Assembly (NCBI GenBank): GCA_938743325.2
Contig: OW568867.1
Span: forward strand, 620,001 to 684,000
Reading direction: 5' to 3'
Length of the DNA: 64,000 nt
Source of the DNA: Pycnococcus provasolii
Lineage: Eukaryota > Chlorophyta > Pseudoscourfieldiophyceae > Pseudoscourfieldiales > Pycnococcaceae
Made by a program: the position numbers and the translations under genes. A model generated the notes under the pieces. The model searched no databases. It was not told the DNA's origin and worked only from the letters and a program-made list of their open reading frames with translations. Of this stretch, positions 1 to 64,000 are shown one piece after another; position 1 is the first letter of the stretch; the number at the start of each line of letters is the position of its first letter.

Positions 1-3000
1 CGCCAAGCAGCGTGCACACCGCTTCCATCGTCAGCTGCACGAGCGAAGGAGGTTTCACGAAGCCCTTGATCTCGACGATGTCGTTCTTGTTCAGCGCGTT
101 AAGAGCCTTCTGCGCCGCCTCGAGCGCCGGCAGAGCCTCGGCAAGGTCAGCCTCGGCATCATCCTTAATTGCCTGCGTTTCAGCCGTACTCTTTTTCACC
201 TCAGCCTCTTCGACAGCGACCACAGCCTTTACCTTTTCCGCCTCCTCCTTGTCCTTGTTCACCTGCACGAGAAGCACCGCCGTCGCTTCCGCCTTCTCTG
301 CGAGAATCGGCTGCATGCGCGTGATCTCGTCGCGAAGAGTGTCAACCACCTCATTCGTTTCGTTCAGCTTCATCAATCCATTCAGCAGTCGATCGCGAGC
401 CTCCGTGTACTCCTCTCTTTTCTCAGCGAGAAGTTGAACGTAAAGGTTGATCAGATCTAGGTACGACTTGGGCGTGATGTAGTACCTTCGTCGAAGCTCG
501 GTGAACATTCTTTCGGACATGGCGGCAATCGACGTGTGGATCGTCACGCACATCTCCACCACAGATGCGTGAACCTCGTCATTCTCGAGCTTCACCTTCT
601 CGAGGAATCGTTCAGCCACGGAGTGGAGGGCAGCCTCCGGCCAATCGGTGTACCAGTCGATGGTCGTGCATCCGATCAGGCTTGGATTCTGGCGGCAGCG
701 CGATCGGAACGCCTCTCCTACGGGAGACATGCACAGCACGATGTGCAGGTTGTTGCGCACGCGATTGACAAACGCTTGGTAGAGAGCCTCGCGTGTCTCG
801 GGAATGCCGCGCTCCTGCGCGTACGGGCGAATGTCCGCGATGATCTTCTCCTTGTCATCGTTGCCGTACATGCCCGGCACCTCGCCGCTGTTCAGCATGT
901 TGTTGATGTCCTCGAGCTGCGTTTCGCTCATGATCTGCGAGTCGGTGAACAGGAAGCAGCAGTTGTCGCCGTCGATGCCAGCCATCTTGTATGGATTCTT
1001 CAGGTCCTCGCGGAACTCGGTCATGCCGTACGAACGAGTGAGCTCAATAGAGAAGCACTTGTACTCCGCCATGAAGCATGCAAACCGAGTCATGCTCTGC
1101 TTGCCGCTGCCGCCGACACCAACGAGCATGGCATTTCCACGTGGCTGGCGCAAGATGCGGCAGAGGCGAACGAGGTGTTCCATGGCATCAGCAAAGAAAA
1201 CCAGATTCATTTGGTTCGTCGCACTTGCGTTGTAGTCCTCGAGGTACGCGAGCAGAATGTTGTGCATCTTATCGGTGTCAAGAACCTGCTCATACACGCG
1301 GTCATCCCCGGTGGCTCCCATACGCATGTAACCGCCGAAGAAGTTCTTTCGCTCCACAAACAGATCGTCGTGGCTATCGCTCACGTCCCAGCGCATGCGC
1401 AGCATCTCATTAAACAAGCTGCGTGAAGTACCCCTTGTCGGTGTCGTCGATAAGGCGGTCGTGGAACACACGCATCACCTCGTGTATCCAAAGGTCCCGA
1501 AACACTGGTTTGCTCTGGCACTGCGCGGGACTGATCATGAGGCAACCTTGAAACACTTTGGAAACGTCGCGCAGGTTGAAAGTGTAGTGGCTCTTTGATG
1601 GCGTGGGTAGAAGCTCCTCGCTCACGCGCTCGTACACCTCGATCGTGCTGTCCACGGAAGAATTCGTGAGTCCCTTGAACTCCGACGGGAAAGCCTCAAG
1701 GAAACCACCTAGGATAGAGCTGAAGATGGTGCGCATCACCTCATCGCCTGGCTGTGGGAAGTTGAGGATGTTGAAGTGCCTTACGAAGCGTGGCGTGAGC
1801 TCCTGGGCGTCCACCGCCCGTGGGTGCGCACGCGCAGCACAGGGTTGTATCCTCGATGTCCTTCCAGAACAGCTTTTTGCGATCGTAGAATCCCTTCATG
1901 TCCTGGAACTGTCTCAGAAGCTCCACCGGCGGCTGCGCGCTGTACGTTTCCTTCGCGGGCATGTTCACGTCATCCACGAACACCACGATGAAGACACCGA
2001 AAGTTGGGACGAGGCGAATCTCCTTGCCCTCGAAGTTGAACTTTGACACCTCCGCCTTGAGCGCATTTTGGATCGTCAGAAGCTGCTGCGCGACGACCGA
2101 TAGCACCTCGATATCGATGCGATTGAACTCATCGAAGCACGCCCACGCGCCGCACTGCGCAAGTCCCGAGAAGAACTTTGCCATGAATTTGTAGTCGAGG
2201 TTGTCGCCGCAGTTGAAGACGACGCACTGAACGCCGAGAGCCTTGCCGAGATCCTTCGTTGTCTCTGTTTTTCCCGTTCCGGCGGGTCCGGCGGGTGCAC
2301 CGCCAAGCTTGAGGTGAAGCGCACCAGTCAAAGTCATATAACAGCGATCTGTCATCGGCGTGACGACAAGGCGGCTCTGCGCGCCAAGGTACTCGTACAT
2401 GTAGATGAAAGTGGCGTTCGTCTGACGCACAATTGTCTCTTCGTTCTCCTCGTCCCAGTAGTACCTGAGCTGCATTTGCCACTCAAAATCCGTGGAACGC
2501 GTGGCGTTATCAGCCATGAGATTCTCGACAATGTCGCGAGCATGCACATCAATCGTGATGAGCGCGACGACAATCTTGCGCTGCAGACCCGTCAGGTCCT
2601 GCCGCACCACCTCGGAAAGTTCCACGAGCTGACTGACGTTGACCTTGCGCCACTCGTCCAGCGCATCCTTGGTGGGGCGCTCCGTCTGCTCGAGGCACTG
2701 TGTCGTCGCGGCGCACCAGTACGTCTGACTTACGGAGATGACGACCTGTGCAGGCTGATTCTTCACCCAAGTCGGGCGTGCCATCTCCTCGTACTCCTTG
2801 TAGGCGCGCTTCGTCTCCCCTCTTAGAGAAGTTCTCATTGCGTTCTCCACGGAGGTCAGCCACATCTCGACATTTCCGCGCGCCTTGAGATTTTTCCCTA
2901 GCGAGACACGCTCGCCCTCGGCACTGATCATCGCGTGGATGTCGATGCTCTTCGGATCTTTGCCAAAATCAAGCCTGCGAATGCCGTCGAAGCACTTCGA

Positions 3001-5991
3001 CATGTGCGGCTGAACAGCCTGTACATTCTTCGTTTGGGAAAGGATCTCGAGCAGCTCATCGTTTGACAGGAAGTAGAAGCGCGGGAACGCCATGCGCTTC
3101 GTCTCAAGGTAGTCTTCCAGGTTCTTCTGCACCTTCTCGAGCGTTTCGTTCGCCTTCTCGAAAATTTCGAACCATCCGGGCGTCGTTCCCGCTTGCAGCG
3201 CATTGTTGCGGTCACGCGTACGCCTCATGATGTCCTTGAATTGCTTGTCGACACTGAAGAAAGCCTTCGACTCATTCGGCAGCTGGCGCTGGATGTCTGG
3301 CGCACTAAAAATAGTTTCGAGGTACATCCAAGTGCGCTGGCACTCAAGCCATTCATCGAGCGTGTCGCTGAAGAGCTTGAGCTGCTTGTCCATCTTATCC
3401 ACCTCATTGCGAATGCCCGCCACGAAACGTGAAGCCGTGATGGTGGACATCGTCACCAACGAATCTTCCAAGGCGGTCATGACCTCATCAATGCCGCCGA
3501 GAATATACACGTCCTTCGCATCTTTGTACGGCAGCGCGACGAATTCGATGTTGGCCCACTTGGTTTGAACCTTCTGCAGCAATCCCTCGAGAGCAGCCTC
3601 CTGCGTTGCCTCCGTACTCACGGCAACGATGCGATCCTTGAAGTCTACCACCTTCATCTCGAGCAGCGCACCGACGGTGAACGTGTCCGACTCGAGGTCG
3701 AACTTCTTCCCCGTCTCCTCCTCCAGTTTTGTCCAGTGACGCTCGCGTATGTCGGTATTGCGCAGAGCCTGCAGCACGGGAAGCGTTTCCTTCATGGCCA
3801 CCACAGCCTCGCGCAGCTGCGGCACCTTCCTGTTCGGTGGCAACCCGCGCTCGAGCTTGAGGCATATCTTGTTGTATGCCATGATCTCCGCCTCGAGCGA
3901 GGCAAGGTCGATGTCGAAGAATTTCGACGCGCTCCACTGCTCCTCGAGATCGATCCAGTCGCGCTGGCCAGTCCAAAGGGTGTGCTTTAACGTCACCTCC
4001 TCGCTGCACTCGTCGAGATCCTCGAACGAAGTCTCGAACACCTTGAAGAGCCTCTGATACTTCTGAATGCGCTTTGCCTGCGCCTTCTGCTCCTCCACCT
4101 TCGACACGAGGCGGGTGGTGAGCTCAATGACCTCGCTCGATTTGGCAGACCCGTCGAGAATCATCTCGTGTCCTGCGAGCACGCGAATGTCCGCAACCTC
4201 CTTGCCGACACCCTCCACCTCTCGCTCGAGGTCCGAGCTGAACTTCATCTCACGCTCCTCGTGGCTGCCTTCCGCGAAGTCAAGCGAGCCCTTGTACGCA
4301 TTGAAGTCCGTCGGGAGCGTCTTGAACGCCGCGTGATCGATGTCCGGCACCTGAATGTGGTACTCTTCGATGAGCTCGTAGTACGCCGTGACCAGCATGA
4401 ATTCGTCATCAAAATCACTTCGCTTAGCGAGGCAAGACTCCATGAACTCGATGTACGCAACAAACTCTTCCACCGAGCAGGGTGACGAGGAGAGCTTCGC
4501 CGTCGCGTCGTGCACCTCGTTGATAAAGTTCTGGTACCGCTCGCTTGCCAGCTGTGGGAGCAGGTTGAAGATATTGTCCATGCACTGCTTCGGGAACGGC
4601 AGGAAGAGCGCACGCAGCGCCTTCGTGTTGATGGAAAGGATTCCCATGTTCGCACTCTCCACAAGGCTGTCAAGCTGCTTTGTCTGATCGATGTACAAGT
4701 CGAGATCCTCGCGAAATTCGTCCAACCCACGATCGCCTCGCTCCACCGATGCTCGCATCTCCGCGACGTCGAGCATGGAGTCAATACGGCAGAACTCGCG
4801 AGATTCGTTGAAGTAATCCTTGTAGTCTTCCGCCGCCTCGAAAGCGACGGAGATGCTTTCCTTGAGCAATGAAACGAGCTCGACGTGGCGTTCGGAGCTC
4901 ATGAGGTCGCTGAGGTCGCCGTCTGCCGCCTCGGCGTCCGTGACGCTCTCGACAAAGCCGCGGAGGTCCGGGTGCGCGATGAGGCGCTGCACGGACGACA
5001 TCGTCTGCAGATATATCCATCCACGGCACTCTCCACGCCGGCGTCGAATCCGACGACGTCCGGCGCGAATTCGAGCGTCAACATATCTTCGGTTAAGGTG
5101 ATGTCCACCTCGAATACCGGAGGTTTGTCGTCACCATGATGCTTGACCTGGTCCGCGTCCTCGCTGTCGGCAGGCACGACCATGTGGCTCGGTGGTAGGA
5201 TATTCATGTCGCGCTGGGTGATGGCAAGCATGTCGCCGACACTCTCCACCACGAGAATGTGCAGCGCGTCGGACACCATGTAGTCTGCAAGGCGGATGAA
5301 GTTGAGCAGGCGCCGTTGCTCCGAGCGCCTTGCCGCGGTGATTGCGTACGAGAACTTGGCTCCCTCGTCTTCATCGGCAAGTCCTGTCTGTCGCCTGCTG
5401 GCGCGCGAGGTCTTCATCATCGCCGCCATGCGATTACCGCCCTTTCGACCGGCGTTCAGCGCCTCTTCCTCGTGTTCGACGGACGTTCAGCCACGTTGTC
5501 CCACAAGGCGCTCCTCGAGCAACGCGAGCGCCGTCTCGCACGCCACCTTGACGGTATCTGCCGTTTCGGCGGAGAAGCTGACGAGATGCTCCGTCGCCTT
5601 GATCTTCTGCGCCTCTTGCGCCGCGTTGAACATCTCGAGCGTGTACAGCTGTCCCGACTGAACGTCGTGCAAGCGCATCGCCTCGAGCTCGTAGCACATG
5701 CCGCGTACGTGCAGCAGGGCGCTCTGGAACGTATCGGTGAGAAGGAAAAGCTTCTTCTGCAGCGCAGCACGACACAGCCGCGTCTTCTTGTGCCGCACAT
5801 GCCTCTTCCACGTGCTAAATCCCTTCCACTTGCGGTAGTGCCTGAATACGCCGAGCGTGGACACTTGGTTGAACAAGGTGGTACTCGCGCTCAAACTGGT
5901 CGAGCGGCGTGAAGTCCGCGCTGCCGTCGACGAAGTGAGTCACACCAGCGCTGCTCATGGTGTAGAAATCACGCGGGTTCACCTCAGCCAT
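1..5991 (-). pseudogene. axonemal (inner-arm type) dynein heavy chain, broken and partial
   Basis: The minus strand encodes a dynein heavy chain from the tail (motif TMSSAGVTHF near 5950) through the linker to AAA1 (P-loop GPAGTGKTET near 2275, CFDEFNR near 2120), AAA3 (VDDVNMP near 1960), AAA4 (GVGGSGKQS near 1110) and the start of the stalk (GFVKPPSLVQLTMEAVCTLLG, 63 to 1); it then leaves the window. Axonemal dyneins are flagellar motors. The reading frame is not continuous. There are frame changes near 5875 (after REYHL), 5015 (after VDGY), 1810 (after GGGR) and 1420 (after GYFT), and an in-frame TGA near 5488. At about 2005 the AAA1 segment ending PTFGVFI runs straight into AAA3, so the rest of AAA1, AAA2 and the start of AAA3 (several hundred residues) are absent. 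One frame of 1086 codons (1741-5001) is still open. Neighbouring long genes are intact, which argues against poor sequence quality, but an assembly error cannot be excluded. The inner-arm assignment is from motif resemblance only. Confidence 0.7.
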
Positions 5992-6154
5992 GAACGACGC
6001 GGAGCCACGCGCGTGGTACTCGTTCATCAACCTGCTGCGCCAGCACCTCGACAGCCTCGAGTTCATCTACCTCACTCCATCCTTAGCAGCCGCGAACGCA
6101 CGCAGAGCAGTACAACAGTACAACCCGTACGACCTCGACATTGTCAGCCACGCT
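5990..6154 (+). pseudogene. inverted piece of the dynein heavy-chain tail
   Basis: The plus strand here reads as dynein-tail-like protein: AWYSFINLLRQHLDSLEF, then IYLTPSL, then NPYDLDIVSHA. In axonemal dyneins a YNPYDL..V motif of this kind normally sits just N-terminal of the YTMS..GVTHF motif. That second motif is on the opposite strand, immediately to the left (5930-5991). The simplest reading is a small inversion of the segment that should precede it. No further dynein-like coding is seen to the right, so the 5' part of the gene is missing or moved. The family match is from recalled motifs, not from a search. Confidence 0.45.
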
Positions 6155-6589
6155 TGCCGCCTTGCTCGACGACAAGCGACCGGCTGGTGTTGTTTTTGCA
6201 CCTCTTGTAATCTCACGGAAGTTGTGTGTGCCGCCGGCGTGGCTGCGACACTGCTGCTTTCGTGGTACGGTGCCGGTGCTGCCGCGGGCGTTTCAGGCAC
6301 CCCTTTGTCTGGTTTTTCCGTGCGGGTGTGAATCCGCCTCGGCCGCGCCCTTCCACCGACGGGAGTGTGGCGAGTCTCATCGTCCCTGGCGTCACCGGCA
6401 TAAGCGGTGGCAGCTGTTTATTTGCGGACGTAGGCGTCGTCGCGCCTAACCCTTTGAACCCACCACCCATATTAAGGCCAGCACCACACCATTTGCAACA
6501 CCACCAACACCAACACACGACGGCCTAGAGGCCGCCGCCGCTGCCGTGGAGGGTGTGAGTACAAGCGAGCGTCGCAGAGAGCCAAGGGG

Positions 6590-6930
6590 CCGGCTTCCCC
6601 CCGTGAAACCGTTATCGCTTCGGGTCATTGGGGATTCGGGGAACCTATCTTGCATGGGCCCGCTTCCCCCAGTGAAACCGTTATCGCTTCGGTGCATTGG
6701 GGATTCGGGGAACCTATCTTGCATGGGTCGGCTTTCCCCCAGTGAAACCGTTATCGCTTCGGTGCATTGGGGATTCGGGGAACCTATCTTGCATGGGCCG
6801 GCTTCCCCCCGTGAAACCGTTATCGCTTCGGTGCATTGGGGATTCGGGGAACCTATCTTGCATGGGCCGGCTTCCCCCCGTGAAACCGTTATCGCTTCGG
6901 TGCATTGGGGATTCGGGGAACCTATCTTGC
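6590..6930. repeat. 69-bp minisatellite, five copies
   Basis: Five tandem units of 69-70 bp. The shared block beginning GTGAAACCGTTATCGCTTCG starts at about 6603, 6672, 6742, 6811 and 6880. Copies differ at only a few bases. A 69-bp period is a multiple of three, so stop-free frames exist on both strands. I do not regard these as genes. Confidence 0.95.
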
Positions 6931-6945
6931 AGGGTTAGGGTTAGG
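6931..6945. repeat. short telomere-like TTAGGG tract
   Basis: AGGGTTAGGGTTAGG directly abuts the last minisatellite copy. It is one of several interstitial TTAGGG-type tracts in this window. Confidence 0.85.
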
Positions 6946-6975
6946 TATATTCTCGAGCGCCTCTCTCTCTTTCTT

Positions 6976-7195
6976 CGAAAAGTGCACCCGGCTTAGCCGC
7001 GTCGAGCTCGCGCGCATCGCGGGTGGTAGCACGCGCAAGGAGACACCTTTGGACAACTTGTGTAAATGCTGGCGAAGCGCTCGGTGCGCAGAGCGTTCGC
7101 GAGACGCGCATGAACATAACCCCGAATCCAGCTTGAATGTTGAAGAAATGAATGTATCTCGGGCACATCCGTCTCCGAAAAGTGCACCCGGCTTA
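6976..7195. repeat. 20-bp direct repeats exactly 200 bp apart
   Basis: The 20-mer CGAAAAGTGCACCCGGCTTA occurs at 6976-6995 and again at 7176-7195. The enclosed 180 bp carry no recognisable gene. The pair may mark a small insertion or a duplication scar next to the 3' end of the channel gene. Confidence 0.7.
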
Positions 7196-7213
7196 CTTAA
7201 CTACTAAGTCTCC

Positions 7214-8980
7214 TTACTCTCCCCCCTCGCTGCTCACCACCCCAGTCCCCAGCTTCGCCAGCTCCGCTTGCGCGGTAAAGATGGCGCTCACATTCGACAC
7301 GAGCGCGCCAAAGATGCCGAGGCCGCTGATTGTGATGACGTACCAAGCAACCATCATCGCGCCGTGATCTGGCACGTAGTCGCCAAGGCCGATGGTCGTC
7401 AGGGTGATGAACGTGAAGTACACCGCATCCAAAAACGTCCAACTACCATCGGCCAACCCCCAGAACACGAGCGAGCCAACCACTAAAATCAGAATGGCGA
7501 GCACCACCGTTGCGACGATCCGGAACTGCGCCAAGACCTCGTTCTTCCTTGCATCGATGCGCTGCACGACCTTTGCGAGCAAGACGGCGAGCTCCCTCGC
7601 GTCGAGGTGGCCGCTTCTGTCTGTGTCAAACTCATCGAAGAGCGACTTGAGCCAACCCCTATCATTCACGCCGAGCACATAGTGCAGTTCGCTCACCTCA
7701 CGCATATCCCGCAACGTCGACGAGAACTCGTCGAACGTGAGACCCTCGCTCAGCTTCATCTTGTTCCTGGCCGCCGAGGATTCGAACGATGCCATGATTC
7801 GCCTCTCGCGCCGTAGTTCGCTCTTGAGTGTGTCGGCGCCATTCTCCACCAAATACATGTCAGGCGCCACTCCCTCCTCCTCGCCGCCGTCATGCGGCGA
7901 CTTCTCGCGATGCGTCTTTCGGTACCCGGCCGTTGCGCGCGCGAACGAAGCAAGCAAGTTCGTGGCTAGTTCGGTGTAGAGCTCTGACAATTCGGCAAGC
8001 GCAAAGCCGAACGCCGCAACGAGTGGGAGCGTGAAGAGGACAATCATGAGCCTTGAGTCCTCCTGCGACGGCGCGTAGTTCCCGTATCCGATCGTCGTGA
8101 GAATCGTCACGGCGAAGAAGAGAGAGCCCCTGAAGTCCCAGCGCGTCTCCTCGACGCCTTCCTCGAGCTCCGCTTTCATGAGCGTGTACACCTCGGCTGT
8201 CTGCATGGCGTAAGTGGCTTCCTTTTTCCACACGTTCGAGGTGTAGTTGTAGCTTGTAGCGTACGCGAGCTCCGGCAGCCTCGTCGTGAGCAGCCTGCAA
8301 TTTGGACAGTCGGCGGTGCTTTTGTCGAGGCACGTCTCGTTGAACTCGAGTGGGTTCAGCATGGGTACCGCATCGCTGTCCATCCGGCACGCCTCGACTT
8401 GCTCGACGCTCGGGAACTCGTAGACGCATAGGGGTGTGCACCACCCTGCGCGCATCATCAAGAGGGTACCCTTTGGCGGCGCTTCGGTGTTCCAGAGCGT
8501 TTCGTTCTCACTCACAGCCGCCTTCCACGCGTCGACTTCCTGAGAAGTGCACTGCTCTGTTGGGGTTTTGTAGTACAAGGTGCGTGCGATTCTGACGCCG
8601 TCTTCGTCGTCTTTCTTTGGTTTCGGGAAGCACGCCTCGCACGAGTACCTGCAGCTTGGGTATTTGTCTGACATGTCCGGCATCGCGTGCATGAGTGAGA
8701 AGCGCAGGAGCACTGTTTCCTCGATATTCTTCAGCCTCAAGAACGTGGCTTCTTGTCTATCTTTTTCAGGCGGTCTTTCGATAGACATCAGCACGACTGC
8801 CAATACGAGAGCGAGAAGTGCCAAGATGAATAAAGAGCGCATGAGCGGGAACACTCCGACGAAACCACGACGCAAGTACTGCATGAACGACGACGGCTTA
8901 CCATCACCCGTCAAGTTAAGGTCTTCTGGAGACTCCACATCATCCTTCTCCAAGGCTATAGTAGGTGTTGCCGCGGCCAT
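7214..8980 (-). CDS. two-pore-domain K+ channel with EF hand
   Basis: A 588-residue membrane protein. Order: short cytosolic N-terminus, TM1 (about residues 40-65), a long cysteine-rich extracytoplasmic loop of about 220 residues (contains CRYSCEACF), first pore loop with selectivity filter TTIGYGNY (about 295) and its inner helix, a cytosolic linker, an EF hand (FDTDRSGHLDARE, about 450-463), then TM3, second pore loop TTIGLGDY (about 530) and TM4. GYG/GLG filters in tandem are typical of plant TPK-type K+ channels, and the EF hand implies Ca2+ gating. It differs from land-plant TPKs in the very large loop before the first pore and in having the EF hand between the pores rather than at the C-terminus. 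The first true ATG is at 8980, in good context (ATCATGGCC). It is divergently arranged with the LtrA-like gene. The membrane in which it acts cannot be told. Confidence 0.85.
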   Translation of the reverse strand: MAAATPTIALEKDDVESPEDLNLTGDGKPSSFMQYLRRGFVGVFPLMRSLFILALLALVLAVVLMSIERPPEKDRQEATFLRLKNIEETVLLRFSLMHAMPDMSDKYPSCRYSCEACFPKPKKDDEDGVRIARTLYYKTPTEQCTSQEVDAWKAAVSENETLWNTEAPPKGTLLMMRAGWCTPLCVYEFPSVEQVEACRMDSDAVPMLNPLEFNETCLDKSTADCPNCRLLTTRLPELAYATSYNYTSNVWKKEATYAMQTAEVYTLMKAELEEGVEETRWDFRGSLFFAVTILTTIGYGNYAPSQEDSRLMIVLFTLPLVAAFGFALAELSELYTELATNLLASFARATAGYRKTHREKSPHDGGEEEGVAPDMYLVENGADTLKSELRRERRIMASFESSAARNKMKLSEGLTFDEFSSTLRDMREVSELHYVLGVNDRGWLKSLFDEFDTDRSGHLDARELAVLLAKVVQRIDARKNEVLAQFRIVATVVLAILILVVGSLVFWGLADGSWTFLDAVYFTFITLTTIGLGDYVPDHGAMMVAWYVITISGLGIFGALVSNVSAIFTAQAELAKLGTGVVSSEGGE

Positions 8981-10119
8981 GATGATGAATTCGCTTAACA
9001 CGGTACTGTATTATTAATTTAATAGGAGGGGTCCACAACAATCTCACGAGACACAGGCACGACAATATCACGACAATATCAATATCACAATATCACGGTT
9101 GTGTTGTGTTGTGTTGTGTGTTTGATCAATGGCGAACTTCATATGGAGAGGTATGTACATATATCACGTGAAGAAGGTTGTCACGTGACATTATTATTCT
9201 GATATTCGTTTGCGGAATTTCATCATGTGATACAGTAGGTTTCTAAGGTTAGTCTAAGATAATTTTATTTCATCACGTGACGAACTGTTCTTTCCCACGT
9301 ACTACTGTAAACTTTACCTTTACGATAACTTTACCTCACCTTACAGTACCACTAGACGCAATCACTGTACTTGACCACCATTTATGTAAGCTTAGACGGA
9401 CGTACCATACCGTACTTGACCACCATTTAAGGTTAGACGGACGTACAGAACCAGCAGTACAGTATTAGTGTATTTGACCACTCACTGGAGCAACTCATTG
9501 GGATGCCAGGACTGGTCACTGGAATATGATGGATGCACTGGTCAGTGCACCACCCAGTAAGTACTGGCCACTCACAACTGGGAGGATGATTGGGCCCCAC
9601 CACTGGGATGCACCTCCTAGGTGGAGGAGGCCATGCCTGCCTACCGTGGTTACGTGGTAAAGGTTTTATGTAGAGTGGTATAAATAAAGGCTGGCTACGA
9701 TAGTTCGTCCTATGATGATAGCAGCCACAAGTCCCAATCGTTCAAGGGCTCGTTCAAGCGCATTCAAGGAAGTGTGTCACGTGATCCCGCCTGGCCCTGT
9801 CCCTTGTCAGATCCCCCTTTAATCACGTGACGTGAGAAAACACGTGACATTTAACAAAAGAATAACGTGACAGAATCTGACCAATATCTTCACTTTAATA
9901 AGGGTCTTTTCTGACGGCCGGCCGCCAATAAATAAATATCTTTCTTTCTGAGTTCTGACTGAATTAGTTCACTTCTCGCTCGGCATTATTATTTCACCTC
10001 TTCTTTCATTAAGGCGCGCTTCATTCATTCTTCACAACAACACGTAAGTACATTGTACAAACACCCTTTCTAAGCCTTAGCCTATTAGTCTATTAGCCTA
10101 TTATTAGAGTGATATCACA
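8981..10119. promoter_or_regulatory. 1.1-kb divergent spacer with six CACGTG boxes
   Basis: No gene seen. Palindromic CACGTG (G-box core) occurs at 9165, 9182, 9274, 9778, 9824 and 9841, several extended to TCACGTGAC. A TATA-like TATAAATA lies near 9679. A GACCACCATTTA..TTAGACGGACGTAC direct repeat lies at about 9375-9445, and GTTGT and AATATCAC short repeats at about 9060-9120. The spacer separates two genes transcribed away from each other, so it probably holds both promoters. In plants and green algae G-boxes are bound by bZIP and bHLH factors. Regulation by them here is inference. Confidence 0.5.
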
Positions 10120-12096
10120 ATGGCGTGGCGATCCATTCTAGGATGCTCCGAGAGCGAGGTCTGGGGCCAAAAGCCGTACGACCTCGGCGCAATGTTGTGT
10201 GGAGCTTCTTCTTCTTCTGTGGAGGAGAACACGACGACGATGAAGACCAACAACCTAGCACACCATGATGACGAAGAAGAAGAATCTGACCCCGCGGGGA
10301 AGTACGCGCAAAAGCACTCGCTCGACACCGCGGCGGAAAAAGAGCTGCGGGAGCTCGTGGAGCACGCCAGCCACGATGCCCACGGCCACGGCCACGACTC
10401 ACATCATGACTCACGCCAGTGCCAGGTGCTTGAGATGCCGAAGCTCCGCCGCAACTGGGACGAGCCGGAGGGACACGGGCACGCCGACTGGGGCTCCGTG
10501 TTTGTCGATCTCGTCTACGTCGGCGTCGCGTACAGCCTCGGCATCGTGCTCAAGAACGCCTTCTATTCGTGCAAGCCGCCGGGGTACAAGTCCTCCTCGT
10601 ACGGATCGTCGGACTACGGATCCTCCGACTACGCCAAGGCGTGCCGCCGCGGCGGCGGCGACGCGGCGGCGTGCGTGGCGGCAGCCTGCCGCCGCGGTGG
10701 AGAAGAGGTGGCCAAGTGCGCGGCCGCGTGTCGGCGCGGAGGCGGCGACGCGAAGGCGTGCGACTCCGCGTCGTCGGCTTACTACCCGCCGCCGTACGGC
10801 GGCTCGAAATACTACCCGCCTCCCGAACACCACCGCATGCTTCTGGCGGAAGCCTCGGATAAGCCGTACTGCGTCGAGGACCCCGCGATGTGGATCGGCA
10901 TGTTTTACATCTTCGTCATCTTTCTCGTGCTTTTCAACCAGTGGTTCAACGACCTGCTCTGGAAGGCGCGGTTCCACGCCACGGGGGTTGTGCACGTGCT
11001 CTGCGACTGCTCGGTCTACCTGCTCCTGATGTGGGCCGCCGTGACCATCGGCGACGTCCAGATGCTCCGGATGTCCTCGATGTGGTTCTACTTCAGTCTC
11101 TTCAACACGCTCACCGGAGTGCTTTGGATCCTTCGCTACAAGCACGTCGCCTTCTTTCATCCGAAGGAGTGCGTCCGCCGCGAGGCTAGCTCGTTTATCA
11201 TGTCTGAGTGGGGAGCGACGGCGCTTCGCATCGCCGCAACCATCGTGGCGTCAGACAACGACGACACGAGGCAGATGAAGCGTGCCGTCCCGCTCTTGCT
11301 GCTCTTCTCCGGCCTGTACTCGAACGCCCGCATGTTGTGGCGCGTCGCGGTCATGCCCCAAGCGCTCGTGGAGACGTGGCAAGACATTGCGGCCCCGCTC
11401 GACGTCAGCTTCATCATCGGGAGGTGCAACGAGTTCATCATGTTGATGTTCGGCGAGACGATCCTGCAGATTGTCATCTCAAACCTCCCACCGAGCGACG
11501 CGGGCGATAACGACCTCTACCTGAACCCGGCGCAGGCGCGCTACATGATCTCGATGCTCGCAAGCTTCGGGATCATCCTGACGATTCTCCACTCGCACGT
11601 CAACACCGTGCCGAGCGACTCGAGCAAGCACGCGATTCGCCGCTCGCTCCCGACCGCGGCGATTTTCTACCTCTTCTACATGATCAAGTCGTTCATGGTC
11701 ATGTCGGTCGGCATCGGCGTGAAGATTGCGCTGTACGCGCCGGAGGCGGAGGGATTCTTCTCGGAGGACCAGCGCCTGCAGCTTGCCTTCTCGATCGCCA
11801 TGGCGTTCGCGACGCAGTACGTGCTGCACCCGACCCACTCCGGGCTGTATGCGTACTACGGCCCCTTCTTCAACTTCGAGAGCGCGTTCCGCTCGACGCT
11901 CTTCTTCCTGCGCGTCGGGACGGTCGTCGCGTCGCTTGCCGTTTACAAAATCGAGACGAAGCCGTGGATCTTCCTCCTCATCGAGGCGGCGCTTTGCGTT
12001 GGGCACACGTGCCTGCTCCACGCCGAGCTGTACCTCGCGCCGCAGCCCGCGGCGAGGAAGGAGTACGAGCGGTCCGTTTCCAAGGTTACGTACTAA
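10120..12096 (+). CDS. LtrA-like multi-pass membrane protein with cysteine-rich loop
   Basis: A 658-residue protein related to the bacterial low-temperature-requirement A (LtrA) family, whose biochemical role is not established. Family marks are WGSVFVDLVYVGVAYSLG (about 123-140) and RCNEFIMLMFGETILQ (about 435-450), followed by several hydrophobic helices to the C-terminus. The N-terminal 120 residues are acidic and histidine-rich (HDAHGHGHDSHHD), which suggests metal binding. An insert between the first two helices (about 171-220) has three near-repeats of the form A-C-R-R-G-G-(G)-(D/E). It is followed by tyrosine/proline-rich YYPPP segments. The start is the ATG at 10120, preceded by the CACGTG-rich spacer. 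The neighbouring channel gene is divergent. Orientation and localisation are inferred only from hydrophobicity. Confidence 0.75.
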   Translation: MAWRSILGCSESEVWGQKPYDLGAMLCGASSSSVEENTTTMKTNNLAHHDDEEEESDPAGKYAQKHSLDTAAEKELRELVEHASHDAHGHGHDSHHDSRQCQVLEMPKLRRNWDEPEGHGHADWGSVFVDLVYVGVAYSLGIVLKNAFYSCKPPGYKSSSYGSSDYGSSDYAKACRRGGGDAAACVAAACRRGGEEVAKCAAACRRGGGDAKACDSASSAYYPPPYGGSKYYPPPEHHRMLLAEASDKPYCVEDPAMWIGMFYIFVIFLVLFNQWFNDLLWKARFHATGVVHVLCDCSVYLLLMWAAVTIGDVQMLRMSSMWFYFSLFNTLTGVLWILRYKHVAFFHPKECVRREASSFIMSEWGATALRIAATIVASDNDDTRQMKRAVPLLLLFSGLYSNARMLWRVAVMPQALVETWQDIAAPLDVSFIIGRCNEFIMLMFGETILQIVISNLPPSDAGDNDLYLNPAQARYMISMLASFGIILTILHSHVNTVPSDSSKHAIRRSLPTAAIFYLFYMIKSFMVMSVGIGVKIALYAPEAEGFFSEDQRLQLAFSIAMAFATQYVLHPTHSGLYAYYGPFFNFESAFRSTLFFLRVGTVVASLAVYKIETKPWIFLLIEAALCVGHTCLLHAELYLAPQPAARKEYERSVSKVTY

Positions 12097-12347
12097 GGTT
12101 AGACAGAGAAGAGAGAAAACCCCCTCTGACTTGCTCGAGGGGTGGGTTGGGCCGTGAACGGGGTTTCCAGGGTGGTAAACTTTACTTTACGGGAACGTAC
12201 GTGGCGTTCGGGATCTTGACCACCTTACAATCAACGTGATGCAAATATAAGTTCTATAAGTTCTAATTTGTATTTATTTAATTCCAAGAAAACTCATTTC
12301 CCATAATAATACCCAAGCAAGTAAATAGGTATGCCCCCTTTGGTACC

Positions 12348-12389
<42 letters not shown>

Positions 12390-12429
12390 CTACTAAGGTA
12401 GGACTATGTAAACTTCTTCTTCTTCTTCT
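12097..12429. repeat. 3' spacer with (AC)n microsatellite
   Basis: The spacer lies between convergent genes. It contains an (AC)n run at 12349-12387 and a CTT-repeat tract ending at the stop of the protease gene (about 12411-12430). No gene is seen. Confidence 0.8.
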
Positions 12430-15400
12430 TCACTCAATCACCAGACTCTTCCCACCACTGTTCTCACAACTCGCGAGATCCACCACTTGAATCCTCATCC
12501 TCCGACAAGCCCAACGCGCCCTTGCAGGCCACTGGTTAACGCTCACAGATCCATCAGCCCCCGCCGTCACCACTTTAAATCCAATGCGATCCACTCCCCC
12601 ATCTCCACGAACGCGACCTACGGCACTGCGCACCCACGCACAGTTGTCCATCTGGCTCCTCAATTCCGTCGGAAAACTCACAGATCCGCCAGCACGACCG
12701 CCTGGACCGCGCGCAATCACAACCCTGCCGTTTGGCGTCGCATTCGTGACACGCACCGTCAGCGAGCGGCACGTGCCTTGCACCTCCACACCCATTTCGC
12801 CGCTGGATTCCACCTCCACGGAGGACACTTTTCCCAGCGCAAAGTCTGCCGTTGCGATGGGAAGCGCAATTGCGTACTGGCTCACCGGGCCAATCACGCG
12901 AACGGTTCTCGTCCCAGGCGCATACCCTGGCGCAGACACGCGCACGCTGTAATCACCTGGAAGGAGCGCCTTGTGGTACGTGCCATCGTCGCCCACAAGG
13001 ATCGGCACGCCATTGTTCACAGTCACCACGGCACCGGGGATCCCGGCATTGGTTGCGGCATCCACAACACGTCCCGCGAGCGCGCCGCTCGCACCCGCAG
13101 CTCGCATCACAAAGCCTGATAGCGCACGCTCGTGGTCCGCAGCCATGCGATCGAGCTGGTGTGCCGACGGAGCTTTCGTGTCGCTCACCTCAATCGTCAT
13201 TTCGAGCGCGCCCGTCGACGCGTACAGGGCATCCTGCAAAGTCCCACTCGCAGGGTACCACGCCGCGCCGTTCGTCACGCCGCCCGCAAACTGGCGCGAC
13301 GATGCCATCGCGCCGTGCTCGTTCGCGTACGCACGGCCCAGCGACAGGTAGAGAGCGTCGTCCGGCGACGTGCACGCCATGCCACGCGGCGTGCCGCATG
13401 CGTCCCACGGCGTGTTCACGACAAGCGCCCCAGCATGCAGGCTGAGACCTGCACGGTGCGACCTCGCACGTGCCCATTTAAGCATCGCGCACGTCTCCGG
13501 CGCGCGATTGTCCTGCGAGCACTTCGACGCCACCTGCGCGGGAGTCATTCGTGCAAATGCGCGCGCACTCGCAGAGTCGTCGTTAAAGTCGCGAAGCGGA
13601 AAGTCGCGATTCAGGTCAACACCTCGGCCGTTGGCACGCGTACGCGACTCCAGCCCGTCCGGGTTTGCCGACACCAGCACATCCACGACGGCGCTGCTGC
13701 GAAGCTTTTCGTACTCGTCGCTCGTTGCCAGACGATCCGCGAAGCGAAGAAGCACCTCAACACTCGACGGCTCGTCGCCGTGCACGCCACCCACGAGGCG
13801 AATGCGAGGAAGGCGAGCCTCGTTGTTGTTGTTGTTGTTGTTGTTGTTTGTCGTCACCTGGAGCACCCAGAGATCACGCCCGAGCGCGCTTCGTCCGATC
13901 GAGTACAACTTCGCCGTCTCCGGATGGCGGCGTGCAATCAGCGCAAGCGCACGCGTGACTGCCGCGTAGCCGTGGTACGCATTCGATGCCACGGATGGCA
14001 CGTTCGTCGTCGCCAGCGGCGGTGCCTGTGGCACTGGTGCTGCTACGGCGGCGGCGGGCGGCGAAGATGATGGCAGCGCAGCTGCTAACACCTGCCCACC
14101 TCCTCCCTGCCTCGCGCGCGTGCGCAGCGTGAGCGCGAAGAGACCCTGGCTTCCGGCATAGCCGTCAACGACGATGTAGTACGTCCTTCCCGCAGTCAGC
14201 GGAATGTCGCTCAGCGCCGAACGGTACCGCCCGCACGCGGCGGAGCCTCCGTCGTCGTTGCAGCCAACCTCGTTGCTCTCGTTGCCCTCGAAGATGTAAA
14301 GCGTCGTGTCGTAGCTCGAAAATTGGCAAACGTCTGCATCGAGGTACTCGTTCGACGCTGGCACGTACCGGTACACGATATCAGGGCTCTCCGTACCGAG
14401 CTCGCACTTCTTCGACGAGTACTTGTTGCGATAACCGCTCGTACTTCCACGCGTCTGCCATCCCCAGCTGGGAATTGGGCTCGGCACGTCAATCGCGCTC
14501 CTCAGGCTCTCGCCCTCTCGATCATCCTCGTCAATGTTCTGCGCAGGCAGCGTGCGCACACCCGCGACAACCATGCTGGATGGATCTAGGCGCACCGTGA
14601 ACGTGATGGAGTACAGCATGTCGCCGTCTCGCGTTCCGTCACGCATCGGAACGACGCGCACAGCCTGCGGCATCGTGTACGTCGACGACGTGAAGCGAAG
14701 CGTGCACCGCTCCGAAAAGGTCGTGCCACCGAGCTGCGCGGCAAGGGTGCTCTCGTCCGAAAGGCGCACGCTCGTGTCGCTGAGCACCAGACCACCCGCC
14801 ATTCCCATGCACGACACCTGGCCCTCGGTCGTATCGGAGGTGGCCACAATCACCTCCACGGTGCGCGCACCCTCGGGCCACGCATTCAGCTTCACCTGCA
14901 CCAGTCCCGCGGAGCCACCCTCCGTGGTGACGACTCCCGCACCCGATCCGTCGGGTGACAGAGCAAGCAGGCGATCTGCGGTCATGGCTGGCGTCGACGA
15001 TGCGACGGAGTTCACGGCGTACGTCGACGAACCATCTCGCGCGTCCATCTTGCGCACGCCGGTGTTCACGGGCATCAGCCACCTTCCAAGCCCGCTGTCG
15101 TACGCGCGGCTGAGACGCCCGAAGAAGTCGTATCCGTTGTTGTCGGGGCAGCTCGCGCTACCTCCGCTCAGCACGGCCACGAGACGCCTCGTCGTGGCGT
15201 CAAGCAGTCCACATCCCGAGCTGCCGCGCTCCGTGGTGCCGTCGTCCCACCCACTGACGAGGAAGTGCGTGTTCGGCACGCGGCCGCAGAACGTGCACGT
15301 TGTGAGAGACGAGCGGTGGCGATCGTGGCTGATCTTCTTGTAGTCGCCGCTGGGATGGTGGATTGCGAAGCTGCTCTGGGGCATGTTGTCCACCTCCGCG

Positions 15401-16650
15401 TCCCATCCTTGGTAGTACGGACGGTACTGGCTCGGAATCGGGCTGGTGATTTCAAGCAAGATGGTGTCGCTCGGTCGATCCGCGAACAGCAGACGCGCAC
15501 CCTGCACAAATTCGTCGAAGCGGCGCGGTGCGGCGAAGCGGCTGCACTCACGCTCGTAATTGAAGAGGAATCCCCAGTAGTCGACGCTCTGCCCGCCCGA
15601 GTCGCCGAGGCAGTGGTGCGCGGTGATGACGTACTGCTTCGTGCTATCCTGCGTGTTGAGCAGTGTTCCCGTGCACACAGCCTGTCCGCTCGTGCCTCCC
15701 GTGAGAATTTGAACGACGGCACGCCTCTCCTTGTCAAAGCTGTCGCCGAGCTGGCACGTGATGTCGTTGTTGCACAGTCCACTGTCTCCGTGAGGACCCT
15801 TCGCGATCACCCCGTCCTGGTCGTCCGTGATGTTGTAGACATCCTGCAGACGCGGCACCATCGACATCGACGTCGACGTCTCCCCCGTCGTCGACGAAGC
15901 GCTGCGCACGCTCACGTCGCGGAATCCCTGCATAACGCTCGTGATGTGCAAGCGCATCGGCGGATCGTGGCTGAATCGTTCGTAGTACTCGATCGTCACG
16001 CGGTCGCCGTGGATGGGCGGCGTGACGAACTTGCGATCAGGGCGAATATCGTCGTGCGTGTAGTACAGCGTCGTCCCTTCGTTGCTGTAGATGAACAGGT
16101 CGCACGCGCCATCGGCGCACTGTGGGATGTAAAACATGCTGAAGTGGAGCGTGAGCGACGTAGCCTGTGGTGCATCAATCACCATCTTCCAGATGTGTGC
16201 GCCGTCAAACAGCTGGTAGTGCGTTCCGTTGTCCTTCGACCCCACGCCGTTCGGTCCAATTTCCAGAGGCACGCCGTACGCCATCGGTGGCTTAGACGCG
16301 CCACGCACGTACGTTCCCTCCTGTCCGTTCGTCGCCTCGACACCTCCACTCGCGGACGACGCCTCCTCGAGCTCCGTGCGCCTCGCCATGTCGTTCTCAA
16401 TTGCACGCGCATTCGACTCCAGCAAGGTATTGTCCCACGTGGCGAGTTGAATTTTGTCAGGTGGCGTGGTAACTCCGTTGACGACCGATTTGATCATGGT
16501 ATCCGTTCTTGGTGCGACGGGCGAGTTGGCCATGACTGGTTCGTTCATGTCCGCCGCAAAAGTGAGCGTGGCTTGTGATGATGCGAGCAGCATGACGATA
16601 AGGGAAATAGCGGCTGACATCACAGCAGCAGAGTTCTTCATCATCATCAT
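12430..16650 (-). CDS. secreted trypsin-like protease fused to an M14 carboxypeptidase
   Basis: A 1406-residue secreted enzyme. There is a signal peptide at about 1-33. A chymotrypsin-fold domain (about 300-520) resembles bacterial lysyl endopeptidases, with candidate triad His in TAHHC (345), Asp in SDTILLEI (397) and Ser in RGSSGCG (478). A middle region includes a bacterial pre-peptidase C-terminal-like beta domain (DTTLYIFEGNES, IVVDGYAGSQG, about 750-850). The zinc carboxypeptidase domain (about 900-1180) has HGDE (957-960), NPDG, RGVDLNRDF, LSLHAG (about 1070) and TIEVSD with the catalytic Glu (about 1154). A carboxypeptidase-regulatory beta domain follows (GRVVDAATNAGIPGAVV). It should cleave proteins internally and then trim C-termini outside the cell. 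A poly-Asn run comes from a GTT repeat at about 13817-13850. The joining of both activities in one chain is unusual. Substrate is unknown. Confidence 0.8.
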   Translation of the reverse strand: MMMMKNSAAVMSAAISLIVMLLASSQATLTFAADMNEPVMANSPVAPRTDTMIKSVVNGVTTPPDKIQLATWDNTLLESNARAIENDMARRTELEEASSASGGVEATNGQEGTYVRGASKPPMAYGVPLEIGPNGVGSKDNGTHYQLFDGAHIWKMVIDAPQATSLTLHFSMFYIPQCADGACDLFIYSNEGTTLYYTHDDIRPDRKFVTPPIHGDRVTIEYYERFSHDPPMRLHITSVMQGFRDVSVRSASSTTGETSTSMSMVPRLQDVYNITDDQDGVIAKGPHGDSGLCNNDITCQLGDSFDKERRAVVQILTGGTSGQAVCTGTLLNTQDSTKQYVITAHHCLGDSGGQSVDYWGFLFNYERECSRFAAPRRFDEFVQGARLLFADRPSDTILLEITSPIPSQYRPYYQGWDAEVDNMPQSSFAIHHPSGDYKKISHDRHRSSLTTCTFCGRVPNTHFLVSGWDDGTTERGSSGCGLLDATTRRLVAVLSGGSASCPDNNGYDFFGRLSRAYDSGLGRWLMPVNTGVRKMDARDGSSTYAVNSVASSTPAMTADRLLALSPDGSGAGVVTTEGGSAGLVQVKLNAWPEGARTVEVIVATSDTTEGQVSCMGMAGGLVLSDTSVRLSDESTLAAQLGGTTFSERCTLRFTSSTYTMPQAVRVVPMRDGTRDGDMLYSITFTVRLDPSSMVVAGVRTLPAQNIDEDDREGESLRSAIDVPSPIPSWGWQTRGSTSGYRNKYSSKKCELGTESPDIVYRYVPASNEYLDADVCQFSSYDTTLYIFEGNESNEVGCNDDGGSAACGRYRSALSDIPLTAGRTYYIVVDGYAGSQGLFALTLRTRARQGGGGQVLAAALPSSSPPAAAVAAPVPQAPPLATTNVPSVASNAYHGYAAVTRALALIARRHPETAKLYSIGRSALGRDLWVLQVTTNNNNNNNNNEARLPRIRLVGGVHGDEPSSVEVLLRFADRLATSDEYEKLRSSAVVDVLVSANPDGLESRTRANGRGVDLNRDFPLRDFNDDSASARAFARMTPAQVASKCSQDNRAPETCAMLKWARARSHRAGLSLHAGALVVNTPWDACGTPRGMACTSPDDALYLSLGRAYANEHGAMASSRQFAGGVTNGAAWYPASGTLQDALYASTGALEMTIEVSDTKAPSAHQLDRMAADHERALSGFVMRAAGASGALAGRVVDAATNAGIPGAVVTVNNGVPILVGDDGTYHKALLPGDYSVRVSAPGYAPGTRTVRVIGPVSQYAIALPIATADFALGKVSSVEVESSGEMGVEVQGTCRSLTVRVTNATPNGRVVIARGPGGRAGGSVSFPTELRSQMDNCAWVRSAVGRVRGDGGVDRIGFKVVTAGADGSVSVNQWPARARWACRRMRIQVVDLASCENSGGKSLVIE

Positions 16651-17651
16651 CCTGAAGAGCAGCGGCAGCGTGTTGCGTGTTTTGTTGACTCCACACTCTC
16701 ACCTCGAGAGGCACGGCGCCAGTGATGATTGATCGTATGATGCGTGTTGACTTGAGGCTTGCAAACACCACCCATCCTTCTTTCCAGTTCTTCTTCTTCA
16801 TTGTATTGCTTGCGTTCAACTGCTAGCAGTCCACTACTAATATTGACAAAAAAAACTGTGCTAACCCCAAGCCCGGGGCAGTAGTAAAAGGTAGCCCAAC
16901 TAACTAAGAAAGAGATTGGCATGTTCAAGAAAGCATGAAAAAACAAAACACCTGGTACCTAAGGGTAAAGCTTGAAACACTCACTCACTCAGGTTCTCAG
17001 GAAGGTGTCATGGAAGCCTGCAAAGAAAGAAAAGTTGACCGAACCAAGCATTTCATTTCAATGAAACAAGTTTCAAGTGGAGTCATTAGAGGAGGGGAGT
17101 ATCACAGCACCAGTCCTGAGTGGAGTAAGACAGTCCACCCACGAGATTCGACATGGCACACAAAATAAATGGCTGCACGAGGGCATTTCGGCTGCTTCAT
17201 CATGGGGGAGAATGAACGAACGCCCCCCAAGGCAAAGGTCACGCAAAACAAACAACACAAGGCAAGGGGATTGATCCGTCCGAGAAATCTAAATGGGCAT
17301 TTGTCGGGATCCGCCCTCTGTCTGTGGGGATCCGTCTCTGTCCACTGTCCACCGGAGAAACCCCTTTTTGCTTTTGTCCTGAATTCCTGGTGGAATCCTC
17401 CCCTTCGTTTCAGGGTTTGTTGTCCCTGTTTAGTCCACCCCACCCTGCTGGTCGAATCAGGTTTTTCCATTAGGGTGATGATTCGGGTTCTGGGAGGCGC
17501 ATTCAAGCAAGAAGTTTTTCCTTGGACCGTTGGAAGAAGATTGGTTTTGTTGTTCCATTTTAATTTTAATTCACAAATCCTCAGGCTCATCAATCAATTC
17601 ATCATGGTGGATGATGATGATGGCGCTCTTCTGACTGAGGATGCTGCGTCC
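16651..17651. other. intergenic, nothing recognised
   Basis: About 1 kb between the protease gene start and a weak coiled-coil frame. Short open frames exist on both strands but lack family resemblance or typical codon use. The left end should contain the promoter of the protease gene. Confidence 0.5.
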
Positions 17652-17942
17652 TCACTCTCCATCACAATTACTAGTTGACAAATGTATGGTGGTAGTGTGC
17701 GCCGAAACATAAGGATAGGTAGCAGATCGGATGATGAACTGAAGAATCCGCGAAGGCGAATGACGCAGCTCTTCTTCAAGCTTTTCCTCGTGCTCTTGGC
17801 GCAGCCGTTCGTGTGCAAGGTCCCGCTCGTGTTCCCGCACGTGCGATTCGCGTTGTAACCTCTTCCACTCTTGCAACTCCAGCTCTTCCAATTCAAGGAC
17901 TCTTTCGAGTTCACGTTGTTCACCTTGTCCTGGTGTTGGCAT
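17652..17942 (-). CDS. possible small coiled-coil protein or fragment
   Basis: From the ATG at 17942 the frame gives about 96 residues. The first half is a strongly charged heptad-like stretch (ELERVLELEELELQEWKRLQ and a following Arg/Glu/His-rich stretch) typical of a coiled coil. The second half is unremarkable. A GTAAGT sequence lies just upstream, so this could be part of a spliced gene. No family recognised; it may be a gene remnant. Confidence 0.3.
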   Translation of the reverse strand: MPTPGQGEQRELERVLELEELELQEWKRLQRESHVREHERDLAHERLRQEHEEKLEEELRHSPSRILQFIIRSATYPYVSAHTTTIHLSTSNCDGE

Positions 17943-18102
17943 GCACGACTCGCTCACTTACTTTTGAGCACAGTTACGAACGATTTGTGTATGTTTTGAA
18001 AAGAACGTTAGTGTTTGTTTGGTTTAACCGTATTCGCACTCCCCACTCCTCACTCCCCACTCCTCCCCTAATTCCGAAAAAGTTCTTAAGTTCTCAAATA
18101 TA

Positions 18103-18817
18103 CTACGTAGTATTCTCAGCATTCTCATTCTCAGCATTCTCATTCTCAGCATTCAGCGGGCCGTCGCATGTCAACCATGTGTGCACCGCTGCGTTTAAAC
18201 GTTGAGGATGCGCACTCCCGTGGCATGTGTATACCACGGAACGCGGCTCGTCGTAACGTTCGACATGGACTTTGTGTGTCTTGGTTACGAGTTTCCGCCC
18301 GAGTGTGATCGTTTCGAGAGGGCAATCAAGACCAATCAACTAAACAGGGACGTGCCAATGCCGCTGGTATACTAGCATGCACGCGATTGCTCATTCAGTC
18401 AGTAACGGAGAAGGTTGTTTACATATCACTTACATGAAGGATGCACTTGCCGCACGTGTCACCACCGAGCATCATCCGCATGTGCCACCCCCGTCGCTCG
18501 GCTAGAGCTTTCGTGCGTGGCGTTGCGTATGTAGCCGGCGGTCCACGAAACGAAGTGAGAAACGCATAACCTACCCGAGCGCTCGGGAGCCGAGGCGACA
18601 TGCGATCAGCGGTCCCCTCCCGCCGCACTAATCTGCGCGCCTGCCATTCGGGGTTCGGGAATTCCCCTCCGAGGTCCGGGGCTTGGCATCCTGTGCTTTT
18701 GTCGCCGCACCTCCGGGGATTTTGAATCCTCTTTCGACCGTACTCTTCGGAAATCTGTCCGTTGTTATTTTCTTTCTTCGACTGTTTGAATTTTGAGTCA
18801 CCCGTTTGCAAGTCCAT
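18103..18817 (-). CDS. unrecognised 206-residue protein, two exons
   Basis: Exon 1 runs 18817-18434 and ends CTTCAT|GTAAGT. A 94-bp intron (18433-18340) ends CTGTTTAG, and exon 2 runs 18339-18103. The splice keeps the frame (KCILH joined to LIGLDCPLETITLG). The protein starts MDLQTGDSKFKQSKKE, is basic in the middle and has cysteines in DTCGKCILH, GLDCPL, YTCHG and TWLTCDG, which might bind zinc. It ends in an NAENENAENENAEN repeat made by short DNA repeats at about 18115-18155. I do not recognise the family. Its ATG is only 28 bp from the ATG of the divergent HtrL-type gene, so the two must share a promoter region or overlap in transcript. Confidence 0.5.
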
Positions 18818-18845
18818 TTATTTTGTAACATTTAGTAGTTGATCC

Positions 18846-20870
18846 ATGGCGCCTTCGCTCCCACCTCGTCGTCAGTCCTACCACCATCATCATCGTCATC
18901 ATCCTGGTGGCGGCGGCAGCTCTGTCTCTCGTCGTGGTGGTGCTTCAGCTCAATCTCATCGTTTATGCGTGCTTCGGCTTGTGCGATGGTACTTTCTCAA
19001 AGATGCCTTGCTCATTGCTGCGCTTGGTTTATTCTTGGTGACAATCATACAACAAACCTCAATCATTGCGACCAACAATAAAGACGAACGCGCGCAATCT
19101 GCACCAACGACAAACTGGCAGTCACGACGTCACGTTCGAAGACTGCGTGCTCCCGTTTTCCGACAAAATAGCACGACACGCCGTCGCGAACAAGATGGTG
19201 GGCTCGCACGCACGCACGCCAACGACAACAGTCACAACAGTGTGCCACTCAACCAACGGGATGCGACCTTGTCTCCAGATGCAATTTTTACGGCTCAATT
19301 CCCGAAAGATACGGACGACGCATCGACGAAGCATCCGAGCACGATCGTCACTGCTTACTTTGAATTCCCGTCCAAACATTCGTCCAAGGAGTATGATGCG
19401 TGGATGGCCAACATGTTGTCGTTGCAAGACGCCATGGTCATCTACACGACAGCGGACATGGTTCCAAAGATCGAACGACTTCGTGCCCACGCCATTGATC
19501 ACACAGTCGTTGTAGCAACGACGTTGGAGGACACACGAGTGGCAAAACGTTACGACGCTGCGTTTTGGAAGGCGCAACATCAGATGGATATTGAGAGACG
19601 GACTCATAAAGACGTGCGTCTGTATTGGGTTTGGAATTCAAAAAATGAATTTTTGAAACGTACGGTCGATTCGAATCCGTTTCAATCAACCTTTTTTGCG
19701 TGGGTTGATATTGGCTACTTTCGGACCAACACGTACAATGGCCAACACATGCTTCGAACCATCCCAGCAACGCTTCGAACGGATCAAGTGTTGATGCTGG
19801 ACGTTACCTCACTCGACAAGTCGTTCCTTCGGAAAACTGGGGGGCGGAAATCCGTGGGTGGCGGATTCATAGGTGGTTACGCGAACGGCATTGAGCTCTG
19901 GTATACCAAATATTATGCCATGTTGGACGCGCATAAACAAGAATTCATCGGCAAAGAACAGCCATGGATGGTGAAGACGTGCGACGCCAACCCAGGATTG
20001 TGTCAATTGGTCGTACCGGATCGAAAGCACGGGAATCCGTGGTTCTACATGGCGCCGTACATGATGGGGAGCACGAACAATGCCTCTGCCGGGCGGCGGC
20101 GGCGGAGGAGGAGACGGCGGCGGCGGCGGTGGCGGCGGGCCGCTGTTGCGTATGGGTTGACTAACGACTGCGATTTCAATCTGACACAGCAAGCGTTTCG
20201 CTCGGCACGCAATACAGATTACTCACTAGGTGATACGGTCAAGTTCTACAAATCTGGTAGTGGAGACGAAAGAAGATATTTGTCTCCTAATCGTCGAAAA
20301 AAAGTTTGTCGTCAATTCAACAGCAGCATCGCTTGCTCGTACATACGCTCGTATCGAGAGAACGGCCAACATCCTAACATCGATGTGCTGAATGAGGTTA
20401 CTCCGATGGTTGAGCCACGACCGGAAGCGGTGATGCACTTGCGGCTCGGTGACGTGGCACGATTTGGCGACTGCTGGTCACATACTTGCGTGACTAAGGG
20501 AAGACTATACCAGTTCACGAAAGATGATTACGACACCATCCGCGATGAACTAAAAAACCTTACCACAATTACCATTGTGGCGAACCCGACTCATAGAGGA
20601 GGAGGCAACAAGACGACGATGTCAGAGATTTACCTCAACAACGTAATGGGATACTTGAGAAGCCTCGGTGTGTGTCCAGTGTACCGCGGCATCAGGGATG
20701 CGGACGACGATTTCGCCTTTGCCTCCAGTGCCAAGGTGCTTGTGCGAGGAGGAGGGGGTTACGCTACATTCATGGCAGATCTTGTGAGAAAGCGAGGTGG
20801 CAAGGTGCTCATGCCAAATATGACCGCCAAAATGTGGCCTCAAGGACCCGTCAAAACTCTTCAAGGCTGA
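18846..20870 (+). CDS. HtrL/YibB-type putative glycosyltransferase with second GT-like domain
   Basis: A 674-residue type II membrane protein: His/Gly-rich cytosolic N-terminus, one signal anchor (about 43-65, DALLIAALGLFLVTIIQQ), then a lumenal region. Residues about 150-405 match the HtrL_YibB family (TIVTAYFEF near the start, WNSKNEF, SNPFQSTFFAWVDIGYF). The C-terminal part (about 520-674) contains HLRLGDVARFGDCWSHTC and VRGGGGYATFMADL, which resembles the nucleotide-sugar region of alpha-1,2-fucosyltransferase-like enzymes. A poly-Arg/Trp linker (about 415-435) encoded by CGG repeats separates them. Golgi location and sugar transfer are inferred from topology and family. The start ATG has good context (TCCATGG). 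Codons from SNPFQSTF to the MAPYMM motif are copied almost perfectly at 23703-24104. The 3' flank also recurs twice. Confidence 0.7.
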   Translation: MAPSLPPRRQSYHHHHRHHPGGGGSSVSRRGGASAQSHRLCVLRLVRWYFLKDALLIAALGLFLVTIIQQTSIIATNNKDERAQSAPTTNWQSRRHVRRLRAPVFRQNSTTRRREQDGGLARTHANDNSHNSVPLNQRDATLSPDAIFTAQFPKDTDDASTKHPSTIVTAYFEFPSKHSSKEYDAWMANMLSLQDAMVIYTTADMVPKIERLRAHAIDHTVVVATTLEDTRVAKRYDAAFWKAQHQMDIERRTHKDVRLYWVWNSKNEFLKRTVDSNPFQSTFFAWVDIGYFRTNTYNGQHMLRTIPATLRTDQVLMLDVTSLDKSFLRKTGGRKSVGGGFIGGYANGIELWYTKYYAMLDAHKQEFIGKEQPWMVKTCDANPGLCQLVVPDRKHGNPWFYMAPYMMGSTNNASAGRRRRRRRRRRRRWRRAAVAYGLTNDCDFNLTQQAFRSARNTDYSLGDTVKFYKSGSGDERRYLSPNRRKKVCRQFNSSIACSYIRSYRENGQHPNIDVLNEVTPMVEPRPEAVMHLRLGDVARFGDCWSHTCVTKGRLYQFTKDDYDTIRDELKNLTTITIVANPTHRGGGNKTTMSEIYLNNVMGYLRSLGVCPVYRGIRDADDDFAFASSAKVLVRGGGGYATFMADLVRKRGGKVLMPNMTAKMWPQGPVKTLQG

Positions 20871-21055
20871 CTGACGACGAGCAGTCATCATTTTTGACGC
20901 ACTAGTGTTGCGATCCATCCAGTCACCACTTGCTTGAAGTTACCACACACAACATCAGTTTGTTTGTGTTTGGTTTTGTGTGTAATCTTCAATCAACAAC
21001 ATCATATAATTTCAACTACAACAGTCGAATCATCAAAAACATCAAAATCACCTTT
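20862..21055. repeat. 3' flank repeat, copy A
   Basis: The stretch from GACTGACGACGAGCAGTC to AACATCAAAATCACC follows the HtrL-type stop codon. It recurs nearly unchanged at 24170-24352 (copy B) and in diverged form at 38475-38820 (copy C). It carries an AACACAACATCAG/TTTGTTTGTG tract but no gene. Confidence 0.9.
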
Positions 21056-21410
21056 CCCTCCCGCCAAAGATTTCGATTTCCGATTTGTTCACCCCGAACC
21101 CAACCCCGGTCGAAGTTTTCGAATAACGCCGCATTCGTGCGTTACACGTTACACATCGTCGCATAACGCACGAATATAACAAACGCGCGCACACAACTGT
21201 TGCTAGTGCTCTTCCATTATATGTGGGAAACTGCAACTTTAGAAGTTCCAGTGGGGGGCGCAACCTTGCCTTGATAATGCTAACCTTGATAATGTCCCTT
21301 TGGAAACCCTCCGTTGTAAACAGAGGCAACCCCCCCAAAAAAGGCAAAAAAAGGCTCAATGAGGAGAACCTCGACCAAACTCAGACCGACATTGGTCCCC
21401 CGCCCATAGG
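21056..21410. other. spacer, nothing recognised
   Basis: This stretch follows the shared 3' flank and precedes the 60-bp tandem repeats. No convincing gene or site is seen. Confidence 0.4.
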
Positions 21411-21574
21411 AAATCAAGGGAGGGTTGCGAAGAGGTCTCAGAGCTCTTCCCAACCTTGATAGCCGGGAAGGGAAATCAAGGGAGGGTTGCGAAGAGGTCT
21501 CAGAGCTCCCCTACCTTGATAGCCGGGAAGGGAAATCAAGGGAGGGTTGCGAAGAGGTCTCAGAGCTCCCCCCT
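21411..21574. repeat. 60-62-bp tandem repeat, three copies
   Basis: Units begin AAATCAAGGGAGGGTTGCGA at 21411, 21473 and 21533. The spacer part of each of the first two units contains ACCTTGATAGCCGGGAAGGG. The array lies upstream of the GATATC-rich gene and may be a subterminal repeat of a mobile unit. Confidence 0.9.
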
Positions 21575-21629
21575 CCCCCCCAAGAGTCGCATTGTACCAA
21601 GGGGACACAGTTTGACACATGGGTTTTAC

Positions 21630-21735
21630 GCGTTGATATCATAGAATTGGACTTGATATCAAGGATCAAAACCTTGATATCAAGGATCAAAACCTTGATA
21701 TCAAGGATCAGAACCATGATATCAAGGACCCTATT
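21630..21735. repeat. tandem CCTTGATATCAAGG palindromes
   Basis: Five GATATC cores in about 100 bp. Several are expanded to the perfect 14-bp palindrome CCTTGATATCAAGG with ATCAAAA spacers, at a period of about 22 bp. A pyrimidine-rich stretch and CCCCACAG follow, so this is probably the 3' end of an intron upstream of the first exon seen. Confidence 0.85.
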
Positions 21736-21788
21736 GGCTCTACCCTATTGGCCTCTTTCTTGGGTCTTTCATTCATTCCCACCCCACA

Positions 21789-24161
21789 GTTAATGTTCAC
21801 CACAGACGCCCGCTTTGTCGGAAACAGAGTGCACAAAAGGTGCATGAGCGGGTATTCAGCTCTCGCCTCCGCGCGGGACAATCTGCGCAAGGCGGCGCCT
21901 AAGGAGTGGAATAACTCGGAGAAAGGTACGTGCCTTGATATCTGCCTTCTTTGCCTTGATTCTGCCTTCTTTGCCTTGATATCTTTCTTTATTCCTTGAT
22001 ATCAGCCTTGATATCTGCCTTCTTTCGCATCTAACATTGATAGCCATTAGATGCCTTGAAAGGCATGCCTGCGAACGCAGGTGGAACTACCCCACACAAC
22101 GAGTTCAAGGCTACCATCCTTCAGCGTTCCAAGGTGGCTGAGGGGTGGTTTAAAAAGTTGGAGCCGGGTGACGCAACACCTCCTTCGCACATCTTGGAGC
22201 AGGTGTATGCTCGGAAGCTATGGAAACCACCCGAGGTGGACAAGAGTTTAACCCTAACGTGCATCGACGACGTCAAAAACTTTGAAATTTTTAAAACGCG
22301 AGAAGGCCGCAAGCTCCTCACGGCCTTCAACGTGGATCATGTCGCGGAAAATGTGTGAGAAAATGTGTGAGGTGTGGGAGGAGATAGGGAATAAAGTAAC
22401 TAAGATAAGAACTTCGGTGCTACCTTGATACCTCCCTTGATATCATCCTTGATAATACATAAGTAAAAATAAACCCTGTCAAAACAAGGTTCAAATAACC
22501 ATGATATCAGACACGATATCAGACTTCAAAAAAGTTTTGGGCAAACATGCCTCTGAGTGGTCGAATTGCACTTTGAGGCTTGTGTTCGCCACGGCGCTCA
22601 TTATTTCAAGCTTCTTCCCGACTTTAGGAAGTGCTTCAGAGGACCCGCCTGATGCTGGTTTTGTGTCGCGGTCTTTCAGGTGCGACCGTCGCAATGCTGC
22701 TCGCGTGCGATTTTTGATCACAAAGGTGAGAACAATGATATGTGATGAATTACCTTGATATCGTTTTCGATATCTGCCGTATATCCTTGATATCAAGGAA
22801 TATACCCTTGATATCAATTGTTCTGACCCTAACCCAAACCATGCTCGCAGATTCTCGGGGAAGACGCCGCGAGGGGCTTCGATCGCTTCACGCGTACGGT
22901 GGCAGGGCGCAAGGTTCTCGACGAGCTTCGGAACACGCAAGTACACCTTCGACACCACGTTGTGGAGGCAGCGCAAGAAGGCGGCGTGAACAACTGGCAA
23001 CCAATGCTCGGGGAGGTGTACTTGGAATCGCATCATATGCGATGCGCAAGGTGTGATGGGGCTCTGCTAAGGAAAAAGGCGTCCCGGGTCGTCGTCGTGA
23101 CGGGCTGCGTGAAGAGATCGGTACGCTTCTTTATCCATTTGATATCAACCCTGATATCAAGGTTTTGTTCCTTGATATCGTCGGATATCGCTCTGGTATC
23201 TTACCTGATATCTTACTGGTACAAAAAACTTTCAAACAGGGATTGCACTCAAGGAAAGTGTGCCAAGCTTGCACAACCGTGCACTTCTACTCGTACTACG
23301 TGCATGACAAGAACAGGTACTACCACAACCTAGCACACCCAGACACCACGGAGATGGCGAAGCGATACATTTCGCCCAACGTGAAGCTCTTCATCGACAT
23401 CGAAGATGTTGCTATGATTGAAAAATCGATTTACTTCAATCGAAGCTCATTCAAGGCGATAAGTCTGGACGTGAACGAGCGTTGTAGAGAGAAGGTGCGA
23501 ACAAGCGTATCACATTGACTATGATATCAAGAAGCATTCAAAGATATCAATGCAGATATCAAGTATCGAGTCCTTGATATCAAACCTAACATCCAATCTC
23601 AAACGAATTGTATAGGTGTATGACGAGGATGGCAGGAACGCTATGCTTGCATGGATTATGTATTGCGCTCTCACGGCTCAGGGACCGGGGGACGACACGA
23701 TCATCGATTCGAATCCGTTTCAATCAACCTTTTTTGCGTGGGTTGATATTGGCTACTTTCGGACCAACACGTACAATGGCCAACACATGCTTCGAACCAT
23801 CCCAGCAACGCTTCGAACGGATCAAGTGTTGATGCTGGACGTTACCTCACTCGACAAGTCTTTCCTTCGGAAAACTGGGGGGCGGAAATCCGTGGGTGGC
23901 GGATTCATAGGTGGTTACGCGAACGGCATTGAGCTCTGGTATACCAAATATTATGCCATGTTGGACGCGCATAAACAAGAATTCATCGGCAAAGAACAGC
24001 CATGGATGGTGAAGACGTGCGACGCCAACCCAGGATTGTGTCAATTGGTCGTACCGGATCGAAAGCACGGGAATCCGTGGTTCTACATGGCGCCGTACAT
24101 GATGCCAAATATGACCGCCAAAATGTGGCCTCAAGGACCCGTCAAAACTCTTCCTGGATGA
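21789..24161 (+). CDS. multi-exon chimera: KDZ-associated cysteine-cluster-like protein joined to HtrL copy
   Basis: Exons that splice in frame: 21789-21926 (ends GAGAAAG|GTACGT), about 22049-22350, about 22516-22723 (ends AAG|GTGAGA), 22852-23119 (ends TCG|GTACGC), 23240-23493 (ends AAG|GTGCGA), 23617-24161. The exon 2/3 junction is unclear, and the 5' end is probably missing because a splice acceptor precedes the first exon. The middle exons encode MRCARCDGALL, then a VVVVTGC strand, KVCQACTTVHFYSYY, NRYYHNL and DEDGRNAMLAWIMYCAL. This order resembles the CxC5 cysteine cluster found with KDZ (Kyakuja-Dileera-Zisupton) DNA transposases. From codon 23703 the last exon becomes a copy of the HtrL-type gene that lacks 747 bp (249 codons) of it and ends at TGA 24161. 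Putative introns hold about 20 GATATC sites; exons hold none. The family call is by eye. Confidence 0.5.
23703..24152 (+). repeat. recent partial copy of the HtrL-type gene
   Basis: Matches 19667-20066 almost base for base; I noticed one difference, in the codon after DK (TCG to TCT). It then jumps to the equivalent of 20814 onward. The junction shares the trinucleotide ATG, as expected of a microhomology deletion. The removed 747 bp is a multiple of three and includes the CGG-repeat linker and the second GT-like domain. Confidence 0.9.
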
Positions 24162-24162
24162 C

Positions 24163-24363
24163 CCGCTGACTGACGACGAGCAGTCATCATTTTTGACGCA
24201 CTAGTGTTGCGATCCATCCAGTCACCACTTGCTTGAAGTTACCACACACAACATCAGTTTGTTTGTGTTTGGTTTTGTGTGTAATCTTCAATCAACAACT
24301 TGGATCTAATTTCAACTACAGCAGTCGAATCATCAAAAACATCAAAATCACCTCCTCTTCTTT
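24163..24363. repeat. 3' flank repeat, copy B
   Basis: Same block as at 20862-21055. Here it is preceded by GATGACCCGCTGACTGACGA, which is shared with copy C at 38470, and it continues into the aconitase-derived segment. Confidence 0.9.
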
Positions 24364-24559
24364 GTTTTCATTTGTCTTTGCAGCACCCTAGCTAGACACC
24401 GCACCTTAAGCAGTACCTTCTTCTTCTTCTTAAACAGTTAGATCCGTCACAACCGTCTGCAAAATGCCTCCTCCATTCCGGAAGTACCCACCAACCTCAG
24501 GCATGGTGTCGATGCGAAGCTTCGTGTCGAACGTCGTGTTCACGCCGTCAGGCGCCGCC
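24364..24559 (-). pseudogene. duplicated 3' end of the aconitase gene
   Basis: Matches 38822-39018, that is, the aconitase 3' flank and its last 40 or so codons (24430-24559 on the minus strand). There are base changes and two 3-base insertions. Homology stops at GGCGCCGCCT, after which unrelated AT-rich sequence begins. It cannot encode aconitase and is a truncated gene copy. Confidence 0.85.
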
Positions 24560-24682
24560 TAATTATATATACATCATATACATTAATAATAGAAGGATTG
24601 TGGGCTGAAGACGCGTGGACGAAAGCGACGAAGTAAGTAAAAATACATTCCATTACTGAGTTCTATGCCGCGCGGAACCACC

Positions 24683-26056
24683 TTAGCTAGCACCGGAGAA
24701 CATCGCCTGGAACAAGTACGCCTGGCTCAACAGCATCGACATCTCGTTCTCCTTCCAGTCTTGCGTCGGCAAGTTTTGGAGGAACATCACCATGTCCTGG
24801 AACTCCATCTCAAGCACCTGCTTGCTAAAGTTGAGAAGCAGCGCGGCGCAGCAGTAGCTCAAGAACGATGGAAGGCCGTGCGACCCTTCCGCTAAAAACG
24901 TGTCGAACAGACGGAACGCGCAAATCGGTGGAACCTCGCGTAGTAGCAGGCAGTTGGCCCATCGGAACGCAAACTGAAGGAACTCGAGCCCGTTGTCCTC
25001 GATGTGGTGGCAACAAGGTGCGTCGACACGAAAGCACAGCTCGCGCACGCGATAAACGAGGCGCTGGATTCCCGGCTGCGCCGCGGTGTAGTGGTCTTGC
25101 ACACCGTCGAGCAAGGCGCACAGGCTCCAGTACGCGTCCGCCTCCGCCGTCAGCAGCGCCTCCTCGCTGAGCGACGCGAGCGTCGCCTGAGCCTGCTCGA
25201 GTGACCCTGCGTACCAGTCCCTCTGGTGCGGCACGCCGCGCGCCTCTTGCGCAGCCGCCACCTGCTCGCCGTAGAAGATGAGCATGAATGGCGTGGCAAC
25301 GTCGTTGAGGCCCTGCACGTACCCGCTCGCCGGGTTGCGCGCCGCGCGTATGTAAAGCATTCTCCTCAGCGCGAGCTGAACGGTTTCCTCGTCGCGGAAC
25401 AGCGGGCACTCCGGGGCGGTGCGCGGTGCGTCGATGAGAACCTGGTGGAAGGTTTTCCTCTCCTCCTCGGTTCTGTCCTCGTCGCTGATCTGCCACAGCT
25501 CGCTGACGTAGTCGCGGTAGTCCTGCCTCTTTCTCTCAAGCGCGGCATCTCGTCGAACCGCCTTGGCAGGTGCATATCCTGTCATGAGCCTCCAGCACGT
25601 CGGCCTGAGGCTGTGTGGCACGCCGTTCCAGCTGAGCGCCTTGAGCGCGTTCATGTCGACGACGTCTGTGTTGAGCAGTTTCTCAAACTTCGCTAACCGC
25701 GACTTCTCAAAGTCCGTCATTTGATTCCTGGCGGCGCCTTCACCTGTGGCGCCATCCACGCCTCCTGCTTGTGTTAGCTGATCGCTTCCCAAGCCCGTAG
25801 AGTCGGACGGCTCGGCGGACCCAGCGCCACCCCCAAAGGCCCTTCTCGACTCTGAAGGAGATACGTGAGATGATTCGCCACCCAGGCTAGCGTCTGACGT
25901 GAGCCCGGCGTGGGCCCCCTGAGCTTCTTCCATTGCGTCGGAAGAAGGCACCCCCCCCAAGGCTGGCGACGGCGATGCCGCCACCGCCGCCGAGCCTGCT
26001 ACTAACCTGCCACTAGCCACGACACGAGGCATGTTACGCGTTGCACCGCTGTGCAT
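24683..26056 (-). CDS. TBC-domain Rab GTPase-activating protein, TBC1D22/Gyp1 type
   Basis: A 457-residue protein. The first 110 residues are a low-complexity Ser/Gly/Ala leader. KFEKLLNTDVVDMNALKALS at about 120, then WNGVPHSLRP and TCWRLMTGY, mark the start of a TBC domain of the TBC1D22/Gyp1 group. The dual-finger residues are present: Arg in VLIDAPRTAP (about 211) and Gln in GYVQGLND (about 245). The domain ends with LFDTFLAEG and FLSYCCAALL. Such proteins speed GTP hydrolysis by Rab/Ypt GTPases in Golgi and endosomal traffic. The C-terminus stops soon after the domain. The ATG at 26056 gives a long leader; ATG 26032 is an alternative. The Rab partner cannot be told. Confidence 0.85.
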   Translation of the reverse strand: MHSGATRNMPRVVASGRLVAGSAAVAASPSPALGGVPSSDAMEEAQGAHAGLTSDASLGGESSHVSPSESRRAFGGGAGSAEPSDSTGLGSDQLTQAGGVDGATGEGAARNQMTDFEKSRLAKFEKLLNTDVVDMNALKALSWNGVPHSLRPTCWRLMTGYAPAKAVRRDAALERKRQDYRDYVSELWQISDEDRTEEERKTFHQVLIDAPRTAPECPLFRDEETVQLALRRMLYIRAARNPASGYVQGLNDVATPFMLIFYGEQVAAAQEARGVPHQRDWYAGSLEQAQATLASLSEEALLTAEADAYWSLCALLDGVQDHYTAAQPGIQRLVYRVRELCFRVDAPCCHHIEDNGLEFLQFAFRWANCLLLREVPPICAFRLFDTFLAEGSHGLPSFLSYCCAALLLNFSKQVLEMEFQDMVMFLQNLPTQDWKENEMSMLLSQAYLFQAMFSGAS

Positions 26057-27705
26057 AGTAGTCTATCGGAAATGGAAAAACGAGCGAGGAAGAATGATTC
26101 GCGCAGGATTTCCCGGGGGGGCCTCCGGAGCTCCGGGCAGAGGGAAAGCTTTAACAGGATCCAGAACCCCGAGGGAGGGCGAGGGAGGAGAAAAAAAAAG
26201 AAATACCCGGGCTGCTACGGTATTTCCCACCTCCCTAATGTAGTAGGGGTTATGGGGATACGTCGTGGGTGGTCGTCCCTGGGCCGACCACTGGCCCCTG
26301 GGCCCCTGGCCCTGGGGCTGGGGGCCCCTTCTTTTTGGCCTTTTCGGGATCCCGGTCGGGAATTCGGGAAACGAAGGATCCTTCCACCACGTACACCGTA
26401 CACGCGCACATTCATTTAGAGGCGCACTCAAGCTCCTCGCTCAAATGGACAAGCTCACATCACGGCGGCAGATTGTCGAGCGTGCGAAGAAGGTCGTCAC
26501 GCAAAGCGAGAGGCGGGAGTGTCCAAGCCACCCTCAAGACGGACAGCAGAGTGAGAACGCGCCGCCGCGTGCGTACATTTGGGCTCTTGCGCTGAGGCGT
26601 CGCGTGTGTGCTGCATGGCTTTCTCGATGGTGGAGATGGGCCAAATCCAGATGCGCTGTCGATGCTTGTGCTGGAACGCACACCACGCGAATATGGCGGA
26701 GTTCGCCTGCGTTGGATGGCCCGACAAAGGTGACATGCTAGCCAACGTTGCACCGCCTGGCTTCGAGAAGCGAGGGTGGGTGCATTCTGAGTGGGGTCAG
26801 GATTTCGCTGCCACGAAAGCCTTCACGGCGTCTTCGTCAAACCGCTCGCGATGACGCGATGACGCGCCGGGAGAGTGAGAGCGTTTCTGAGTCTGAGAGC
26901 GAATACGAGAGCGATGCCGACGCGGCGGCGGTGGATAAATTGATGACGGCGAGACTTTGTTTAAGGAACAAATAATAAGTCTACTAGGTTGTCTCTATGA
27001 AGGTGACAACTTCGCACGCTTCACAGATGACCAGCGCGGCGCGCGCTGATGCTGCGGGTGCTGCTTCTAATCATGAGCCTAGCGCTAATTGTTGATCATA
27101 TCATTCCGAATCGAGAGAACAATCATGTGGATAATAATTTGCAATTTGTGACGAATGTTCTTCAAAACGTTGTGACTTGTGAATGAAGCACGCGCATTTC
27201 AACACTGCAGCTCAATGCCAATGGCGGAGTGCCTCGAGCGAGCGTTTGCATCCGCTCATCGACTTGGTGTCGCCATTGACGGGTCGTGGCTCAAAACAGC
27301 GTGTATCCGATGTATCGCGTGCTGACATACATAGGGTTCGGGTTCGGGTTCGGGTTCGGGTCCGGGCCCCTCCAGGCAGCCAGGTTCAGGTTCGGGCGCG
27401 CTCGAACGCCGCCGGGCCCCACCCAAACTTGGGTCCCACTTGGTTTCCCGTTTCCCGGGGTCCAGCCGGGTCCGCTTCATTTCCCACAACCAACGAACGA
27501 AGCAGGCCGGACCGGTCGGCTTCCTTGTGTGTACACCATTCTGACATTCTCTACAGACCGTGTGGTGTTTTTGTGTTTTTGTGTTTTGTAGTCCTTGGAA
27601 CATCAATATTGCTCTGATATATCTCGGTACTGTATCTATCGCTCTCTTACACCTGCAGGGTATCTCATCTCATCAACTGAGCACGTACCCATACATACGG
27701 ATCAG
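26057..27705. other. 1.6-kb spacer with GC-rich, G-rich and short ORF-like stretches
   Basis: 26270-26330 is a GGCCCC/CTGGGG-rich segment. 26455-26975 contains short plus-strand frames, for example one ending ESESVSESESEYESDAD and one with MLANVAPPGFEKRGWVH. None forms a gene I recognise; they may be a decayed gene. 27333-27366 is an array of TTCGGG, a variant of the TTAGGG motif seen elsewhere. The right end must hold the promoter of the SWR1-type gene. Confidence 0.4.
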
Positions 27706-30700
27706 ATGATGATGGCCTTGCTTAGACACCAAGATTCTCGTGATGATGATAATGCTCGTGGTGATGATAACGCTCGTGGAGATTTTGGTGATGCTCGTGG
27801 CGATTTCAATGATGCGAATGCCTGTGGTGGCGATGGCGATGGTGATGACGACCAGTTGTTGGAAGAACATGCCAGTGGTGGTGGTGGTGGTGGTCAGATG
27901 CCAGATAGAATGGATGGTGATGACGACGACGACGACGACGACGGCAAGCACACTTCTTCGGAAGAGGGCGACGACGACGAGACGCCGCTGCAGCGCCTCG
28001 CGCGGGAAGAGCGCGTGCTCAACGCAGCGGAGGAAATCAGAAATAAGAGGAAACTGCTCAACTACTACGCGCACAACGCACGCATGCCGCGGTTTCCTGA
28101 GCCGCCACGCCGATTCCCGCCCGAATACTGGGCGTCGGCGTCGTCGAAGACCAAGGGGAGCGGCGCGTCACGGAAAGGAGGCGCGGTGCTCGCAGGCTCG
28201 GCGGCGTTCGCCGCCGCCGCCGCCGCCGCCGCATCAGCAAGCCAGCCTACGGGAGAGACCGCCGCCGCGGGAGCGGGTGCAGCGCCGGCAGCGTCGACGG
28301 ACGTCAAGACGGCGCTCAAGACGCACCGCGACCACCTGCTCGAGGAGATGGCTTGGCTCGCCAAGGATGTGATTCGTGAGCGCAACTGGAAGCAACAGCA
28401 GGCGAAGAAACTTGCATATGCTGCCAAGAAGAGTGGCATGGACGTGGAGGCTCGGCGTGAGCGAATCGTTCGAGAGGCTGAGCAGGCGCTACGGAAAACG
28501 GCGAGCGGCATTGCGAAGGAGGTTGGTTTCTTCTGGATGAAGATTGAAAAGCTCGTGCTGATGAAGTACCAGCACGCTATCGATACGACACGAAAGGTTG
28601 CTCTCGACAAGCACCTGGACTTTATCCTCGACCAAACGGAGAAGTATAGCGGCATGCTTGCGGATGACTTAACCAACCAGCCCATGACAGCGACGCTCCC
28701 GCAGCTGCCTGCGCCGGCACCGGCACCAGCAGCCGCTGGATCGTCTCGGGCAGCTGCGAAGAAAGATCATTCTGACGCTGCTGGAGACGGGACGTTTGCG
28801 GGCATGGAGCTCGACGATGAGCAGGAGTTTGTTCCTGGTGAGGATGGCGAAGATGGCGTCGACGACGAGGCGACGTTGGAGGAGGAGGAGCGACTGGCAG
28901 CTCAGGAGGGTGTGGATCCACGTGCGAGCGAGCGCGAGGAGCTTGCAGCGTTGGAGGCGGAGGCTTCGATGTCAGTGGAGGAGCTGCTCACTCGATACAA
29001 GGGCAAGGCGCCGATGCACACAGCAGACGAGGACGACGACGAGGAAGAAGAGCAGGAGGAGGAAGAGGAGGAGGAGGACGCCGCCGCTGCAGATCGCGCG
29101 ATTGCTCGCGCCGCCTTGGAAGGTGGTGGCGTCGACGATGAGCAGGAGTTTGTTCCTGGTGAGGATGGCGAAGATGGCGTCGACGACGAGGCGACGTTGG
29201 AGGAGGAGGAGCGACTGGCAGCTCAGGAGGGTGTGGATCCACGTGCGAGCGAGCGCGAGGAGCTTGCAGCGTTGGAGGCGGAAGCGTCGATGTCCGTGGA
29301 GGAGCTGCTCGCTCGATACAAGGGCAAGGCGCCGATGCACACAGCAGACGAGGACGACGACGAGGAAGAAGAGCAGGAGGAAGAGGAGGAGGAGGACGCC
29401 GCCGCTGCAGATCGCGCGATTGCTCGCGCCGCCTTGGAAGGTGGTGGCGTCGACGATGAGCAGGAGTTTGTTCCTGGTGAGGATGGCGAAGATGGCGTCG
29501 ACGACGAGGCGACGTTGGAGGAGGAGGAGCGACTGGCAGCTCAGGAGGGTGTGGATCCACGTGCGAGCGAGCGCGAGGAGCTTGCAGCGTTGGAGGCGGA
29601 GGCTTCGATGTCCGTGGAGGAGCTGCTCGCTCGATACAAGGGCAAGGCGCCGATGCACACAGCAGACGAGGACGACGACGAGGAAGAAGAGCAGGAGGAG
29701 GAAGAGGAGGAGGAGGACGCCGCCGCTGCAGATCGCGCGATTGCTCGCGCCGCCTTGGAAGGTGGTGGCGTCGACGATGAGCAGGAGTTTGTTCCTGGTG
29801 AGGATGGCGAAGATGGCGTCGACGACGAGGCGACGTTGGAGGAGGAGGAGCGACTGGCAGCTCAGGAGGGTTTGGATCCACGTGCGAGCGAGCGCGAGGA
29901 GCTTGCAGCGTTGGAGGCGGAGGCTTCGATGTCCGTGGAGGAGCTGCTCGCTCGATACAAGAGCGAGGCGCCGATGCACACAGCAGACGACGAGGACGAC
30001 GACGAGGAAGAAGAGCAGGAGGAGGAGGAGGACGACGACGACGACGATGACGATAAGAGAGGCACAGAGCAATTGCTCGCTACGCCTGCTAAGGCTGCTG
30101 ATGCTGGACCAAGCTCCACAGCAGCAGCAGCAGCAGCTGTTGCCGACGACCCCAACACCTTGGAAATGCAGCCAACCACGCCTCAGCCATTTCTTCTGAA
30201 ACACGATCTGCGCATCTACCAACACATGGGACTGGACTGGCTTGTGGCACTGCACGACAAGAAGTTGAACGGAATCCTCGCGGATGAGATGGGCCTGGGA
30301 AAGACGATTCAGACAATCGCTCTGCTGGCTCATCTGGCGGTGACGCATGGCAACTGGGGCCCGCATTTGATTGTCGTGCCGACGACGGTGATGATCAACT
30401 GGGAGATGGAGGTGAAGAAGTGGTGCCCCGCGCTCAAGGTTCTCACGTACTACGGAAGCACGAAGGAGCGCAAGCTGAAGCGGCAGGGATGGTCGAAGTG
30501 GAATTCCTTCCACGTGTGCATCACGTCGTACACTCTCATCTTGCAGGATTTCAAGATGTTCAGGCGCAAGAAGTGGCGATACCTCATCCTTGACGAGGCA
30601 CACATGATCAAGAACTGGAAGTCGAAGAAGTGGCAGGTGCTGCTGAACTTCAACGCGCAGCGCCGCCTGCTCATCACGGGAACGCCGCTGCAGAATGATC

Positions 30701-33675
30701 TCATGGAACTGTGGAGTCTGATGCACTTTCTCATGCCTCACGTCTTCAGCGATCACGGCGAGTTTCGCGACTGGTTCGCCGCGCCGATGACTTCGATGGT
30801 CGAGGGAACGAGGCAGGTGAACAAGGAGGTGATCCGTCGCCTGCACGGCGTTCTGCGGCCATTCATCCTGCGGCGCCTGAAAAAGGATGTCGAGAAGAAC
30901 CTCCCACCTAAGACGGAGTCGATCGTCTACTGCGAGCTTTCCAAGCGGCAGCGCCTGCTCTACGAGGAGTTTGTCGACGCGTCGGATACTAAGAAAGCTC
31001 TGAGTGGCGAGGGCAGCTTCTTCGCCGTGATGAACGTTCTCATGCAGCTTCGCAAGGTGTGCAACCACCCTGACCTGTTCGCGGAGCGCACCATTTCGAC
31101 GCCGTACGACATGTACGGCAACGTCGGTGCCGGCGTGGTTTGCGCTCGCGGGCACCACGCGAACGCGCCGTCGTTCCTTCGCGTGAACGTGCCCAAGGCG
31201 CTCGTGAATCTTCACCGTGAAGTGGGACGCGGCGGCGAGTGGCCGACGCGCGCGGATGTGGACGCGGCGGCGGCAAGGCTGCGCGCGCAGTCGAACGCCT
31301 CGTCACTTCGGATCGCCTTTAGCAACGTTGGCGTGGATGGTGCGAGCCGCCTCTGCCGTCGCTGGGGCATTGGCGTTTCCGGGTGCGGCGGAGTCATCTC
31401 CGACCTGCTCGCGTTTGGCGTGGGCGGCGAGGGCTTCGAGGCGGCGTCGGATGGCTCCTTCGCGTCGTACGACGGCGATGCGTGGATGTCGCGCGGCGTG
31501 GGCGCTCTGCCCGCCTCGCTGGTTTCGGCGAATGCCGCCGACGCGTGGCGCTCGGATATCGCCGCGAAGTCCTTTCTCGAGCGGCATAAGCTCTGTCTCG
31601 TTGCAGGCCGAGGTGGCGGAGGAGGCTTGCAGGGACACCCGTACGCCGTGGCAGCTCTCGCTAGCCTGAGCCCGGAGCAGAATGCTCTGCTGCGCAGCGT
31701 GCTGAAAAGCCGTGCGGTGAAGACGACTCGCGACCGCCAATCGGCGATTCTGAGGAACCTGCGCCTTTCGGAGATGCGGTGCCGCCACGCGGCGTCGCGC
31801 GCGATGTTCTCGCCAGCCAACCTCGTCGCGTGCGTTCGCGCTTGGCGCAAGGAGGTTCCAACTGTGCTCGACCTGTTCGAGGATGTCAGCCACTGGCACC
31901 GCTTTCAGGCGTACACGCCTCATGCGCGCGCGACGCGCGCGGAGCTCGTGCACGAGCCAGCCTGCGTGCGCGACATGTGCTCGATGAGAGAGGTGGTCGT
32001 GCGCTCGACGCCTTCTGTGGGCACGACGCTCTGGCCGATGCTTCAGCGCTCTCAGATGCTCTTCCCCGATCGCAAGCTGCTGCAGTACGACAGCGGAAAG
32101 CTGCAGCAGCTCGACCTGCTGCTTCACCGGCTGAAGGTGGAGGGGCACCGCGCGTTGATCTTTACGCAGATGGGACGCATGCTGGACGTTCTGGAGGCTT
32201 TCCTGACGCTGCACGGCCACACGTATCTACGCCTCGACGGTGCGACGAAGATTGAGCAGCGCCAGATTCTCATGCAGAAGTACAACACGAGTACGAAGTA
32301 CTTCTGCTTCATCTCGTCGACGCGAAGCGGCGGTGTGGGCATGAACCTGACGGGTGCCGACACGGTCATCTTCTACGACAGCGACTGGAATCCTGCGATG
32401 GATGCGCAGGCGCAGGATCGATGCCATCGCATTGGCCAGACGCGGCCTGTTCACATCTACCGTCTCGTGACGCTGTCAACGGTGGAGGAGAACATCGTTC
32501 TGAAGGCTGGTCAGAAAAAGCACCTCGACTTTCTCGCGATTCAGAGCGGTGGTTTTACCGTGCAGAGCATGATTGAGAAGCTGAAGAAGGGCATTGTGAA
32601 GGATGATGGTGGTGAAGATGATCAGGGTGCCGTGGAAGCTGAAAAGCTTGAGGAGGCTGAATTTAAGGATGATGGTGGTGGTGCTGCTGCTGCTGCTGGT
32701 GGTGGTACTGGTGGTGGTGGTGGTACCGGTGGTGATGCTGAAGAGGAGGATGCTGAGGAGGAGGATGCCGATGCCGATGCCGATGCCGATGCCGATGCCG
32801 ATGCCGATGCCGATGCCGATGCCGATGCCGATGCCGATGCCGATGCCGATGCTGAGGAGGAGAAGGAGAAGGAGAAGGAGGTTGGTGCGATTGTTCCCGT
32901 TTCCGAGCCAGGTACCGCACTGATGGCTGCACAGCAGGCTGCTGATGGTGGCGGCGACGAGGATGAGCAGCTCGAGCTGCTTCGCGACGTGAGTGCTCTC
33001 GTCGAGCAGGCGAAGGGTGAGCAGAAGTCCGGCAAGTCGTTCGTGGACGCGATGCTGTCCATCCTAAAGCCGGTGGAGCGCTACGCTGTGCGCTGGCTCG
33101 ACGAGGTTGAGCCTATCATCGACATGAATCACCAGGAGAAGGTTGGCGCATCGATCGAGCAGCACTTCGCGAAGGAAGAATGGAAACTCGAGGAGCTGGA
33201 AGAGAAGCGCGAAACTTTGGAGAAGGAGGCTGTGGATGGTGAGGTGGCTGTGCTCGAGGATGCGAACGGGGATGCGTTCCTGACGGGAGAGGCGGCGCGA
33301 CTGGCTTACCAGCGTGCATCTCGTGTGGCGGCTCGACGAGCGGAGGCGGAGAGGCTTCGTGCGGAGGCACAGCGCGTGGTTGCGGAAAAACTGAAGGTGG
33401 AAAAGGCTGCAAAGGCTGCAGCTGATGAGGAGAAAGCAGCAGCACGAAGGAGGAGAGCTGCTGCAGCAGCTGCCGCCGAGGCTGAGGCGGCGGCGGCGGC
33501 GGCGGCGAATGCTGCTGCTGCGGCACCTCCTCAGGTCGCCGCACCAGTCTTGAAGCTAAAAATTAGCCTGAAGCGTCCCGCGGAGACGGAGGCGGACGGT
33601 GGTACCGACCGTGGTGCGTCCGTACCTCGTTTCGAGGTGACAGGATGTAAGGTGGTGGAAGAGTCGACAGCTTAA
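27706..33675 (+). CDS. PIE1: SWR1/SRCAP/PIE1-type SNF2 chromatin-remodelling ATPase
   Basis: A 1989-residue nuclear ATPase. Orthologs drive H2A.Z-for-H2A exchange in nucleosomes. Order: Asp/Gly-rich N-terminus; HSA domain (about 198-265, LLEEMAWLAKDVIRERNWK) for actin/Arp binding; four tandem acidic repeats (about 370-782); SNF2 ATPase lobe 1 (about 829-1135) with DEMGLGKT (860) and DEAH (963); a family-typical insert of about 320 residues; lobe 2 (about 1460-1605) with RSGGVGMNLTGAD and DRCHRIGQTRPVHIYRL; then an (Ala-Asp)n tract and an Ala/Glu coiled coil. Split ATPase lobes with HSA and DLMELWSLMHFLMPHVF place it in the SWR1 rather than the INO80 branch. I see no SANT domain, unlike land-plant PIE1. 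The first real ATG is 27706 (MMMALLRHQ); an open frame extends upstream without a better start. The gene is intronless. Confidence 0.93.
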   Translation: MMMALLRHQDSRDDDNARGDDNARGDFGDARGDFNDANACGGDGDGDDDQLLEEHASGGGGGGQMPDRMDGDDDDDDDDGKHTSSEEGDDDETPLQRLAREERVLNAAEEIRNKRKLLNYYAHNARMPRFPEPPRRFPPEYWASASSKTKGSGASRKGGAVLAGSAAFAAAAAAAASASQPTGETAAAGAGAAPAASTDVKTALKTHRDHLLEEMAWLAKDVIRERNWKQQQAKKLAYAAKKSGMDVEARRERIVREAEQALRKTASGIAKEVGFFWMKIEKLVLMKYQHAIDTTRKVALDKHLDFILDQTEKYSGMLADDLTNQPMTATLPQLPAPAPAPAAAGSSRAAAKKDHSDAAGDGTFAGMELDDEQEFVPGEDGEDGVDDEATLEEEERLAAQEGVDPRASEREELAALEAEASMSVEELLTRYKGKAPMHTADEDDDEEEEQEEEEEEEDAAAADRAIARAALEGGGVDDEQEFVPGEDGEDGVDDEATLEEEERLAAQEGVDPRASEREELAALEAEASMSVEELLARYKGKAPMHTADEDDDEEEEQEEEEEEDAAAADRAIARAALEGGGVDDEQEFVPGEDGEDGVDDEATLEEEERLAAQEGVDPRASEREELAALEAEASMSVEELLARYKGKAPMHTADEDDDEEEEQEEEEEEEDAAAADRAIARAALEGGGVDDEQEFVPGEDGEDGVDDEATLEEEERLAAQEGLDPRASEREELAALEAEASMSVEELLARYKSEAPMHTADDEDDDEEEEQEEEEDDDDDDDDKRGTEQLLATPAKAADAGPSSTAAAAAAVADDPNTLEMQPTTPQPFLLKHDLRIYQHMGLDWLVALHDKKLNGILADEMGLGKTIQTIALLAHLAVTHGNWGPHLIVVPTTVMINWEMEVKKWCPALKVLTYYGSTKERKLKRQGWSKWNSFHVCITSYTLILQDFKMFRRKKWRYLILDEAHMIKNWKSKKWQVLLNFNAQRRLLITGTPLQNDLMELWSLMHFLMPHVFSDHGEFRDWFAAPMTSMVEGTRQVNKEVIRRLHGVLRPFILRRLKKDVEKNLPPKTESIVYCELSKRQRLLYEEFVDASDTKKALSGEGSFFAVMNVLMQLRKVCNHPDLFAERTISTPYDMYGNVGAGVVCARGHHANAPSFLRVNVPKALVNLHREVGRGGEWPTRADVDAAAARLRAQSNASSLRIAFSNVGVDGASRLCRRWGIGVSGCGGVISDLLAFGVGGEGFEAASDGSFASYDGDAWMSRGVGALPASLVSANAADAWRSDIAAKSFLERHKLCLVAGRGGGGGLQGHPYAVAALASLSPEQNALLRSVLKSRAVKTTRDRQSAILRNLRLSEMRCRHAASRAMFSPANLVACVRAWRKEVPTVLDLFEDVSHWHRFQAYTPHARATRAELVHEPACVRDMCSMREVVVRSTPSVGTTLWPMLQRSQMLFPDRKLLQYDSGKLQQLDLLLHRLKVEGHRALIFTQMGRMLDVLEAFLTLHGHTYLRLDGATKIEQRQILMQKYNTSTKYFCFISSTRSGGVGMNLTGADTVIFYDSDWNPAMDAQAQDRCHRIGQTRPVHIYRLVTLSTVEENIVLKAGQKKHLDFLAIQSGGFTVQSMIEKLKKGIVKDDGGEDDQGAVEAEKLEEAEFKDDGGGAAAAAGGGTGGGGGTGGDAEEEDAEEEDADADADADADADADADADADADADADADAEEEKEKEKEVGAIVPVSEPGTALMAAQQAADGGGDEDEQLELLRDVSALVEQAKGEQKSGKSFVDAMLSILKPVERYAVRWLDEVEPIIDMNHQEKVGASIEQHFAKEEWKLEELEEKRETLEKEAVDGEVAVLEDANGDAFLTGEAARLAYQRASRVAARRAEAERLRAEAQRVVAEKLKVEKAAKAAADEEKAAARRRRAAAAAAAEAEAAAAAAANAAAAAPPQVAAPVLKLKISLKRPAETEADGGTDRGASVPRFEVTGCKVVEESTA
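28813..30040 (+). repeat. four tandem about 320-bp coding repeats inside the SWR1-type gene
   Basis: Units start (GACGATGAGCAGGAG) at 28813, 29134, 29452 and 29773, with periods of 321, 318 and 321 bp, all in frame. Each encodes FVPGEDGEDG, DEATLEEEERLAAQEG, ASEREELAALEAEASMSVEE, LLARYKGKAPMHTAD and a Glu-rich tail. Nucleotide identity between copies is very high, which implies recent expansion or gene conversion. Confidence 0.97.
32764..32850 (+). repeat. (GATGCC)n hexanucleotide repeat coding for Asp-Ala
   Basis: About 14 uninterrupted copies of GATGCC inside the SWR1-type gene give an alternating Asp-Ala tract. Length polymorphism is likely. Confidence 0.95.
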
Positions 33676-33770
33676 AAAAAAAAAGATTTGCGTTGTTGCT
33701 TGTTTGATTTCAAATGTGTATTCTGTAATATTTCATCAGTGTGTCGTTTACACGTACTTTATAATTACTT

Positions 33771-34283
33771 TTATTTTTTTGCACGAAGACGCTGGCACTC
33801 AGGTCCACAACGCTTACTGTTGCCGCTTGTTGGAGTTTTTGTTTCAATGATGGAACCGTCAGCTCGTCGGCTTGTCCCTTCTGTTGTGGGGCTTGAGTTT
33901 CCCACCTTGGGAACTCCCGATCCGTTTTCTTTGGCACGTGCAAGTAGGTCGTCGTAGAAGACGTTTCCCGATCCTTCGTCAAGCGCGGTGATGACGCCTC
34001 GTCCCCCGTACGCGTGAGCAGGCATCGTCGCGGACGGCAGTAGGTTCATCATCATGGTAAGTGTTGCAGCCGTGGCCGTGTGCAAAGTGAGTGATCGTCG
34101 CGTGTGATTTGAGTTTGAGGTCGGGGGAACACTTGCAGGGAACGTGGGAGCAGCACTCTGGGAGGACTGAGCATGAGCACCATGGGGAGCACCACCACGA
34201 GCACCATGAGCACACGTAACCTTACATGTACCCCGAGGTTTCACCACCACGTGGTTGCGTGCGGCCATCATCGTCATACCCAT
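33771..34283 (-). CDS. putative thylakoid-lumen small protein
   Basis: From ATG 34283 the product is about 170 residues. The N-terminus is rich in Ala, Arg, Ser and Thr without acidic residues, like a plastid transit peptide. A hydrophobic stretch (LTLHTATAATLTMMMNLLPS) ends in the lumenal-type cleavage motif MPAHA, followed by mature protein beginning YGGRGVITALDEG. The mature part is about 80 residues, acidic then basic, and ends CGPECQRLRAKK. I cannot name the family. Lumen targeting is inferred from the bipartite leader. The first in-frame triplet upstream is GTG, so ATG 34283 was chosen. The gene is convergent with the SWR1-type gene. Confidence 0.55.
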   Translation of the reverse strand: MGMTMMAARNHVVVKPRGTCKVTCAHGARGGAPHGAHAQSSQSAAPTFPASVPPTSNSNHTRRSLTLHTATAATLTMMMNLLPSATMPAHAYGGRGVITALDEGSGNVFYDDLLARAKENGSGVPKVGNSSPTTEGTSRRADGSIIETKTPTSGNSKRCGPECQRLRAKK

Positions 34284-35229
34284 CACTGAGCTGATGAGAG
34301 AGTCTGCTGATGAGTGTGATCAGTGTTACATTGATGGGGGAGAAAAAAGCAACACCCAAAACTGTGTGGCTGTGAATTGTGAAGTAAAATCGCTCCCCAA
34401 AAATCCCAAAACGTAAAATTCACCTAAAAAGTGGATATGTGTATCGTTTGGGGGGAAAATTCCAACAAGAGGTGACAATTTTAGTATGGTGGGACCCACT
34501 CGTGTGCTGTGAGCCTACTGGGCGTGTCGCTTTCTTCGTGGACGTTGGGAATGGTCATCAGAGGGCCAAACATTCCAACGGTTTTCCAATGGAGACGCAC
34601 GACCTCATGCCGCAGCAGTAACCCTAACCCTAACCCGCGCTGTTGGAGTTCTATCCTTCTTCTCTGGAGAGAGTTCGACTCGTCGAATCTCCTTCTTGAA
34701 GATTGATCAAACTTCTTCCGTGCATTTTGGTGCTTTGCTTTGTTTGTTGGAAACTCAACCCATTGCGATGTTCTTTGAGTTCTCCTTCTTCAAAAAAAAG
34801 AATTAATTTTCTATGCAGCTCGACCTATTTCTTGGTTGTAGCCCGGGTTTCCACCCACCTCGTTTTCAGATCAGCCCCTCTCGTGCGCGGACCACCTTGT
34901 GTCGGATCGGACCACCTTGTCGACGGCCTATGCCCGCGACGGGCCACGCCGCCTCGTGATGTCGGACAACACCAGCCACATCCACGCGAGGGTTCGCTGT
35001 GACGATCTTTTTTTTTTTTTTGGTAGTATGTAGGAAGTATTCGAATGGCGGACGATGAGCAACGTGTTTCCATGTTATTACACCACATTAATTATTCCCT
35101 GTAAAAATGGACAACCGTTGTCTCCAAGAACGCGCGCTTTAGACTTGCGTGCGTTCTTGCCCAAATCCGACTTGGGCCACTTGAACCGTGCTGCGTCGCC
35201 GGCGCCACCTTGACGCCCTTCTCGATGTA
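34284..35229. other. spacer with telomere-like tract
   Basis: No gene recognised. TAACCCTAACCCTAACCC at 34619-34636 is a telomere-like tract. A T13 run lies at about 35009-35021. The left end should contain the promoter of the lumen-protein gene. Confidence 0.5.
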
Positions 35230-35697
35230 CTAGAACCGGCGCCGTTTTCTTTTTGCCCGCCTTGTTGCGGTTGTAGTCGTCTCGTCGCTCTCATCGAGAG
35301 ACAGCGCACTCGCACCCGCCGACGCGAGCGTCGAGTCCGTGTCCCCGCTCATCGCCGCGTCAAGAAGCACGTTCGAAACAGCCGCGGCGGTGTTGCGCAG
35401 GTGTCTCCGCAGAGTCGGGCTGTTGGGAGTGAACTTCGCGGCTGACGACGTTGCGTTCGATCCAAACATCATTTCGCCAACAGTTCTCTTGCAGTTGGAC
35501 GACGCGGTCACGTTGTGTGCGCGCAACGTGCTCGAGGACACCGAGGAGACTCCTCCTGAGGGTGCCGCAGCCGACTTGCTGAAGGCTTGCTTGACAGCAG
35601 AGGCGCAGGCTGAGCGCCCGAGCTTGGGCGCCTGCACCTGCGCGGCCGAGAAGGCGCGCGACATGGTGCGCATGCTAGCCGCGAACGACGACGTCAT
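35230..35697 (-). CDS. possible small nuclear protein, unrecognised
   Basis: ATG 35697 opens 155 codons. The product is Ser/Ala/Thr-rich with a basic tail (TRRAKRKRRRF) that could be a nuclear signal, and an NSPTLRRHLRNT segment in the middle. Third codon positions are GC-rich, as in the real genes here. The opposite strand is also open over about 35339-35734 with coinciding third positions, so strand choice is uncertain. No domain recognised. Confidence 0.35.
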   Translation of the reverse strand: MTSSFAASMRTMSRAFSAAQVQAPKLGRSACASAVKQAFSKSAAAPSGGVSSVSSSTLRAHNVTASSNCKRTVGEMMFGSNATSSAAKFTPNSPTLRRHLRNTAAAVSNVLLDAAMSGDTDSTLASAGASALSLDESDETTTTATRRAKRKRRRF

Positions 35698-35751
35698 GGG
35701 AGGGGGGGGGGAGCCGCCGAGAGCAATGACCTAAAGATTGAACGCCGAGAA

Positions 35752-35783
<32 letters not shown>
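35752..35783. repeat. 32-bp poly-G run
   Basis: An uninterrupted run of 32 G on the plus strand, with a second run of 10 G at 35702-35711. It lies between the possible 35230-35697 gene and the 3' end of the metallo-beta-lactamase-fold gene. The true length is probably variable and hard to sequence. Confidence 0.9.
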
Positions 35784-35784
<1 letters not shown>

Positions 35785-35915
35785 GATCGCGAAACAAGAT
35801 CAGATTTCCCATTTCTGGGGATCCCTCCTTGCATTGATCACCGTCTGTTGAATGAATTCCTTGTTACAGTTTTCAATTGGTCTAATTGGAGGAGGACGAG
35901 GACGACGGCAGCCTG

Positions 35916-37029
35916 TCAAGTGTCAAGTAATCCGTGCTCGCCCTGCGCACCAATCAACGCGAACTTACGTGCGACATCAACCACAGGACCGTTCATCTCG
36001 ACGTCCACGTTAATGAACACGCGCTCCGCACCGAGCCACGCATTCCACGGCGAAGGCAATCGATCGAACAAACGCGACGCGCAGGCACGACTCTCCGAAA
36101 CACCGTCCGCGACGCACTGCCTCACGCCCGCTTCCACAAAGTCCCAGTACGCAAGACTCAACTCCACGCCACGCCGGCCACATACGGGGCCGTGCCCTGG
36201 GACGAACGTTGTTGCGTTCGTCGCTAGCAACATGTGCAGCGCAGCCTTGAACTTGCGAGCAGGGCCCGTCCACATGATCGGACTCACTCCTATGAACAGC
36301 AAGTCACCCGCAAATACCAAATTTGCAGATGGCAAGTGCAAGAAGACGTCTCCGTAGCTGTGGGTTCCGGAGACGTGAACAATCTTCATGATAGCGTCGT
36401 TTCCTCCACCACCACCACCACCACTCAGTGACACGTGACGTTCCCGCTCGTCAAAGGCAATCACATCTTTCGTGGGAACGTCCGCTGTGTTGTCAAAGTC
36501 AAATGGCGAGAAAAATTGCATGGCACGTAGTTTTCCCAGAAAGCGCACGGCGTAGCCTTGGAGAACATGAGGAGTTCCATAACTGAGTAGACGTTTGATC
36601 CATGGATGCAGAGACATCGAATCATTTTTGTCTGAGAAGAACGACCAGACGAGGCGTGCACGCATCACAGACTGCGCGAGCTTCTTCGGTGGTGGATTCT
36701 TTGCCATCGTATCCAGCGTAGATTGGTGTGCAAGAATTCCACGGAGCCCAACAAAGCTCCTGCGCATCACCGCGAGTCCGTACACGTGGTCGATATCGCC
36801 ATGCGTGAGAAAAATCCACTGCGGCGTCATCCTCCTCTTCTTCGTGCTCACGACGACGAATTGCTTCTGGATTGCCTCAATGAAGTGATTCGTAAGATGT
36901 TCATCCGTGAGTGTGTCGACAATGTGCAGAATTTGATCGTCATAAACAATCACACCCGCATTCGACCAGCACCACGTTCCATCTGGCTGCGTGAATACAA
37001 ACACGCGAAGACGATTTGGCGATGACTCT

Positions 37030-37062
<33 letters not shown>

Positions 37063-37280
37063 TCCTGCAAGCCGCAACGCCAAGGTAATGCCTCCAAATC
37101 ATCCGGAAGGGTTGGCAGCGTCACATTTCGATGGAGTTGCATGAACGAGCAGTTCACAGCGACTGGCGGTCTATTATCAAGTTGCCAATACTCGCGCACG
37201 GAGGGGTGATTGTGAACGACATACGCAAGCAGCAATGCGACGAGCACAAAGAAGGCATTCACACATCCGACCATCATCAT
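35916..37280 (-). CDS. membrane-anchored metallo-beta-lactamase-fold hydrolase
   Basis: A 454-residue protein with an N-terminal signal anchor (about 5-24, VNAFFVLVALLLAYVV). The metallo-beta-lactamase fold follows: FLTHGDIDHVYGL (about 156-168), HSYGDVFLHLPSANLVFAGD (about 305-325), GVSPIMWTGPARKF, and FVPGHGPVCG (about 358-367). The first metal motif reads H-x-D-x-D-H instead of H-x-H-x-D-H. A second-His replacement (Asn or Asp) is known in a group of these enzymes with TH.(N/D)GDH motifs, so activity is not excluded. A poly-Thr run (about 75-84) comes from a GTC repeat near 37030-37060. Substrate unknown. Located in an endomembrane or at the cell surface, with the enzyme domain lumenal or outside, by topology. 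Confidence 0.75.
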
Positions 37281-37586
37281 CGAATATGATAATGAAGTGA
37301 TTGTGGTTTTGACTTCAAGGGTTAGGGAGGCGGGCGTTTTTATTATCCCTCTGCCCCGTTTTGTTCCCTTACCCCGTCCCCCCCTTCACTATAATCACTT
37401 TACAAATTTCGCTTTCTCTCACGAAAAACAAAAAAATACACACTTGCTGCAGCACGTGAACAACCGCAACGAACAACAACAACAACAACAACAACAAACG
37501 CACACAACGAATGTGACAGCAACGACGTCAGCAACAGCAACGACCCACCAGGAACTACAACGACAACGTCTTCTACACTAGTCACG

Positions 37587-38437
37587 ATGGGAAACAAATT
37601 CTCCATGATAAGTCGCCTGGCAGTCGTCGGCACCCTCCTCGGCACCAAGGAGGTGGCTCGTGGGCAGCAGGCAGCAGCAAGATTTCGAGGGTTGCACCTG
37701 CGATTCTTCCGACAACTTCCTGAGTGGTACCGCATACACTAATTGCCAGAGTGAGCCATTCGGAGGAGCGCCGATCACCCTTGACAATATCGCGATGGAC
37801 CCCGCTCTCTCCGACAATACTGGCAGCGTCACCGTCGTCTCGTTCCCCTGCGTGACGGAATCGTTCCAGAGTGTGGTTTTACAAGACTTTGGAAACACTT
37901 TCTCAAGTCTTGAGGAAGTTCGCTTCGCCAACTGGGTGACAGGGCATTCCAAATTTTCCGAGCTAAAGGACAACATCATGTCCTATTGGCAGCGCCAGAT
38001 CAAAAGTGATGAACCAGCCAAGGAGAAAACACCTGACGACGAAGTCCACAAAGCTGCTGCGCGTGCGGCCGCTATTGCGCTTGCTGCGAAGGATGTAGGA
38101 ACGCAGCAGCTCAACCGAAGGACCCCGTTCTGCAAGTCGTGCAATCAGCACGTGACCGACCACACGACCATCACCTGCCCTCGTGGCAACGGAAGTGGAT
38201 CAAGACAATGTGTGCATCGGCGACAACAACAACCAAGAATTCCTCGACGCGAACCTCAAGAAGCTGGTGACTGGATTGTTGCCCCAGAGTTCTAGTTCTT
38301 GCTATACAGAAAGCAATGCTCCCACAGCTCCCACAGTCTGCGGAGCGAGACCAGATGGAAACGGTCTCTTCTCCCCAGCTGGATGCCCGACACAGGCATG
38401 CAGGAAACCCAAAAAAGAAAAGAAAACCAAGCCTTAA
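37587..38437 (+). pseudogene. secreted cysteine-containing protein, frame-broken
   Basis: ATG 37587 starts a signal-peptide-like sequence (MGNKFSMISRLAVVGTLLGT). The frame must shift by one base near 37672, within a CAG-rich stretch (GGGCAGCAGGCAGCAGCAAG), to reach DFEGCTCDSSDNFLSGTAY and the following 170 residues. A second shift near 38190-38215 is needed to reach NVCIGDNNNQEFLDANLKKL and the basic C-terminus (CRKPKKEKKTKP). Third-position GC and the conserved-looking cysteines suggest that this was a real gene. Very small introns or sequence errors are alternatives. No family recognised. It is convergent with aconitase, and its 3' flank is the parent-like copy of the repeats at 20862 and 24163. 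Confidence 0.45.
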
Positions 38438-38470
38438 TAACACAAAAACCGACCGGCGTGATGATGGAAT

Positions 38471-38822
38471 GACCCGCTGACTGACGAGCGAGCGAGCAGT
38501 CAGTCAGCATTTTTGACTTACCAGTGTTGCGATTCCATCCCTAATCCACTACTGCAGCACAAGAATCACTCAATAACAAATGCTAGCTAGCAGAGATAGA
38601 CTTTGAGTTTAAGTTTGGTAACAATACATTTTTGAGGAAAAACTTGGTTGTACTAACACCATAGAGTCAAGAAAAAGAAAAGAGTCACCACTTGCTTGAA
38701 GAGTTACCACACACACAACATCAGTTTGTTTGTGTTTGGTTTTGTGTGTAATCTTCAATCAACAAACATGATCTAAATTTCAACTACAGCAGTCGAATCA
38801 TCAAAAACATCAAAATCACCTC
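38471..38822. repeat. 3' flank repeat, copy C, with a 150-bp insertion
   Basis: The spacer between the broken secreted-protein gene and aconitase. It matches the flanks at 20862 and 24163 but is split by about 150 bp of unrelated sequence (about 38541-38688, containing GCTAGCTAGC). Since this copy is attached to the full aconitase gene, it is probably the source of the 24163-24559 block. Confidence 0.85.
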
Positions 38823-38896
38823 CTCTTTGTTTTCACTTGTCTTCTTTGCACCCTAGCTAGACCCGCACCTTAAGCAGTACCTTCTTCTTCTTCTTC

Positions 38897-41800
38897 TTAA
38901 ACAGTCAGATCCCTCACAACCGTCTGCAAAATGCCTCCATTCCGGAAGTACCCAACCTCAGGCATGGTGTCGATGCGAAGCTTCGTGTCGAACGTCGTGT
39001 TCACGCCGTCAGGCGCCGCCTCGGCGGTCACCTTGATCGTCATGCCAGGCTTGATTTCGTCAAACGTGTCGGGAAGGTGCACGGTGTACGTCTCAAGTCC
39101 CGTGAGCTTGTATGTCTCGGCTGATTCGCCGTCCTTGAACTGCAGCGGGAGAACGCCCATGCCAATCAAGTTGGATCGGTGAATGCGCTCGAACGTCGAC
39201 GCGATGGCAGCCTTGATGCCAAGCAGGTAAGGTCCCTTGGCTGCCCAGTCGCGAGACGAGCCTGTTCCGTACTCCTTGCCCGCAATCACAACCATGCCCA
39301 CCTTGTCCTCGTTCATGTAGCGCTGCGACACGTTGTACACATAGTCCACCGTCATCGAGGGAACGTGCAGCGTCTTCGGGGCTTCTGGCGCACCCTTCGT
39401 GACCTGCAGCTGATCCGCGCACTTTGCCACCACCATTTCGTTTTTGAGCAGCTCGTTCACCATGCGCACGTTGGCGAATGTACCTCGCGCCATGACCTCG
39501 TCGTGGCCGCGGCGCGAGCCGTAGCTGTTGAAATCCTTGCGCTCGACGCCGTGATCCATCAGGTACTTAGCAGCTGGGCTCTTCAGCGCGATGTTGCCCG
39601 CAGGGCTGATGTGATCTGTCGTCACGCTGTCTCCGAGCAGCAGCAGGCAGCGAGCCTTCTGGATCTTCTTCGACTCGCTGAGCACCGGGCTCACATCCGC
39701 GGTCATGCTCTTGAAGTACGGAGGCTTGTTGATGTATGTCGACTCTGGATTCCACTCGAACAGCTCCTTGCCTTCTCCTGGTACCTCGAGCGTCGACCAT
39801 GCATCCGATCCTGTGTGATCGTCGTATGTGTGAGTGTGTGTGTGCGTGTGTGTGTGTTTGCTGTGAGAAACGTAAACGGAGTGCATCGTAGTCTCCGTCT
39901 CTGGCCGTCGCTGCCGCCTCCACTATCGCCGCCGCCGCGCAACGCGCGCCACCTTGCGCTACGCCACACGCAAACACAAAAACAAGAAAAGCAAAGTGCC
40001 ATCCCGCAGGCGAACAAATGCAAAATCTAAAAACAGGAAGGCAAATGGCTCGTATCCCTACCTTTTGACTGCTGTTTCTTGCCGGTAAGCAGACGCTTGA
40101 GCGCGCGCACGGGACCCATAACAATGCGATCTAGAATATTACCGCGCTGGTTGAAAATGCGCTCGTAGGTCGCGCGGTACTTCGCGGGCGTGTTCACCTT
40201 GGCGACCGTCTGCTTGATGAGCTTGTTGTCCGGCCAAATGTCGCGCAGGAACACGGGTGACCCGTCCGTCGCTGTGCCAATCGGTTCCTTCTCGAAGTCG
40301 ATGCCCACGCGTCCCGCGAGCGCGTACGCGACGACGAGGGGAGGTGACGCGAGGTAGTTGCCGCGCGTGAGCGGGTGAACACGCCCCTCGAAGTTGCGGT
40401 TGCCGCTGAGCACGCTGCACACGACGAGGTCCTTCGCCTGCACCGCGTCGGAAACTTCGGGCTCGATGTCGCCCGAGTTGCCAATGCAAGTCGTGCACCC
40501 GTATCCGACGACGCCGAATCCAAGCGACTCGAGCGACTTGAGCAGGTTAGCATCCGTCAGGTACTCCGTTACGACGTTCGATCCTGGCGCAAGGCTCGTC
40601 TTGACGTGTGGCTGCACCTTAAGGCCCTTTTCAGCCGCCGCCTTGGCGAGCAGGCCAGCCGCCACCATCACCTCGGGGTTGGACGTGTTGGTGCAGCTCG
40701 TGATGGCGGCAATGACGATCGACCCGTGCTTGAGCGTGCACTTCTCGCCACCCATCGTCACGTCGATCTGATCGTCGAGACGCTCGGGCTTCAGGCCGAA
40801 TCCCTTGAAACCCACGGGAGAGCTGAGGCACTGCTTCCAGTCGGAGGGCATCTGGTGCAGCGCAACGCGGTCGTGCGGGCGCTTCGGGCCGCTCAGGCAA
40901 GGCACGACGGTCGACAGGTCGAGGCTGATGGTGTCCTCGTAGTGCGGCGCCTTGGCGTCCGTCTCGGGAACGAGGAAAAAGCCATTCTCCTTGGCGTACG
41001 AGCGGCACCGCTCGACGTGCTCTTCGCTGCGTCCCGTCTGCGTGAGGTACTCGAGCGTGACGTCGTCGAGGGGGAAGAATCCCATCGTCGCGCCGTACTC
41101 GGGCGCCATGTTAGCCACCGTCGCGCGGTCGGCGAGCGTGAGGTGCGAAACGCCTGGTCCGTAGAACTCGACGAACTTGCCCACCACCTTCTTCTTGCGC
41201 AGCATCTCCACGACCGTCAGCACGAGGTCGGTGGCAGTGACGCCCACTCCCAGCTCTCCGCTGAGGTGGAATCCCACGACGAGCGGCAGCACCATGGCGA
41301 TGGGCTGCCCGAGCATCGCCGCCTCCGCCTCGATGCCTCCGACGCCCCACCCGGCGACGCCGAGTCCGTCGATCATCGTCGTGTGGCTGTCGGTGCCCAC
41401 GCAGCTGTCGGGGTACACGAGAGGCTCCTCCTTGTCTCCGTTCGCCTCCTCGGCGGTGTTGACGACGACGCGCGCAAGGTACTCGAGGTTGACCTGGTGC
41501 ACGATACCGGCACCTGGCGGCACGACGCGGAAGTTCTGGAACGCCTTGCTTCCCCACTTGATGAACTGGAAGCGCTCCTTGTTGCGCTGCATCTCGAGCG
41601 CCTTGTTCTTCTCCACAGCCTTCGGGTCGTTGTAGACATCCACCTGAACGCTGTGGTCGACGACGAGGTCGACGGGAACGAGCGGGTTCACCTTCTGCGG
41701 GTTTCCGCCCAGAGCCGACACGGCATCGCGCATTGCCGCGAGGTCGACGACGGCGGGAACGCCCGTGAAGTCCTGAAGCACGACACGTGCGGGTATGAAC

Positions 41801-42609
41801 GGCACTTCCACCTCTCCTGCGGTGTTCCCGCTGTAGTACGACAGAATCTTCTCCACGTCATCTTTGGTGACGAGCGATCCGTCGGCGTTGCGAATGGCTG
41901 TTCAAAGCGAGAGCGAGAGAATGGTGGGGTGGATCAGATCAGACACATATGAGAGAGTGTTTTGTTTGGTTTTTTTTTTTGTGTGTGTGTGTGTGTTGTG
42001 GTGGTGGTGACTTGTCAGTGTCTTTTGTATTATATGGAGTTGCATGCACCACAGTGGCACGACTGCATATATATAGTATAGACAAGCAAAGCAAAGGCGC
42101 GTTGTCCACGCGGCCGCGCCACCACCGATGACCGAACAAGCACCAAGACACAACGAAGCTCTGTGCTGTGCTCAGAATCACACAAGTGCGTATGATCTTG
42201 AGCCAACAAGCGGCACAACCAACCACCACTCTGGCTGGACACTGAGTATGGATCTTGTGCACATCATGTGCTGCATCGCACCATACTCAAGCAGAGCTGT
42301 ATCACTAAGTTGTGTGCGCGCGAGTGCGTGTTGTAGCAGCCATAACTCACAAAACCACCCTTGATGCGAACTTAAGTACGTACCCGACTCGAGCAAGACT
42401 CTAATGGAGTACGGCAGTTTCCAAACACGCGAATCGTCCAGAGCATGCAACGAGTAGTAAATCGGAGACGGAGGAGCTGAGGCTGATCCCGAGGCTGATC
42501 CCGAGGCTGATCCCGAGGAGGAGGAGGAAAGCGTACGACGACAAGACGCATACAAACCACCACCATTACCACCACTCTTAAGGTTAGGGGAGGCTGCTGA
42601 AGACGCCAT
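38897..42609 (-). CDS. ACO: aconitate hydratase, three exons
   Basis: Exons 42609-42384, 41897-40062 and 39810-38897 join in frame (LLES|A|IRNADG across intron 1; CAGTCAAAAG|GTAGGG to CACACAG|GA across intron 2) and give 991 residues. The enzyme isomerises citrate to isocitrate in the TCA or glyoxylate pathway. The iron-sulfur ligands are present in [10 protein letters not shown] and [11 protein letters not shown]. Active-site regions [31 protein letters not shown] and [18 protein letters not shown] are intact. The N-terminus ([14 protein letters not shown], Ser/Arg-rich) replaces the usual start before [20 protein letters not shown] and may be a mitochondrial presequence. An extra basic segment of about 25 residues ([20 protein letters not shown]) sits at the exon 2/3 junction. 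Introns are 486 and 251 bp; the second has a (CA)n tract. Confidence 0.93.
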
Positions 42610-43852
42610 GATATGATCAATGAGCTTACAGTCAATCAATAAGACCTTGTAAGAGGTAGTCTCGAGCTAAGACGTCTTACTTGGGAGGCCGAAAGAATGA
42701 CACGAGTGACAAGAATGACAAGTTGTCGTTGTGTGCTGTTGTTGGGCGTCAGGTTGACAACAACACGGTGCTGAATAGCCAACAAGACAGGCCCTGATGG
42801 GACGCGATGCAGACGCGATGCAGACGTGTCAAAGAATGCCTTTCCGGGTTCACCTTTGAGGGAGCTTTTATAGGGTAGTGTGCTGGACTACGATAGGAAG
42901 GCCTACTCCAGGTGGGGGAATAGTCTAAGAACCGGGACGGGGACGGGGACGTGCACTGTATTAATAGGTCGACTGATGATCGGCAACCCAGATGGGACAA
43001 CACCCTGTCACCTGTGTGTGGTCTTACAGGTACAGGTCTGCTGCATCACCGATTTCAGCGACGAGTAGTACTATGAATAAAAGGGGAGTATGTATGGGGA
43101 ATTGTACCCTTTAGGAAGTAGGCACACAGATACCTTAGTTAGGGCGGCTGTTTCTTGCAACAGAGCTTTGTTTGCACGCTTTGTATTGTGTATGTTTTGT
43201 GTGTGTTCCCACCTTACAATAAAACTTTACAGTAGCGCTGGTCCTTCTCACTGTACTGTACCTTTATGTGTTTTTCTTCTTGGTTTGGTTTCGTTTTTCT
43301 TCCCAATTCTTGCGGAATTTGGAAAATCCCAGAGGAGCACTTGGAGTTTGGATTTTTTTTTCAGACATCAGACGACGCTTTTTCTTTTTCCCGAAAAAGC
43401 GTTAGACGGAAGAGGCGGCGGCGGAGGCAGATGACAAGTAAGGCTGGCCTACAATACTTCCTAATCTTAGTCTACCGGGTTTACCGCCCCACTCACTGTC
43501 TTCTTTGACCGGCCAAATACTACTATTGTCTACAGTAGGGTGGTAAAAGTACAGTACATGGACGACTCTATGTATCAAATCAATGAATCAGTAGTCAGTC
43601 AAAGAAAGGGGACCTCAAGTGACCTCTTGACGCTCGCTTGTGACAATCACAACGAATACATATAACCTTTACTCATAGTTGAACTTGAAGAATCCTAAAT
43701 TGACTTTCTATATTACAAAGATTTCGTTTCATTATCATTTTTATTCTCGAGACATTTCATTCACAAGTCACAAGTCACAAGTCACAACCCACAACTGCAT
43801 GCATGTGCCACACACACACATACACAAAAACAAACAACTATAAATAAGTAAT
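42610..43852. other. intergenic, no gene recognised
   Basis: The left part is the promoter region of aconitase. There is a GGGACGGGGACGGGGACG triplication at about 42933-42951. Short frames on both strands look non-coding. Confidence 0.5.
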
Positions 43853-46800
43853 TCACAGGTAGCTAATTCGAGAATTCGTCGCACCGTCGCGCAGAGCAGC
43901 CCTCTCGGTAGCGGCTAGCGTGCTCTCCGCACGACGCCACTGTGGCGTAGCTTCTTCGTCCGCGGTGGTGGCAACCACATCCTCTGGGCTCGCGGTGGCG
44001 GGCGCCGGGGAAACGGATTTTGACATCATCATGCGATTTCGTTCCTTCTCCTCCTCGCGTTTGCGCGACTCCCTCTCTCGCACCAAGCGAGACGCCTCAG
44101 CCGCCTCCGCTCGCGCTTCGAACCAGGCGTTCACGTCGTCACCATATCGTTTCCAAATGCCCATGAGAAGAAGCATCACGCCAATCCACGCAATGCCAGC
44201 ACCGATGCCGTAGAATAGGCCGTCATAGTTGTACGCATTGGACGGCGGGTTCGGCGGCGGGGCTGGTGGTGGAGGTGGCATAGGAGGAGGTGGACTCGGC
44301 GGCGGCGGAGGAGGAGGCAGCGGGGGACTCGGCGGCGGAGGCGGCGGCGGCGGCGGAGGTGGGGGGCTTGCGCCTTCGAAGTACTGCACGATGCGAAGCA
44401 CGCCTGGGAGCGACGCTGCCGCAGACTCGAGAAGCTTCGGGTCGTATGCCTTGGAGAGAGTCTTCTCTATGTCCGCCTCCACCGTCCCGGGACTCAACAG
44501 GAATGCCACGCGAAGCACGGACATCGACTGCACAGCCTCGAGCGAGGCGGAAAGTGGCGCGCCCTGCGAACGCAACGCGAGCGAGAAGCTCGAGCTGCTC
44601 TGCGGGGCATCTGGCGGCGCCGCGAGGCTTGCCTCGAAATTGGAAAGGATCTCAGTCGCCACTATGGATGAAGGTGGCACGTCCATCGCAAGAACCGCGC
44701 GCACATTCATCGTGGCAGAGCTACCACCACCGCTCTTGCCTTGCAAAAGGCGGCGTCGTGACGACATTCTTCTTTTCTTTGCCGTCGGTAAATCCGACGG
44801 CGTCACCGCCGTGCTGTTGCCATTCTTGCTCACGAACGTTGTCGTCAGCACGCGCACTTTCGCGTCGCTTCCAGGGGGAATCACCGCGTTCTTCATTGCA
44901 CGCGTCAGCAGCTCGTCCAAGCTGTGGTTCCTTCCATCGACATAGTTGTACATTCCGCCCACGTGAGCACCTTCCACATAATTCGGCGCATTCCATGTGA
45001 GCTCGGACGCCGTAGACACCAGCATCACGCTCGCCACGATGTGGTGTCGGATGACCGACGCCTTAACGCCCGCGCCGGGGCGTCCAATCACCTGCGCCAC
45101 GGCGCGGCCAACGAACGCAGCCTCGGTGCTATTCGCAAGCTGAGCGGGTGACGACGCCACCGCGCCCAGGTACACCGATGCGACTGCCGCACCCTGCTTG
45201 TCTTTATCCGGGCTCGCAAGAGAGCAAAAGCCGTCGTCAAAGTATGTCTCAACCTCCGCGCCGCTACGCTCCTCCACCAGGCTTGGAGTGTCGTAGCGGT
45301 GCAGGCGTATCGAATAAACACGCGTCGTGTACGTGTCCGGAGCCGTGATCGCAATGCGAACGACGAGGCGGGCCCCACGCGGAACGTCCACAATCCCAAG
45401 CGAGTGCTCCAGAGCAGCCGGACCGTCGCCTGTGGTGGCGGACTGTGCCTTGTCGTTCGTCTCAACAACCGTACGTGCTCCCGCCATGCCGAGCAGGCGC
45501 ATCGACGAGCCAAATTTCGCAAGTGCCCTGATGTCCACCTGGCCACTGTTCGTCGTGACGTGGAACACAGACGCGCACGGCTCGAACGGCGCAGGATGCA
45601 CGGTGGTGATGCGGGTGCCATCACCATCGAATAGCGCAAGATTTTCAAGCAGCGTCGCTTCAACCTCCGAGCGGCGGAGCACGTTCACGCGATACGTGCT
45701 TTCCGCACCGCGAGCTAAGTCGACGCTGTACACAACCATCTGCGGATTCGATCCCGTCACGAGTGGAACATACGTCGTGCCAAGGTTGCTAGAAAGCAAG
45801 CAAAGCACGCCGCTACCCAACGCCATGCCCTCTGAGAATGGCGACGATCCGGTGGGACAACCCAGAACGGCATCCGCGACGACGTAGGCTGATGGAAACT
45901 CAGCGAAATCTACGCTCACGCGAGGATCCGAGGAACTGCCGCCCGATACAAGCTCGTAGCTAAGCGCGTACGCCAATGCTCCGGGAGGGGCGTACACCGT
46001 GTACTCACTTGTGTACGGGTCGAACACGAGGCCGCCATCCTGCTTGCTGGAAAAGAAACTCGTCGGCTGCATCGCGGGGTACATCGATTTGGCGGCTTCT
46101 GAGCTCTTCAGAGGCTCGAGGGGATCTCCGAACTCATCAACACCTTGCATCCAGAAAGTGACGTCAAGAACACGAAGCATCGGATTGCGAAGCACTCCGG
46201 GCGACGCAGGAGATGGCGGCACACCCGGCGCGGGAGGTGGACTCGGCGGAGGCTGGCGCTTGTTTGCCAGGGCAAGTATGCGTGCATCTGCGAGCGCATC
46301 CTCTAGCAACGCCGGTGGGACGACCAGCGCGTCGTATGCTGATGCGTTGAAGTCTGCGCGCGTTCCATGCGCGATCACGCTCTCCGAGTAACTTGTACCA
46401 CCACCTCCCTTCATCTGCAACCGCATTAGGAACACCCCTCCATCCACCAGGTTACTGACGCCAACCGGCTGCGAAACCTTGCCTAGGTCAATCGACCCTG
46501 ACGTGGCCGTTGTCGTGACCACGGACGGTGCCGACGAGTCGTAGAGGACAAACACCGGAGGGGAGGCGTAGGAGTCAACGCCGACGACGTTCCAAGCATA
46601 TCCCTCGAATCCGTCTGGCTCGAACGAGCCCGTCGTATTCAGTGTTAGAGAGGCCGTGTCGTTGTTCGACTCGAAAGAGCTCGCCTTTGCCAAAGGACGA
46701 TCGTACACCTCCACCCTCAGAGGCTCGATGGTGATTTCAGTGTCATTCAAGAAGGAGACGGTGGCGCTGACGACGTACTCCACACGTCCGCGACCTTCGC

Positions 46801-49800
46801 CGCCGAAGCAGCAAACGCGGTGAAACTCGTCTTGCGCGCTGCCGTACACGTTCAACACTTCGTTGCCCCAGCCACTGGCCATGTCAACCGGCAGCTTCGT
46901 CGGGCCACTGAGCGTTCTAAAGCGATACGAAAGTGGCTCACCAAATTGGCCCGCGCGGAAGCCTTGCCCTACCACGATAAGCGGCTCGAGGCCATCGCGA
47001 GTCATGAAGAGAGAATCGGCAGGCGCGCTCAGCGTTCCCACGATGGGCATGGTACCGATGGAGCCAGCCGCAACGTAGTCGCGAGCCTTAGCCAAGTCAA
47101 GAACCGGCGGGGAAAGAACGCTCAATTCGACGGTATCGTGGCTCGTTCCGCCATTCACGTCCACCACGGTGTACCTGAACACATACCGCCGGCCCGGGCG
47201 AAGAGTTTCCACGTTCACTATGCAGGAGTCCGATTCCGGAGTCTGCAGCAGAGATGCGGCAAGGCGATCTGCCCCCTTGTCGTCGGCAGCGGCAATTTCA
47301 TTGCCGATTGAAGCCGTGGGCGTCTCACCGTCAATCTGCTGATTTGCCACCAGACTCCAGTATCGGTACGTTACGTCGGCGTCGATGCCACCAACGGCAT
47401 CCGCACGCATGCTTCTGCCCAGCAAGGTCAGGGAGTCGAGCGGCACGGTTGCGGCGAGCGCAGCGCCTGCAATCACGCTCGAGCCGCCGCCGGATACCGA
47501 GATGCCGTACGCACGCACCAACGGCGGCTGGCGCACAACGACATCCGCGTGCACCACGCCGATAAGACCTTGCGTTGTTGGACAAGACAGGGTTGTGCGG
47601 TATGTACCGAAGTAAACGAGGCCACCACATGTGGCAATAGTCGTGTAGATGCCGTTCTCCAGACCCGGATCGTAAGTGACGAGCGATTCCTCGCAGGCTG
47701 GCAGCTGCCTAGTTGAAACGGAAGGCTGGCCACTCGCATCGTGCGTGAAGCTCACAGACCACTCGCATCCACCCTCCACGATGCGCGCGGCGAGCGCCTC
47801 AGCAGAGAGCGGCTCGAGGTGAGGTGCGTAGCTGAAATTCATCTTCACCAAGCCGCGAAACTTAAAGGAGTCAGCCGGCGCACTGATGGTGTAGCTCCCG
47901 TCGATGGGAGAGAGCACCTCGATTGGCGAAAAGTTTAGAGGCACTGGAGGGTTTGGCGGCGGCGGCGGCGGGGGCGGACTTGGGTTTGGAGGCGGCGGGG
48001 GTGGACTTGGTGGTGGCGGCGGGCGAAGCACGCTTTCTATGGAGAACGTGTTCGAACGCCACGCGTCGAGGTGAGGCGGCCTCGGCCATCCAGTGACTAT
48101 CCTGATCAATCGGCTCGCTGTTGCCCCTGAAACGGGATCGCGGACAGAGTAGCGAAGCACGTGCACACCGCCGGCGATGTTTCGCAGCACAACACCAGCC
48201 GCGAAGAGTCTCGTCGACGTTGTGCGGCGAGGCTGGCTGTTCGGCGGCAGAGGCGGGAGAGCATTGTTTGCAATCTGCTCGGCAAGAGCCTCCTCGCCCT
48301 GGTAGTACGGAGGCGGCGGTGGAGGCGGCGGTGGAGGAGCGCTTTCCTCCCGCTCAATCACCAGACGCGGCCGACCTCCATTCTGTGTGATGCCCACCTC
48401 CTCGAATATGTGCTCTAGCGTCGCCTCGGCAAAGCCGTCGTTCGGCGCGAGCTGCACCTTGATGATGAGTGTTGCGTCGGACGTTGCAAAGATTGTATTC
48501 ATTTCAATGGCATCGTCGTCGTCTCCGAACACGTAGGGCTCGTAGACAGGCGTTGGCGATACAAACTCGAACATTCGCTCGACATTTCCACGAGCTTCGT
48601 AGGTGGAGTAAGCCGAGAAGTCGCTGCCAGGTTTCATGGTGAACGCATACAGCGTCGGCGCTGGATTTGCCAACGCGAGCACGCGTGACGTGTACTGCGG
48701 GAGCACCATGCTAACGCCTGGCACAACCGTTGTCACATGCACGCGCACCGTATAGACCTCGCCAGTAACGCCCAAGCAGCACGCGTTGACAGGCGCATTG
48801 TCCGGGTTCGCTACGGGATCCACGAGATCGGCCATAGAAACGAAGCGGCTCGCACGCGCCGTCGGTGGAGGCGTCATGTCATGCTCAAAGACGATCGGCA
48901 TTGAAACGGACGCGATAACTGATGAGACATTCGCCCCTCGCCACAGCACGTCCGTGGAGTTGATGAGCACCACCTCCGTGCGATTATTGGCGGCGTCCAG
49001 CCGTTCATCGAGAGTCATTCCAATACCGGAGAAAGCGTAGCGTAGCTCGTCGTAGCTAACGGCATCGCGCAAGAATCCGTATGTGGACGTGAGACCCATG
49101 CCAGGGCGGGTAACACGAATAGCCTGGCGTGGCGGTGGCGGCGGCGGGCTTGGAGCCTGGAAGTAAGAAGGTGGTGCCTGCGCAGCATCGCGACTTGAGA
49201 TGAAGTTAATCGGCGGCGCATACCGCGCCGTCACGCGCACCGTGTCCTGAGCAACTAAGCTCACTCCGCCCACGCCCTGTGCGGTCGCCTCTACACGAAA
49301 TTCGTACGTGCCCGGCCCCGGCAGCTCGACCGATGCGTGTCCGGACTGCGACGTGTCAATTTCTCCCACGGACGGACCGCTCACTTGATTCCAGGCGTAC
49401 GACACCCCAGTGGCTGGCGGTGCATCAAAGGCATTCGGTCCAAGAGCCGACGCGCGTAGCTTTACTGGCCCATGAAGCGGAAGGTCAACGATCACATCGC
49501 CGCCGATCGAAGTGCCGTACGGAGAACTCGCCGGTGCTGCTTCCAGCGACGCCGCGACGAGGTGAGGCACCGCGACGATGACCTCGCCGTACAGCGATGC
49601 CGGAACGTACATGGGTGGGAAGCTCTCGTTCAGCAGGGGTAGCATCACCTGCTTGAGCGAGCGCCCCAGAGTAATCGTCTCGTTGGTCGCATTCACCTGA
49701 GGTGGTAACGGTGACGGGGATGGTGGTGGGGATGGTGGCGGTGGCGGCGGATCGCACCGTGCAAAGCACGTGGCGTTCATCAAGTAGCGTCCTGCGGTAT

Positions 49801-52800
49801 GTGCTCGGTACAAGATCGCCGCCAGCTCGATTCGCTCGTTGGGTAATGATGCGTATCCTTTTGCATTGACCTGCGCGGCGGAACCTGGCGGACACATAGA
49901 AATGGCCCAATCGCAGAACACGATTGGGCACGTCGTGGAAACCCCTTCCGCGTAAACCGTAATCTGCGGCTCTGGATCCTGCGGTGGAGTTGCACGCCAG
50001 GGAATCAGCCACATTGGCATGCCATCTCGATCGAGCATCGGCATTGTCGCGGATGCGTTGGTCGGCAGATATCCCATCGCGGGTGCGCCACGCAGTTCGC
50101 GCGGCGGCGGCGGCGGCGGCGTTGGAGCACTTGGTCGTCTCGGCGGCACAGGTGGCGGAGACGGCGGTGGAGGCGGAGGAGGAGGGGGTGGCAAGGGAGG
50201 ACTCGGGAGAGGCGGCGGAGGTGGCGGAGGAGGGGAAGGAGGGGGTGGAGAGACTGCCGGAGGCGGAGGCGAAGGCGAAGGCGGTGGTGGTGGTGTCGGC
50301 GGCGGCGAGGGCTCCATCACGGGTGGTGTCGGCGGCGGCGGGGGTGGAGGCGACGGAAGATTTGCCGCGGCTTTGCACAGGCTCTCCACAACACTTCCAC
50401 CCTCGCATACAGGGCATGATGTGCACATCTTCGCCTGGCACATGGCGCATACCTCGGTGAGGCTGAGGCGTCCAAATCGATTCTCCCTGTTGATGGACCC
50501 CACTAGCTCGGGAAAGGCGGGAACCTCGTTGCCGTCGCCATCTTGTGCTAGGCACGATGACGATGACAACCCCGTGCCGTCATCTTGAGGCGATGTCGTT
50601 TCGTTTTTCTGAGACGACACCGTTTCGTTCTTCTCCTCAAGCTCCCTTCGGCCATCATTCGCCTGTTGAAAGGACTCGCGCGTGTACAGCAGCCGCATCA
50701 TTGGCACGTTCCAACCAGAATTTACTCTGGGCTCGCCATCCTCTCCTCGGCAAACATGCAAACTCCTTGGCATGTCCGTCGTTTTCTTACCTCTTGCACC
50801 AGCAAATGCAAGAGCGTCCGAAACAAAGGTTCCGTACGACGGATCCACACCCACGATGCCGTAGATGCCAGCCAACGCATCAACCGCTGCGGTGTGGTCA
50901 ATCCGAAGGAGAAGCATACCCTGATTGTTCGTGGCATTCCACGTGATAGGGTTGTCCAGCGTAAGCACGGCGCGCTCGCCGCCGTTAAGTCCTGCGCCTC
51001 CTGCGACGACATCCGCTGGCCCAAATGCTCGCTTTGTGGGGATGAGGCGATCCACGAGCCCAGGATCCTGATTTGCGCGAGCACGCCCCAGCGCCCTCGT
51101 GGCGGCCTCCTCGTCTGGCACGAACGCATAGCTCACCGACACATCGCGCAGCGGGTGCACTGCACCGGCAAGAGACGGGTAGATGGATGCTGGAAATTCC
51201 GGCTGGGCACCAGATCGCAGCTCGAGCGCTCGGATCAGAGTTCCAACGCGCATCTGACTCGAATTGAATCCTGGCAGGCCGACGGGAAGGCGCGGCACAA
51301 TGTCCGTCGCCACGTCATAGAGTGCATATGTGGTTGCGCTCAAGCAAGGCCGTCCAAGCACCTCGCCTCCCTTCCCAAACCCAGCCTGCGCAACGGATGG
51401 CACGCCTAGCGGGGCGATTGCAGTGGCACCGAGAAGGCGCCCACTCGGGGAGGGCAAAATCGCCTCTGTGCCGTTTGGCTCCATTCTCACGGGCATCGCG
51501 TTGCAGCTGCCACGCCCCCACAAACCACAGAGATCTGCGGCAGTGTTTGACGTTCCCAAGTCGCGCGGCGGCGCTTCAGGTGGCGTGGAGCTCCAACGCA
51601 CCTTCAACGGTATCCGCCCAGTCTCCGCCACTGCTGCTTCTGGCTTGTCGGCATCATCCCACGACGAAGCGATGGTTGTTATGGCGTAGCTATTCTTTCC
51701 GAGGTTATAGCTGCGCGGCGAGAGGAACGTGGTGGTGTCAATCGGTCCCGCAAGTCCCGCCTTCGTGACGACGTCTGACAGCGGCGGCACATCGTCCTTC
51801 GCGAGGGTGGAATTTTTCTCCAGCTTCGCGCCACCAAAAATCACATCGACGACAATAGAGTGCATGCCCGACGCCGGATCGAGCAGGCCTGAAGGGAGGC
51901 TGAAGTCAAAGTCAATGTCGTACCATGCGTCGAGCGGTGCTGCGTTAATCTGCATTGGCCCGGCGGCGAGCACGGGGTGTGCACCAATCAGACGTCCAAG
52001 CGCTGCCGAGGGTGCCTGCTTGGACAAGATGCGCAGCCCGTCGTCGCCGGGCGCGCCCTTGTCGCCAACGAACGACCCATCAGCCGGTAGAGACATAAAT
52101 GCGTACGGGCGAATGAGCACGCGCACGTTTGGCACCGTGAGCGAAAACACGGCGAGGGTTTCGTTGACAAGTTTTGTAGTGATTCCGCGGGCGCCGAAGA
52201 CGCCTGGTGTTTGAATTGAGATTCCCGTGAGATTGGCGCCTCGCGGCATATTCGCGAGAAGCTCCGGTGCTGGTAGGAGAATCTGGAAGCGATTGAACTT
52301 CCTGTCAGACGCAAAGTTCAGCGCCGTGCTCTCCTTGTATGCCATGGGCGGTGCCTGCTCCGGTGGAAACGTCGCCTCACCCGCGCACGGAGGCTTTCCG
52401 TAATGCACGACAACGCGAAAGTTGGAGATGGATGCCTTCAGAGGACCGCGATTGCTTGCACGCAGCTCATATGCGCCGTTCGCCACGAGACCGTTGAACG
52501 CAAAGATCGCAGGGTGATTTATGCGCTCGACACGGTTATCGCTCGTTGCTGCACGTCCATCAAATAGGATGTACGCCGCACCGTCGTGCACGAGCCGCAC
52601 CGTGACATCGGCGAGATTTTCGCCCTCAAGATCGATCATGCACTCGAGGCCAAGGACGACGGAATCCGTCGTTGCCTCGCTAAGCTCATAAGCCAGCTCA
52701 AGCGCCTGCGACTTCGTGCCGGTGAGTGGCTCCACGGCGTGCAGTACGGCGGCATCGGTGGCGAGCGTTGCCGATGCCGCGTTGGAGCCGTAGCCGGGAA

Positions 52801-54202
52801 ATACCCACTGGCACGCGTCTCCGGTGGATCCCGGCTGGCACTTGCACGTCCCGGTACCACCCTCGAAACTGCATGTACCACGTCCGCCGCACTGCCGTCC
52901 ACCATCGAACGGGCACGATCTTGCGCCCGAAACCGCAAACGCCACATCCGCGAATCGGTACGAAGCACTTCCGTCGGTCGTTGTTTCCGTTCCAAATCGC
53001 AGTGGAGTGAGCTGCAGAATGCGACGCTCGACATTCGTTGCGTTACCATCCGAAGGCCATCCGACGTCCAGCGAAAGCACGTCCGTCGCGCCGGTAGTTG
53101 CATCCAGCACGGTCTTTGTACTTGGCGTGGCGTCGAGCATTGTTGTGGAGAAAAATGCTTTGGTGGTGTTGTATGGCGTAGTGATTTCGTCGATGTGGTT
53201 GAGGCGGTGTGCAAAGACGCCGTCGCGCAGGCTTGCGATGCGCCCACGAATGCTGATGACGAGCGGCTCCACCGTCCCGTCGGAAGTTCCGGGGAAGACG
53301 AGAGCGGTCGTTGTGTTCGATGTGCCGCGTGACAGCACGACGCTCTCCGTGTCGTGCGCGACAAGCCGCACGACTGTCCACTTTGTGCCCAGAGCCATTC
53401 CAGCGTCTGCGAGTGCGTCTGCGTGCGTGGTCGCCTTGCTCGCGTCGAGAGCGCTTGGCAGCCATCCTAGGGCATGTTTCGCGGCGGCGCTCGGCTCCGC
53501 GACGCCATTCAGCCACGCGCCAGACACGACATCCAGAGGGTCTGTCTCCGTCGCGAACGTATTTAGGCGTCTGACCGTCGCGCCGTCCGAGCCGAGCACA
53601 CGCATCAAGTCGCGCCCAACCAGTCCGCTCAGCTCCGCTGTTCCAAATCCCTCGCCGGCAATCCACGCACCGCCAAGCCCTCCCGCTGGTCCAAATGGCG
53701 TGTAACTTGCGCCTTCTGGCGGCGCGGCGCGTGCAAGTTCCAAGGATGCACCTCTCGGTGTTCCTGTGATGACGTACACGTACTGGTACTGTTCGTCGAG
53801 CTCGTCCTCGAACACGCCCTTGATGTCTGCCACGTACCTCAGTGCTTCTCGGCGCAGGAAGAGGGGATCGGCAATAGAGTCAGCAAAGGTGGCAGAGTGG
53901 ACGCTGGACGGCCGTGTTGCCGTCTCCACCGCCTCGTACACTTCCACTTTGGACGGTGCGTTCATCTTTCGCCTGGAAGCTTGTTCTAGCATGCGGAGTG
54001 ACGCCTGCACGGCATCTTCCACGAGTTCAATCTGAGGTTGTCCGTATGACGCTTGCGGGACGTCTTTGAGTCCGACGCGCAAGACGAGCACGTCGCCGCC
54101 CGATCCCTGTACGTAGCTGCGCTGCTGCTGCGTCGTCGCGGACGTCGTCAGCAGGAGCAGCACGAGGCTGCGGAGGTAGATGGCCAAGTGCGTAATCATC
54201 AT
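43853..54202 (-). CDS. giant secreted/type I membrane protein with Pro-rich spacers
   Basis: From ATG 54202 the product is 3449 residues, with a signal peptide (MMITHLAIYLRSLVLLLLTT). An in-frame ATG at 54529 would add a low-complexity leader, which is less likely. Order: N-terminal globular region with AKHALGWLPS, faintly like an M6/M11 metallopeptidase; an EGF-like module (CPFDGGRQCGGRGTC, about 429-458); large beta-rich regions, some PKD/REJ-like (RYTVVDVNGGTSHDTVELSV); a long SPPPPP/PPPSP spacer (about 1281-1369) and several shorter ones; two cadherin-like beta-sandwich repeats (about 2726 and 2854-2970); a last Pro-rich spacer (about 3276-3321); one TM (about 3330-3350) and a charged cytosolic tail of about 95 residues. 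Proline spacers of this type are hydroxyproline-glycosylated in volvocine algal wall proteins. A role in the wall, in adhesion or in gamete contact is inference. Confidence 0.75.
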   Translation of the reverse strand: MMITHLAIYLRSLVLLLLTTSATTQQQRSYVQGSGGDVLVLRVGLKDVPQASYGQPQIELVEDAVQASLRMLEQASRRKMNAPSKVEVYEAVETATRPSSVHSATFADSIADPLFLRREALRYVADIKGVFEDELDEQYQYVYVITGTPRGASLELARAAPPEGASYTPFGPAGGLGGAWIAGEGFGTAELSGLVGRDLMRVLGSDGATVRRLNTFATETDPLDVVSGAWLNGVAEPSAAAKHALGWLPSALDASKATTHADALADAGMALGTKWTVVRLVAHDTESVVLSRGTSNTTTALVFPGTSDGTVEPLVISIRGRIASLRDGVFAHRLNHIDEITTPYNTTKAFFSTTMLDATPSTKTVLDATTGATDVLSLDVGWPSDGNATNVERRILQLTPLRFGTETTTDGSASYRFADVAFAVSGARSCPFDGGRQCGGRGTCSFEGGTGTCKCQPGSTGDACQWVFPGYGSNAASATLATDAAVLHAVEPLTGTKSQALELAYELSEATTDSVVLGLECMIDLEGENLADVTVRLVHDGAAYILFDGRAATSDNRVERINHPAIFAFNGLVANGAYELRASNRGPLKASISNFRVVVHYGKPPCAGEATFPPEQAPPMAYKESTALNFASDRKFNRFQILLPAPELLANMPRGANLTGISIQTPGVFGARGITTKLVNETLAVFSLTVPNVRVLIRPYAFMSLPADGSFVGDKGAPGDDGLRILSKQAPSAALGRLIGAHPVLAAGPMQINAAPLDAWYDIDFDFSLPSGLLDPASGMHSIVVDVIFGGAKLEKNSTLAKDDVPPLSDVVTKAGLAGPIDTTTFLSPRSYNLGKNSYAITTIASSWDDADKPEAAVAETGRIPLKVRWSSTPPEAPPRDLGTSNTAADLCGLWGRGSCNAMPVRMEPNGTEAILPSPSGRLLGATAIAPLGVPSVAQAGFGKGGEVLGRPCLSATTYALYDVATDIVPRLPVGLPGFNSSQMRVGTLIRALELRSGAQPEFPASIYPSLAGAVHPLRDVSVSYAFVPDEEAATRALGRARANQDPGLVDRLIPTKRAFGPADVVAGGAGLNGGERAVLTLDNPITWNATNNQGMLLLRIDHTAAVDALAGIYGIVGVDPSYGTFVSDALAFAGARGKKTTDMPRSLHVCRGEDGEPRVNSGWNVPMMRLLYTRESFQQANDGRRELEEKNETVSSQKNETTSPQDDGTGLSSSSCLAQDGDGNEVPAFPELVGSINRENRFGRLSLTEVCAMCQAKMCTSCPVCEGGSVVESLCKAAANLPSPPPPPPPTPPVMEPSPPPTPPPPPSPSPPPPAVSPPPPSPPPPPPPPLPSPPLPPPPPPPPPPSPPPVPPRRPSAPTPPPPPPRELRGAPAMGYLPTNASATMPMLDRDGMPMWLIPWRATPPQDPEPQITVYAEGVSTTCPIVFCDWAISMCPPGSAAQVNAKGYASLPNERIELAAILYRAHTAGRYLMNATCFARCDPPPPPPSPPPSPSPLPPQVNATNETITLGRSLKQVMLPLLNESFPPMYVPASLYGEVIVAVPHLVAASLEAAPASSPYGTSIGGDVIVDLPLHGPVKLRASALGPNAFDAPPATGVSYAWNQVSGPSVGEIDTSQSGHASVELPGPGTYEFRVEATAQGVGGVSLVAQDTVRVTARYAPPINFISSRDAAQAPPSYFQAPSPPPPPPRQAIRVTRPGMGLTSTYGFLRDAVSYDELRYAFSGIGMTLDERLDAANNRTEVVLINSTDVLWRGANVSSVIASVSMPIVFEHDMTPPPTARASRFVSMADLVDPVANPDNAPVNACCLGVTGEVYTVRVHVTTVVPGVSMVLPQYTSRVLALANPAPTLYAFTMKPGSDFSAYSTYEARGNVERMFEFVSPTPVYEPYVFGDDDDAIEMNTIFATSDATLIIKVQLAPNDGFAEATLEHIFEEVGITQNGGRPRLVIEREESAPPPPPPPPPPYYQGEEALAEQIANNALPPLPPNSQPRRTTSTRLFAAGVVLRNIAGGVHVLRYSVRDPVSGATASRLIRIVTGWPRPPHLDAWRSNTFSIESVLRPPPPPSPPPPPPNPSPPPPPPPPNPPVPLNFSPIEVLSPIDGSYTISAPADSFKFRGLVKMNFSYAPHLEPLSAEALAARIVEGGCEWSVSFTHDASGQPSVSTRQLPACEESLVTYDPGLENGIYTTIATCGGLVYFGTYRTTLSCPTTQGLIGVVHADVVVRQPPLVRAYGISVSGGGSSVIAGAALAATVPLDSLTLLGRSMRADAVGGIDADVTYRYWSLVANQQIDGETPTASIGNEIAAADDKGADRLAASLLQTPESDSCIVNVETLRPGRRYVFRYTVVDVNGGTSHDTVELSVLSPPVLDLAKARDYVAAGSIGTMPIVGTLSAPADSLFMTRDGLEPLIVVGQGFRAGQFGEPLSYRFRTLSGPTKLPVDMASGWGNEVLNVYGSAQDEFHRVCCFGGEGRGRVEYVVSATVSFLNDTEITIEPLRVEVYDRPLAKASSFESNNDTASLTLNTTGSFEPDGFEGYAWNVVGVDSYASPPVFVLYDSSAPSVVTTTATSGSIDLGKVSQPVGVSNLVDGGVFLMRLQMKGGGGTSYSESVIAHGTRADFNASAYDALVVPPALLEDALADARILALANKRQPPPSPPPAPGVPPSPASPGVLRNPMLRVLDVTFWMQGVDEFGDPLEPLKSSEAAKSMYPAMQPTSFFSSKQDGGLVFDPYTSEYTVYAPPGALAYALSYELVSGGSSSDPRVSVDFAEFPSAYVVADAVLGCPTGSSPFSEGMALGSGVLCLLSSNLGTTYVPLVTGSNPQMVVYSVDLARGAESTYRVNVLRRSEVEATLLENLALFDGDGTRITTVHPAPFEPCASVFHVTTNSGQVDIRALAKFGSSMRLLGMAGARTVVETNDKAQSATTGDGPAALEHSLGIVDVPRGARLVVRIAITAPDTYTTRVYSIRLHRYDTPSLVEERSGAEVETYFDDGFCSLASPDKDKQGAAVASVYLGAVASSPAQLANSTEAAFVGRAVAQVIGRPGAGVKASVIRHHIVASVMLVSTASELTWNAPNYVEGAHVGGMYNYVDGRNHSLDELLTRAMKNAVIPPGSDAKVRVLTTTFVSKNGNSTAVTPSDLPTAKKRRMSSRRRLLQGKSGGGSSATMNVRAVLAMDVPPSSIVATEILSNFEASLAAPPDAPQSSSSFSLALRSQGAPLSASLEAVQSMSVLRVAFLLSPGTVEADIEKTLSKAYDPKLLESAAASLPGVLRIVQYFEGASPPPPPPPPPPPPSPPLPPPPPPPSPPPPMPPPPPAPPPNPPSNAYNYDGLFYGIGAGIAWIGVMLLLMGIWKRYGDDVNAWFEARAEAAEASRLVRERESRKREEEKERNRMMMSKSVSPAPATASPEDVVATTADEEATPQWRRAESTLAATERAALRDGATNSRISYL

Positions 54203-55601
54203 GTACGAGTACTTTCTATACTTGTGAGGAGAAGTGGTAAAGCAAGAAGGTTTTCTTCTTCTTCTTCTTCTTCTTCGCCAGAGGCTTCTTTCACCACCAC
54301 CACCACAGTCTGCTTCACCCCCGAACGCTGTGAGTTCTGAGGCGTAGTATTCGTTCGAGTTGGGTTTGCTGCTGCGGCGTTGCTGCTGCTGCTGCTGCTG
54401 CTGCTGCTTGTTGTTGTTCACAGCCTGAGAGACTTGAAAGACGCGAAGAAGCGCTGTGGAAGGGAAAAGGCTACCACCACCACCACCACCACCACCAGCA
54501 GCAGCACCGGCGTCGACGTCGACGGGCATGAACACTGGTCACCTTCCTCTTTTTGCAATAATGGCCGCGGCCGGCCGGCGCATAACCAGCCTTATTATGT
54601 ACATGCAAGGCTCTCCCGTACTGTACTGTACCAAGAACCCGAAAGAAAATGCCTTAAACCCTAACTCTTACTCTTCAAAGCAAACCCGCCCATAGAGGTT
54701 GTCGTTGTCGTTCGCGTTCTCCTTGGGCATTTCCTTGGGAATGGTTTCAACCAATTGCCAATGGGACTTGCTCTTTCGCCTTGCCCCTTCCTTGCGCCTT
54801 CCGTCTCCACTGAGTCTCGGGGCGAGACACGGACACACGGTCCATCACCTCAGTCCATCACTCCAGGTTAGGTACGGGACGGTAGGAAGGGTTTTGGGTG
54901 CCGGCCGGCGTTGCAGCTTGCCCACCGACCGGCCTGGCCTTGCAACTGTTGCTGCAAGTTGCATGCACTTGCAACCGCGTGCATACATAATTCGTGCAGA
55001 CTTTTTGGTGGACTTGTTGGTGATCGGCCTGGTCCTGATCGGCCACGCTCAGGTTGTTTGTTCGTCCCTCCTCCAGAGTCCAGAAGTCCAGGCCTCAAGG
55101 CTCAAGGGGAAGACGATTGGCGAGGTCTTGGCGAGGAAATCGCAAGTCGTGTCTTGTGCAAGACTCTTTCTTTGGCGAGCAGGCAACTAGGCAAGACCGC
55201 CCGTTCATCCTCGTTTGTGAGCGTGCGCCTCCGAAAACCTGGGAGAGGCAAAGAGAGAAAACAGAACGCCTGGGAGAGAAAAACAAGGACAATACAACGG
55301 CAATAATAGTACTACGATACCAACGAGCACAAGCACACAAGGCACACAAGGCACACAAGCTCACGAGGCACAGGAGACGAGTCACGAGAGTGCTCTGCTA
55401 CACCTTAGATCCCCCGAGCCCTAGCTCTGCCCTAGCTAGGGTAACCCTAACCCTAACCCTAATGGGACACGTGTCCAGAAAAAGACACGTCAGTTTTTGT
55501 TCGTGACGTCCTTTTGAGTTTTGACGCGCGCCCTTTCAATTTTTATTTTATTTTTATTTCACACTCGCGTCAGCGTCAGTCAGTCAGTCAGTCAGTCAGT
55601 C
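54203..55601. promoter_or_regulatory. divergent spacer with CTG/CAA repeats and a telomere-like tract
   Basis: 54235-54530 carries TTC, CAC and CTG triplet repeats. TAACCCTAACCCTAACCCTAA at 55442-55462 lies 140 bp before the next start codon. A (CAGT)n run at 55576-55600 directly abuts that ATG. No gene seen. Confidence 0.5.
55442..55462. repeat. telomere-like (CCCTAA)n tract
   Basis: Three and a half CCCTAA units, 140 bp upstream of the rolling-stone-like start codon. Confidence 0.9.
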
Positions 55602-56693
55602 ATGGCGTCCTCAATAACGTCCGTGCTGGTTGGCTTGGTGCTGCTGTGCATGCTCGCGCTTGCGCTCAAGGTGCTTGCCACCCTGAGCCCCCAGCAGCAG
55701 CAGCAGAACATATCGCAATCACACCTCACAACCACGTTCTGGGCGCCTCACCGGCCAAAAGGCTCGCCGCTCCTCCTGACGTGGCGAGCGACGTGCTTCG
55801 TCTGGGCCACGTACGTGCACGTCGTCATGCTGCGAGAAAGATCCTTCACAGCGCAGTACAGGTTCTACACAGTGTGGTCGTACTCCATCTTGACGCTGTA
55901 CTTCGCGGTGGCGACCGCGCACTCGGCGGGTGCGATGTGGTTCGAAGGAAGTGCACGACAAAACAGAACGAGGGTAAAGGGAAGCGTGTTGACGACCAAG
56001 AGAAGTGGTGCAAACGGGAGAACGGCTGACGATGCAACTGCCAGCGAAGAAGACGACGAAGCGGCTGTCATACAGCTCGACTACTCGCCGTTCGTTCACA
56101 GCGAATCCGCGACGTCACTAACAGGCGACGACTCTGACATTGTTGCCGACCCGAACTCGTTGCGATCTGCAGGTTTGGCCACGGTCGCGCTCTTCAACCT
56201 CGTGTGGCTTAACGTCTGGGTCGTCGACACAATTTTGTGGTGTGTGCTGTACCCCATGTACATACAGATGGGGATTGGCGATTCCGTGTTCACGTGGCTA
56301 TCTATCAACCAGCACGCGGTGAACGTCGTGCTCATAGGCGTCGAGGCGCTATGCAACCGCATTCCTGTGATCCCACAGTACGTCGCGTACACCATTCTGC
56401 TCGTGCTGGTATTTACGTGCATGGAGCTCATCTTGCACGACGAGTACGGAGTGCACTTTTCTTACCCGTTCCAGAAGCTCACTTCCGCTGCGCCAGCTTG
56501 GTACGCGGCAATCAGCCTTAGCGTCTTTGTTTTTCAGGGATGGGTCGTATTCCTCGACAGGGTTGTGAAGCGGAATATCGTGAAGTGTTGCGTCGGCGAC
56601 ACCGACGAGGACGACGCCTCGCGCGCGACGACTGGCGCCGCCGAGGGTAATCCTAACGCTGTGGTGGACGAGTCGTCGTCGCTGCTTCGCTAG
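55602..56693 (+). CDS. rolling-stone/AIG1-like multi-pass membrane protein
   Basis: A 363-residue protein with about seven hydrophobic helices. The first (ITSVLVGLVLLCMLALALKV) may be a signal anchor. WRATCFVWATYVHVVMLRER and YTVWSYSILTLYFAVATAH, then HAVNVVLIGVEALCNRIPVI and YVAYTILLVLVFTCMELI, match the helix pattern of the rolling-stone and androgen-induced (AIG1/FAR-17a) membrane families. An acidic cytosolic loop (ASEEDDEAAVIQLDYSP) splits the two halves, and the C-terminus ends SSSLLR. ATG 55602 follows a (CAGT)n tract; the frame is open further upstream but without a real ATG. Function in the alga is unknown. In animals AIG1-type proteins hydrolyse fatty-acid esters of hydroxy fatty acids. 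Confidence 0.6.
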   Translation: MASSITSVLVGLVLLCMLALALKVLATLSPQQQQQNISQSHLTTTFWAPHRPKGSPLLLTWRATCFVWATYVHVVMLRERSFTAQYRFYTVWSYSILTLYFAVATAHSAGAMWFEGSARQNRTRVKGSVLTTKRSGANGRTADDATASEEDDEAAVIQLDYSPFVHSESATSLTGDDSDIVADPNSLRSAGLATVALFNLVWLNVWVVDTILWCVLYPMYIQMGIGDSVFTWLSINQHAVNVVLIGVEALCNRIPVIPQYVAYTILLVLVFTCMELILHDEYGVHFSYPFQKLTSAAPAWYAAISLSVFVFQGWVVFLDRVVKRNIVKCCVGDTDEDDASRATTGAAEGNPNAVVDESSSLLR

Positions 56694-57164
56694 GCACCGC
56701 TTCCAGCAGCGCCGTCGCGCTTTGTTGCGCGGCTCGATTGGAGTCGCCCTGGCGCGCCTTACTACTCTTAGTTGTAAAAATGAAAGAAATTTGATGCACA
56801 GAAATGCGTCTGTCGTGCATCCCTCCAACATAGAAAATCTGCCCTCCTTCTGTGTCGGGAACCCGCCCAGACGAGTCGTCGCCGAGCCTACACTGGAATT
56901 TGCGGCTGCCAGAATGTCGCTGATCTGTGGCTTCTGTGCCGACGCCTGCCTGCCTGCTTGCTTGTTGGTGAGTGACATGGATAAGTACTAGGTAATGATT
57001 AGGGTAGCACTGTACCAAATTTGATTCGGGTTAGGGTTAGGGTTAGGGCTAGGGTTAGAGATCTATCTATTTGGTACCTGAGATTTCCCTCCCCCCAATC
57101 CAACCCAACTTGAGGCGCAGATCGTCCGACGATCGCGCGATTTTCCCCTTCGAAGATACCGGCC
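56694..57164. promoter_or_regulatory. spacer with telomere-like tract upstream of cupin gene
   Basis: GGGTTAGGGTTAGGGTTAGG and a further GCTAGGGTTAG run at 57028-57058, about 107 bp before the ATG of the double-cupin gene. Otherwise nothing is seen. Confidence 0.6.
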
Positions 57165-58142
57165 ATGGCGGCGTGCTCGTCGTCTCGCTCGCGCGCGCTT
57201 GCTCCTCCAGGGTCTCGCTCGGTCCCTTATCTTTCGCTGAAGAGGCGGTGCCCTGTGCCTCGTGCCGCACCAACCCTGGTGGCGGCTCCCCCGCAGAATT
57301 TCAGTCCCGAGCAGCTCGCGTTCCTCGAACGCAAGGAGGCGCAGAAGGCGCCAACCAACCAAACGACAAACGGCCAAACATCTGCTCATCCTTCTGATCC
57401 AAGGGCGGTGCCAACGCCGCCCGCTCACTGGCTGATCCACGCGCCGCCGAGCTACTTCGCTTGGGACCAACTCGACTACAAGGGCAAGCGCAAGAATGTC
57501 GACGTCGGTGACCCGGAAGATTACAGCAGGCCGCTCGCGAAGGGTCTGGCGTCTGGAACGACATCTTGCGGGAGCTGGGCGTGCACTGAAGGGGGATGGG
57601 ACAGCCCGACAAAAAGGCCAACCACGGAGTGGTTCTTCGTGATGAGTGGCGCAGGTGCCGTCACCGACCCCGACGGCACGAGGCACGACTTTGGGCCGGG
57701 CGACGTTGTCGTGCTGCCAAAGGGCTGGTACGGCCGGTGGGACGTCACGCACAAAATTCACAAGGTGTGGGTCATTCACGACCATGACGAGATTCCAGGC
57801 TTTGGATCACCCACGCCCGTCGTCGCGCCGCTTTCCAGCTTCGCCGCTCAATTCCTCGAACCGTCATTCGGCAAGACGCCGAACCGATTGTCGAAGGACG
57901 TATTCGACAACGGGCGCATGAGCTGCGGATACTGGAGCTGCGAGCCTGGTCATTTCGCCGTGCCTCCACGTGCTACGACGGAAGTCTTCCACGTTCTCTC
58001 TGGCATGTTCTTCCTCACGAACGCTGACGGATCAGCTCGCCGGTGCACGGCAGGAGACACGGTGGTTCTACCCGCAGGATGGTCGGGCCACTGGGATATC
58101 ATCGAGACCGTGCAAAAGGTGTGGGTGGACATCGACGTTTAG
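57165..58142 (+). CDS. plastid-targeted double-cupin protein
   Basis: A 325-residue protein. The N-terminal 35 residues (MAACSSSRSRALAPPGSRSV and on) lack acidic residues and resemble a plastid transit peptide. Two cupin_3 (DUF861-type) domains follow: residues about 125-212 (TTEWFFVMSGAGAVTDPDG, GPGDVVVLPKGWYGRWDV) and 238-325 (TTEVFHVLSGMFFLTNADG, AGDTVVLPAGWSGHWDI). The domains are clearly copies of each other. Cupin_3 proteins include (S)-ureidoglycine aminohydrolase of purine breakdown, but many members have no assigned reaction. Here Glu is kept while the usual metal-binding His positions are not obvious, so a catalytic role is uncertain. ATG 57165 has strong context (GGCCATGGCGG). Confidence 0.75.
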   Translation: MAACSSSRSRALAPPGSRSVPYLSLKRRCPVPRAAPTLVAAPPQNFSPEQLAFLERKEAQKAPTNQTTNGQTSAHPSDPRAVPTPPAHWLIHAPPSYFAWDQLDYKGKRKNVDVGDPEDYSRPLAKGLASGTTSCGSWACTEGGWDSPTKRPTTEWFFVMSGAGAVTDPDGTRHDFGPGDVVVLPKGWYGRWDVTHKIHKVWVIHDHDEIPGFGSPTPVVAPLSSFAAQFLEPSFGKTPNRLSKDVFDNGRMSCGYWSCEPGHFAVPPRATTEVFHVLSGMFFLTNADGSARRCTAGDTVVLPAGWSGHWDIIETVQKVWVDIDV

Positions 58143-58292
58143 TATGTGAAAAAACGTTCATTCTTTTTTTTTCTTACTATCATAATATTGCTATTTTCTT
58201 TTTTTTTAGGTCCCCAAATTGGTTTTTTTAACTCCCAAACTTTTGTTGTTGCTGCTGTTGTTGTTGTTGTTCCTTAACAACCACACAGAAGT

Positions 58293-58927
58293 TTACTGCT
58301 GACTCGTCGGCGTTCCTTGTGGTGCTGCTGGCGGCGGCGTTGGTGGTGTCTGCGGGAATCCAGCAGCGGGAGCGCCAGGCATGTTAGGTCCAAACAGCTC
58401 GCTGATCATGTTGAATGTCTGCATGATTTCAGCATCGTTGCTGTACTTGGAGATGTTCATCGGATTCGCGCTGAGGTCCATAATTGCACTCTGAATTCGT
58501 GGGTTCGCCATGGCGGCCGCCAGCTCGGGCTTCGCCATGATCTTCTTGATCATATCCTCAGGCTCCATGCCAATCGCGTCGAACTGCTGGCGAACTTCCG
58601 GACTGTTGATGTCCATGCCCGCCATCGCCTGCTGCATTTCGGGAGACATGCCCGTACCTTCTGGCGCCTGCCCGTTGAGCATTTGCTGCATCTGCTCTTT
58701 CATCATCGGCTGCGACATGATCCACTTGAACGACTCCGGATTTCGCATTCCCTCTGGCAGGTACGGGTACAGCATCTCCTGCATCTTTGGGTCCTCGAGC
58801 ATCGACTCGAGCATATCCACCGTCATCCCAGATCCTGCTCCCGGTGGCGGCATGCCCGGCATGCCCATTCCAGGCATGGGAGGTGGTGCTCCCCCCGGTG
58901 GTGACACCACCTCCGGCTCAAAGGAGG

Positions 58928-58959
<32 letters not shown>

Positions 58960-59771
58960 TTGTCCGGATCAACGTCCATGAACGGGTTGGCGGCGGCGGC
59001 GGCGGGTGCCGCCGCCGCTGCAGTCGTCTTTGTGTCCGCTTTCTTTTTGTCGTCGGTGGCAGATGAAGTGCTTGTTGTTGAGGATGCATCCGTGAAGGAC
59101 GCAGGCACTGATGGAGAAGAAGGCGGCGGCGTGTTGGTGGTGGGCGGCGGCGGAGGCGGCGGCGGCGGCGTCGCCATGAACGGGTTCGGCGGCGGCGGCG
59201 CGGCGCCTCCGAACGGCGACGCGGCTCCTGGGAAACCGCCGGGCGCACCCCCGAACGGCGGTGCACCCGCGCCTCCCGACATCTGGTTCATCGCCGCCTT
59301 GAACATGGCTTGCTGCGCCCGTCCTGCCGCAAATCCAAGCAGCTTCTGCCCCCCGACGGCGATTCCGATGCCGATGGCGACCCACGCCATGGGCGGCCAT
59401 CCGCCTGACGAGCTGGACGCGACGACGACCGGCGCTACTGCCGGCTGCGCCACAGCCGTCGTCGCGGTGGGCGGCGCTCCCGGCGCAGGTGGGTACGCGT
59501 AGGTGTATCCCGGCGGCGGCGGTGGGAGTCCCGCGGGTGGCGGCGTGACGGAGACGGCGGGTCCTGTTTGGTTTGCTGGTGCTGCTGCCGCTTCTTCTGC
59601 CGCCGCTTCCGATTCTGCTGCAGCGTCTTTCTTGTTACGTCGGCCGTACACACGCACATTACGAGAATGAGTAACCAGAGAGTGATTGACACGAGCGTAT
59701 CTAGAGCGTGACAAGACAGGCAGGCCCTTAGCTACTACAGTGGGAGCACGGCACTGCGGATGGCACAGCAT
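58293..59771 (-). CDS. TIC40: TIC40-like plastid inner-envelope co-chaperone
   Basis: A 492-residue protein. N-terminal plastid transit-like segment, Pro-rich linker, one transmembrane helix (about 124-143, WPPMAWVAIGIGIAVGGQKL), a long Ala/Pro/Gly-rich stroma-facing spacer, then the conserved TIC40 C-terminus. That contains a first STI1-type helix set (about 316-361, MLYPYLPEGMRNPESFKWIM) and the diagnostic second one (about 399-459, FDAIGMEPEDMIKKIMA, NPMNISKYSNDAEIMQTF). In plants TIC40 couples the TIC channel to stromal Hsp93 during protein import. The spacer here is longer and lower in complexity than in land plants. TIC40 is a green-lineage protein and supports the organism call. The start is the ATG at 59771. 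Confidence 0.92.
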
Positions 59772-60183
59772 GGCAAGACTTGTGAAATTCTTAGCGGGCG
59801 GGAGTGTTGATAAGAATCAGCGAGGTGTGGCGGCGTCGGCCTTCGGGAAAGGAAACGAAGCGAGGGAGCGAGCGAGCCTCGAGGGAGCGAGAAAGCGGGC
59901 CTTCACGAAAAGGATTCCCAGGGGATTTTCGGGATCCGTTCTTGTCTTTGTCGTCGGGTTTTCGGGATCCGTTCTTGTCGTTCAAGGTCATTATTGTTTT
60001 CGGTGTGAGTTGTTTTTCGGGGGACTTCCCAGAGGTCGGTTTTTACTTTTTTTTTGGATCAACCAATTGTTTAGAGGGAGGGGTACATCGAAGGGCTGGT
60101 TGGAAGGGGGATACCGGTTTTGTCACCCTACCCTTCTTGACCACCCTCCTTCCTTCTCCTTCTAACCCTAACTTCCGGTCTTC

Positions 60184-60224
60184 CTAACCCTAACCCTAAC
60201 CCTAACCCTAACCCGAACCCTAAC
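60184..60224. repeat. telomere-like (CCCTAA)n tract
   Basis: About six CCCTAA-type units with one CCCGAA variant. This is the longest such tract in the window. Confidence 0.92.
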
Positions 60225-60573
60225 GTTGTTCCGATGAATCAATCCTTTGTTGATGCCTTCTTTCATTGATGCTTTCGGGAACACTACCCGGTACTACCTA
60301 GGCTTCCTAGTATTTAGTATTTACCTACCCGGTATGTACGAGGAATCTGTGGAGAGAAAGATCTTCCGTCATTTTAGTTCACGTCACCAAAAATCACATT
60401 AGTGAAACATCGTTCGGGGATGGACTGACTCAAAGTGTGTGTGCCTTTGTGGTATGCAGTGACGTCGCCCCTGAGCCTTGAGCCCGGCCAACCCCCAATA
60501 ATCGGCTCGGCACGTGGTTCGTGTCGTCACAATTTCACCGCTCATTTTCGGAAACGCGTTCGAGATGTGATCG

Positions 60574-60617
60574 GTGACGAGAATACTCGCCCTCACGAAT
60601 GCGAGTATTCTCGTCAC
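60574..60617. promoter_or_regulatory. perfect 17-bp inverted repeat with 10-bp loop
   Basis: GTGACGAGAATACTCGC (60574-60590), loop CCTCACGAAT, then the exact reverse complement (60601-60617). It lies 130 bp upstream of the secreted-protein start. It could be a dimeric factor site, a cruciform or an RNA hairpin in the 5' leader. Confidence 0.85.
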
Positions 60618-60746
60618 GTTTTTTTCGTTCTTTTTTCTTTCATAGGACGGGAAATTGCGGCGGCGTGTTCTGATTGCCCCACCCTGTTCCCTTTCCCTGC
60701 TGCTTTCACATTTTTCACAAGTTCACTTCTCGTTTGTTGTTGATCA

Positions 60747-61412
60747 ATGATGTCTGCCATGATGATGATGATACTCTCTCTCTCAGCTGCTTACCTCGTC
60801 GCCGTCGTCGGTCTCCAAGCTCCAGCTCACGCGCGCGTTCTTCTCGACGACGAAAACAGTGTCGTCAAGACCTCTTCTTCTCCTCTCATGTGGGAGATTG
60901 CGGACAGCGCAATCGTCAACGAAAACAACGAGAAGCTCTCTTGCCGAGGTGCTCACATCGGACGGATCGCTGGTGCGGTGATTTGTGTCAAAGGTGAGAC
61001 GTTCGACAACAACGTTCCCGTGCCCAAGTACTGCGTGAAGTCTGGATGGCATTGGCCAAACATGACGACGACGACGTCGAGTCCCACGACATACTACCAC
61101 AGCGACTTTAGCATTCTCCACGACCCCGCCTTTGAGAACGTTCCTGGCGTTGCCGAACTTCGTAAGATTGCTCAGCAGAAGGAGTTCAAGGGCGACGGTG
61201 TGCCGACGCGCACTGAGGTGATGAGCTTCAATGCCAAGCAAACCGTCATTTGCCCTGGCTGCGACGAGTACGTGGCGGCTGTGGAAGCCACCGCGGACTT
61301 GAACCCGTGGAAGTCTATCCAGAAATCGTACGACGACGCTAACGACTCGTTCTGCAGCCCCATCAGGGAGCTTCCATTCTACCAGTGGTACCTTGGAGCA
61401 CTGAACTGCTGA
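60747..61412 (+). CDS. unrecognised secreted protein with seven cysteines
   Basis: A 221-residue protein with an N-terminal signal peptide (MMSAMMMMILSLSAAYLVAV, cleavage probably near AHA). The mature part has cysteines in LSCRGAH, VICVKG, KYCVKSGWHW, VICPGCDEY, SFCSPIREL and the terminal GALNC, which suggests disulfides. A Thr/Ser stretch (TTTTSSPTTY) may be O-glycosylated. I do not recognise a family. The first ATG at 60747 is used; a second Met follows directly. Codon use matches the neighbours. Located outside the cell or in the endomembrane system by inference. Confidence 0.65.
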   Translation: MMSAMMMMILSLSAAYLVAVVGLQAPAHARVLLDDENSVVKTSSSPLMWEIADSAIVNENNEKLSCRGAHIGRIAGAVICVKGETFDNNVPVPKYCVKSGWHWPNMTTTTSSPTTYYHSDFSILHDPAFENVPGVAELRKIAQQKEFKGDGVPTRTEVMSFNAKQTVICPGCDEYVAAVEATADLNPWKSIQKSYDDANDSFCSPIRELPFYQWYLGALNC

Positions 61413-61523
61413 GGAGTAAGTAGTAGGCAGCAGCAGCTAGCTCAATAGCTAGCAGCAGGAACGCAAAAAACACAAAACAATATTCATCAGTTGAGGAAGA
61501 GAGGGAATCACAATTCATAATAT

Positions 61524-61570
61524 CACACACACACACACACACAATGAGAGAGAGAGAGAGAGAAAGAGAC
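61524..61570. repeat. (CA)n followed by (GA)n microsatellite
   Basis: CACACA run at 61524-61543 and GAGAGA run at 61546-61570, in the spacer between convergent genes. Confidence 0.95.
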
Positions 61571-61686
61571 AAGTAATTGAAAGGCGCTGCTGTTACTACT
61601 CAAAAACGGATCAGGTTCTTGCTTTTTTATACTTTAGACTTTACCACCATCCTTCTTCTTTTCTTGTATATACTTTTTTTTTGATT

Positions 61687-62616
61687 TTACGCGCGGAAGC
61701 TGTCCACCATCGTCTTCAGCTTACCTTCAGCCTTATCCCACTGGCTATCCGATGCGGAGATGGCAAAGAGAACAAGCACCTCTCCCTGCAACGTCACACT
61801 TGCCAGACCGTGCGTGCCATTAATTGCGAACGGCGTGTCGAGCTCGTACGTGTAGTACAGCTTGCCGTCGATCGTCTTCTCCTCCTTCTTGACGACGTTC
61901 TCGTCAGGCTCGATCGTGTCGCCGGTGATGTACGACCCGACCGCGCTGATGATGGAGTCGAGCGTTCCGACGGAGGCGACGTCAGTCACCTTGCCACGCC
62001 GTCCCAGCTTGTCCACCGGCGCGATGATGACCACCGCGCGCCCTTCCTTGCTGTCCGTGAAGAGCACCTCCGTCGTCGGCTCGTCGCAGCTAGGCTGGCA
62101 GTAGTTGCCGCTGAGGATGTTTGCGACGCGATTCTTGCGCCACGTTGAAGGCAGGCTGAATCGGTACGGGTTCTGCGCGTCGATCTTACCCGCGCGCAGG
62201 GCTGGCGTGAGGTCCGCATCTGGCACGAAGTCGACGAAGCCCTCCTCGATGGTCGAAGCTGGCAGGTACGAGCCCACTTGCGCTCCCTCAGCGTTTCCGC
62301 TGTTATCCGCAAGCGCCGCGAGCGTGTTTGCATTCATGGCGACAGGCGTCGCGAGCAGTCCCAGCGTGACTGCTCGGCGACGTCTCGCAGCATTTTGCTG
62401 CTCCCTTGAGTGGTGGTGAGGTGCTTGTGATGATACGTCGGCGTCGGCGGCGGCGGCAGAGGCGGAGAAGGAGGATGAAGACGACGACGACGACGACGAC
62501 GACGCTGCTGGTGCTGCGTGGAGTCCTATAGGAGCACGAGCACGAGAAAGACAAACCTTATAAGGCTTTGACACCCTTGTAGGAAAACAACGAGGAGTGG
62601 TATGGATGAGCGCCAT
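61687..62616 (-). CDS. PPD6: PsbP-domain thylakoid lumen protein, PPD6 type
   Basis: A 309-residue protein from ATG 62616. Bipartite leader: a Ser-rich transit peptide, then a twin-arginine lumen signal (ARRRRAVTLGLLATPVA). The PsbP-like domain follows (about 135-309). Marks that point to PPD6 are the two-cysteine motif GNYCQPSCDEPTTEVLF (about 170-186), IEPDENVVKKEEKTIDGKLY, TYELDTPFAINGTHGLASVT and the ending SQWDKAEGKLKTMVDSF. In PPD6 relatives the two cysteines form a redox-sensitive disulfide. The protein is probably a lumenal accessory factor of photosynthesis; its exact role is not known. The serine run is expanded by a TCG repeat near 62480-62510. Confidence 0.88.
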   Translation of the reverse strand: MALIHTTPRCFPTRVSKPYKVCLSRARAPIGLHAAPAASSSSSSSSSSSFSASAAAADADVSSQAPHHHSREQQNAARRRRAVTLGLLATPVAMNANTLAALADNSGNAEGAQVGSYLPASTIEEGFVDFVPDADLTPALRAGKIDAQNPYRFSLPSTWRKNRVANILSGNYCQPSCDEPTTEVLFTDSKEGRAVVIIAPVDKLGRRGKVTDVASVGTLDSIISAVGSYITGDTIEPDENVVKKEEKTIDGKLYYTYELDTPFAINGTHGLASVTLQGEVLVLFAISASDSQWDKAEGKLKTMVDSFRA

Positions 62617-62898
62617 CACCGTCAGTCAGCACGTATGAAATAAAATGATTTGATTGGGAGGTTGTTTGTGGTGGAAAAAGACGCACCCTGTTGTTTCGTT
62701 GTTGGGGGATGGGTGGATGGGGATAAGATTTTTCTGTTTTCTGTAGGGAGGGAGGGATCCGTCGTAGAACCGCTTTTACGGAAGAACAGCAGGGACCATG
62801 TGGGATCCCGCTCGGGATTCACCCCGACCATTTTTTGCCCCAGGATTTGAATTTGTAAACAGGAAGATCTTTTGAAAGTGTCCACGAAACAATAAATC
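62617..62898. other. spacer, nothing recognised
   Basis: A promoter region for the PPD6-type gene is expected on the left. No other signal seen. Confidence 0.4.
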
Positions 62899-63356
62899 AT
62901 GGCGTCCACGCGCTACTTGTACTTCGTCCGCTACTCCAAAGGCGTCCGTTAGCACTTAGCCGGCAAGAAGAAGAAAATACTCGAGCACATGCGAGCAAAA
63001 AAAAAGCGGGGTTTAGTGCCAAGCAAGTTTCGTCCTACAAGAGTGGCGATGGATGCAGTGTTTGTGGCAAAAAGGGGAGTCTCTTCGCCAACGACAAGCG
63101 CACCGCTGTTTTTTGCTCGCGTCGTTGTGCGGATCAAGTGGGTGCACGGATCAATGACTTCAAGCACTACCACGCCTATCGTCGAGCGTTGCCAGAACAA
63201 GTTGCCCAACGCAAGGATTACTTCAAAAGAGTGCTTGGCGCAGGAGGCGCGGAGAGCGTGCGCGCTGGCGGGGAAGAGGCGGAGAAAATCGCGAAGATTC
63301 GCGACAACCATCCAAATGGCGGGAAAGGGCCGCGAAACATTTCTTTTCTACACTGA
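62899..63356 (+). pseudogene. small zinc-finger-like gene, frame-broken
   Basis: ATG 62899 (ATCATGGCG context) starts MASTRYLYFVRYSKGVR, then meets a TAG. The same frame continues HLAGKKKKILEHMRAKKK. After a run of nine A (62997-63005) the sensible frame shifts to AGFSAKQVSSYKSGDG, then CSVCGKKGSLF, VFCSRRCADQ and FKHYHAYRRALPEQVAQRKD. C-x2-C...C-x3-C could be a zinc ribbon. A mini-intron covering the TAG, or an A-run length error, are alternatives. No family named. Confidence 0.35.
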
Positions 63357-63451
63357 AATTGAGATGAATAAGACAGTTGACGACGTTTGTACGCCAATGA
63401 CAAAACTGTATAAAAGCAAATTACAAAATTAGATACACGAAATACGAATTC

Positions 63452-64000
63452 TCACCTCTCATCCTCGCCACTCGAAAATTCCACTAGAGTGGGAGGAGGA
63501 GCAGTCACGGAGGACGAGTTGTTGTTGTTGTTGGTATTCTTCTTCTTCTCCACAAGCTCCTCCTTTTCCTCCCTTTCCTCCTCCTCACCTTCGGAGACGA
63601 CGATTGGTGTCAGCACGCCAAGCACGTCGTCCTCCCCACTGCTTTCCACGACTTCCTCCTCTGCTTCGTTATCGCCGTAATCGCCGGAGTACAGCCAACT
63701 GTCCCTCTCGTCCATCATCTCCGCACCAATTTGCCTCGCCTCCTCCAACAAGATGCTGTCTGCAGGTACGTTTGGCAATCGGCAGAACCACGGCAGAACG
63801 CCGAGACCAGCCTTAAGCTCCACCACCTCGCCACCCTTTCGCTTCACGCCGTCCATGCCCTCCCAGGTGCCCGGTGGAAACTTCACCACACGGCTGCGAC
63901 ATCCACGCTTCAGCACGGGCGCCACGAGAATCACGTTGCCCAGGAGAAAGCAGTCGTCGCAACCTTGCACCTTGGGGAAGTGATATTCCACCGGCCTGAC
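63452..64000 (-). CDS. GH31 alpha-glucosidase-type hydrolase, C-terminus only
   Basis: The coding strand enters from the right edge with RPVEYHFP, the end of the catalytic barrel. It continues CFLLGNVILVAPVLKRGCRS, VVKFPPGTWEG and LGVLPWFCRLPN, the proximal beta-sandwich of glycoside hydrolase family 31. Family members hydrolyse alpha-glucosidic bonds (acid alpha-glucosidase, ER glucosidase II, plastid/vacuolar glucosidases). The terminal 80 residues are Glu-rich with a poly-Asn run and look specific to this organism. The catalytic residues lie outside the window, so subfamily and activity cannot be judged. Confidence 0.8.
   Translation of the reverse strand, partial: VRPVEYHFPKVQGCDDCFLLGNVILVAPVLKRGCRSRVVKFPPGTWEGMDGVKRKGGEVVELKAGLGVLPWFCRLPNVPADSILLEEARQIGAEMMDERDSWLYSGDYGDNEAEEEVVESSGEDDVLGVLTPIVVSEGEEEEREEKEELVEKKKNTNNNNNSSSVTAPPPTLVEFSSGEDER

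Follow-up and report, generated by a model that had tools for sequence, protein, structure and literature searches.

The window, a 64,000-nucleotide stretch of the genome of the green alga Pycnococcus provasolii (C7:620001-684000; the genome comprises 32.3 Mb in 46 contigs), contains the left part of a DNA transposon, as identified by comparison with its other copies. Its transposase-like gene is interrupted by candidate introns carrying arrays of the palindrome GATATC, and such arrays are also present at both non-coding extremities of the family. We assign a probability of about 0.6 to the reading as a whole, in which the left part of a KDZ-like transposon lies in an HtrL_YibB-like gene and GATATC is a site for a protein of the element that has extended into the introns. 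The arrangement is real and unusual within a transposon remnant; its mechanism we infer.

A transposon left end fused to part of an HtrL_YibB-like gene

Over 21215-21727, the window shares 98% identity with an end of a 1,187-bp unit on contig C18. This unit begins ATTATATGTGGGAAACTG and finishes CAGTTTCCCACATATACTC, and is flanked on both sides by GGTTGGGC, an 8-bp target-site duplication seen in this one copy, the only complete one. The 16-mer TATATGTGGGAAACTG within the left terminal inverted repeat of the window (ATTATATGTGGGAAACTGCAACTTTAGA; Table 1) has four exact matches in the genome: the left end in the window, the right end of a copy on contig C9 and both ends of the C18 unit. Three more places match with one or two mismatches, and a reversed control pattern gives one match per strand. 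Between the C9 right end and C18, identity is 99.6% across 731 bp. With up to 4 mismatches allowed, neither a right end in window positions 20001-27000 nor a left end in the C9 locus was found. Neither the window protein nor the C9 protein is matched in the C18 copy. The end homologies and the shared inverted repeat identify C18 as a complete copy of one transposon family, and C7 and C9 as left and right parts, respectively. These are the only three sizeable copies, too few for conservation to be traced across many. Contig C26 carries a short fragment related to the element, and patches of 59-139 bp without ends occur on C1, C4 (two), C27 and C29, that on C1 (692874-693012, 139 bp) being 93% identical to the exon 5 stretch. 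The patches on C29 (258230-258288), C1, C4 and C27 appear as lone exon or intron pieces of the transposase gene in foreign surroundings, and are filler-like.

Table 1. Features of the transposon-bearing locus (positions in the window)
Feature	Position	Strand	Remarks
Uninterrupted HtrL_YibB-like gene	18846..20870	+	PF09612, E 3.7e-10
Host flank, probably 5' region of HtrL_YibB-like gene family	21100..21214	+	Recurs elsewhere in the genome
Left terminal inverted repeat	21216..21243	+	Carries the recurrent 16-mer
60-bp tandem repeat in left end, 2.7 copies	21409..21571	+	Tandem Repeats Finder; present in the C18 copy too
Subterminal GATATC array	21635..21727	+	5 sites, spacing 20, 21, 21, 21
Exon 1 of transposase-like gene	21793..21925	+	Open frame, donor AAAG/GTACGT
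Candidate intron 1	21926..22080	+	4 GATATC, spacing 41, 20, 12
Exon 2	22081..22354	+	In frame with exon 1
Candidate intron 2	22355..22522	+	3 GATATC; 3' end uncertain (22463 or 22522)
Exon 3	22523..22725	+	Open frame; may begin at 22464
Candidate intron 3	22726..22850	+	4 GATATC, spacing 12, 20, 21
Exon 4	22851..23120	+	First part of CxC5 match
Candidate intron 4	23121..23239	+	5 GATATC, spacing 12, 21, 10, 23; splits CxC5 match
Exon 5	23240..23494	+	Second part of CxC5 match
Candidate intron 5	23495..23615	+	4 GATATC, spacing 20, 12, 21
Exon 6, last transposase-like part	23616..23703	+	Open frame
3' part of HtrL_YibB-like gene	23704..24163	+	In-frame continuation of exon 6

Outside the element, the 21100-21214 flank is 94-97% identical to five places in the genome (C40, C20 and three on C5), with partial matches on C10 and C8 at 84-91%. 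The five relatives continue past the insertion point whereas the window does not, and one of them leads on into DNA that shares 99% identity with 19157-19310, a stretch within the uninterrupted HtrL_YibB-like gene. At the other side, 23704-24104 is 99.75% identical to 19666-20066 and the match restarts 745 bp on, at 20811; the uninterrupted gene is the source or a sister of the fused piece. The element would have inserted in the 5' region of (upstream of) an HtrL_YibB-like gene, and later loss of the right part of the transposon together with the front of that gene would have joined 5' transposase exons to the HtrL_YibB-like 3' part. This order of events is likely. A reading of the locus as an ordinary host gene is unsupported: a transposase-like gene contributes its 5' part, to which a piece of a different gene is joined. 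Beyond the fusion, some 340 bp (24220-24560) share 92% identity with 38683-39021, which covers the aconitase 3' end and adjoining flank; this duplicate makes the locus a mosaic of local duplications. The aconitase reading frames themselves are on the minus strand and span 38897-41733, rather than sitting near 18340 as first reported, and the gap between them at 39887-40026, presumably an intron, is devoid of GATATC. The aconitase shows 87% identity to a Pycnococcus provasolii protein and, across 96% of the query, 100% identity to a metagenome protein.

Exons, candidate introns and identity of the transposase-like gene

For exon 1, the start was placed at the first ATG that follows a stop in the same frame. 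Introns 1, 3, 4 and 5, as chosen, are joined in one open frame. The sequence-only reading of five exons in frame stands for these introns, but in our reading the exons number six and the last enters the HtrL_YibB-like piece. Intron 2 was enumerated over donors 22250-22371 and acceptors 22400-22579. Acceptor 22522 (GATATCAG) gives an open frame solely with GC donors; donor 22355 is open with acceptor 22463 and not with 22522. By eye, we favour the pairing of donor 22355 and acceptor 22463. At the intron 2 donor (22347-22371), 12 bp are duplicated in tandem, with a single unit in a related C4 fragment (by eye). The open frame, the splice borders and a protein-family match that continues across intron 4 together suggest that the gene is spliced. 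In C9, a gene fragment allows an in-frame reading with three exons and two introns; the first of these exons may have another origin.

The match in question is to CxC5 (PF18718), a KDZ-associated cysteine cluster by its Pfam description. The window protein matches it with E-values of 7.5e-5 (whole) and 9.2e-6 (domain), at a domain score of 26.3 bits that falls just under the curated cut-off of 26.9, and exon 5 by itself scores 23.1 bits in a six-frame search of the genome. Contig C15 has a slight further match to CxC5 (E 0.127, 17 bits; read by translation only), and the 10-kb locus there has 6 GATATC with zero triplets or spaced pairs. The C9 protein fragment has no confident Pfam family, and neither gene-bearing copy (C7 or C9) combines the CxC5 part with the right end. 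No protein relatives were found at E 0.001 among 5,511 candidates of about 405-1290 residues, at E 1 among 14 of that size in a second search, or in the viral contigs.

Other features agree with the KDZ kind. Inverted repeats are present at the ends, 16 bases being identical among the four ends that the three copies retain, and the 8-bp target-site duplication occurs in C18, a single copy. The KDZ catalytic domain (PF18758) has no match in the genome or in 14 control genomes, a search that had no positive control, and for this reason we call membership of the KDZ (Kyakuja-Dileera-Zisupton) kind probable.

GATATC arrays fill candidate introns and non-coding ends

The window contains 32 GATATC, against a mean of 7.45 and a maximum of 13 in 100 shuffles. 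As first noted, about 25 of them crowd into some 2 kb (25 of 32 at 21635-23581) and the rest of the window has few, 7 in the 61,511 bp outside 21215-23703. In ten fetched loci, including an overlapping pair and the one bearing the C26 fragment, the background is 18 per 92,000 bp. Across the genome, the three transposon copies account for 30 of 33 GATATC triplets; for pairs, the share is 33 of 36 where the spacer is 14-15 bases and 7 of 10 where it is 6 bases. Reversed control patterns on the forward strand yield 0, 1 and 1, respectively. Chance as the source of the cluster is ruled out by the window and genome-wide counts. The 14-mer palindrome CCTTGATATCAAGG is scarcer than the 'many' full palindromes originally described: the window has 3 perfect instances and 8 with at most two mismatches, and the 13 perfect instances in the genome are distributed over C7 (3), C9 (5), C18 (4) and C26 (1).

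Within the genes, the motif is concentrated in the candidate introns. Those of C7 and C9 together contain 28 GATATC in 951 bp and the exons 0 in 1,694 bp (Fisher 2.8e-13); with the alternative intron 2, the figures are 26 in 892 bp for introns and 2 in 1,753 bp for exons (Fisher 7.3e-11). Each of the seven candidate introns, five in the window and two in C9, has at least one site under either choice of intron 2. That nearly all window sites are intronic applies to 20 of the 25 (18 of 25 if intron 2 ends at 22463), with five lying upstream of exon 1; similarly, the exons are free of the motif if intron 2 ends at 22522, and gain two sites (22503 and 22515) if it ends at 22463. Confinement to introns does not survive the wider comparison. 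The same arrays occur in the non-coding ends of the element (5 GATATC in 577 bp in C7; 20 in 1,174 bp in C9) and the C18 copy has 18 in 1,187 bp.

This distribution bears on whether the palindromes act in RNA, pairing within the pre-mRNA to aid splicing or to join splice sites. Four of the five window introns have folding z-scores below -1.9 against shuffles (-3.1, -2.0, -6.1 and -4.3; the fifth, -1.2; introns 1 and 2 were folded as the stretches 21926-22075 and 22375-22522), but palindromes fold in this manner by themselves. Moreover, the five window introns hold 22 palindromic hexamers, 20 of them GATATC and 2 of other sequence, where pairing alone would admit others; this argues that a fixed sequence is kept rather than pairing as such. 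The non-coding ends and the C18 copy also carry the motif at high density. A function as self-pairing splice helpers, one of three proposed at the outset, is accordingly very improbable.

The near-restriction of the arrays to one family also bears on a role for a host regulator, either a transcription factor or a DNA-modifying enzyme, the sites for which would have been acquired by the element for expression or used by the host for silencing. A palindromic core repeated at regular intervals would suit many proteins that bind DNA as dimers, and four contigs of a viral collection carry CTTGATATCAAG at 21-bp spacing, indicating that such arrays arise in unrelated settings. A host regulator should, however, have clustered sites elsewhere in the genome, and only 3 of 33 triplets fall outside the three copies; we consider this explanation distinctly unlikely. 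One outside triplet, at C27:280178-280225, includes a 12-bp pair and has flanks like those of the intron arrays, with no recognised copy there. The four CTTGATATCAAG contigs, from IMG/VR (L057, at 4983-5030, L058, L059 and L060), are taken as unrelated to the element; L057 is phage-like by eye.

Discrete spacing and intact cores

The distances between neighbouring sites are not evenly distributed. Among 21 intron gaps in C7 and C9, 7 are of 12 bp and 10 of 20-21 bp, the others being 10, 23, 41 and 64 bp. Random placement gives means of 0.8 and 1.0 for the two classes and none of 20,000 trials reached either count, although these simulations make the case look too strong, since the arrays share some ancestry and their sites and spacings are not independent. 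The best-fitting period is 9.75 for the 20 gaps of at most 45 bp and 10.0 once those of the ends are added (38 gaps in total), and 10.5 also scores high; with a best period of 9.75-10 and a gap of 12 that is not an exact turn, an exact helical period is unsupported. Beyond the core, CCTT before or AAGG after GATATC accompanies 16 of the 26 intron sites inspected.

The cores are better preserved than what lies between them. Non-coding DNA of C7 and C9 (2,702 bp) has 53 perfect cores and 13 with one mismatch, where shuffled spacers lead one to expect 9.5 (sd 2.9). The seven 6-base spacers, in contrast, have a mean identity of 35% (range 0-100%, two being identical), and the seven 15-base intron spacers, with their CCTT/AAGG flanks included, one of 51%. 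Cores that stay intact while their spacers diverge point to selection on the sequence.

These observations weigh on selfish copying, by which a palindromic unit spread among ends and introns, or the introns themselves arose from inserted arrays in the manner of introners, with no binding function. Some arrays are indeed alike beyond the core (intron 1 of C7 with intron 1 of C9; the left subterminal array with both intron 2 and a right array of C9), the copies are parts of a mobile element, and the available text of PMC9860276 describes algal introners with signs of DNA transposons. Neutral copies would nevertheless decay, and one-mismatch cores are near chance though the spacers have diverged. 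Target-site-like repeats were not seen by eye at the borders of the five window introns, and clustered GATATC is nearly absent elsewhere, with 30 of 33 triplets in this family. Copying, which the sequence-only reading had also proposed, may thus explain resemblances between particular arrays, but we judge it unlikely as a full account and favour binding.

Comparison with known transposons and introners

Zisupton and other KDZ elements of fish, nematodes, fungi and green algae resemble the window family, as far as the available texts describe them, in the 8-bp duplication, the inverted repeats and a multi-exon gene. Zisupton is described with an 8-bp target-site duplication and terminal inverted repeats in the accessible part of PMC12730594, and with multi-exon genes in that of PMC9297572, where the Zisupton of Pristionchus has no detected target duplication; Zisupton and Kyakuja elements are found in Chlamydomonas and its relatives according to the portion available of PMC8226300. 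The cysteine cluster may be a further likeness, its match here falling just under the cut-off. The catalytic domain of KDZ elements was not found in the window family by a search that had no positive control.

The hAT element Hermes shares with the window family the many short repeats inward of its ends. Its zinc-finger BED domain binds subterminal repeats, some short ones of which form a palindrome bound by two domains (PMC10368747, available text), and hAT elements usually make 8-bp duplications (PMC12730594, available text). The repeats described there lie in the ends of the element rather than in introns, and the transposase is of a different family. The Drosophila P element is similar in its 8-bp duplication, internal transposase sites and intron-containing gene, the splicing of which sets activity (PMC7776569, in the text available). 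It differs, in that same text, in having single short sites near each end and in a splicing control exerted by host RNA-binding proteins and piRNA.

Introners offer a parallel in which algal introns are linked to DNA transposons (PMC9860276, available text), but the window introns belong to a gene of the transposon itself. Introners place similar introns in many genes; judged by the motif, no such spread was seen here, clustered GATATC being nearly confined to the three copies. Border repeats, another such feature, were not apparent by eye at the five window introns, those of C9 having provisional borders and not being counted. The literature searched, outside which lie the founding Zisupton/KDZ papers, contained no account of binding-site arrays in transposase introns, which is weak evidence of absence.

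A proposed role for the arrays in protein binding

Of the functions first suggested for the palindromes, we favour protein binding on grounds of the discrete spacing, the intact cores between diverged spacers and the occurrence of the same sites subterminally. GATATC would be the core of a symmetrical site read on double-stranded DNA by a protein that the element encodes. The reader would probably be a transposase dimer, given that the arrays are nearly restricted to the family and lie near its ends, as in Hermes. Spacings of 12 or 20-21 bp approximate one or two turns of the helix, such that bound proteins could line up along the DNA. The sites fill the subterminal regions, a trait shared with other DNA transposons, and extend into the candidate introns, the stretches of the gene that are free of coding constraint, and binding along the entire element may help to assemble the transposition complex or damp transcription when the protein is plentiful.

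A stronger version of this proposal, possible but on the doubtful side, is that the transposase binds its own introns and coats the element, the arrays both assembling the transposition complex and throttling transcription or splicing as its level rises.

Introns of transposons are usually seen as passive. Here, the sites that mark the ends of the element fill every candidate intron, which suggests that introns can be kept as non-coding room for protein-binding arrays. The family provides a simple, testable case of possible self-regulation in a little-studied class of transposon in a green alga, and the GATATC array motif can be used for finding living relatives of the element.
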